Shown one piece after another: positions 1 to 35,971 of a stretch of 35,971 nucleotides of DNA. The translations under genes and the position numbers were made by a program. Every line of letters begins with the position of its first letter. Positions within the stretch are counted from its first letter, which is position 1. Under the pieces are notes generated by a model that saw only the letters and a list, made by a program, of their open reading frames with translations, was not told the origin of the DNA and did no database searches. The stretch spans positions 1 to 35,971 of the forward strand of contig JABWCA010000010.1 in NCBI GenBank assembly GCA_013359345.1, in the 5' to 3' direction. The DNA is from Ignavibacteriaceae bacterium (GTDB taxonomy: Bacteria; Bacteroidota; Ignavibacteria; Ignavibacteriales; Ignavibacteriaceae).

Positions 1-79
1 ACAACTCAGCAAATAACCGCCGGCAGTAAAACACCGCAGGCACCGGAAACGTCAGACATCAGAAAATTCAGAGGATTAT
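1..79. other. window edge, no gene assigned
   Basis: The first 79 bases precede the DUF1905 gene. One plus-strand frame ends at a TAA at 14-16 and another at 27-29, so the tail of an upstream gene is possible, but too little is visible to name it. A GAGGA at 71-75 serves as the ribosome binding site of the next gene. No hairpin with a T-run was seen. Confidence 0.4.
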
Positions 80-382
80 TTGAAAGTAAGTTTCGAAACA
101 GTTTTATTCAGATACCCCGGCAAGGGGGGCTGGACCTTTGCAACCGTTCCGCCGCAGTTCGCGCCGCCGTTCCGCTTTTCATTCGGCAGAACGCCGGTAA
201 AAGCTGAACTCAACGGCAGGGAATGGGAAACAAGTGTGTGGACAGAAAAAAGCGGAAAGATCCTTCTTCCCATCCCGAAGAAAATCAGAGGCAGTCTGGG
301 TGACGGAGATTCCGTTCACATATCAATAGAATATGTCTTCAGGTTCAATCCCGATTCCGGCGATAAATTATACGAAAGCTAG
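80..382 (+). CDS. DUF1905 domain protein, 100 aa
   Basis: This small protein matches the DUF1905 family, whose members are about 80-100 residues, either alone or fused to a YdeI/OmdA-like domain. The family pattern is visible: an N-terminal 'PGKGGWTFATVP' stretch (about residues 13-24), the 'GRTPVKAELNG' strand pair (about 36-46), the 'LPIPKKIRGSLG' segment (about 62-73) and 'GDSVHISIEY' (about 75-84). No catalytic residues are known for the family and the function is unknown. It appears cytoplasmic, with no signal peptide or membrane segment. The start is a TTG preceded by GAGGA four bases upstream; no better in-frame ATG exists. The gene stands alone on the plus strand and converges on the PorD-family gene. 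The family assignment is by motif recognition only. Confidence 0.75.
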   Translation: MKVSFETVLFRYPGKGGWTFATVPPQFAPPFRFSFGRTPVKAELNGREWETSVWTEKSGKILLPIPKKIRGSLGDGDSVHISIEYVFRFNPDSGDKLYES

Positions 383-658
383 TTTTATAACAACTAAGAT
401 TTATCCGCTGATTTTTTTTTGAAATGCATCCTGAAGAGTCAGGACAATTGTGAAGAATTTCAGAGATATTCATATCCGTATAAATATCTGAAAGGGGGGG
501 CAAAAAAAAGGCGCACCTGTTAAAGCACGCCTGTAAAACTTTATTCTTTACCTTAAAGGCAACATTTATCAAAAATCCTTATCGCCTGATTGTTGTCACT
601 GATGTCACTGATGTCACTGATGTCACTGTCCCGCCGCAGCGGGCTGCTGCCACTGTTG
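383..658. other. convergent intergenic region
   Basis: No gene is supported between the convergent DUF1905 and PorD-family genes. The region holds a run of nine T at about 411-420, a perfect 6-bp hairpin TCCTGA/TCAGGA with a 4-nt loop at 429-444 (no T-run next to it), a G-run at 494-500, a minus-strand terminator at 502-532 and part of a 9-bp tandem repeat from 591 onward. Confidence 0.6.
502..532 (-). terminator. Rho-independent terminator of porD-family gene
   Basis: Read on the minus strand, an AGGCG/CGCCT stem (532-528 with 513-509) encloses a 14-nt loop and is followed directly by eight T (509-502). It lies about 130 nt past the stop of the PorD-family gene, with the tandem repeat between them. 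The stem is short but the T-run is strong. Confidence 0.6.
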
Positions 659-662
659 TCAC
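591..662. repeat. 9-bp tandem repeat across a stop codon
   Basis: Units of TGATGTCAC stand in perfect tandem at 600-608, 609-617 and 618-626. They are flanked by variant TGTTGTCAC units at 591-599 and 654-662. The interruption at 627-653 is exactly 27 nt (three unit lengths) and is GC-rich, with a CCCGC/GCGGG palindrome. On the minus strand each unit contains a TGA, and the TGA that ends the PorD-family gene (659-661) is part of the unit at 654-662. Confidence 0.9.
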
Positions 663-1543
663 TGTCCTCCCATCGCCTCATCATATTTGGCAATTCTCTG
701 GGGGTCGATTGATTTCAGTATTTTGAAAATCGATTTATCTTCATAATCCCTGAGCCGGTCAAGTATCTCGCCTGATTTGGCATCAAAGAAGGCTTTAACA
801 TAAACGCTCTTGATATCAAACTTGGATTTCACGGCATCAAGCGCCTTCACAAAGCCGACAATTTTCTCGATCCCTTTTTCCTTATTCTTTTCATAATAAT
901 CAACGCCGTACTGATAATCATAAGCTGCTTCCCTGAACGGTCTGAACTTTTCGCTGAGGATGTTTGATACAAAATCACGCCGGCTGTAAGAACCGCTCCC
1001 TGATTCCCATCCGCTTGAAAAACGGGTTGGTGCGGCAAGGTTTACAATATCAAGCGCCTTCTGAAACCACTCTGTACCGCCGTCTCTCTTCCATGACTCC
1101 TCTTCAAACCCGATTATCATGAATGCATAATAGTCAAGAAAGCTTGAAAGAGAATTAAAATAATTCAGATCAAAATAAAACGCCTGGTTTTTCTCATAGG
1201 TAAAGCTCCATGAGTTATCATTGACCAGAAACATGGGAGAAATCTTGGTTGATTTATAGATCTCACGCTGACTTGAAACCACAACCTGGGCGGTGTAATT
1301 GATCTCATCAACGGCACTCAGAAAGAAAATCGAAAAATTGCATTTTATCTTGGGGAAATCCCAGTTTGCGTTGGTGAACTTTGTTTTATCAAGGTAATCT
1401 TCAACCACAGATGCAAAATTAACCAGTATCTCCCTTCTGTCTATCGGGAGTTTTTCATAGTTCACTGTAACGGTGGCGTCAATCTCCTGAGCTCTGGCAA
1501 TAACTGACGAAATAATAAACAGGAATACGATGAGTTTCTTCAT
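659..1543 (-). CDS. porD: PorD-family (DUF4835) type IX secretion protein
   Basis: This 294-aa protein matches the DUF4835 family, annotated as PorD, an accessory protein of the Bacteroidota type IX secretion system. Residues 1-18 form a signal peptide (Lys-Lys, then a hydrophobic core ending ARA-Q), so the mature protein is probably periplasmic. Family features include the opening 'EIDATVTVNYEKLP' strand, a central 'FDLNYFNSLSSFLDYYAFMI' helix (about residues 125-145) and a 'GIEKIVGFVKALDAV' segment (about 225-240). Length agrees with the family's roughly 300 residues. The biochemical role is not established. The start ATG follows a signal peptide directly and is well supported. It is a single gene with its own promoter (1636-1666) and terminator (502-532). 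The name rests on family resemblance; the alternative is simply 'DUF4835 protein'. Confidence 0.8.
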   Translation of the reverse strand: MKKLIVFLFIISSVIARAQEIDATVTVNYEKLPIDRREILVNFASVVEDYLDKTKFTNANWDFPKIKCNFSIFFLSAVDEINYTAQVVVSSQREIYKSTKISPMFLVNDNSWSFTYEKNQAFYFDLNYFNSLSSFLDYYAFMIIGFEEESWKRDGGTEWFQKALDIVNLAAPTRFSSGWESGSGSYSRRDFVSNILSEKFRPFREAAYDYQYGVDYYEKNKEKGIEKIVGFVKALDAVKSKFDIKSVYVKAFFDAKSGEILDRLRDYEDKSIFKILKSIDPQRIAKYDEAMGGQ

Positions 1544-1619
1544 TTTTCCAAACTGATTTTCTGGTTTTACTTTTTATGGATACGGGATGTTCCAAACTTC
1601 TGATCTTAATACTGCAAGT

Positions 1620-1633
1620 TACGGAATTCCGTA
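1620..1633. promoter_or_regulatory. 14-bp perfect palindrome at porD start site
   Basis: TACGGAATTCCGTA is a perfect 14-bp palindrome starting two bases downstream of the inferred -7 element of the porD promoter, so it would cover the transcription start. That placement suits a repressor operator. No cognate regulator is visible in the window. Confidence 0.45.
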
Positions 1634-1635
1634 TG

Positions 1636-1666
1636 AAAATTTAAGGGCGGGAGTATAATTTTGCAA
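1636..1666 (-). promoter_or_regulatory. Bacteroidota-type promoter for porD
   Basis: On the minus strand, TTG (1666-1664) is followed after exactly 20 nt by TAAATTTT (1643-1636), one mismatch from the Bacteroidota -7 consensus TAnnTTTG. The same TTG-N20-TAnnTTT layout occurs upstream of mraZ and of the M15 peptidase gene. The leader to the ATG at 1543 would be about 85 nt. Confidence 0.5.
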
Positions 1667-1700
1667 TGCAATTAAAAGTAGCACTATAATAGCAGGTGTG

Positions 1701-1773
1701 TTAAAATAAGGGGGGCTGACTTACCTTATAAATAATTATTGAGTAACGCCTGTGTACAGGCAAATCAGCCCCT
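1701..1773 (-). terminator. terminator-like structure after ftsZ
   Basis: Past the ftsZ stop, an 8-bp stem GGGGCTGA/TCAGCCCC (1712-1719 with 1765-1772) encloses a second hairpin GCCTG/CAGGC (1748-1761). On the minus strand the outer stem is followed by TTATTTTAA. The loop is large, so termination is plausible but not certain. This would close the dcw operon before the porD promoter. Confidence 0.45.
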
Positions 1774-1789
1774 CCGTGCCTGGAGTCTC

Positions 1790-3100
1790 TTAGTTCATCA
1801 GAATGCGCAGGAAGCTTTCGCTGTCGTCTTCATCCCTCTTTTTATCATGAGGGTTAACGCCCTGGCTGCGCTGCTTTGTTTCCTCGTAATTGTCTTTACG
1901 GATATCTTTATGCTCAAAGCGCTGAGCAGCCTGCTCCTGGGTTCTTTCCCTTTCCTGATTCATCTGGCTCTGTGCCTGAACTCTTATGATTGCAGGAATT
2001 GATGAATCATTCTGGTCAATCTGTCTTCCTGATGTGAAAAAAGGATTATGAATGCTGCTCTGAGTGTGCTCGGGTTTTCTGCCTGTTTCAGATATCAGGC
2101 TTGATTTCTGGGCAACGCCGGCATTTTCAAGTCCGGTTGCAATCACGGTGAACATGACATTTTCATTCATTTCCTGCTTTTCAACAAGACCGAATATCAC
2201 ATCAGCTTCCTCGCTTACCAGGCTGTTAATAACCTGAACACCTTCGGTGAGTTCCTGCATTGTAAAGTTGTTTGAGGCTGTTACGTTGATGAGGATCGAT
2301 TTTGCCCCGCGGATATCAACACCGTCAAGCAGCGGACTCTGAATGGCTTTCTCAGCCGCCTGCACTGCTCTGTGATCGCCGTTTGCAACACCGCAGCCTA
2401 CCATTGCAGTGCCACTGTTCAGCATGACGGTTCTTACATCCGCAAAGTCAACGTTAACCCGGCCGTGAATTGTGATTATTTCAGCAATACCTTTTGTGGC
2501 ATCGTAAAGAACTTCATTCGGTTTATCAAATGCGTTCATCACCGAATCGGAGCCAACGAGCGAGAGAATTCTTGAATTGTGGATCACAATAATGCTGTCG
2601 ATGTGCTTTCTCAGCTCTGCCACGCCCTTCTCGGCATTTTTCATTCTCTTGGGTCCTTCCCATGCGAAAGGCCTCGTTACAACGCCGATAACAAGTGCAT
2701 CAAGTGATCTTGCAATTTCTGCAACAACGGGAGCCGCACCTGTGCCGGTTCCGCCGCCCATGCCTGCAGTAATGAAAACCATATTGGCTCCTCTGAGGGC
2801 CTCTTCAATTTTAGCCTTATCCTCTTCTGCTGCCAGTTTCCCTATCTCGGGAATTGAACCTGCACCAAGACCCATGGTCTTTTTGCTGCCAATCTGAATT
2901 TTTATTGAAGCCTTACTGTATTCCAGGGCCTGGGCATCAGTATTGATGGCAACAAATTCAACGCCTTCAACTCCTCTTTCAATCATATAGTTGATAGCGT
3001 TGCATCCTCCGCCGCCAACACCCACTACCTTTAAAGTTGCGGGCAGGTCTTTTGGCGCCTGGTCAAGGGTCACAAATCTGGTAAGTGTTGCGTTACTCAT
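1790..3100 (-). CDS. ftsZ: cell division GTPase FtsZ
   Basis: FtsZ polymerises with GTP into the cytokinetic ring. The 436-aa protein has the tubulin signature GGGTGTG (residues 115-121), the N-terminal nucleotide site 'GVGGGGCNAINYM' (27-39) and the T7-loop region with 'NVDFADVRTVM' around residues 216-226, which carries catalytic Asp residues. After the globular core (to about residue 320) comes a low-complexity, Gln/Glu/Arg-rich linker. The tail ends 'DDSESFLRILMN', corresponding to the conserved C-terminal peptide that binds FtsA. The start is supported by GGAGG four to five bases upstream. It is the last gene of the dcw operon, 24 nt after ftsA, and the partner of that gene's product. 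Nothing unusual was seen in the core motifs. Confidence 0.98.
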   Translation of the reverse strand: MSNATLTRFVTLDQAPKDLPATLKVVGVGGGGCNAINYMIERGVEGVEFVAINTDAQALEYSKASIKIQIGSKKTMGLGAGSIPEIGKLAAEEDKAKIEEALRGANMVFITAGMGGGTGTGAAPVVAEIARSLDALVIGVVTRPFAWEGPKRMKNAEKGVAELRKHIDSIIVIHNSRILSLVGSDSVMNAFDKPNEVLYDATKGIAEIITIHGRVNVDFADVRTVMLNSGTAMVGCGVANGDHRAVQAAEKAIQSPLLDGVDIRGAKSILINVTASNNFTMQELTEGVQVINSLVSEEADVIFGLVEKQEMNENVMFTVIATGLENAGVAQKSSLISETGRKPEHTQSSIHNPFFTSGRQIDQNDSSIPAIIRVQAQSQMNQERERTQEQAAQRFEHKDIRKDNYEETKQRSQGVNPHDKKRDEDDSESFLRILMN

Positions 3101-3124
3101 TTTTCCTCCGTTAATCTGCGAGAA

Positions 3125-4411
3125 TTATAAATCATTAAAAAACTTTTTGAAGCCATCAATCATGCCTTTGATTTTTCCCGGCTGATCTTTATATGAATCG
3201 CTTTTGCTTTTTTCTTTCTTCGGCTTTCCTTTTGCCGGTCTGGCACTTTCATTTTCATCATTAATTTTCATATCCTGAACTTTTTCAAGCAGCCCTAAAG
3301 CGGTTGCAAATTCAGGTTTTTCAATTTCATTGAGGTGGCCTGTGAACTTATCTGAAGGGAAACCAATCTTTGCGGGCATCCCGAAAACCTCTTCTATCAG
3401 TTCAGTGCAGCCTTTAATCATTGCTCCGCCGCCGGTTACGATAATGCCGGCTTTAATTTTATTTTTCACACCCAGCGCCCTCAGATCCGCATCTATCATC
3501 TTGAAGAGTTCAACCAGTCTTGCATTTATGATGTCGGTTAAAAGGCTGACCGTAATGGTTGAATCCCGTCTGGCACCAAATCCTTTAATCGGTATCATCT
3601 CTTCTTTAACCAGTGCACTCTGTGTTGCATAGCCATAAACTCTTTTAAGACTTTCGGCATCTTCTGTTATTATCCCCAGCGCCTCCCTCACATCGGCAGT
3701 CACTCTGTTGCCGCCTATGTTATAAACTTTGGTCAGCTTGATCGTTTTTCTGTGTATCACTATGATGTCTGTTGTAAGACCGCCTATATCAATAAGAAGC
3801 ACACCCAGATCTTTTTCATTTTCTTCAAGCACTGCGGCTGAGGTTGCTATCTGTGAGAGAACAAATGAGCCAACCTTATAACCGGCTTTTTCAACTGCCT
3901 TTGTAATATCATTCAGGTTCGTCTTGTTTGCCATCACCACGTATGATGCAGCTTCAAGTTTATTACCCGAAATTCCTATCGGGTCGGTGATCCCCCCCTG
4001 TCCGTCAATTATATATTCTTCGGGCAGAACGTGCACAATCTCTTTATCAACGGGGATCTTGAGTGATTTCAGCTCAAGCTTTAACCGCTTCAGATCATTT
4101 TCGCCGATTTCTCTCTCATCATTCACAATCGTGACATAATTTTTATACCGCAGCCCCGTGATATGCTCGCCTGATATGTTCACTATCAGATCTTCAATTT
4201 CGGCCTCAATTTTAGCTTTTGCTTTCTGAACCGCTTCTTCCACAGCCTGCGAAAGCTTATTTATATTAATCAGATTATGGCTGGCAAAAGCCTCTGATTC
4301 TGCCACGCCGTAGCTCAGAACCGAAAGATTTCCATTCTTTCCTTCACCTGCTATGATACAACAGACCTTGGTTGTACCTATATCAAGCGATGCTATTAAA
4401 TTTTCTCTCAT
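3125..4411 (-). CDS. ftsA: cell division protein FtsA
   Basis: FtsA is the actin-like ATPase that tethers FtsZ to the inner membrane and recruits later division proteins. In this 428-aa protein the phosphate-1 motif is 'DIGTTK' (residues 10-15), the phosphate-2 motif is 'LIDIGGLTTD' (about 206-215) and the adenosine motif is 'GIIVTGGGAMIKG' (about 319-331). A charged Lys/Glu/Ser/Pro linker (about 385-412) leads to an amphipathic C-terminal helix, 'KGMIDGFKKFFNDL', the expected membrane anchor. The ATG is preceded by AAGGA at good spacing. It sits 17 nt after ftsQ and 24 nt before ftsZ, the classical order. Confidence 0.97.
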   Translation of the reverse strand: MRENLIASLDIGTTKVCCIIAGEGKNGNLSVLSYGVAESEAFASHNLININKLSQAVEEAVQKAKAKIEAEIEDLIVNISGEHITGLRYKNYVTIVNDEREIGENDLKRLKLELKSLKIPVDKEIVHVLPEEYIIDGQGGITDPIGISGNKLEAASYVVMANKTNLNDITKAVEKAGYKVGSFVLSQIATSAAVLEENEKDLGVLLIDIGGLTTDIIVIHRKTIKLTKVYNIGGNRVTADVREALGIITEDAESLKRVYGYATQSALVKEEMIPIKGFGARRDSTITVSLLTDIINARLVELFKMIDADLRALGVKNKIKAGIIVTGGGAMIKGCTELIEEVFGMPAKIGFPSDKFTGHLNEIEKPEFATALGLLEKVQDMKINDENESARPAKGKPKKEKSKSDSYKDQPGKIKGMIDGFKKFFNDL

Positions 4412-4428
4412 ATCTTTCCTTTGTAAGG

Positions 4429-5202
4429 TTACCTAACCTTCTTTTTCTCATCCTTTTTATCTTCTTTTTCGGGCATCTTTCCGGCAAAAATCAATCCGTC
4501 GTACCTTAAATCGAGATAAAGAGCTCCCGTGTAATTTTTAAGGTCCGACTCTTCAGAACTCAGCAGGCTGTAGAGCCTGAGCATCTTTCTCGGGACATCT
4601 CCGTTCCCGAAGATCACCTGCGGTTTCATAAAACTGAAACTTATAATCTTTTCACCGCCGTTTCTCAGATTGATATCGGATAATCCCGCCCCGAACCTTT
4701 CATCAATATATTTAGCGGCTTTAATGATCTCAAGCGCTTCAAGCACGCCTTCTTCAGTGATTTTACCGCTGTCATTAACCACACCCGCAGGATTCACAAT
4801 CACGGGATAATCAATATTCAAAGTTCCTTCAAGCAGCTTTATCGCCACGGCATTTGCCGTGATCATGTACTGCGTTTCCCCTTTGATCAGAATGGCCGCA
4901 ATCTTCTTTTCTTTCAGATAGATTCTGGCTCTGCCCGCGCTGAACTCTGTTGTCACATCTTCTATATACGGGTGATCCTTAAGCCTTCCGGAGAGAACCT
5001 CAAGTCCCGGATATCCCGTTTTTACCGAATCACGTGCAAAGATCTCATAACTCTCAGGCGTCAGCAAACCGGCATTGATTATTTCAAGCGAAGTAATCTC
5101 CGTTTCCCTTGCCTTGTTAAAATATCTGACGGCAAACACCGTGAGAGCACCAAGAATCAGAAGAAACAGAAAGAAGGCTGCCTTGCCTCTGAACTTTTTC
5201 AA
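4429..5202 (-). CDS. ftsQ: cell division protein FtsQ/DivIB
   Basis: This 257-aa bitopic membrane protein fits FtsQ, which bridges early and late divisome parts through the FtsQLB complex. One transmembrane helix (about residues 9-26) follows a short Lys/Arg-rich cytoplasmic end. The periplasmic part starts with a POTRA-like region (about 35-105, including 'SLEIINAGLLT', 'HPYIEDV' and 'ARIYLKEKKIAAIL') and continues with the beta domain. Sequence identity in this family is low, so the call leans on topology and on the position between murC and ftsA. The start codon is TTG, overlapping the murC stop as TTGA, which implies translational coupling; no ATG in the right place is available. The C-terminus is a short, highly charged Lys/Glu/Asp tail. 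Confidence 0.88.
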   Translation of the reverse strand: MKKFRGKAAFFLFLLILGALTVFAVRYFNKARETEITSLEIINAGLLTPESYEIFARDSVKTGYPGLEVLSGRLKDHPYIEDVTTEFSAGRARIYLKEKKIAAILIKGETQYMITANAVAIKLLEGTLNIDYPVIVNPAGVVNDSGKITEEGVLEALEIIKAAKYIDERFGAGLSDINLRNGGEKIISFSFMKPQVIFGNGDVPRKMLRLYSLLSSEESDLKNYTGALYLDLRYDGLIFAGKMPEKEDKKDEKKKVR

Positions 5203-6590
5203 TCTAAACTTATTTTGTTATCCTTTAACTCAGATGCTATCATTTCGCCGTACTTCCAGATATCACCCGCACCCATGGTTACTATGATATCACCTTTCTT
5301 CATTATCTCTTTGAGCACAGAGGGCACATCTTTTTTGTCAGGGACATAGATAACATTTTTATGTCCGATCTTTCTTGCTGCTTCTGCAATAAGCTCACCG
5401 TTCACCCCTTCAATGGGGAGTTCCCTGGCAGGGTACACATCTGTGCAGATAAAGATATCTGAGTTAAGGAATGATCTCCCGAACTCCAGATAAAAATCAC
5501 GCGTTCTTGAATAGAGATGCGGCTGAAACACTGCAACCAGTCTCCTCTCCCATCCCGTTCTGATTCCGTTCAGAGTGGCTGTTGTTTCTGTGGGGTGATG
5601 AGCATAGTCATCAACCACCATCACATCACCGTCATACTTCACTTCAAATCTTCTGTACACTCCGGCAAATGATTCAAGCGCGGTTCTGATTGTTTCAAAC
5701 GGCACATTAAGTTCAAGCCCTATTGCAACTGCAACCAGTGAGTTCTTCACATTGTGAAGCCCGGGAACGCGCAGCTTAATCCTGCCGAGCTCGCTGCCCT
5801 GATAAACCGCCATATATTCACTTGTATTGTTTTCAAATACAAGATCTGTTGCCCTGAGATCTGCCTGAGGAGTCACTCCGTAAGTGATGACTCTTTTATT
5901 GATGCTGAGCATGATATCCTGCAGGGCAGGCTCATCAAGGCAGAGTACTACAAAACCGTAAAAAGGTACTTTATTTGCAAATTCAATGAATGCCGTCTTT
6001 ATATCATCAAGGTCTTTATATGTATCAAGGTGCTCTTTTTCAAGCGTTGTTATGGCCGCAATTGAGGGGGTGAGCCTCAGGAATGTTCTGTCAAATTCAT
6101 CGGCCTCAACAACTATGAATTCACCTTTGCCCAGCCTTGCATTTGTACCGCCGAGCCCGCTCAGTTTACCTCCCACAATAATTGTGGGATCGATCTTTGC
6201 TTCGGTGAGCACAAGTCCCACCATTGATGTTGTTGTGGTTTTGCCGTGAGTTCCTGCGATGCCAACTCCGTAAGGCTGCATTCTCATCACTTCCGCAAGC
6301 ATTTCGGCGCGTTTTATCACCGGTATTTTACGTTTTCTGGCTGCCTTTACCTCAGGATTATCTTCTGCCACTGCCGATGAGTAAACCACCACATCAGTAT
6401 CGCCCACGTTCTCTTCGGTATGGCCTTCATAAATAACCACGCCGAGGCTCTCAAGCCTGTCTGTGATTTCTGACTTCGCTTTATCGCTCCCGGAAATCTT
6501 AAAGCCTTTGGTAAGCAGAATTTCTGCAATTCCGCTCATGCCTATGCCGCCGATACCTACAAAATGGACTTTATTAAACTTTGAAAACAT
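5199..6590 (-). CDS. murC: UDP-N-acetylmuramate--L-alanine ligase MurC
   Basis: MurC adds the first amino acid (L-Ala) to UDP-MurNAc in the cytoplasm, using ATP. The 463-aa protein shows the Rossmann signature 'VGIGGIGMSG' (residues 11-20), the ATP-binding P-loop 'GTHGKTTTT' (113-121), 'VEADEFDRTFL' (about 162-172, the family's E-A-D-E-x-D motif) and 'DDYAHHPTE' (about 338-346), the Mur-ligase signature that distinguishes MurC. The ATG lies 3 nt after the murG stop. It ends in a TTGA overlap with ftsQ. No murB or ddl gene follows, unlike many dcw clusters. Confidence 0.97.
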   Translation of the reverse strand: MFSKFNKVHFVGIGGIGMSGIAEILLTKGFKISGSDKAKSEITDRLESLGVVIYEGHTEENVGDTDVVVYSSAVAEDNPEVKAARKRKIPVIKRAEMLAEVMRMQPYGVGIAGTHGKTTTTSMVGLVLTEAKIDPTIIVGGKLSGLGGTNARLGKGEFIVVEADEFDRTFLRLTPSIAAITTLEKEHLDTYKDLDDIKTAFIEFANKVPFYGFVVLCLDEPALQDIMLSINKRVITYGVTPQADLRATDLVFENNTSEYMAVYQGSELGRIKLRVPGLHNVKNSLVAVAIGLELNVPFETIRTALESFAGVYRRFEVKYDGDVMVVDDYAHHPTETTATLNGIRTGWERRLVAVFQPHLYSRTRDFYLEFGRSFLNSDIFICTDVYPARELPIEGVNGELIAEAARKIGHKNVIYVPDKKDVPSVLKEIMKKGDIIVTMGAGDIWKYGEMIASELKDNKISLD

Positions 6591-6593
6591 TCT

Positions 6594-7673
6594 CTATTTC
6601 CTTGCGTATTCACTAATTTTATCAGTAATCTTTACAGCCGCATCTTTTTTTGCAAACTTTGAAGCATTCTCCGAAAGAGATTTAAGCTGCTCATCATTTT
6701 TCACTGCGGCTATTATGGTATCGGTTAACTTTTCTCCGATATTTTTTTCCTCTATAAGTATGCATCCGTTAAGATCTGCCAGACCCTTTGCGTTATGATA
6801 CTGATGATTTTCTGCAACATAAGGCGAAGGCACAAATATTGCCGGCAGCCCCAGAGCAGTCACCTCTGCCACCGCACCTGCACCTGATCTGCTTATCACC
6901 AGGTCAGAAGCTGAATAGGCAACATTCATATTTTCAATGAAACCTTTAACCTTTACTGAACCTGATTCAAGAGCTGCATATTCTGCGGCTTCGTTTTTTC
7001 CTGTCTGCCATAAAATCTGTATTCCGGCATCCTTGAACTTTTCAATATCCTTTGCGATCAGTCTGTTTACTCTGGTTGCGCCCAGGCTTCCGCCGACTAT
7101 GAAAACCACTTTTTTATCAGCTTCAAACCCCAGTTCCTTCTTTGCTGCGGCTTTGTCAGAAAGTGCAATCTCTTTTCTAATAGGGTTGCCTTCAAACCTG
7201 TGCTTTGCAGGAAATCTCAGGTATTTTGACGCATTTTCAAACGCCAGATACAGATCATCTGCTTTTTTCTCGAGCAGCCTTGTGGTTACACCCGGGTAAC
7301 TGTTGGGCTCAATCATTATGATTTTAGCACCCATGACCTTTGCCATTGAGATTGCCGGCCATGCTGCATAACCTCCGGTGCCAACCGCAACCTGCGGTTT
7401 GAATTTCATGCATATTAAGAGCGACTGGATCATGCTGACCACCAGCTTAACGGGAATAAAAAGATTTGCCGCAGAGAACCGGCGCTGAATACCGGATATC
7501 CATATTTTTCTGAAACTGAATCCGTTTGCAGGGACAACTCTCTCCTCAATCTTACCCTTGGTTCCGATAAAAAGTATCTCGGAATCAGGGTAACGGTCAC
7601 GCACCTCTCTTGCAACCGCAAGAGCCGGAAATATATGACCACCGGTACCGCCGCCAGCAAACAGCACTCTCAT
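6594..7673 (-). CDS. murG: MurG glycosyltransferase (lipid II synthase)
   Basis: MurG transfers GlcNAc from UDP-GlcNAc to lipid I, giving lipid II on the inner face of the membrane. The protein starts at 'MRVLFAGGGTGGHIFPALA', the family N-terminus with the glycine-rich G loop. Further motifs are 'VGTGGYAAWPA', 'GGSLGATRVNR' and 'VISRSGAGAVAEVTALGLPAIFVPSPY', the last holding the donor-binding region. The frame is open 31 codons further upstream, but this ATG (7671-7673) gives the family length (359 aa) and an ATGA overlap with the ftsW stop, so the longer form is rejected. It lies between ftsW and murC in the dcw operon. Confidence 0.96.
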   Translation of the reverse strand: MRVLFAGGGTGGHIFPALAVAREVRDRYPDSEILFIGTKGKIEERVVPANGFSFRKIWISGIQRRFSAANLFIPVKLVVSMIQSLLICMKFKPQVAVGTGGYAAWPAISMAKVMGAKIIMIEPNSYPGVTTRLLEKKADDLYLAFENASKYLRFPAKHRFEGNPIRKEIALSDKAAAKKELGFEADKKVVFIVGGSLGATRVNRLIAKDIEKFKDAGIQILWQTGKNEAAEYAALESGSVKVKGFIENMNVAYSASDLVISRSGAGAVAEVTALGLPAIFVPSPYVAENHQYHNAKGLADLNGCILIEEKNIGEKLTDTIIAAVKNDEQLKSLSENASKFAKKDAAVKITDKISEYARK

Positions 7674-8797
7674 ACAGCCTCTGCCTTCCACGCTGTTTTG
7701 TTCTTCTGCGCCTCTCTTGAAGCATTTCTGAACCCGATGCTCATAAGTATTCCCGTCATTGCACAAAGAATGACAAGCGATGTGCCGCCGTGGCTTATAA
7801 ACGGCAGGGGAAGGCCCGTTGTGGGTGCCATTCCCGTTGCAACCGAAACATTCACAAAACCATAGACAATGATTGAAAGCGTTATTGCCATGCCTGCAAG
7901 CTTGCCGAACTTATCCTCCGCATTTTTGGAGATCAGGAGGCCGAACACAAATATTGCTATATATAGCAGAAGCACCGCAAGCGCGCCAACAAGTCCTGTT
8001 TCCTCACCCAGAATTGCGTATATAAAATCTCCGTAGGCTTCAGGGAGAAAAAGGTTTCTCTGGTTGCTTGATCCCAGCCCCACTCCCGTTATTCCACCGC
8101 TTCCCATTGCATAGACCGACTGCTGCACCTGTGTGTTAGGGAACTTATCACCCATAAAAGACTCCATATAGGTCATCACTCTCACCTGAGCATGGGGTTT
8201 TATAACGATAGCCAGCAAAAACACAATCACTCCGGCAGCGGCAATGCCTGCAAAGTATCTCATCGGGATACCGGCCAGAAACAATATTGTCAGGCCAATA
8301 AGAATTATCAGCGATGCATTGCTCACGTTAGGCAGCATCACAACCAGAACCGCCGTTCCCATGATCCATCCCAGGGGTATCAGGAGATTCTTTTTCATAT
8401 CTTCAGGTTCATCGGCATACTTCTGCATCAAGTTGGCCAGATGGAGAAATAAAGCGTATTTGGCTATCTCAACAGGCATGAAAGAGAAACCCATTATACT
8501 GATTGATCTCTGCGCTCCTTTTATCTGATCGCCAACAAATGGGGTGATCAGAACAAGAAACAGCGCAGCAAAAAGAGCCGGCTTTGTAAACTTCATCCAG
8601 TAACGGTAATCTATAATGCTGAAAATCACCAGCACGATAATCCCGATTAACGCTTTTGAAATATGCGAGCTGAAAAGGGCAAACTGGTTGTTATGCTTAA
8701 CAATACTGAACGTACTGCTCGCGCTCATCACCACCGATGACCCGATGATGATCAGTATTATCGTCGCAAAAAATATAATTATGGGATATTTCTTCAT
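7670..8797 (-). CDS. ftsW: FtsW, septal lipid II polymerase (SEDS family)
   Basis: This polytopic membrane protein of 375 aa belongs to the SEDS family; FtsW polymerises glycan strands together with its class B PBP partner, here FtsI. About ten hydrophobic segments can be seen. Family motifs include 'KGAQRSISIMGFSFMPVEIAKYALFLHLA' in the middle (about residues 112-140), with the region 'QPSE'-like as 'MPVE', and the C-terminal signature 'VATGMAPTTGLPLPFISHGGTSL' (about 320-342). RodA is the main alternative, but the position between murD and murG identifies FtsW. It overlaps murD and murG by ATGA at both ends. Confidence 0.94.
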   Translation of the reverse strand: MKKYPIIIFFATIILIIIGSSVVMSASSTFSIVKHNNQFALFSSHISKALIGIIVLVIFSIIDYRYWMKFTKPALFAALFLVLITPFVGDQIKGAQRSISIMGFSFMPVEIAKYALFLHLANLMQKYADEPEDMKKNLLIPLGWIMGTAVLVVMLPNVSNASLIILIGLTILFLAGIPMRYFAGIAAAGVIVFLLAIVIKPHAQVRVMTYMESFMGDKFPNTQVQQSVYAMGSGGITGVGLGSSNQRNLFLPEAYGDFIYAILGEETGLVGALAVLLLYIAIFVFGLLISKNAEDKFGKLAGMAITLSIIVYGFVNVSVATGMAPTTGLPLPFISHGGTSLVILCAMTGILMSIGFRNASREAQKNKTAWKAEAV

Positions 8798-10149
8798 CCT
8801 GCTGTCTTTTTAACCAGTTCCTTGAACACTTTGCCTCTGTGCTCATAGCTGTTGAACATATCAAAACTTGCACATGCCGGCGAGAGCATTACAATCTCAC
8901 CTTTTGATGCTTCCTGATGTCCTTTTTTGACGCATTCTTCAAGATCGGCGCATATTTCAACAGGCACCACATCTTTGAAGAAATCATAAACTTTATCTCT
9001 TGATGAGCCAATGGCGTAAATCTTTTTCACATTCTTTTTCACAGGCTCAAGTATCCTGTTGTAATCATTTCCCTTATCCTTACCGCCGAGTATCAGATAG
9101 ATGGGTGCTTCAAAGCTTCTGAGTGCGTACCATACGGAATCAACGTTTGTTGCCTTTGAGTCATTTATATAAATTATTCCGTCTTTGCTTTCAACACGCT
9201 CAATCCGGTGCTCAACTCCGGGGAAATTTTTAAGACCTGCCTTAAGGTCTTTTTCCGGTAATCCGTAATCGGCAAGCAGTCTCATCACCGCAAGAATGTT
9301 CGCATAATTGTGCTCACCTATGAGAGATACTTCTTTAACAGGCACTTTATAAATTGTCCTGCCGTCAATTCTGGCAATCAGTTTTCCGGCTTTGAGGTAT
9401 GCTCCGTCCTGAAGCTCCTCTTTCAGCGAGAAATATGATATTCTTCCGTTGCTCCAGTATCTGTACTCGCCGAACACAGGATCATCGTAATTAAGAACTG
9501 TAAGGTCACCAGTGTCATGGTTCTCAAAAATCCTGTATTTTGCCTTAACATAGTTTTCAAAATTATTGCCGTACCTGTCCAGATGATCGGGAGTGATATT
9601 CAGTATGGTTGCATACTTCGGCTTGAACTCTTCAATGTTATCAAGCTGGAAGCTCGATACCTCAAGTGATACGGGTTCCCCTTTTTTGATTTCCTTAACC
9701 ACATCAGAGAATCCGAGTCCTATATTACCTGCAGCCCGGCATTTAATTCCGGCGTTGTTAAAAATATGGGCAATCAGTGATGTAACGGTGGTTTTGCCGT
9801 TCGTGCCGGTGATTGCAAAAATATCCCCTTTGTTAAAATGTGCCGCAAATTCAATTTCACTTATAATTTTAATTCCTTTTTCCCTGGCAGCTGCAATAAC
9901 AGGTGCCTCATCAGGAATGCCCGGGCTTTTAATGATGATGTCTGAATCAAACACCCTCTCTGAGTTAACACCGGTTTCAAATTCAACAGAATTGGCTTTC
10001 AGAATCTTAATCTGATCAGCAAGCTTAGTCTCGTCCTGAAGATCACTGACAAACGGTACCGCGCCTGCCTCTTTTGCGAGCAGTGCTGCGGGAACCCCGC
10101 TTCTTCCGGCGCCTAAAATCGTGATCTTTTTTCCTGAGAACTTTTTCAT
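8794..10149 (-). CDS. murD: UDP-MurNAc-L-Ala--D-glutamate ligase MurD
   Basis: MurD adds D-Glu to UDP-MurNAc-L-Ala in the cytoplasm. In the 451-aa protein the N-terminal 'ILGAGRSGVPAA' (residues 11-22) is the UMP-binding loop, 'GTNGKTTVTSL' (115-125) is the ATP P-loop, 'LEVSSFQLD' (about 182-190) is the conserved Mur-ligase segment, and 'NDSKATN' (about 328-334) with 'GGKDKGNDY' (about 354-362) are C-terminal domain signatures typical of MurD. The start ATG overlaps the mraY stop by one base (TAATG), and its own stop overlaps the ftsW start (ATGA). Confidence 0.97.
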   Translation of the reverse strand: MKKFSGKKITILGAGRSGVPAALLAKEAGAVPFVSDLQDETKLADQIKILKANSVEFETGVNSERVFDSDIIIKSPGIPDEAPVIAAAREKGIKIISEIEFAAHFNKGDIFAITGTNGKTTVTSLIAHIFNNAGIKCRAAGNIGLGFSDVVKEIKKGEPVSLEVSSFQLDNIEEFKPKYATILNITPDHLDRYGNNFENYVKAKYRIFENHDTGDLTVLNYDDPVFGEYRYWSNGRISYFSLKEELQDGAYLKAGKLIARIDGRTIYKVPVKEVSLIGEHNYANILAVMRLLADYGLPEKDLKAGLKNFPGVEHRIERVESKDGIIYINDSKATNVDSVWYALRSFEAPIYLILGGKDKGNDYNRILEPVKKNVKKIYAIGSSRDKVYDFFKDVVPVEICADLEECVKKGHQEASKGEIVMLSPACASFDMFNSYEHRGKVFKELVKKTAG

Positions 10150-11258
10150 TATCTCACCTTGAATGAGGTTAAACTTACTATGGCCAGAATTATGGCGATG
10201 ATATAGAAACGGACCACTATCTTGGGCTCAAGCCATCCCTTCATTTCAAAGTGATGGTGAATCGGGGCCATTTTGAATACGCGTCTCCCCTCTCCGTATT
10301 TTTTCTTCGTGTACTTGAAATAGGTTGTCTGAATAATCACTGATACTGTTTCCATGAAGAAAACACCTCCGAGCACGGGGAGCAGCAGCTCTTTCTTAAT
10401 CAGTATGCTGATAATGCCAAGTGCACCGCCAAGCGCCAGTGAACCGGTATCACCCATGAAGACCTGAGCAGGATAAAAATTGAACCAGAGGAATCCCAGC
10501 CCTGCGCCTATGAGCGCCGCAATGAACACGGTGAGTTCTCCCGAGCCGGGCATATAGAGAATGTTCAGATAGTCTGAATAGATTGAGTTACCTGTCACAT
10601 AGGCAATTATTGCGAGCGCAAGCATCGCAATGATGATGAGCCCCATGGCCAGACCGTCAAGTCCGTCGCTGAGATTAACCGCATTTGATGTGGCAGTTAT
10701 TATAAAAATGACCATCGGAATGTAGAGGTACGAAAAATCAAAATTCAGATCCTTGAAAAAGGGAAGTGTTGTAAGTGAATTCACATCGGCAAACTGAGGT
10801 GAGAAGTAAATCACCGATCCCACAAACAAGCCAACAAAAAACTGTCCGAGCAGCTTGTAACGGGCAATCAGCCCTTTGGGATATTTTTTTACAACTTTCA
10901 GATAGTCATCAAGGAATCCCACACCAAAAAGCCCGAGTGTGCCAACCAGCAGCACAACTATATAAATACTCATCAGATCACCCCATAAAAGCACAGGTAT
11001 AACCACCGAGGTGATTATAATGATGCCACCCATTGTGGGAGTGCCTGCCTTGATCTTATGACTCTGGGGACCGACATCCTTGATCTTTTCACCGATCTGA
11101 TGCTTCTGCAGCATCTTAATGATTTTGGGGCCGAAATACATCGATAAAAAAAGACCGGTGATTGCAGCAAGCGCTGATCTTACGGTAAGAAAACGGAAAA
11201 TATCAAACCCCGGAGGATTAAATACTTTATTTATATACTCGAACAGGTAGTAAAGCAT
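10149..11258 (-). CDS. mraY: MraY, phospho-MurNAc-pentapeptide transferase
   Basis: MraY moves phospho-MurNAc-pentapeptide from UDP to undecaprenyl phosphate, forming lipid I in the inner membrane. The 369-aa protein has about ten membrane helices. Conserved polar motifs are present: 'HKIKAGTPTMGG' (67-78), the Asp pair in 'GFLDDYLK' (D117, D118), 'NAVNLSDGLDGLA' (about 193-205), 'FMGDTGSLALGG' (about 268-279) and the histidine cluster 'PIHHHFEMKGW' (about 333-343). These include the metal- and nucleotide-binding residues of the family. The ATG is 3 nt after the murF stop. Confidence 0.98.
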   Translation of the reverse strand: MLYYLFEYINKVFNPPGFDIFRFLTVRSALAAITGLFLSMYFGPKIIKMLQKHQIGEKIKDVGPQSHKIKAGTPTMGGIIIITSVVIPVLLWGDLMSIYIVVLLVGTLGLFGVGFLDDYLKVVKKYPKGLIARYKLLGQFFVGLFVGSVIYFSPQFADVNSLTTLPFFKDLNFDFSYLYIPMVIFIITATSNAVNLSDGLDGLAMGLIIIAMLALAIIAYVTGNSIYSDYLNILYMPGSGELTVFIAALIGAGLGFLWFNFYPAQVFMGDTGSLALGGALGIISILIKKELLLPVLGGVFFMETVSVIIQTTYFKYTKKKYGEGRRVFKMAPIHHHFEMKGWLEPKIVVRFYIIAIILAIVSLTSFKVR

Positions 11259-11261
11259 ACT

Positions 11262-12641
11262 CTATCTGTTTCCTCTCTCTATTAAAACTTTTACGATCTC
11301 TTCCATTTTCATGCCCCTGGAACCCTTAACGAGAACTATTGAATCGCTGAGTTCTTCATTCATAAGTGATTCAGCCAGCTTGCCTTTTTCCTCAAAATGC
11401 TCATTGCTGATTTTGAGCGGGCTGAGTTTTTCAGCAAGATGCTTCATATTCTCTCCGGTAAGGAAAACCTTCTCAAATCCGTTCTGTTTCAGATGTTTTG
11501 CAAGAGAGATATGCATTTCAACCGCATTTTCACCGAGTTCAAACATATCACCCAGAACCGCAATTCTTCTTGATCTTGTTTTGTCTTTACCGAGGTAATC
11601 AAACGCAGCCTTCATTGAATCGGGGTTGGCGTTATAAGTGTCATCAACAACGCTGAATTCACCTGCTTCAATCCTGTTAAGCCTTCCTTTTGCAGGCTTT
11701 ATGCTTGCTGCTGCAGCAATAATTTCCTGGGGCGTGAGACCGCATTCCATTGCTATGGCAATAGCAGCAAGCATATTTTTTGCATTATTTTCTCCCGGAA
11801 GCGGCACTATCACATCAAATTTACCCGCAGGCGAACTGATATTGAGTATGGTTTTCACATCATTTGTAAAACCCATAATATTACCTTTGTAATCTGCATC
11901 CGTTGTAAAAGAAAAAGTCTTTACCCGGCTGTATTTTGCACTGAGGGGTGCCAGCAGCGGATCATCCTGATTAATAAAAACTGTACCGTAATTTGCCTCT
12001 GTCGCTTTAAGCAGTGCTTCCTTTTCTTTCCTTACACCCTGCCTGTTTATAAGATATTCAAGGTGCGAGTCACCAATATTCAGTATCACACCGTAATCCG
12101 GAACTGCTATTCCGGCAGAGTATTCAATCTCACCGAAGTGATTTGTACCTATCTCCAGGATCAGATACTGGGTATCAGCCGGAGCCGAAAGGATTGTGAG
12201 CGGCACACCTATATGATTGTTGTTATTTGCTCCCGTGGCGTAAGTTTTATATTTAGAGCTGAAAAGGCTGTACAATATCTCTTTTGTTGATGTCTTTCCG
12301 TTGGAACCTGTAAGAGAAACAACCCTGAATTTTTTATGCTTTCTGTAAATTCTCCCGATCTCGCCGTAAGCTTTGATTGTATCAGGGGCAGAAAGAACGG
12401 TTATGCCGGCATCCAGAAATTCATCAGTTCTTTCAGTGTTTACCAGAATCGCTTTTACACCTGCTTTTATCACCGCGGGAATGAAATCATGACCGTCGTA
12501 TTTTTCGCCTTTAATTGCAACAAACAGAGAGCCGGGATCTGCCTTTCGTGAATCAGTTGAGACTGAACTCAGCACGGTATCCGCAGAACCGGTGTTAATG
12601 GTAATCAGGTGAGATGAAAGCAGATCACTGATTTTCAGCAT
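11262..12641 (-). CDS. murF: MurF, D-Ala-D-Ala adding ligase
   Basis: MurF attaches the D-Ala-D-Ala dipeptide to the UDP-MurNAc tripeptide, the last cytoplasmic precursor step. The 459-aa protein carries the N-terminal 'VSTDSRKADPGSLFVAIKG' region shared with MurE, the P-loop 'TGSNGKTST' (111-119), 'EIGTNHFGEI' (about 165-174, the MurF form of the conserved acidic motif) and 'VDDTYNANPDSMKAA' (about 310-324), a MurF hallmark. The start ATG lies 17 nt inside the end of murE, so the genes overlap. Neither ddl nor alr is present in the window to supply the dipeptide. Confidence 0.97.
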   Translation of the reverse strand: MLKISDLLSSHLITINTGSADTVLSSVSTDSRKADPGSLFVAIKGEKYDGHDFIPAVIKAGVKAILVNTERTDEFLDAGITVLSAPDTIKAYGEIGRIYRKHKKFRVVSLTGSNGKTSTKEILYSLFSSKYKTYATGANNNNHIGVPLTILSAPADTQYLILEIGTNHFGEIEYSAGIAVPDYGVILNIGDSHLEYLINRQGVRKEKEALLKATEANYGTVFINQDDPLLAPLSAKYSRVKTFSFTTDADYKGNIMGFTNDVKTILNISSPAGKFDVIVPLPGENNAKNMLAAIAIAMECGLTPQEIIAAAASIKPAKGRLNRIEAGEFSVVDDTYNANPDSMKAAFDYLGKDKTRSRRIAVLGDMFELGENAVEMHISLAKHLKQNGFEKVFLTGENMKHLAEKLSPLKISNEHFEEKGKLAESLMNEELSDSIVLVKGSRGMKMEEIVKVLIERGNR

Positions 12642-14112
12642 TTTCCGTTACTCCTAAATATTCTGCTGCCAGTTCCCTGTCAGATAAATGTGATTTAACA
12701 CCATTGATAATGAGATAATCTTCATGCCCCTTGCCGGCCAGCAGTATAACTGAGCCATCCGGGCTTTCAAGAATTGCTTTTTTAACAGCGGCTGCTCTTT
12801 CGGGCTCAATTTCATAATTGCCGGTGCTTATTCCTTTAAGAATGTCGCTTATTATCGCCATCGGGTCTTCATACCGGGGGTTATCGCTTGTAACAATAAC
12901 ATGGTTGCTTAATTCTGCTGCTATTCTTCCCATCACGGGTCTTTTAAATGTATCTCTGTTGCCCCCGCACCCGAACACGGTAACCAGATTTTCATCAGGT
13001 GAAATTCTCCTGATACTTTTAAGAACCTGCTCAAGACTGCTGGGATTGTGGGCATAATCTATAATAACTTTTTTCTTCCCGTTGGTCAGAATTTCAAACC
13101 TCCCGGGTACCTGATCAGCATTCTTTATTGCGCCTCTCACCATTGAGCTTTCAAGACCTGAGTTCACGCCTGAAAGGTATGCAACGGTTGAATTAAACGC
13201 GTTGAACTCACCTTTTAAAGCAGTGCTTATTTTTACGCTGTCATCTGCTGTGGTAAGAGTGAATTCTGTTCCTGTGAAACTTATATCAATGTCTTTAATC
13301 CTGTAATCTGCATTCGCTCCGGTGCCGTATGTCACCACTCCGGCTTTGCAGTCTTTAACCATGAACATACCGTAAGCATCATCACAGTTAACTATTGCCC
13401 TGGCATCAGCTTTGAGGCTGTCAAAGAGTATTTTTTTTGCAGCGGCATACTCATCCATTGTCTTATGGAAATCAAGATGTTCAGGCGCCAGATTTGTGAA
13501 AACTGCAATGTCAAAATCAAGCAGGGCAACTCTTTTCATAAAAAGCGAATGAGAAGAGACCTCCATAACGCAGGCTTCGCACCCGGCATCAGCCATTCTG
13601 CTTATGAGCCTGTTAAGTTCGTTTGCTTCAGGCGTGGTGAATTCCGTTGGAACCACTTCACTCCCTATCATATTCTGTATGGTGCCTATTAACCCGGTCT
13701 TTATTCCGGCCTGCTCCAGAACCGATTTAATCATAAAAGTTGAGGTTGTCTTCCCCTTTGTACCTGTAACGCCTATCAGTTTCAGTCTTCGCGAGGGATT
13801 TCCGTAATATGCATCGGAAAGCTGAGCCAGCGCAAATCTTGAGTCACTTACAATTATTTTAGCCTGACCGCTTCTCCTGAACATTTCATCAGGTATCGAA
13901 TCTTTGTCTTCAACCACAACCGCAATTGCACCCTTGCTCAGTGCATCAGATATATATTTATGCCCGTCGGTTTGCAGTCCCCTGATCGCAACAAAGACTG
14001 AATCCTTGACAACTTCACGTGAGTTGTGAAATATACCCGTGACCGGTTTTGTGAGAACATCGCCGGTTACTTTCACAGCATAAACATGGTTGATTAATTC
14101 ACTCAGAAACAT
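12625..14112 (-). CDS. murE: MurE, meso-diaminopimelate-adding ligase
   Basis: MurE adds the third stem-peptide residue. In this 495-aa protein the P-loop is 'GVTGTKGKTTS' (114-124), the carbamylated-lysine region follows 'EVSSHSLFMKRV' (about 198-209), and the amino-acid specificity loop reads DNPR (residues 410-413). DNPR is the known marker of meso-DAP-specific enzymes, whereas lysine-adding MurE proteins have other residues at the Arg position. The peptidoglycan is therefore predicted to be DAP-type. The start overlaps the ftsI stop by one base (TGATG) and its end overlaps murF by 17 nt. Confidence 0.97.
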   Translation of the reverse strand: MFLSELINHVYAVKVTGDVLTKPVTGIFHNSREVVKDSVFVAIRGLQTDGHKYISDALSKGAIAVVVEDKDSIPDEMFRRSGQAKIIVSDSRFALAQLSDAYYGNPSRRLKLIGVTGTKGKTTSTFMIKSVLEQAGIKTGLIGTIQNMIGSEVVPTEFTTPEANELNRLISRMADAGCEACVMEVSSHSLFMKRVALLDFDIAVFTNLAPEHLDFHKTMDEYAAAKKILFDSLKADARAIVNCDDAYGMFMVKDCKAGVVTYGTGANADYRIKDIDISFTGTEFTLTTADDSVKISTALKGEFNAFNSTVAYLSGVNSGLESSMVRGAIKNADQVPGRFEILTNGKKKVIIDYAHNPSSLEQVLKSIRRISPDENLVTVFGCGGNRDTFKRPVMGRIAAELSNHVIVTSDNPRYEDPMAIISDILKGISTGNYEIEPERAAAVKKAILESPDGSVILLAGKGHEDYLIINGVKSHLSDRELAAEYLGVTENAENQ

Positions 14113-16115
14113 CAGTACAGATTAACTCCCATTAATTTTGACTCCTGGGCTTTGATTTCACACACCGCCTTACCATTGATTTTTGTGCCGGGCGGAATTG
14201 ACTGCGAATATATTTTTCCGCTGCCTTCAACAACGTAACTGACACCTATTGTATTTAAAACTTTAATAGCCTCTCTGAGAGAGACGCCCTTAAGATTGGG
14301 CATTTTTCCCGGTGTGACCGACTGTGTGCTTATGCGTCTCGGTTCAAGGGCAAACTGCACTTTTATTGAATCAGGCAGAATGCCTTTATCTCTCAGCGTA
14401 TCGGTTTCGGGATCTTTTCTGATTTTTATTTTATCTCTGTATTCTGCAAACTGTTCATCAATATGAATTATTCTCTGTGCCACGCCTTTGAATATGGGGG
14501 CCGCAACATCACCGCCGTAGTAACTCTTTGATGCCGGTGAATGTACCACCACCAGTATTATATATTCCGGTTTTTCAATCGGGAAAGCACCGATAAATGA
14601 TGAGTTATATTTTTCTTTTGAATACTCACCGTCAACAATTTTTCTTGATGTGCCTGTTTTGCCGCCAACAAGTCCGAACCCCAGCGAACCTTTTTTGCCG
14701 GTGCCGTTTTCAACTGCTTCAAGAAGAAATTTTCTCATTATTTCTGAAGTTGCAGGGCTGATTGGGTTTCTGATCAGCTTAGGCTCATTTTTCCTCACAA
14801 GAGAGCCGCCAGGTGAAACAACTTCTTTAATGATATACGGCTGATAGAGATTTCCGCCGTTTACTATTGCCGCATAAGCTGCTATAAGCTGAATGGGGGT
14901 TACCGCAACCTCATAACCGTAAGACATACTTGATTTTGTGAGCTTGCTCCACTCTGAAGGCATTTTGAGTGAACCCTTCACTTCGCCTCTGAGTCCCACG
15001 TTTGTGATATTTCCGAAACCGAAAGAACGGGTGTATTTATAAAAATCTTCATTGTTAACCCGCTCTGAAAGCTTTGACATCCCGATGTTTGATGAAACGG
15101 CAAACACTTTTTCAACTGTGATATTACCTTCGCCGTGGGAGTCGCTTATATAAACCCCGTTAAATTTATACCTTCCGTTTTCCGCGTATATCACCTCATC
15201 AGGGCTGCAGACTTTTCTGTCAAGGTAAGTCGCCATTGCAATCCCCTTAAAGGTGGAGCCGGGTTCGTAAACGTCGGTGATAGCCTTGTTTTTACGGATA
15301 TCGGGATCAAAATCTCCGGGTCTGGCAGGATCATAATCAGGAACACTCGCCATTGCCAGCACTTCTCCGGTATTGGGATCCATCACAATACCCACTGCAT
15401 GGTCAGCTTTGCTCTCATCCACCCCTTTTTTCAGTTCGGTTTCAAGAGCGTACTGGATTTCCTTGTCTATCGTCAGAACAATATTGTCTCCGGGAGATGG
15501 ATAAACGGTTGCATCTTCAACCAGCGAAATCATATTGCCCTGAGCATCTCTTAAAAATGTCTTTTTGCCGGGCATTCCTTTCAGATCATCATTTGCCGAA
15601 AGTTCGACCCCCTCTGCACCCTCATACTCCCCGTTAACAAAACCCAGCAGGTTTGACGCCAGTGTCTGATACTGATAAATCCTCGTGGGATCCTCCTTAA
15701 TCACAAGTCCGTCAATCACGAGGCTTCTGAGCGCGGCAGCTTTTTCTGAGCTGACTTTCTTTTCAAGGCTGATAAACTTTTTACCCGATCTGATCAGATT
15801 CAGATAGTAATCAAAATCTTTTCCGAGGTTCTTTTCAAACACTCTGGCAATCACACTGTCTTTTTTGTATTTGATTGCAAGGCGTGTATCAACAAAAAAT
15901 GAAACATCCCTCTGATTGAAAACAAGCAGAGTGTTATTCCGGTCAAAGATTGAACCGCGCTGTGTGGGTATCTCTTCGGTGCCGTACTGCTGCCGCTTCG
16001 CAAAAAATGAATACTCCTCAGCCTTGACAACATGAATGTTGATTAACCTGACCACCAGGAAAATGAAAAAAATCAGCAGAGCAACCGAAACTGTCATCAT
16101 GCGGCCGAAACTCAT
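14112..16115 (-). CDS. ftsI: FtsI-type class B penicillin-binding protein with PASTA domain
   Basis: This 667-aa septal transpeptidase cross-links new peptidoglycan at the division site. An N-terminal membrane helix (about residues 8-28) is followed by the PBP dimerisation domain ('RGSIFDRN' around 54-61). The transpeptidase domain holds nucleophile Ser287 in 'GSTFKG', the second motif SSN at 341-343, and KTG at 486-488. A C-terminal PASTA-like domain ('MPNLKGVSLREAIKVLN', about 600 to the end) is present; PASTA is usual in Gram-positive PBP2x and in the Bacteroidota/Chlorobi FtsI but absent from E. coli FtsI. It is joined by ATGA to ftsL and by TGATG to murE. It pairs functionally with FtsW. 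Confidence 0.96.
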   Translation of the reverse strand: MSFGRMMTVSVALLIFFIFLVVRLINIHVVKAEEYSFFAKRQQYGTEEIPTQRGSIFDRNNTLLVFNQRDVSFFVDTRLAIKYKKDSVIARVFEKNLGKDFDYYLNLIRSGKKFISLEKKVSSEKAAALRSLVIDGLVIKEDPTRIYQYQTLASNLLGFVNGEYEGAEGVELSANDDLKGMPGKKTFLRDAQGNMISLVEDATVYPSPGDNIVLTIDKEIQYALETELKKGVDESKADHAVGIVMDPNTGEVLAMASVPDYDPARPGDFDPDIRKNKAITDVYEPGSTFKGIAMATYLDRKVCSPDEVIYAENGRYKFNGVYISDSHGEGNITVEKVFAVSSNIGMSKLSERVNNEDFYKYTRSFGFGNITNVGLRGEVKGSLKMPSEWSKLTKSSMSYGYEVAVTPIQLIAAYAAIVNGGNLYQPYIIKEVVSPGGSLVRKNEPKLIRNPISPATSEIMRKFLLEAVENGTGKKGSLGFGLVGGKTGTSRKIVDGEYSKEKYNSSFIGAFPIEKPEYIILVVVHSPASKSYYGGDVAAPIFKGVAQRIIHIDEQFAEYRDKIKIRKDPETDTLRDKGILPDSIKVQFALEPRRISTQSVTPGKMPNLKGVSLREAIKVLNTIGVSYVVEGSGKIYSQSIPPGTKINGKAVCEIKAQESKLMGVNLY

Positions 16116-16432
16116 TTGCCGCTCAGATATTTTTCAAGTTCATAAATTTTGCTTTTTTGTATTCTGATCACTTTTGACGGGGAATTGTTTTCTTCAAGCC
16201 CGAGCTCTGATACGGCAAATGGAATCACATTATCACGTGATGCCAGCTCCTGATATCTTGCCCAGTAATACACCCGTTTATCTTTGAGTTTAACTATCTC
16301 TTCTTTCAGAGCTTCGCTTTCGCGGTAAAGTTTATTCATGCTCAGATTAACGGTAACATAAGTCATTACAAAAGAAAACAGCACCACTGCTGCTGCCAGC
16401 AAAAGTCCGATCTGTTTTTTGTATGACTTCAT
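16112..16432 (-). CDS. ftsL: cell division protein FtsL
   Basis: This is a small (106 aa) bitopic protein with a short basic N-terminus, one membrane helix (about residues 8-29) and a periplasmic coiled coil ('MNKLYRESEALKEEIVKLK' and onward to about 75). That is the layout of FtsL, which works with FtsQ and FtsB to activate FtsWI. FtsL sequences diverge strongly; the call rests mainly on architecture and on its place between rsmH and ftsI. It overlaps both neighbours by ATGA. The end is a Lys/Ile/Glu-rich segment of unknown role. Confidence 0.88.
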   Translation of the reverse strand: MKSYKKQIGLLLAAAVVLFSFVMTYVTVNLSMNKLYRESEALKEEIVKLKDKRVYYWARYQELASRDNVIPFAVSELGLEENNSPSKVIRIQKSKIYELEKYLSGK

Positions 16433-17352
16433 AATTTTTCCGATACTCTGAGTTTAGCGCTTCTTGCTCTGTTATTAAAACTTATCTCTTCTGAAGAAGG
16501 CACAAGCGGTTTTCTTACAACAGCTTTCATCACCGGTTTACGGCCGCAGACACACACCGGAAATGACGGGGGGCAGATACATCCTTTTTCTGCATTTCTG
16601 AAGACTTCCTTAACTATTCTGTCTTCCAGAGAGTGATATGTAAGTATTGCTATCCTTCCGCCCGGAGCCAGGAGATCCACGCTTTTTCCGAGAAACTCTC
16701 TTAAAACACCGAGCTCGTCATTAACGAGTATTCTGAATGCCTGAAAAACCCTTGATAGCCTTTTAAATAAGTAATTAGGCGGAGTGATTTCTTCAATCAC
16801 CTCAGCCAGTGCAGTAGTTGTCGTGATTTTTTTTACTGTTCGTTTTGCAATTATTGCACGCGCAACTTTTTTTGCGTCATGCTCTTCTCCGTACTCCCTG
16901 AGAATCTGAATTATTTCACCTTCATCCATACTGTTAATGAAATAAGAAGCAGGTTTCCCCAGCTTTTTATTCATTCTCATATCAAGATCTGACTCAGCCC
17001 TGTACGTGAATCCTGCATCGGATGAATCAAGCTGATATGAGGATACCCCAAGATCCGCAAAAATCCCCGTGAAAGAGTCCAGACCTTCCAGAATTGCAAT
17101 TTTGTCTATATGAGTGAAGTTCAGGTCGTAAATTCTGATTCTTGAATCCCCTGCGAACTTTTCGGAAGTGTATTTTTTTGCAGTATCGTCAGAATCAGTT
17201 CCGATATAGAGAGCGTCTTTGTTCAGTTCAGGTAAAAATTTTTCCAGATGACCGCCAAACCCGACGGTTCCGTCAAAATATGCCCCGCTTCGTTCCGTAA
17301 TCAGGAAATCCCTGCATTCTTTCCACATCACCGGAACGTGTATTTGCGTCAT
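16429..17352 (-). CDS. rsmH: 16S rRNA m4C1402 methyltransferase RsmH
   Basis: RsmH (formerly MraW) methylates N4 of cytidine 1402 in 16S rRNA using S-adenosylmethionine. The 307-aa protein begins 'HVPVMWKE' and then shows the SAM-binding 'YFDGTVGFGGH' (about residues 24-34). Further family motifs are 'GIFADLGVSSYQLD' (about 94-107), 'GFTYRAESDLDMRM' (about 112-125), 'VFQAFRILVNDEL' (about 201-213) and 'ILTYHSLEDRIVK' (about 235-247). The C-terminal half has a 'CICPPSFPVCVCG' Cys-rich stretch, also common in the family. It overlaps mraZ and ftsL by ATGA. Confidence 0.97.
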   Translation of the reverse strand: MTQIHVPVMWKECRDFLITERSGAYFDGTVGFGGHLEKFLPELNKDALYIGTDSDDTAKKYTSEKFAGDSRIRIYDLNFTHIDKIAILEGLDSFTGIFADLGVSSYQLDSSDAGFTYRAESDLDMRMNKKLGKPASYFINSMDEGEIIQILREYGEEHDAKKVARAIIAKRTVKKITTTTALAEVIEEITPPNYLFKRLSRVFQAFRILVNDELGVLREFLGKSVDLLAPGGRIAILTYHSLEDRIVKEVFRNAEKGCICPPSFPVCVCGRKPVMKAVVRKPLVPSSEEISFNNRARSAKLRVSEKL

Positions 17353-17804
17353 AATTCACGCATTACTGTTTCAGCTATATCCTCGAATGACTGCGGTGAT
17401 GCCTGATTGTATTTCTCGTATGTTTCCGGATTCCATATCTCTATCTTGTCAAGAACCCCGATTACGAGCACTTCTCCGTCAAGTCCGGCATGCTGAATCA
17501 GATGCTGGGGGATAAGAACCCTTGACTGGTTATCCATGGTCTCTTCCTGAGCGTTATAGAGTATGGTTCTGATGAATCTCTGCTCGTTTTTATTGTAAGG
17601 ATTAAGCTTCTGAAGCTTTGATTCAACCTCGGTCCATGAATCTTTCGGGTAAACATCTACGCAATGCCCTACATTATCCATTCCTATACCTTTGGTCATA
17701 ACAACACTGTTCTCCGCTTCAGGCTTGAAATATTTTTTCAGCCTTGCCGGGATAGCTATCCTGCCTTTTGCATCAATGCTGTGTCTGAAATGACCTTTGA
17801 ACAA
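17349..17804 (-). CDS. mraZ: transcriptional regulator MraZ
   Basis: MraZ is the DNA-binding regulator at the head of dcw operons and represses its own promoter in E. coli. The 151-aa protein has two AbrB-like (MraZ/SpoVT) swapped-hairpin domains: 'HSIDAKGRIAIPARLK' (about residues 8-23) and 'ETMDNQSRVLIPQHL' (about 88-102). Both carry the DxxxR motif of the family. The start is TTG at 17802-17804; the only nearby upstream ATG is followed at once by an in-frame stop, and a GGTGA lies six bases before the TTG. It overlaps rsmH by ATGA. A promoter and MraZ-like boxes lie immediately upstream, consistent with autoregulation. Confidence 0.96.
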   Translation of the reverse strand: MFKGHFRHSIDAKGRIAIPARLKKYFKPEAENSVVMTKGIGMDNVGHCVDVYPKDSWTEVESKLQKLNPYNKNEQRFIRTILYNAQEETMDNQSRVLIPQHLIQHAGLDGEVLVIGVLDKIEIWNPETYEKYNQASPQSFEDIAETVMREL

Positions 17805-17812
17805 TTAATTCA

Positions 17813-17869
17813 CCATTTTATGGGGTAAAATCACCACTTTTCACTACTTTAATGGCAAAAATACACTTT
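17813..17869 (-). promoter_or_regulatory. MraZ-like operator boxes
   Basis: On the minus strand four boxes precede mraZ: AAAGTG (17869-17864), AAAGTA (17850-17845), AAAGTGG (17840-17834) and AAATGG (17818-17813). Box starts are 19, 10 and 22 nt apart, close to whole helical turns. Known MraZ sites are tandem TGGG- or AAAGTG-type repeats with 10-bp periods. The first box abuts the -7 element and the next two lie at the start site, as expected for repression. Confidence 0.6.
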
Positions 17870-17886
17870 TTAACTCTATTAATCAA
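17856..17886 (-). promoter_or_regulatory. promoter of the dcw operon
   Basis: TTG (17886-17884), 20 nt, then TATTTTTG (17863-17856), an exact match to the Bacteroidota -7 consensus TAnnTTTG. Transcription would begin near 17850, giving a leader of about 45 nt to the TTG start of mraZ. No other equally good promoter was seen inside the tightly overlapped operon. Confidence 0.7.
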
Positions 17887-17933
17887 GAATTAAAGTAAAT
17901 TATTTTATTTATTTACAATGACTTAAGAGCAGA

Positions 17934-17985
17934 CAGATAAGATTTATAAAGCTTTATATAAAGCCGTTGAATCAATGATTTATCT
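17934..17985. repeat. AT-rich palindrome inside an inverted repeat
   Basis: A perfect 14-bp palindrome TATAAAGCTTTATA (17945-17958) sits between the arms CAGATAA (17934-17940) and TTATCTG (17979-17985). It lies about 50-100 bp upstream of the -33 element of the mraZ promoter. It could be a binding site or a DNA bend; no function is shown by the sequence. Confidence 0.5.
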
Positions 17986-18042
17986 GATCTCTGTAACTTC
18001 AATAAAATAAAGGAATTGTCATTAATTTGCGCTTATCGCACA

Positions 18043-18170
18043 TGGGAGAGCTTCGGTGTTTTGTGCTTTGGATCATAATTCCGGAGAAAAGTGGGGAAGA
18101 TTTTTGCCTGTGAAAGCAAAGTGGGGAATTTTTACTTAATGTGGGAGATTTTCAGGGCTGAGTGGAGAAT
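18043..18170 (+). repeat. phased GTGGGGAA repeat array, plus orientation
   Basis: Direct degenerate repeats occur on the plus strand: GTGGGGAA at 18091 and 18121, GTGGGAGA at 18141 and GTGGAGAA at 18162, spaced 30, 20 and 21 nt. Each is followed by a T-rich stretch. A further ATGGGAGA lies at 18042, 49 nt before the first. The TGGGG/TGGGA cores and 10-bp phasing resemble known MraZ binding sites, but they point away from mraZ and lie about 240-360 bp from its start. The region has no supported gene. Confidence 0.65.
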
Positions 18171-18224
18171 TCAGATAGAAAATGTTCTTAGCCGGAGTCA
18201 AAATACTCTGTTTTTATCGCGAAA

Positions 18225-18252
18225 CCTCATGAATCAGGGTGCATTCATGAGG
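18225..18252. terminator. 9-bp inverted repeat after the beta-lactamase gene
   Basis: CCTCATGAA (18225-18233) and TTCATGAGG (18244-18252) form a perfect 9-bp stem with a 10-nt loop, about 55 nt past the stop of the beta-lactamase gene. Only three T follow on the minus strand, so it is a weak candidate for an intrinsic terminator; an operator is also possible. Confidence 0.35.
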
Positions 18253-18305
18253 CTGTTTATTAATGATTCAGGTTCAGGGAAGGTTCCTTCAGCGGATTCA
18301 AAACT

Positions 18306-19124
18306 CTATTTTTTACCCGACCCCTCTGATAGGGAAGGTATATATCCCAGCGCAGTGAGCACCTTTTCAGTTATGGATTTCCTGCAGCCGGGGAAATCGG
18401 GGTTCTTATTGTCTGTGTCTTTTTTTAACCGTGTGGCAAACCAGACGGTATTATCAGCTGTTTCGATATATCCGACCCACCAGCCGGTATCCCTGCCGTC
18501 CACTCTCCCCCATCCTGTCTTACCCCTCAGAACATACCCCGGTGCTTCAGCAGCAATCATAATTTCTCTCACTTTGTCGATGGTTTCAGGGCTGAAAGGG
18601 AGATCTCCCGTCTTTAATCTCTTGAGAAAACTGATCTGCTCAACCGGACTCACCTTAAGCGAACCATCAAGCCAGAAAGAATCAATATATCTGCCTGTGT
18701 TTTTGTTACCGTATTCACACTGTTCAAGATAGTATTTATACTTTTCTGCGGGTATTTTTAACGCAAGTTTCTGATAAACCCATGCGGCGGAAACTCTGAA
18801 CGCCTCTTTCACTGAGAGTTCTCTGTTCCAGTCTTCAAAACCCCTGTCTCTCCCATCCCATTTCACTTTCTCATTTTCATCTTTTACCACCCCTTCTTCC
18901 AGAACAATAAGGGAATTGAGGATCTTAAAGCTAGAAGCCGGCAGCATTTGTATCATGGCATCGGCGCTGTCACTGAAAAGCCATCTGTCATTTTTGGAAT
19001 CATAAAGAGTGATACTCCCTTCAAATCCGCAATCAGTCACAAAACTCTGCGATATCTGCTGAGCAAGAATAATACCGGGGGTAAAATTGAGCAGAAATAA
19101 AAGAACTGCAATTGTCTGTTTCAT
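18306..19124 (-). CDS. class D (OXA-like) beta-lactamase
   Basis: This 272-aa protein has a signal peptide (about residues 1-21, ending ILA-QQ) and all main landmarks of serine beta-lactamases of class D, which hydrolyse beta-lactams in the periplasm. The nucleophile motif is SSFK (64-67, in 'PASSFK'), the YGN motif is at 138-140, the omega-region Trp is W151 in 'FWLDGSLKVSP', and KTG is at 202-204. The second motif, usually S-x-V, reads S-A-A (112-114), so the Val that packs near the carboxylated Lys is replaced by Ala. The length is typical. The gene starts 9 nt after the rsmB-like gene with an AAAGGA ribosome binding site, so the two are probably co-transcribed. It may be an intrinsic chromosomal enzyme; a penicillin-sensing domain is the less likely alternative because no membrane domain is fused. 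Confidence 0.92.
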   Translation of the reverse strand: MKQTIAVLLFLLNFTPGIILAQQISQSFVTDCGFEGSITLYDSKNDRWLFSDSADAMIQMLPASSFKILNSLIVLEEGVVKDENEKVKWDGRDRGFEDWNRELSVKEAFRVSAAWVYQKLALKIPAEKYKYYLEQCEYGNKNTGRYIDSFWLDGSLKVSPVEQISFLKRLKTGDLPFSPETIDKVREIMIAAEAPGYVLRGKTGWGRVDGRDTGWWVGYIETADNTVWFATRLKKDTDNKNPDFPGCRKSITEKVLTALGYIPSLSEGSGKK

Positions 19125-19133
19125 TTTTATCCT

Positions 19134-20351
19134 TTATTTATCAGCACTTTCAGCAATGCGCTTTAATTTCGCCATATAAAAACCATCGCTCCCGGTTTTA
19201 TCCGGAGAGAACCATTTCTCTTCAAGCAGCAGGAAAGAGTTGTTTGCACTCAGAAATTTTTTAACCTGGTTTTCGTTTTCATCAGGGAAGATGCTGCAGG
19301 TTGCATAAACCAGTTCTCCTCCCGGTTTCACCATGCGGCTGTAACTCCTGAGTATTTCTTCCTGGGTCTGAATGAGGGCTTCGATCTGCTCAGGTGTCAG
19401 TTTCCATTTTGCATCAGGATTTCTGCGGAAAACACCGCTCCCCGAACATGGCACATCAAGAAGCACTCTATCGGCGCTGCCGGCAAGTCTTTTTAAAGTT
19501 TTGCTGCCTTCTATCACCTTCGATTCAATAATACTGATTCCGTTCCTTCTGGCCCGCTTTTTCAGTTCGTCCAGTTTCCATTGCTCAACGTCCATTGAAA
19601 TCAGCTTCCCCTTGTTTTTCATCAGGGTGGCGATGTGCAGTGATTTGCCTCCCCCGCCGGCGCAGGCATCTATTACCCGCATTCCGGGCTCAGGAGCGAG
19701 AAAGATCCCCACGTTCTGAGAAGAGGTGTCCTGAATTTCAAAGAATCCGTTCTTAAAGAATTCCGTTTTATTGACATTTTTATTTTCATCAAGTATCAGA
19801 GAATCAGATGCAAGAGGATCAGATTTTGCCGTGAATCCCTCTTTATTGAGCAGATCATTAAGTTTTTCTCTCGTTATCTTGAGGGTGTTTGCCCTGATAA
19901 CCAGAGGGGCTCTTTTATTAAGTGCGGAAATCACCGGCTCCCATCTCATGCCAAGCTGAGTCCTTCCGTAAGCATCAAGCCAGTCGGGTACTGATTCCCT
20001 GACTGCAAAGGGGATATCCCGGTTTATCCTGCGCTGAACAGATTGTAAAAGCTGCTCACCGTTTTTTAATTCGTGTCGGTAATCTTCGTATGTAAGGAGC
20101 AGGCAGATATCGGTAAGATCCCTGATATCATCCTTACCGTTGATCCCGGTTATATCTCCGAGATACTGATAGTACCTCTTAAATCTGATGATGTCATAGC
20201 AGGCCTCGGCAACAAATTTTCTGTCGCGGGCGCCCCATTTTTTATTTTCGGCAAACAGGAATTTCAGGGCAAGATCAGGATACTTCCCTTCAAGAAGCAC
20301 TTTTGAAAGCACTTCATAAATTCCGTGAATAAGATTCTTGAAGATTTTCAT
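19134..20351 (-). CDS. rsmB: RsmB/NOP2/NSUN-family rRNA m5C methyltransferase
   Basis: This 405-aa protein is a SAM-dependent RNA cytosine-5 methyltransferase. A helical N-terminal part (about residues 1-140) resembles the NusB-like region of RsmB. The catalytic domain has the SAM loop 'VIDACAGGGGKSLHIA' (about 225-240), the motif IV cysteine C302 in 'DVPCSGSGVFRRNPD', and the motif VI cysteine C352 in 'YATCSIFPDENE'. Both are required in this family, one for catalysis and one for product release. The most likely target is 16S rRNA C967, but RsmF-like or other specificity cannot be excluded. It is transcribed with the beta-lactamase gene and diverges from the M15 peptidase gene across 44 bp. 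Confidence 0.88.
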   Translation of the reverse strand: MKIFKNLIHGIYEVLSKVLLEGKYPDLALKFLFAENKKWGARDRKFVAEACYDIIRFKRYYQYLGDITGINGKDDIRDLTDICLLLTYEDYRHELKNGEQLLQSVQRRINRDIPFAVRESVPDWLDAYGRTQLGMRWEPVISALNKRAPLVIRANTLKITREKLNDLLNKEGFTAKSDPLASDSLILDENKNVNKTEFFKNGFFEIQDTSSQNVGIFLAPEPGMRVIDACAGGGGKSLHIATLMKNKGKLISMDVEQWKLDELKKRARRNGISIIESKVIEGSKTLKRLAGSADRVLLDVPCSGSGVFRRNPDAKWKLTPEQIEALIQTQEEILRSYSRMVKPGGELVYATCSIFPDENENQVKKFLSANNSFLLLEEKWFSPDKTGSDGFYMAKLKRIAESADK

Positions 20352-20368
20352 TAATTATTTTAATTTTT
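20338..20368 (+). promoter_or_regulatory. promoter of the M15 peptidase gene
   Basis: TTG at 20338-20340, exactly 20 nt, then TAATTTTT at 20361-20368, one base from the TAnnTTTG consensus. The start site would be near 20375, about 20 nt before the ATG at 20396. The element overlaps the first codons of the divergent methyltransferase gene. Confidence 0.55.
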
Positions 20369-20381
20369 CGGTTCAGAAAAA

Positions 20382-20389
20382 CAAATTTA
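20382..20389 (-). promoter_or_regulatory. possible -7 element for the rsmB-bla operon
   Basis: On the minus strand TAAATTTG is an exact match to the Bacteroidota -7 consensus, about 30 nt before the ATG of the methyltransferase gene. No TTG is found at the expected upstream distance, so the promoter is uncertain. It would lie back to back with the plus-strand promoter in the same short gap. Confidence 0.35.
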
Positions 20390-20395
20390 AGGTTT

Positions 20396-21049
20396 ATGGG
20401 TAAATATTTTCTGATACTTGCACTTTTTGCTGCATTTATTGCCGGCTGCTCCGAACAGAAACAGCAAAAGCCGGAGGTTATCAAAGAAGAGGAAAAGAAG
20501 GCTGCACTCCCTGATACAGTCATTGATTCTGATATTACTTTTGATGAAGCACTATCCGGAGATGATATTCCGGCTTCAGTGATTAAAGATCTTGTACTCC
20601 TTGATGTCGTGTATCACGGCTTTGATAATAAAATTCACAAAGGTCAGATAGTGGTGAGTAAAAAGGTGCAGAAAGATGTCACCGCCATTTTCAGGGATCT
20701 TTTTGAGATAAAATTCCCGGTTGAAAAAGTAAGGCCGGTGTCATTTTACGGCTGGGATGATGACCGCTCAATGAGGGATAACAATACCTCCGGCTTTAAC
20801 TACAGGAATGTTGCGGGCACTTCAGAAAAGAGCCGGCATGCATACGGACTTGCCATTGATATAAATCCGCTGCTCAACCCTTACATAAATAAAAGCATCG
20901 TTCAGCCTTCGGGGGCTGTGTATGATACAACAAAGGCAGGCACCATTAAAAAGAACTCTGATGTTGTAAAGATTTTTAAGAAATACGGCTGGATCTGGGG
21001 TGGTGACTGGATCCCCTATCAGGATTACCAGCATTTCACGAAGTATTGA
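20396..21049 (+). CDS. lipoprotein peptidoglycan peptidase, M15 family
   Basis: This 217-aa protein has a lipoprotein signal peptide (lipobox 'IAGC', modified Cys18) and a Lys/Glu-rich linker, followed by an M15-type zinc peptidase domain. The zinc ligands fit the family pattern: H148 and D155 in 'SRHAYGLAIDIN', then H213 in 'WIPYQDYQHF', preceded by 'WGGDW'. Enzymes of this M15C type cut the L-Ala-D-Glu or D-Ala bond of peptidoglycan stem peptides; which bond is cut here cannot be told. The protein probably acts in the periplasm anchored to a membrane. The ATG follows AAGG and its own promoter. It diverges from rsmB-bla and ends 14 nt from the convergent HNH gene. Confidence 0.87.
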   Translation: MGKYFLILALFAAFIAGCSEQKQQKPEVIKEEEKKAALPDTVIDSDITFDEALSGDDIPASVIKDLVLLDVVYHGFDNKIHKGQIVVSKKVQKDVTAIFRDLFEIKFPVEKVRPVSFYGWDDDRSMRDNNTSGFNYRNVAGTSEKSRHAYGLAIDINPLLNPYINKSIVQPSGAVYDTTKAGTIKKNSDVVKIFKKYGWIWGGDWIPYQDYQHFTKY

Positions 21050-21063
21050 GGTAAAATATTGTC

Positions 21064-21714
21064 TTACTGATTCAGTTTTTTCTTCAGAAGATATGTAAGT
21101 ATGAATGAGAACTCAGGGAGTTTGCCGTTTTCCGGAGTGGCGAGAAATTTTATTTTATTTCGAAGGTCTTTCTTCTTCATCCCGCCTTTTACAGTCAAAA
21201 ACTGATTGAGATAGGTTTCTCGCCTTTTTTTAACTAACCGGGGATGATTCAGATTCAGTTTTTCTATAGTTTTCTGAGCAGATGTATCATTATCCGCCGG
21301 CTTTACAAGTCCTGATCTGGTGTATTCAAATCTTTCAGAGCAGCTTTTATCAGTTGGCTTAACGAAATCAGATTTTTCAGTGTCAGAAGGCCAGTCGCCC
21401 TTGTACCTTGCACCAAATTCATCATCGCTGAAGGCAGCCACCAGATTATTGTATGAAACTGTTTCGGCAAACCTTCCTGCAGCAATACTCACACTACGGG
21501 GAATAAGATGTTCTATGTGGGTATTTCGCTGTAACAGCCTCAACTGCGTGTAACAGCACAAATAAAATTGTTCAGTGATTAATTTATTCCTTAATTCCTC
21601 CTTTTCAGGATTCTGAAGGTAATCATAATTTACAGATTCCTCAGATTGCGCCTTTCTCAGATTAATCCACTTTACAAGTGAGCCGGGAGGAGTGGTTTTT
21701 CGGATGTGGAACAT
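21064..21714 (-). CDS. ptuB: PtuB-like HNH endonuclease, Septu defence (TIGR02646 family)
   Basis: This 216-aa protein resembles the TIGR02646 family of HNH proteins that pair with an ABC-type ATPase in Septu systems and in some retrons, where they are thought to degrade nucleic acid upon phage attack. The core 'HIEHLIPRS' (66-74) is present, with the conserved Asn in 'YNNLVAAF' (88-95). The downstream 'CSERFEYTRSGLV' (125-137) and 'KTIEKLNLNHPRL' (148-160) also fit the family. Two usual features look altered: the C-x-x-C near 'YLCCYTQLR' reads C53-C54-Y-T, and the later CGH/K region reads 'FGARYKGDW' (100-108). The ATG is 2 nt after the ptuA stop, so the pair is translationally linked. The activity of this variant is uncertain. 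Confidence 0.78.
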   Translation of the reverse strand: MFHIRKTTPPGSLVKWINLRKAQSEESVNYDYLQNPEKEELRNKLITEQFYLCCYTQLRLLQRNTHIEHLIPRSVSIAAGRFAETVSYNNLVAAFSDDEFGARYKGDWPSDTEKSDFVKPTDKSCSERFEYTRSGLVKPADNDTSAQKTIEKLNLNHPRLVKKRRETYLNQFLTVKGGMKKKDLRNKIKFLATPENGKLPEFSFILTYLLKKKLNQ

Positions 21715-21716
21715 AA

Positions 21717-22973
21717 TTATCCGGCTGAATTCATGGCTTTCAGATTATTCATTATTGCAATTAACCGGTTTAAAGATGAATCAACACTCTGCATAATTGT
21801 TGTAAGTTCTTCTATAAGCCTGTTTGCCTCTTCAAACTTTTCCTCAGCAATCAGTTCTTCAAGCCGGATATACCTGGCATTGATCTCATTGGTCCTTGAC
21901 GAACTATCCATTATATCTTCAAGTATGGTGTTTGAGTCCAGACCGTAAGATTCATTAAGTGTCTTCCGGTGATCAAGAGAATAGATTCTCTCCGCCTTTA
22001 ATTCACCTATCACCTGAGGGGAGTGCGTAGTACAAATAAACTGGATTTTCGGGAATAGTTTCTGAAGCACTGAAGCAATGATTCTCTGCCATTTAGGATG
22101 GAGATACAAATCAAGTTCATCAATCAGGACGATCCCGGGGGTGGCACTCAGCACATCATCGCCCGCCCGGGGGTTGAGTGTAACAATTCTTATTGCCAGA
22201 TCGCCTGCCAGTGCAAGAATACCCCGTTGTCCGTCACTCAGACCGGAGTAAGGCAGCTCGGTACCGTCGTCTTTTATAATATAAATCTGATTAACTTTGG
22301 GATCATACCCGATATCAGAAAAACCCGGCAGTGCTTCCAGTATCGTCTTTTTCACAATTGAATAGTGCCTGGGTTCCGTCCCTTCCTTAAAAAATGAATG
22401 TTCCTGCCTTCTGAACCATTCTTCAATATCTGAGAGAGATTTACGGGGATCAAGGCACAATGAATAACCATCAAATCTTGAAAATATCTTTTTGTTTAAG
22501 TTCGGAGTCTTGTTCGGTTCAAGCCAGAGCCTTCCGTTGCCATAATAACAAAGCAGCGGCAGTATGATTTCTTCGCCGTTTCTTACCTCATCATCCAGTT
22601 TGCCGGTTATAGCCTGTAATAACTTTGCATCATTTTTGGTTTTCCCGAATGTGGTCTCTCTGTACCTCTTCCAATCCAGATCCTGACCATTCCATTCACA
22701 TAAAATTGAAATTTCAACAGGGATTTGCGGTTCAGTATTTAATGTGCCATTTTTACCGACAGGGAGAACTCTTATATCATTCTTAGCAATAGATCTTGTT
22801 TTCTGGCTTCTGATTCCAAGGAAAAAAGCACTCAGTCCGATTGAAAGAGCCTCAAGCAATGCGGTTTTACCTGAACCATTTACTCCTATGAGTAAATTCA
22901 TGCCGCTTTGAAAACTTATCTCAAAGTGCCCGAATCCTCTGAAATTCTTCAGCTCAAGTTTTTTAACTTCCAT
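21717..22973 (-). CDS. ptuA: PtuA-like ATPase, Septu defence system
   Basis: This 418-aa protein is an SMC/RecF/ABC-type ATPase of the kind found in Septu. It begins 'KKLELKNFRGFGHFEISF', typical for RecF-like ATPases, then Walker A 'GVNGSGKT' (30-37). The ABC signature region is 'LSDGQRGI' (about 244-251). Walker B with catalytic acidic residues is 'VLIDELDLYLHP' (D285, E286), followed by the switch His in 'FICTTHSPQV' (about 309-318). A C-terminal helical region ('IRLEELIAEEKFEEANRLIEEL') follows the ATPase. Its role is probably to sense infection and control the HNH partner, ptuB, encoded 2 nt downstream. No reverse transcriptase or retron RNA is seen nearby. OLD-family nuclease is rejected because no Toprim domain is visible. 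Confidence 0.8.
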   Translation of the reverse strand: MEVKKLELKNFRGFGHFEISFQSGMNLLIGVNGSGKTALLEALSIGLSAFFLGIRSQKTRSIAKNDIRVLPVGKNGTLNTEPQIPVEISILCEWNGQDLDWKRYRETTFGKTKNDAKLLQAITGKLDDEVRNGEEIILPLLCYYGNGRLWLEPNKTPNLNKKIFSRFDGYSLCLDPRKSLSDIEEWFRRQEHSFFKEGTEPRHYSIVKKTILEALPGFSDIGYDPKVNQIYIIKDDGTELPYSGLSDGQRGILALAGDLAIRIVTLNPRAGDDVLSATPGIVLIDELDLYLHPKWQRIIASVLQKLFPKIQFICTTHSPQVIGELKAERIYSLDHRKTLNESYGLDSNTILEDIMDSSSRTNEINARYIRLEELIAEEKFEEANRLIEELTTIMQSVDSSLNRLIAIMNNLKAMNSAG

Positions 22974-23189
22974 TTTACATGTGCTTATTATTAAATTAGA
23001 AAGACCGGTTACAAGACGATTTTTTATGCAGAAATCTGATTTACAATTTACAAAAAGATTAAATCAATTCAGTGTCGGGTAATGAACTTTTGTAATTATG
23101 CACCGGCTAACAGGTATGATCATAAAAAAGGTTAGTGCCTGACTGGCAACACTTTAGTCTGCGTGAAGGGTCTCAGCTAAGATTTGGAT
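22974..23189. other. AT-rich gap upstream of ptuA
   Basis: No gene was found between the argF terminator and ptuA. The minus-strand sequence contains several TTG and TAAT-type words, but none in the TTG-N20-TAnnTTT arrangement seen elsewhere. No strong ribosome binding site precedes the ATG of ptuA. No retron msr-msd-like paired structure was recognised. Confidence 0.5.
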
Positions 23190-23224
23190 AAAAAACAGAG
23201 GGGCTGAGAATATTCACAGCCCCT
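23190..23224 (-). terminator. Rho-independent terminator of glmS-argF operon
   Basis: On the minus strand a perfect 7-bp stem GGGGCTG/CAGCCCC (23223-23217 with 23206-23200) with a 10-nt loop is followed after TCTG by six T (23195-23190). It begins just 12 nt past the argF stop. Confidence 0.85.
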
Positions 23225-23235
23225 GAAATGCGATT

Positions 23236-24168
23236 TTACATCACCAGCGACATGATTGCCTTCTGAACGTGCATTCTGTTTTCTGCTTCGTCAAAAACTA
23301 CGGAGTTTGGTCCGTCAATTACTTCTGCAGAAACTTCCTCGCCTCTGTGAGCGGGGAGACAGTGCATAAAGAGGTAATCAGGTTTAGCATGTTTAACGAG
23401 CTCATCATTTACCTGAAACTTTGCAAAAGCAACTTTTCTTTCCTGGGCTTCTTTTTCCTGCCCCATGCTTGCCCATACGTCAGTGTAAACAATATCTGCA
23501 TCTTTTACCGCTTCAACGGGATCCTGTGTGATAACCACTTTTGAGCCATGGTAAGCAGCGTCTTTATTTGCATTCTTAATTATCTGAGCGTCGGGGGTAT
23601 AACCTGAGGGGGATGAAATGAAAACATCCATGCCAACCTTTGCGCATCCGTGAAGAAGGCTGTGTGCCATGTTGTTGCCGTCGCCTATATATGCCAGCTT
23701 CAGGCCTTTAAGTTTTCTTCTTTTTTCATAGATAGTGTACAGATCTGTCAGAACCTGGCACGGGTGAAGCAGGTCGGTAAGACCGTTAATAACCGGTATT
23801 GAGCCGTATCTTGCCAGATCGATAACATCCTGGTGGCTGAACGTTCTGATCATTATTCCGTCAAGGTAACGTGAAAGCACTTTTGCTGTATCAGAGATCG
23901 TTTCTCCTCTGTTAAGCTGGAGGTCATTGGGCCCGAAATACATCCCGATTCCGCCGAGCTGATAGATTCCCACTTCAAATGAAATTCTTGTTCTTGTTGA
24001 GGGTTTGGAGAAGATCATTCCGAGCGTTTTACCTTTAAGAACGGGATGAGGCTCGCCGCTGAGAACTTTCAGCTTAAGAGCTGTTGTCTGATCAAAAATC
24101 TGCCATACTTCTTCTTCGGTCAAATCATGAATCGAAATCAGTGATTTGCCTTTCATATTTACTGCCAT
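23236..24168 (-). CDS. argF: ornithine carbamoyltransferase
   Basis: This enzyme joins carbamoyl phosphate and ornithine into citrulline, or runs in reverse in arginine catabolism. The 310-aa length is standard. The carbamoyl-phosphate motif is 'STRTR' (57-61), followed by 'SFEVG'. The second site is 'HPCQVLTDL' (about 136-144) and the ornithine-side signature is 'FMHCLPAHRG' (about 268-277). HPCQ and HCLP mark ornithine rather than aspartate carbamoyltransferase. GGAGAG three bases before the first ATG supports the start; an in-frame ATG four codons later is possible. It is last in the glmS operon, 114 nt after the carbamate kinase gene, with two hairpins in the gap. Biosynthetic and catabolic OTCs cannot be separated by eye. 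Confidence 0.94.
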   Translation of the reverse strand: MAVNMKGKSLISIHDLTEEEVWQIFDQTTALKLKVLSGEPHPVLKGKTLGMIFSKPSTRTRISFEVGIYQLGGIGMYFGPNDLQLNRGETISDTAKVLSRYLDGIMIRTFSHQDVIDLARYGSIPVINGLTDLLHPCQVLTDLYTIYEKRRKLKGLKLAYIGDGNNMAHSLLHGCAKVGMDVFISSPSGYTPDAQIIKNANKDAAYHGSKVVITQDPVEAVKDADIVYTDVWASMGQEKEAQERKVAFAKFQVNDELVKHAKPDYLFMHCLPAHRGEEVSAEVIDGPNSVVFDEAENRMHVQKAIMSLVM

Positions 24169-24282
24169 ATTCTCTCCGATTACCGGATTTCTCCGGTTTT
24201 ATTTTAATAGTTTACTTACTCCCCTTTTACGGGGGATCCGTTTTCAGTTCAGTTCCGGAAAATCCGTTATAGATTTCCCGTA
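24169..24282 (-). promoter_or_regulatory. structured leader between arcC and argF
   Basis: In an operon of otherwise short junctions this 114-nt gap stands out. It holds a CCCC/GGGG hairpin (24221-24234) and a 5-bp CCGGA/TCCGG stem (24183-24196), whose minus-strand loop is GAAA, a stable GNRA tetraloop. The second stem ends just before the GGAGAG ribosome binding site. RNA stabilisation, partial termination or translational control are possible. Confidence 0.4.
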
Positions 24283-25227
24283 TCAGCCATGAACAATTTT
24301 TGTGCCCATGACCGGATTATTCAGTTCGTTAGATTCCGTTATAACCGCTCTTCCTTTACTGTGCTTAACAAACTGAAGTGCGGCATCAACTTTGGGACCC
24401 ATGCTTCCCGCAGCAAATTCACCACGCTGAAGGTATAATTCAGCTTCTGATACAGCCACAACATCAAGCGCCGTCTCATCTTCCTTCTGAAAGTTTATGT
24501 AAACTTTGGGAACGTCGGTGAGTATATAAAACTCTGAGGCACCTATTGTTGCTGCAAGAAGTGATGACGCCAGATCTTTATCAATCACGGCATCAATTCC
24601 TGAGTATTTACCATATTCATCACGGGTTACCGGAATTCCGCCGCCGCCCACAGCTATAACCACATGGCCGGCTGCAGCGTGCTCCTGTATAATATCCCAG
24701 TTAAGTATTTCAACGGGTCTTGGTGAAGCCACCACTCTTCTCCATCCTCTTTTTCTCGGGTCTTCCCTGAAAACCCAGCCGTTTGCCTTAGCCTGAAGAT
24801 CAGCTTCTTCCTTAAGAAGAAACTGCCCGACCGGTTTTGAGGGATTCTTAAAGGCGGGATCGTTTTTATCGACAAGGACTTCGGTGACAATTGTGATGAC
24901 TTTTTTATTGATGTGGTTTTGTGAGAGCAGGTTTCTCATCTGGCGGGCAATCATATATCCGATGCCGCCCTGTGAATCTGCCACACATATTTCAAGAGGC
25001 ATTTTGGGAATCTTATAGGTATCGTAACCGGCCTCATTCCTCAGCATTATGTTGCCTACCTGAGGTCCGTTTCCGTGGGTTATTACCAGTCCCTTGTCTT
25101 CCCACAAAAATTTCAGTAAATGCTTACAGGTATCGTAAGCGTTCTGCTCTTGTTCTTTTATTGTACCCGACTGATGCCCCCGGAGGAGAGCATTTCCTCC
25201 GAGAGCAGCAACTACAATTTTTTTCAT
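24283..25227 (-). CDS. arcC: carbamate kinase
   Basis: Carbamate kinase reversibly converts carbamoyl phosphate and ADP to ATP, CO2 and ammonia. The 314-aa protein has the amino-acid-kinase family motifs 'ALGGNAL' (about residues 8-14), 'ITHGNGPQVGN' (about 49-59) and 'IAVGGGGIPV' (about 211-220), with 'DKDLASSLLA' (about 237-246) matching the nucleotide site. The ATG overlaps the stop of the upstream GTPase gene as ATGA. Together with argF downstream it could drive citrulline breakdown for ATP, or supply carbamoyl phosphate. No arginine deiminase is in the window, so the pathway direction is unknown. Confidence 0.94.
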   Translation of the reverse strand: MKKIVVAALGGNALLRGHQSGTIKEQEQNAYDTCKHLLKFLWEDKGLVITHGNGPQVGNIMLRNEAGYDTYKIPKMPLEICVADSQGGIGYMIARQMRNLLSQNHINKKVITIVTEVLVDKNDPAFKNPSKPVGQFLLKEEADLQAKANGWVFREDPRKRGWRRVVASPRPVEILNWDIIQEHAAAGHVVIAVGGGGIPVTRDEYGKYSGIDAVIDKDLASSLLAATIGASEFYILTDVPKVYINFQKEDETALDVVAVSEAELYLQRGEFAAGSMGPKVDAALQFVKHSKGRAVITESNELNNPVMGTKIVHG

Positions 25228-26543
25228 ATAATCCCTTTGGAACTGAGTACACTTTCCACAGTTGTATCACCAATTTCCTGGAGATCATACATAACCCTGG
25301 TTGAGGGTTTGTTTAACTTTAAGATTCTGCCGAGATCTATCGGAGTGCCGATAATAACTGCATCACATTCAGTTTTATTAATGGTCTCTTCAAGATCTTT
25401 CATCTGTGCTTCGCCATAACCCATTGCCGGGAGGAGAACACCAATCTTCGGGTATTTATTAAAGGTGTCAGTAATGCTCTTAACTGTGAACGGCCTTGGG
25501 TCAACCAGTTCGCTGGCACCATATTTCCAGGCTGCAATAACGCCTGCACCATATTCCATTTCGCCGTGGGTAAGGGTCGGTCCGTCTTCAACAACCAGAA
25601 CTCTTTTTCCTGAAATGAGTTCGGGATGCTCAACCTTAATCGGGGATGCTGCTTCAATAAGAACAGCTTTCGGATTGGCTTTCATGACATTATTTCTTAC
25701 AGTCATAACGCCTTTAGGCTCTGCTGAGTCAATTTTATTGATCACAAGCGCATCGGCAATAAGAACATTGGTGAAACCGGGATAATAAGTCATTTCATGG
25801 CCCGGTCTGTGGGGATCAACAACAGTGAATGTCACATCAGGTACATAGAAAGGAAAATCATTGTTACCGCCGTCCCAGATTATTACGTCAGCTTCTTTTT
25901 CTGCTTCTCTTAAGATAGCTTCATAATCAACTCCGGCATAAATAACGCCACCGCTCGCAATGTGTGGTTCGTATTCTTCAATTTCCTCAATTGTGCATTC
26001 ATGCTTTTTCAGATCCTCAAGTGCGCCGAATCTCTGTACTTTCTGTTTTTCGAGATCGCCGTAAGGCATGGGGTGTCTTATGGCAACAACTTTTTTACCT
26101 GCTGCTTTAAGAACCTGAACCACTTTTCTTGAAGTCTGTGATTTTCCTGCTCCGGTTCTTGAGGCAACTACCGCAACCACCGGTTTAGAGCTTTTAACCA
26201 TCGTTTCTTCGGTGCCGAGCATACGGAAAGAAACGCCTAATGAATTGACATAGGCTGCTTTCTGCATAACATAGGTCATCGGCACGTCTGAATAGGCGAA
26301 CACCACTTCATCAGCTTTTAACTCCGTGATCAGTTCACCCAGTTTTGATTCTTCATATATATTTATTCCGTCAGGATATAATTTCCCGGCTAATGCTGCG
26401 GGATATTTTCTTCCGTCAATGTTCGGAATCTGAGTGGCAGTGAATGCCACTACATTGTATTGTTCGTTGTCGCGATAAAACACATTAAAATTGTGAAAAT
26501 CACGACCTGCTGCTCCCATTATGATTACTCTTTTGGGATTCAT
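25224..26543 (-). CDS. cyclic 2,3-diphosphoglycerate synthetase-family GTPase
   Basis: This 439-aa protein matches the family named after archaeal cyclic 2,3-diphosphoglycerate synthetase. Bacterial members are of unproven function and often carry GTPase-like motifs. The N-terminal 'VIIMGAAGRDFHNFN' (about 6-20) looks like a nucleotide-binding fold. A P-loop 'SRTGAGKS' (128-135) follows, then 'IIWDGGNNDFPF' (around residues 225-236) as a Walker B-like segment and NKID (269-272), a G4-type guanine-specificity motif. It is cytoplasmic, with no membrane segment. It is 13 nt after glmS and overlaps arcC by ATGA, so it should act with carbamate kinase. Whether it makes cyclic diphosphoglycerate is doubtful; a GTP-dependent role in carbamoyl phosphate or amino-acid metabolism is inference only. 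Confidence 0.8.
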   Translation of the reverse strand: MNPKRVIIMGAAGRDFHNFNVFYRDNEQYNVVAFTATQIPNIDGRKYPAALAGKLYPDGINIYEESKLGELITELKADEVVFAYSDVPMTYVMQKAAYVNSLGVSFRMLGTEETMVKSSKPVVAVVASRTGAGKSQTSRKVVQVLKAAGKKVVAIRHPMPYGDLEKQKVQRFGALEDLKKHECTIEEIEEYEPHIASGGVIYAGVDYEAILREAEKEADVIIWDGGNNDFPFYVPDVTFTVVDPHRPGHEMTYYPGFTNVLIADALVINKIDSAEPKGVMTVRNNVMKANPKAVLIEAASPIKVEHPELISGKRVLVVEDGPTLTHGEMEYGAGVIAAWKYGASELVDPRPFTVKSITDTFNKYPKIGVLLPAMGYGEAQMKDLEETINKTECDAVIIGTPIDLGRILKLNKPSTRVMYDLQEIGDTTVESVLSSKGII

Positions 26544-26556
26544 AAAGTACTCCGGT

Positions 26557-28389
26557 TTATTCTACAGTAACGCTTTTTGCTAAATTACGTGGCTGATCCA
26601 CGTTTAATCCCTTCTTAACCGCAATATGATACGCCAGAAGCTGGAGTGGTATTGCAGTCAGAATAGGCATTGTCATTCTGGCTGAGTTCGGTATTTTGAT
26701 AACATGATCCGCCAGTCTGTCAATCTCTGTGTCATTTTCAGTCGCAATTGCAATAACCTTGCCCTTGCGCGCCCTTATTTCTTCTATATTGCTGACAATC
26801 TTTTCGTAGGTTGAATCTTTCGGGGCAATGAATACCACTGGCATATTCTCGTCAACCAGAGCAATAGGGCCGTGTTTCATTTCTGCCGCCGGATAACCTT
26901 CCGCATGTATGTATGAAATTTCTTTAAGTTTAAGTGCACCTTCAAGTGCCACAGGAAAATGAGCGCCTCTTCCCAGATACAGGAAGTTATTTGCATTCTT
27001 AAACTGCTCTGCAATTTCTTCTATTGACTTGTTGAGTTTAAGAATTTCGGCTATTTTATGAGGAAGTTCCTGATAGGCGTGAACAATTTCCTTCCCTTCA
27101 GCTATCGACATGCTTTTTCTTCTTGCAAGCAGGAGGGTGATCAGTCCGAGTACAATTAACTGTGATGTGAATGCCTTTGTTGATGCAACCCCTATTTCGG
27201 GGCCGGCATGAGTGTACACTCCGGCATGGCTCTCTCTTGCTATTGAGCTGCCCACTACGTTGCATATTCCGAGGCAGAGAGCGCCTTTCCTTTTTGCCTC
27301 CCTCAGGGCTGCAAGTGAATCAGCAGTTTCACCCGACTGGCTGATGAAGAACACAGCATCATCAGGGTAGATAATCGGATTTCTGTATCTGAACTCTGAT
27401 GCATATTCAACTTCGGTGGGAATTCTGAGATAGTGTTCAAAAAGATACTCTCCCACAAGACCTGCATGCCATGAAGTACCGCAGGCTGAAATCAGAAATC
27501 TCTTGCAGTCAAGCAGTTTTTCAACCACATCAGTAAGTCCGCCGAGCTTGGCAGTGCCTTCATCAAAGACAAGCCTGCCGCGCATACTGTTAGTACATGA
27601 ATCAGGCTGCTCCATGATCTCTTTCATCATGAAAGTATCATAGCCCCCCTTGTCAATCTCATCAACCGTGAGGTTTACTTCGGTGGCTATTTTTTCAATT
27701 TCCTTATCATGGATAGTCTTGGTTACGAAGTGATCTGCATAGACTTCGGCAATTTCACCATCTTCAAAGTAGACAATCTGTTTGGTATAGGCAATCAGAG
27801 CCGAAACATCTGATGCAATAAAGTTCTCATTATCGCCGATACCCATAACCAGTGGTGATCCCTGTCTTGCAACAACAATTTTATCAGGTTCTTTTGCATA
27901 CATTACTGCCAGACCGTAAGTTCCGTCTATCTCATTGAGCGCAAGTCTTACGCTTTTTGAAACATCATAACCCCTGCGAATAAAGCTGTCAATCAGGTGC
28001 GCAAAAACTTCGGTGTCAGTATCGCTTCTGAACTCGTAACCTATGTTCTTAAGTCCTGTTTTGAGCGAGTTGTAATTTTCAATTATTCCGTTGTGTATTA
28101 CAATCAGTGACCTGTCCTGATTGTAATGCGGATGAGCATTAATCTCATTCGGCTCACCATGAGTGGCCCAGCGGGTATGACCTATCCCGACATTACCGGT
28201 AACGTTTTGTTCGGTTACCGCATTCTGGAGCTCGGTCACCTTGCCTTTTCTTTTGACCACTGTTATATCGTCACCGGCGATCACACCAACTCCTGCCGAG
28301 TCGTAACCGCGATATTCAAGTCTTTTAAGACCTTCAATTATTATAGGTACGCAATTTTTTTTGCCTATGTATCCGACGATACCACACAT
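26557..28389 (-). CDS. glmS: glucosamine-6-phosphate synthase GlmS
   Basis: GlmS makes glucosamine-6-phosphate from fructose-6-phosphate and glutamine, the entry to UDP-GlcNAc for peptidoglycan and lipopolysaccharide. The 610-aa protein starts 'MCGIVGY', with Cys2 the glutaminase nucleophile. 'GIGHTRWATHG' (about 69-79) and 'HNGIIENY' (about 97-104) complete the class II amidotransferase domain. Two SIS domains follow, including 'SACGTSWHAGL', 'SQSGETADSL' and 'GRGAHFPVALEGALKLKE'. The end 'NLAKSVTVE' is the family's typical C-terminus. It is the first gene of an operon with the GTPase, carbamate kinase and OTC, and has its own promoter at 28432-28463. No glmS ribozyme-like core was recognised. 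Confidence 0.97.
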   Translation of the reverse strand: MCGIVGYIGKKNCVPIIIEGLKRLEYRGYDSAGVGVIAGDDITVVKRKGKVTELQNAVTEQNVTGNVGIGHTRWATHGEPNEINAHPHYNQDRSLIVIHNGIIENYNSLKTGLKNIGYEFRSDTDTEVFAHLIDSFIRRGYDVSKSVRLALNEIDGTYGLAVMYAKEPDKIVVARQGSPLVMGIGDNENFIASDVSALIAYTKQIVYFEDGEIAEVYADHFVTKTIHDKEIEKIATEVNLTVDEIDKGGYDTFMMKEIMEQPDSCTNSMRGRLVFDEGTAKLGGLTDVVEKLLDCKRFLISACGTSWHAGLVGEYLFEHYLRIPTEVEYASEFRYRNPIIYPDDAVFFISQSGETADSLAALREAKRKGALCLGICNVVGSSIARESHAGVYTHAGPEIGVASTKAFTSQLIVLGLITLLLARRKSMSIAEGKEIVHAYQELPHKIAEILKLNKSIEEIAEQFKNANNFLYLGRGAHFPVALEGALKLKEISYIHAEGYPAAEMKHGPIALVDENMPVVFIAPKDSTYEKIVSNIEEIRARKGKVIAIATENDTEIDRLADHVIKIPNSARMTMPILTAIPLQLLAYHIAVKKGLNVDQPRNLAKSVTVE

Positions 28390-28431
28390 CCTGATAGTCT
28401 CCTGATTTGGTGGACAACTTAATTAATTAAC

Positions 28432-28463
28432 CAAAAATATAAATTTTTTCTCACTCCCGGAAA
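28432..28463 (-). promoter_or_regulatory. promoter of the glmS operon
   Basis: TATTTTTG (28439-28432) matches the Bacteroidota -7 consensus exactly. Twenty nt upstream is TTTC (28463-28460) in place of TTTG. The start would be near 28425, about 35 nt before the glmS ATG. A CCCGG/CCGGG inverted repeat (28456-28480) overlaps the -33 region. Confidence 0.5.
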
Positions 28464-28514
28464 TCGTTTAATGAACCGGGAACCGTGGAAATTTTACTAC
28501 ATTTTGTTTTAATA

Positions 28515-28565
28515 TTGAACAATATCGTTACAATTGTTCAAAAATAAGTTTAAGTGACTTAAACT
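28515..28565. promoter_or_regulatory. two adjacent perfect palindromes upstream of glmS
   Basis: TTGAACAAT (28515-28523) pairs perfectly with ATTGTTCAA (28533-28541). Six bases on, AGTTTAAG (28547-28554) pairs with CTTAAACT (28558-28565). The first ends about 50 bp before the inferred -33 of glmS. The symmetry suggests sites for a dimeric regulator; none is identified. Confidence 0.45.
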
Positions 28566-28765
28566 CGGTTTTAAAATCTGTCTTCGTTTTTCAGCTATTA
28601 ATGAATAATTTTGGGGGTAAATTTTTGCCCCATTTTAAGCAGAACAGAACTGATCTCAGGCTGCAGTATAATGGGTGCAGGAGATAAAAAATATTAAACT
28701 GACCGGGTTTTGAGCACTGATCCTTACTCCTGTAAGTTAAGATAAATCAGTCACTCATGAAAGGA
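28566..28765. other. intergenic region glmS-porU, no gene
   Basis: No coding region was seen. A GGGG/CCCC hairpin-like element lies at about 28612-28633, and a small CTTAC/GTAAG hairpin near 28725-28740 is flanked by ACTGAT and ATCAGT. These may be remnants of regulatory structure; none has a clear role. Confidence 0.5.
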
Positions 28766-28789
28766 AAAGTGCCGGAAAACCGGCACTTT
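28766..28789 (-). terminator. terminator after the PorU-like gene
   Basis: A perfect 10-bp stem AAAGTGCCGG/CCGGCACTTT with a 4-nt loop lies 26 nt past the stop. On the minus strand it is followed by TCCTTTC, and the stem itself ends in T. The A-rich left arm could also make it work in the other direction. Confidence 0.85.
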
Positions 28790-28815
28790 CTGCAATAAAA
28801 ACTATACCGTAATGG

Positions 28816-31800
28816 CTATTTTACTTTTGCAAGCTTTTCATCAAAAGTCTTGGTTTTATCAGGGTATTTTGCGACCAGCCTGTAGAGGTAAGTACCGTTG
28901 GCAATTTCGTCACCATCCTGATCGCGGCCATCCCAGTGAATTTTGTTGAAGCCGATAATAAGCTGTGATTTTGGTATATCCATTTCCCGTATCAGACGAC
29001 CGGCAATTGTGTAAACCCTGAACTTCAGTTCATCAGGCACATTTTCACCCCTAAGCTCAAAGGTGAAGTATGTATCGTCCCTGAACGGATTAGGGTAGTT
29101 ATAGACCTGAGCTATATCATCGTTTTCATAAACAAAAAATATGCTTCTGTTGTATGTTGTGTCAAAGAAGTTGTTAGAGGCATCTTTTGCCAGAACATCA
29201 AGTGTATGCCGCCCTTGCTTGAGGGTCGGGGTCCACCTTATCACAGCTTCTGAATTGGGGTATGCCTGATAGCTGAACTGCATATCCTCACGGTTGAAAC
29301 TCAGCGGTTCATTTTTGTAAATAAGCGTGAACTGAGTTGTATCTATCGGCAGCGGCGAATTATCTTTAAGGCTGATCAGTATTTCCGGTTTCTTTGAGAT
29401 GATATCTCCGTTGAGAATTTCCTTCCCGTCAAAAGTTATCCTGAAAGTCGGGTTAATACTGTCTCTTACAACAAAGAAACTATCGGCACTGAGGTTGTTG
29501 AATGTGAATCTTTCATAGTCGGTGGCAGTCACTATCGCCCTGATCTTATTGTAAAATATGATCGGCGACGTGTTAATCACCTTCTGAACAACTGCGAAAC
29601 TATCCGGTTCAACAGCAACTTTCTGACGCACCATCGGTTCGTTTTCATTATTCAGGTACAGTTCAACCCACGCACTGTCAACCTTGTTATAGCTGATATT
29701 ATTTATTCTCACCCGGGCGGTTATATCCAGACCCTGAAGCAGAGAATCGGGGGTGAATTCAAACGCACTGCTGGTTATCTCAAGCTCGGGAATCTCAGTA
29801 TCATACTGGATATTCAGATCTGAAATCACCATCGGGTTCGAAACGGAGTAGGAGGTGTCCTGAAATCCGAAACCCAGTCTCAGATAAGGATATTCTCTTG
29901 GATTAAGGCCGTTAAGATCAAAACCGTTCTGCGGATTTACCTGAAGAGTATCCCACGCCTTTGTCTCTGAGTTGTAACCAAGCACACTCACCGTGTAAAG
30001 AGATGCCGAGTTGTTTACTTTAATGCTGTATGAAAGTTTATTCCAGCTCTGGGCAGGCCCCACAGGGTTTGTTTCAAGGCTGCCGTTGGCATCAAGATAA
30101 TGACCCGCAAAAACAGAAATTTTAGCAGGGAGATTGCTGTTTCTTCTGAAATAGGTTGCGTAAACCTTATCATCCTGTTCGTCATAAACCCAGGCGTAGA
30201 ACCTTAAGAGTTCTGATGGAATCTTTGATTTCCATGTGAGCCAGTCGCCCGAATAAAATCCGTCTTCGAGCCTTACGGCACGCATATAGCCGGAGTAGTA
30301 ATCTTCCGAAATATAGAAGTAGTTATCAACCACAAAGAAACCGGAGATTGATTCAAAGCTTTCAATATTCGGGAATTCATAATCTCTTACAAGAGCCCAG
30401 TTGGCCTGCGGATCAAGCACCCTTATTTTAATAATCTTCTTACCGTTTGTATCTTTTTCCGCAAGGTTATAAGCCAGGTTATTAAATATTGCAACCCTGA
30501 AATAACCATTCTGAACAGTGCCGGTTTCAAAATTAAGCAGCCCTGCATCAATAGTCATGGTATCAAACACCCCGGTTTCGGGATCAATTCTGTGAACCTT
30601 TTTAGGATCAATTGTGGGCGCATACACCTTGCCCTGATAAGCAAAGATGTTAATCCTTAACTGCTCTTCAAAACCCGGTATGGGGCCGTAGTATTCCCCT
30701 TTTACTGTCCCTGAGCCCGGCTTGCCTGTACCGACTCTGTAAATCTTTGACTTTCCGTCAAGCTTATATTTCTGAACATCATACCAGAACTCACCCAGAT
30801 AGAAATATTTGTCATCCATTGCAAAGCAGCTTCTGCCTATTGTATCAAACACTGCAATTGATGTCAGATCAATTTCTTCAATAAGCCTCTCATTTTCAGG
30901 TTTGGGAGGGAGCAGGCTGGTGTTCAGCTGATACCCGCCGTTTTCGGGAGAATAAGTCAGATTGTAAGTGTCAAACATTTTCAGTTGTTCGCCTGATACG
31001 TAATAACCTTCTTTTATGACATTAGTGATTCTGAATGTTCTTATGGTTGTCCACCTTCCGAAATTCTCCCCGTCAAAAACCCTGGCTCTCCAGAAATAAA
31101 AGCCATTGTTAAGCTGAGGTGAACTGTAAGTAAGCATACCATCAACAGCGTTCAGTGAGCCTGATTTTATAAGCGGGTTCTCAAATGAAAGCGAAGTGTC
31201 AATCTCAATTTCATATACGAGATCACGCTGGATATACGTGCCGATATCAGGAAATTCAAATTTCACAATCCCTGACGAAGTCGTAAATCCGTCCGCAGGC
31301 CTGAGAACATTCGGTTCGCTGATATTGAAGACAACAAATGATGTGGTGGCTGAATTATCTGTTAAATCATCCTCGTTAACTCCTGCATCTTCGTTAATTT
31401 CGGCTCTGAGTGTCACGAGTCCGCTCACTCCGGGTCTCCACCCGAAAGTTACAGAATCGCTGTTGGCAAACACCTTAATTCTCTTTGTGTCAATGACTCC
31501 TGATGAATCACCAACCGAGAATGAAAGCTTCACATTGACAGAGTCATCAACAGAGACTCCGTAATTTTTCATTTTTAGCTTTATCTGAAGGCTGTCTGTT
31601 GTCAGGGGGTTTTCAGGCAGCACAGAAATATCGCTGTTCTGTAAGGTGAAATCAGGTTTGCTCGGCAGAGCGAGTTTAAGAAGCGGTTCACCAAGGTATG
31701 TAAGAAGCGCTATCTGATTTCTGTAGTAGCCCACAGGAGGAGTTCTCACTTTCGACTTAAAGAAAGCCTTGCCTGAAACATACTCCCTGTTATTGAAAAT

Positions 31801-34569
31801 TTCATCAAAGAGAAGGCTGTTGTAGTATGTTCCTATCTGCCAGTAAGTTAGTCCCGAACTTCCGAAAAACCCGATGGCGCCCTTGCCGGGCACCTTGATA
31901 AACTGCTCGCCAAAAACATCCTGATTGTCAAAGTGTGCAGTGTAACAGGTAACACTCACTATAAGAGGAAGTCTTCCGCCGTTCTGAAGCGTGTAAATAT
32001 CATTGTTAAGGAATGTGAGATCCCACTGGTAACCGCCGCCGTGTCCGTAATAGTTTGCAAAAACCGCACCTCTGTCAAAAGCTTTTCTGATCTCAAGCGT
32101 TCCGCCCCTGAATGGTTCCTGATCGGGAGCACTCGGGTATCTGAAAATCATGTCTGCATTCAGACCGTTATCACGGAGAAAGTCGGTGTTAAGCCTCATT
32201 GATTCCCTGTTAAACCCGAACTGAAGTTCATCTTCGGCATCAACTCCCGAGGCCATGAGAAGAATATTTTCCTTCCATGGTTTTGTGTTGTCAGAAGGGT
32301 AATTCTCAAGCTTATCAAGGAAGATATTTCCTTCTTCAACCGTTTCAATTGAAATTCTTCCCAGAACCATATCGGGGGTCACATCTTCACCTGTAACTGC
32401 AACAAACCCGTTATCGCTTCCTGCCTGACCATACTGGAATGAGTGGAACGGTATTGATGGCACGAAGTTCTCCCGGCTGTTGGGTAAAATGCCGCGGTAA
32501 TCATAACTCATATCACCTATCAGCACAACATATGAGGGGGCGGGTGACGGGAAATTTTCAAAGGCGTATTTCAGATAGTCTCTGATTGCATAAGGTGACA
32601 TCAGCCCTGCGCCAAACTCATCATAGATCTGGAAAAGGTCTGCAATTTTAATGCGCGGAGAGACAATGGTTTCATCCGGGAAATGCGTCTCCCTGAATGT
32701 TTTCAGCCTCTCTGCAACCTGCATGAATTTTGGATGGGTTATGATGATGTAATCAGCTCCGGCTGAAAGATTCCTCAGGTCAGAACTCTGATCCCTTACA
32801 ATTGAATCAACCGCCGTGCCGTAATTATAATCGATACAGTAATAGTCCTGCGGCTCTGATATTTCATCCTGGAAAAAATTATTCCTGTCTGAACCCGGAA
32901 TGTACATTGTGCTGTCAATAAGCCTTGCCTTAGCGGGGTTAAGCACAATCATTGAATCACCCAGCCACTGGAACAGCCAGTATCTTACTTTACCGGTCTG
33001 CCCCGGAGGTGAGGTAAAGAAATAGCTGTTGCCTGCCACTCTGTTGGTCCGCCAGTAGGTTATCTCATAGCTGTTTATACGTATCTCATCATTTTTCGGG
33101 TTGAGGCACACATTGCCGTCAAGAACCACGGTCATCTGGTTTCCGCTGCTCGGGATCGGAACCGTGTCAACCGAAAAGGTTTTATCGAAGACATAGTTAT
33201 CCTGCCCGTTCCACTTTGCGTTCCCGATAAGATTATCATTGATAAATATGTTGGCGCTGTGCTGATAGTTACAGGGGTATATTGATGTTGTAAGGCTGTG
33301 CATGTTCACCTTGAGCCTGACATCTTTTATATTCGTGTTAAACTGTGGCAGTGTTTCAAATCTGTGCCCGAAGCCGAGATCCTGAACTCCGTTTCTGGCA
33401 TTGGCCTTACCCCAGTACCAGTAATCCCTGCGCTCATCGTTAGCGTATCCGAACCTCTCATAGATCAGATCTTCTTCGAACTTGAGCGTTACGGGAACGG
33501 TCTGAACTGTCGACTGATAATCAGTCGGGAACCCCGATCTTCTCTGATAGTGAAATCCCGAAGTATCGGCCTGATATGAAAACCAGTAAACATTTGACTT
33601 GTTGTAAATGTTAAGACCGGCGTAAGGACTCGGGGTGGCAGGCTTCCCTACAAAATAGAAGAAATCGGTTCCGTTAAAAACACTGTCACCGTTATCAACC
33701 ACGTGAATCGGCACGGGCAAGCCGTCATTAAACATTTCAAGTTTATGGATTCTCACTCCGCCGGTAAGCGGCACTCCCGCATCAACAAGCTCCTGATAGC
33801 TAACCCTGAACACATCTTTTTTATTGACATAGATCTTAAACCAGTCTTTTGAAGGGTTATACCAGTAGCCCGTGAGTTTGGCTGCAGCATCAGAATTCAC
33901 TGCTTTTGCCTTGCCGTAAAACTTCATTGCCGATTTATGATTCACAAGCGATGTGGCTATCATCTCTTCTGTGAGAGGGTCCTTAATATTTTCAACCGTG
34001 ATTCCCGATGTGAAATCATATTTATATTTCAGCTCAAACACCACTTTTGTAAGAAGTGTAAGCTCCCTGTTCACAGGGTTAAACCGGGCGGGATTAATTT
34101 TAATGTTCTGAATTAATGCAAAACGCATCGTGGAGAGATTGTTCAGTTCAACGAACTGTTTTGGGTAGTCTGAATTACTGTAATAAATATCACGGTCAAA
34201 ATAATCGTAAATCTTCTCTTCAGAGCCGTATTCGGTTGCCGGCTCAGGCATTATAAAAACATTCCCCTGCTTTTTAATTTCTGTGCTGATAACCGAAAGC
34301 TCAACCTTCCTGTTGAAAGGAATACCTGCCGTGAGGAAGAACTCAGGGAGCAGCGGCTTGCCGGGTTCCGCATAAATGTAACTGTCAGGGATTATCTTCT
34401 GGTAGGTGTTCCCCGCAACCGTTGTATCGGTCACCCTGTAAACCCCTGTAAAATCCACCTGAATCTTTACAGAATTTTCATCTTCGCTCAGCACTTTAAT
34501 CTGCTGAGAAAAGGTAACAGACATAAAAATAAATGTGAGGATTGTTATTTGCAGGAAGAAATATTTCAT
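28816..34569 (-). CDS. porU: PorU-like C25 (gingipain-family) protease, type IX secretion
   Basis: This 1917-aa secreted protein has a signal peptide (about 1-20), a long N-terminal PorU-like region (about 25-600), a C25 cysteine peptidase domain (about 609-970) with catalytic His843 in 'YYGHGGG' and Cys875 in 'VTCYTAHFD', a CARDB-like Ig domain (about 980-1085), an Fn3-like domain (about 1087-1180), a long repeat-poor beta-rich region (about 1185-1490), further Ig-like domains, and a terminal 'YNYPNPF' sorting-type module (about 1822-1917) ending in a 'GTYLYRLVAK' strand. PorU is the sortase that removes C-terminal signals of type IX cargo and links cargo to the surface. Typical PorU is about 1,100-1,300 aa, so this one carries several hundred extra residues. 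A cargo protease of the same family is the main alternative. It has its own terminator. Confidence 0.8.
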   Translation of the reverse strand: MKYFFLQITILTFIFMSVTFSQQIKVLSEDENSVKIQVDFTGVYRVTDTTVAGNTYQKIIPDSYIYAEPGKPLLPEFFLTAGIPFNRKVELSVISTEIKKQGNVFIMPEPATEYGSEEKIYDYFDRDIYYSNSDYPKQFVELNNLSTMRFALIQNIKINPARFNPVNRELTLLTKVVFELKYKYDFTSGITVENIKDPLTEEMIATSLVNHKSAMKFYGKAKAVNSDAAAKLTGYWYNPSKDWFKIYVNKKDVFRVSYQELVDAGVPLTGGVRIHKLEMFNDGLPVPIHVVDNGDSVFNGTDFFYFVGKPATPSPYAGLNIYNKSNVYWFSYQADTSGFHYQRRSGFPTDYQSTVQTVPVTLKFEEDLIYERFGYANDERRDYWYWGKANARNGVQDLGFGHRFETLPQFNTNIKDVRLKVNMHSLTTSIYPCNYQHSANIFINDNLIGNAKWNGQDNYVFDKTFSVDTVPIPSSGNQMTVVLDGNVCLNPKNDEIRINSYEITYWRTNRVAGNSYFFTSPPGQTGKVRYWLFQWLGDSMIVLNPAKARLIDSTMYIPGSDRNNFFQDEISEPQDYYCIDYNYGTAVDSIVRDQSSDLRNLSAGADYIIITHPKFMQVAERLKTFRETHFPDETIVSPRIKIADLFQIYDEFGAGLMSPYAIRDYLKYAFENFPSPAPSYVVLIGDMSYDYRGILPNSRENFVPSIPFHSFQYGQAGSDNGFVAVTGEDVTPDMVLGRISIETVEEGNIFLDKLENYPSDNTKPWKENILLMASGVDAEDELQFGFNRESMRLNTDFLRDNGLNADMIFRYPSAPDQEPFRGGTLEIRKAFDRGAVFANYYGHGGGYQWDLTFLNNDIYTLQNGGRLPLIVSVTCYTAHFDNQDVFGEQFIKVPGKGAIGFFGSSGLTYWQIGTYYNSLLFDEIFNNREYVSGKAFFKSKVRTPPVGYYRNQIALLTYLGEPLLKLALPSKPDFTLQNSDISVLPENPLTTDSLQIKLKMKNYGVSVDDSVNVKLSFSVGDSSGVIDTKRIKVFANSDSVTFGWRPGVSGLVTLRAEINEDAGVNEDDLTDNSATTSFVVFNISEPNVLRPADGFTTSSGIVKFEFPDIGTYIQRDLVYEIEIDTSLSFENPLIKSGSLNAVDGMLTYSSPQLNNGFYFWRARVFDGENFGRWTTIRTFRITNVIKEGYYVSGEQLKMFDTYNLTYSPENGGYQLNTSLLPPKPENERLIEEIDLTSIAVFDTIGRSCFAMDDKYFYLGEFWYDVQKYKLDGKSKIYRVGTGKPGSGTVKGEYYGPIPGFEEQLRINIFAYQGKVYAPTIDPKKVHRIDPETGVFDTMTIDAGLLNFETGTVQNGYFRVAIFNNLAYNLAEKDTNGKKIIKIRVLDPQANWALVRDYEFPNIESFESISGFFVVDNYFYISEDYYSGYMRAVRLEDGFYSGDWLTWKSKIPSELLRFYAWVYDEQDDKVYATYFRRNSNLPAKISVFAGHYLDANGSLETNPVGPAQSWNKLSYSIKVNNSASLYTVSVLGYNSETKAWDTLQVNPQNGFDLNGLNPREYPYLRLGFGFQDTSYSVSNPMVISDLNIQYDTEIPELEITSSAFEFTPDSLLQGLDITARVRINNISYNKVDSAWVELYLNNENEPMVRQKVAVEPDSFAVVQKVINTSPIIFYNKIRAIVTATDYERFTFNNLSADSFFVVRDSINPTFRITFDGKEILNGDIISKKPEILISLKDNSPLPIDTTQFTLIYKNEPLSFNREDMQFSYQAYPNSEAVIRWTPTLKQGRHTLDVLAKDASNNFFDTTYNRSIFFVYENDDIAQVYNYPNPFRDDTYFTFELRGENVPDELKFRVYTIAGRLIREMDIPKSQLIIGFNKIHWDGRDQDGDEIANGTYLYRLVAKYPDKTKTFDEKLAKVK

Positions 34570-34603
34570 ACTTTACAGCGGAATAATTGATAAATTAACT
34601 TTT

Positions 34604-34633
34604 AAGATAGCACAGGCAGCTGAAATTAAGCAA
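34604..34633 (-). promoter_or_regulatory. possible promoter of the PorU-like gene
   Basis: In the 100-nt gap between the Wzi-like and PorU-like genes, TTG (34633-34631) is followed after 21 nt by TATCTTAA (34609-34602). This also reads as a sigma70-like TTGCTT-N18-TATCTT. The match is only fair. Confidence 0.3.
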
Positions 34634-34669
34634 GCGAAAAAAAGCTGACTCTAATGTAATACGTGCTTA

Positions 34670-35971
34670 TCAGAAATTATTAACCCTGAAACCGAACATG
34701 AAGACGTTTTCGGGTTCGTTATTGTCTTCATATTTGAGCTGCTGGTGCTGATAATTGAGGAATGCACTGAGGGTATGGCTTATAATATACTCGGCGTTCA
34801 GTCTTAAAACGGCTCTGTCTTTCCGCACTCCGTCAAGAAAGGGTGAAATTTCATAAGCTTTGTAAATTGAATTGAAGAAATAAGAACCGCCCACGTTTTT
34901 GACCATCACACCGTTTTCATCATATATGTTATCGCCATGCCTTATGTACTTAAAATCAAGATTTATAGTCAGCCCCGGTGCGGGAAGCATCATAATTCCG
35001 ATATTCACCATATCCGAATTGGGACTTACCGGCACTCCCAGAGGGAATGAATTATTTGTGTATGCCATTGATTCGCCGAGCCCGCTGTGAGTGTAGGTGT
35101 GAGGTCTCACAAAATAATACTCGGTGTAAAGCAGCCATCCTTGCGGGAGGAAATCAAGCAGAGCATCGGTTACATTAAGGCCTGCATGTAAAGACAGCCT
35201 GTTGTTCCAGCGGTCAAACTGCCCGGGTGAAAGATACTCAAAATTTATGTCGTCAAAAGTCAGCGATGTGAAAAATTCGGCTCCTTTTGCAAACACCCAT
35301 GAGAAATCAAATGTTAGGAAAGAATTATCAAGATCATTGCCGGCCCTCTGCGCAGATTCCCAGAAAAGGAACGGATTCAAATAGGCCGCATCAAAAGGAC
35401 GTGATGCATAGAGGATAGTCTGGGTTACGCCAAAATTTATTCCGCCTCCCGGTCTGAACCCTATTCTGTTGCTTGCAATATACTTTGCATCCCGTATTTT
35501 GATATTACCGGTTATGCTGTCAATGAATTGTATGGTTTTGGGCTGAACCAGCCAGCCGTGAATATAGTCGTACGTAAGGAACTTGTATTCAAACCCCATC
35601 TGGATATATTCAAACACCTGCGGATTATCAGACAAAACTGCTTTATTATTGAGCCCTGAACCCCAGAGGATCCGGTTCCTTGCAATTCCCGCATAAAAAA
35701 TGTCATCCTCATATCTGAGGTATCCTTCGGTCCCGTCAAAATAATTTAATCCGGTCTCATTGAAGGTGTAGCTTCTCCTCACATCGGGATCAAGTCTGGC
35801 GATCTCTCGGGTACCCGTATTGACCGAGTTCCATGCGTCGAGTCTTGCTGCCAGATAATCTTTGTACTGTATGTTGAGTGAACCGCCGAATGTGAAAAGA
35901 GGGGCGGATTTACCCGGTGAGTTTTTAAGGTCAGAATAGTAATATTTAGTGTTAAAAACGGGATTTGCCGT
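34670..35971 (-). CDS. Wzi-like outer-membrane beta-barrel protein, 5' end missing
   Basis: The visible 433 residues are the C-terminal part of a protein that stays in frame to the window edge, so its start lies outside. The sequence alternates hydrophobic and polar residues with many aromatic strand ends and a final 'NVFMFGFRVNNF', ending in Phe, all typical of outer-membrane beta-barrels. The order and phrases such as 'SLNIQYKDYLAARL', 'ILWGSGLNNK', 'NRIGFRPGGGINFGVTQT' and 'DAAYLNPFLFW' fit the Wzi capsule-assembly family common in Bacteroidota; in E. coli, Wzi attaches capsule polysaccharide to the surface. A GTG at 35780-35782 could look like a start, but coding sequence continues upstream. 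It precedes the PorU-like gene in the same direction. Confidence 0.72.
   Translation of the reverse strand, partial: TANPVFNTKYYYSDLKNSPGKSAPLFTFGGSLNIQYKDYLAARLDAWNSVNTGTREIARLDPDVRRSYTFNETGLNYFDGTEGYLRYEDDIFYAGIARNRILWGSGLNNKAVLSDNPQVFEYIQMGFEYKFLTYDYIHGWLVQPKTIQFIDSITGNIKIRDAKYIASNRIGFRPGGGINFGVTQTILYASRPFDAAYLNPFLFWESAQRAGNDLDNSFLTFDFSWVFAKGAEFFTSLTFDDINFEYLSPGQFDRWNNRLSLHAGLNVTDALLDFLPQGWLLYTEYYFVRPHTYTHSGLGESMAYTNNSFPLGVPVSPNSDMVNIGIMMLPAPGLTINLDFKYIRHGDNIYDENGVMVKNVGGSYFFNSIYKAYEISPFLDGVRKDRAVLRLNAEYIISHTLSAFLNYQHQQLKYEDNNEPENVFMFGFRVNNF

What the first reader, a model, noticed from the sequence alone, without database searches (positions are those of the whole stretch)
21064..22973. 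Septu-like PtuAB pair with an HNH protein lacking standard Cys/His positions
The ATPase is intact (Walker A, Walker B, signature, switch His). The HNH partner keeps HIEHLIP, the Asn and the C-terminal family motifs. However, the usual first C-x-x-C reads C-C-Y-T and the later CGH-type site reads FGAR. Either a zinc-free HNH variant has evolved or the nuclease is impaired. No reverse transcriptase or retron RNA is near, so this would be a stand-alone Septu. It is inserted next to housekeeping genes with no visible mobile element.
Basis: partly seen in the sequence, partly recalled or inferred. Interest (0 to 1): 0.6.

Follow-up and report, generated by a model that had tools for sequence, protein, structure and literature searches.

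The report
Stand-alone Septu defence, zinc-free nuclease type
This is an ordinary two-gene bacterial anti-virus system (Septu) whose DNA/RNA-cutting protein lacks the usual zinc-holding cysteines, a feature it shares with its relatives, including the E. coli Septu protein of known structure, so it is probably neither broken nor unique.

Summary
Two adjacent intact genes, ptuA (21717-22973, -) and ptuB (21064-21714, -), encode a stand-alone Septu pair in an Ignavibacteriales-like genome. The closest solved proteins are E. coli Septu PtuA and PtuB (8ee4/8ee7/8eea), ahead of retron PtuAB. It is not an oddity of this gene. Both close relatives (45-49% identity), homologs from Ketogulonicigenium, Bacteroides and other genomes, and the E. 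coli Septu PtuB have the same T/S-for-Cys and G-for-Cys swap. In 63 core PtuB sequences the site is nearly all-or-none: 47 have C56, C95 and C101 together; 14 lack C56 and C101 (one truncated), and all of these lack C95. C53, E/D68 and His69 never change; N90 almost never. An AlphaFold model (mean pLDDT 94) best matches E. coli Septu PtuB. So this is most likely a functional zinc-knuckle-free HNH nuclease of a recognised PtuB type, not an impaired enzyme. One loss of the knuckle or three is unresolved (AU p 0.07-0.11). No reverse transcriptase or known retron RNA is near. New member of a known kind; modest interest.

The parts
21717..22973 (-). ptuA: ABC/SMC-type ATPase of Septu, 418 aa, intact Walker A (K36), signature LSDGQ, Walker B IVLIDE, switch His TTHSP
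   Evidence: PADLOC PtuA1 E 1.3e-120; best solved relative 8ee4 E. coli PtuA E 4.9e-48
21064..21714 (-). ptuB: TIGR02646/PtuB HNH nuclease, 216 aa, knuckle-less type (C53, T56, F95, G101), catalytic E68/H69/N90 intact
   Evidence: PADLOC PtuB1 E 2.8e-48; TIGR02646 65.7 bits against cut-off 52.15; model pLDDT 93.9, best PDB match 8eea_G
21547..21558 (-). codons of C53-C54-Y55-T56: first half of the former zinc knuckle, second Cys replaced by Thr
   Evidence: alignment of relatives
21499..21519 (-). codons of H66-I-E-H-L-I-P72: HNH catalytic motif, E68 and H69
   Evidence: H69 in all 92 and E/D68 in all 92 homologs aligned
21406..21417 (-). codons of F100-G-A-R103: second half of the former zinc knuckle, Cys replaced by Gly101
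22974..23235 (-). 262-nt intergenic region upstream of ptuA, presumed to hold the promoter; no Rfam match
   Evidence: the consensus promoter matches of the region are no more than chance gives

Best explanation
A stand-alone Septu anti-phage system. PtuA, an SMC/ABC-type ATPase, is expected to assemble into an oligomer that carries and restrains PtuB, an HNH nuclease; a change caused by phage infection releases cutting of nucleic acid and stops phage growth. PtuB belongs to a PtuB type that has dropped its structural zinc knuckle (positions 56, 95 and 101 changed together) but keeps the HNH active site (E68, H69, N90). It most likely folds and cuts without that structural zinc, using a divalent metal at the active site. 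Shown here: gene identity, intact motifs, near all-or-none change of the zinc positions across the family, and a confident predicted fold. Inferred: the complex, its activity, its target (phage DNA or a host tRNA) and its trigger.
For: Family matches for both proteins. The closest solved relatives are E. coli stand-alone Septu PtuA (E 4.9e-48) and PtuB (E 1.3e-8), ahead of retron PtuA and PtuB. The AlphaFold model of PtuB has mean pLDDT 93.9; residues 51-60 average 97, 91-100 average 94 and 101-110 average 84. Its best PDB match is 8eea_G, E. coli Septu, at E 6e-10 and TM 0.74. Relatives at 49% and 45% identity share CCYT/CGYT and FGAR/FGAV with E68, H69 and N90 invariant. E. coli PtuB 8ee7 reads CCYS and FGGH. 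Among 63 core homologs, 47 have C56, C95 and C101 and 14 lack C56 and C101, Fisher p 6e-12 (relatedness not corrected); H69 is 63/63. Published work reports that Septu PtuAB of E. coli ATCC 25922 targets nicked DNA (PMC11555353), and that in another E. coli Septu both the PtuA Walker and the PtuB H/N residues are needed for defence, with tRNA-Tyr cleaved (PMC13096335).
Against: No experiment exists on this pair. Position 103, often H, N, D or T in relatives, is R here and in L002, and V in L003, so a possible third metal ligand may be missing in this lineage. No homolog closer than 49% was found, so selection on this gene itself could not be measured. That 8ee7 is the ATCC 25922 protein is an inference from the literature and PDB titles; the structure paper is not held.
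Confidence: 0.85

Rival explanations
1. The HNH protein is catalytically impaired in this lineage (loss of the knuckle and of the H/N at position 103), so the locus is a decaying or purely binding Septu.
For: R103/R103/V103 in the three Ignavibacterial proteins instead of H/N/D/T. Broken Septu loci do occur elsewhere: a truncated knuckle-less PtuB in L020, a frameshifted ptuA in E. coli L150, a broken ptuB in Salmonella L146.
Against: The reading frame is intact, E68/H69/N90 and the family C-terminal motifs are kept across three genera at 45-49% identity, position 103 is also variable in PtuBs that keep all four cysteines, and the fold prediction is confident.
Confidence: 0.08
2. A retron I-A or similar system with the reverse transcriptase missed or on another contig.
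For: NCBI names the family after retrons, and PADLOC retron I-A models match, more weakly than Septu models.
Against: No reverse transcriptase next to the pair; the genome's only RVT_1 protein is on contig C181 and looks like a group II intron protein. The query scores below the retron PtuA/PtuB cut-offs. Retron-linked PtuBs found here all have the four cysteines (L046, L048, L049, L149).
Confidence: 0.02
3. Zinc is still bound, by a different set of ligands (for example C53, C54, C125, H66).
For: C53 is invariant even where the other three cysteines are gone, and H66 is His in every knuckle-less core PtuB.
Against: C54 is A or G in many knuckle-less relatives and C125 is absent in L016, L022 and L042, so no conserved alternative set of four exists.
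Confidence: 0.05

Closest known systems
E. coli stand-alone Septu PtuAB (PDB 8ee4, 8ee7, 8eea)
   Same: Two-gene system, short PtuA without an RT, knuckle-less PtuB (CCYS ... FGGH), best sequence and fold match
   Different: PtuB only about 24% identical in the fold alignment; position 103 is H there and R here; oligomeric state here unknown
Retron Ec78/Eco7 and Ec83 PtuAB (9vh1, 9nnb, 9e8z)
   Same: Same ATPase and HNH families and fold
   Different: They have an RT and msDNA, a longer PtuA (about 550 aa) and, in the retron-linked PtuBs read here, the four-cysteine knuckle
Ketogulonicigenium vulgare plasmid PtuAB (L039)
   Same: Knuckle-less PtuB with YGAH and WPS motifs, joins the query clade in both trees
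   Different: Lies between type I restriction-modification genes

Membership tests
Septu (PtuA/PtuB) | Adjacent ABC/SMC-type ATPase gene and TIGR02646-type HNH gene | tested here: met
Septu (PtuA/PtuB) | PtuA Walker A, signature, Walker B, switch His | tested here: met
   sequence and alignment to 8ee4
Septu (PtuA/PtuB) | PtuB HNH catalytic residues (E/D-H and N) | tested here: met
   E68, H69, N90 conserved
Septu (PtuA/PtuB) | PtuA-PtuB complex with ATP-controlled nuclease and anti-phage activity | not testable with these tools
   needs protein and phage assays
Retron I-A (Ec78-like) | Reverse transcriptase and msr-msd RNA beside ptuAB | tested here: not met
   no RT nearby; no Rfam match, though Rfam need not hold every retron RNA
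Retron Ec78 PtuA/PtuB (NF041760, NF041761) | Score above NCBI equivalog cut-offs | tested here: not met
   254.5 against 500 and 71.9 against 150 bits
TIGR02646 HNH subfamily | Score above curated cut-off | tested here: met
   65.7 against 52.15 bits
Zinc-knuckle HNH nucleases | Four cysteines (53, 56, 95, 101) | tested here: not met
   only C53 remains

The most novel reading that the evidence does not exclude
PtuB nucleases lost their structural zinc knuckle as a unit, possibly three separate times and always toward Thr/Ser56 and Gly101, in stand-alone Septu and not in retron Septu. This would give a zinc-independent class of HNH effectors whose stability or activation comes instead from PtuA or from the active-site metal.
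Probability: 0.3. Interest if true: 0.45.

Novelty: new member of a known kind. Interest (0 to 1): 0.3.

Why it matters
It indicates that the missing cysteines mark a natural, widespread PtuB type rather than a dead nuclease, so annotation by Cys/His count would wrongly call such systems inactive. The nearly all-or-none knuckle in one family gives natural pairs for asking what structural zinc does for an HNH effector.

Tried and rejected
Retron reading: rejected. Alternative zinc ligands: no conserved set. Single origin of knuckle loss: trees need three changes in both builds, but the AU test does not reject one clade (p 0.07; p 0.11), so left open; the shared FGA/FGG motif argues for one origin. 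Mobile-element signs: no tRNA or convincing flanking repeats, and only slightly low GC. Viral-contig scans with the query alignment and with E. coli PtuB found no relatives. The genome-contig scan gave only one relative. The E. coli Septu and Eco7 structure papers are not held, and no held paper found discusses the PtuB zinc site. Atomic coordinates of the model were not available, so geometry at the former zinc site could not be measured.

Full report
Observation. The finding's coordinates hold two intact minus-strand genes, ptuA 21717-22973 and ptuB 21064-21714, 2 nt apart. PADLOC gives PtuA1 at E 1.3e-120 and PtuB1 at E 2.8e-48. TIGR02646 is above its cut-off, while the retron Ec78 equivalog models are well below theirs.

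Surroundings. Upstream of ptuA lie, in order, otc, arcC, a cyclic-2,3-diphosphoglycerate-synthetase-like gene (arcC and this one named from their sequence, not tested) and glmS. Downstream lies a convergent M15 peptidase gene, then rsmB/F, and further on mraW and mraZ. In ten relatives the otc region was read: arcC is next to otc in nine, the full glmS-cPGS-arcC-otc run is present in seven, and none has ptuA or ptuB there. So the pair sits at the end of a conserved operon and is lineage-specific at this place. Related PtuBs were found in only 6 of 391 genomes of the class, which fits a patchy defence gene. No tRNA and no convincing flanking repeat was seen. Not every ORF of the window was identified.

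Not a retron. The genome held has one RVT_1 protein, on contig C181; it looks like a group II intron protein. Rfam finds nothing in the window.

The zinc site. Relatives were collected from the phylum, class, plasmids, phage records, viral contigs and E. coli. In 38 aligned PtuBs, T/S at position 56 always goes with G at 101 (11 of 11) and C56 always with C101 (27 of 27). In a wider set of 63 core sequences, 47 have C56, C95 and C101. Fourteen lack C56 and C101, including one truncated protein, and all fourteen lack C95. The exceptions are L052, where the alignment has a gap, and L103, which lacks C56 only. C53 is present in all 63, H69 in all 63, E or D at 68 in all 63 and N90 in 61. The Fisher p of 6e-12 ignores relatedness. 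Among more distant HNH proteins partial losses also occur (L105, L108, L119, L120), and L109 looks fully knuckle-less. That positions 53, 56, 95 and 101 are the zinc ligands follows from general knowledge of HNH folds (CxxC ... CxxC); no zinc site was seen in coordinates here.

Close kin and known structures. The two nearest relatives (49% and 45%) read CCYT/FGAR and CGYT/FGAV. E. coli Septu PtuB of PDB 8ee7 reads CCYS and FGGH, and DNA similar to a gene of this type is found in 90 of 5426 E. coli genomes. The query is therefore typical of its kind. Retron-linked PtuBs with an RT beside them in the fetched loci (L046, L048, L049, L149) all have the four cysteines; the sample is small.

Origin of the trait. 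With the three zinc columns removed, two trees need three changes between the states, and starred branches force three, but the AU test does not reject a single clade (p 0.0706 and 0.11). One to three losses remain possible.

Fold. The AlphaFold model of PtuB, from 36 window and locus sequences, has mean pLDDT 93.9 and pTM 0.89. The regions of the former knuckle are confident (blocks 51-60: 97, 91-100: 94, 101-110: 84). Foldseek ranks E. coli Septu PtuB first (E 6.2e-10, TM 0.74), then retron PtuBs.

Mechanism. By homology, PtuA is an ATPase scaffold and PtuB its nuclease. Published work reports that E. coli ATCC 25922 Septu targets nicked DNA (PMC11555353), that another E. coli Septu cuts tRNA-Tyr and needs the PtuA Walker and PtuB H/N residues (PMC13096335), and that the E. 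coli complex is 6:2 (table in PMC12948488). Which target applies here is unknown. That the query works without structural zinc is inferred from family conservation and the fold, not measured.

Verdict. Observation confirmed; interpretation partly supported. It is a stand-alone Septu of a knuckle-free PtuB type, most likely functional: a new member of a known kind, of modest interest.

Noticed in passing
window 18306-19124 (-): 272-aa protein with a transpeptidase domain (PF00905, E 9.8e-37) and SSFK and KTGW motifs, resembling a class D (OXA-like) beta-lactamase, next to rsmB/F.
   Followed up: partly
window 28816-34569 (-): 1917-aa protein with a gingipain-like C25 peptidase domain and propeptide.
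   Followed up: no
L042 1142-2992: Natural fusion of PtuA and a knuckle-less PtuB in one 616-aa protein on a Phocaeicola vulgatus plasmid; a closely similar PtuB is a separate gene in Bacteroides thetaiotaomicron (L147).
   Followed up: partly
L039 1243-3187: Ketogulonicigenium PtuAB lies inside a type I restriction-modification operon, between the S and R genes; a Rhizobium PtuAB (L148) lies between a helicase gene and a DUF1156 gene.
   Followed up: no
L020, L146, L150: Broken Septu loci: truncated PtuB beside an intact PtuA (L020), disrupted ptuB in Salmonella (L146), frameshifted ptuA in an E. coli strain (L150).
   Followed up: no
L144 2570-3391 (contig C181 of the window's genome): Short reverse transcriptase, 273 aa, resembling a group II intron protein; the only RVT_1 hit in the genome.
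   Followed up: partly
L109, L105, L108, L119, L120: More distant HNH proteins of the same superfamily with full or partial loss of the zinc cysteines, suggesting the knuckle is lost repeatedly.
   Followed up: partly
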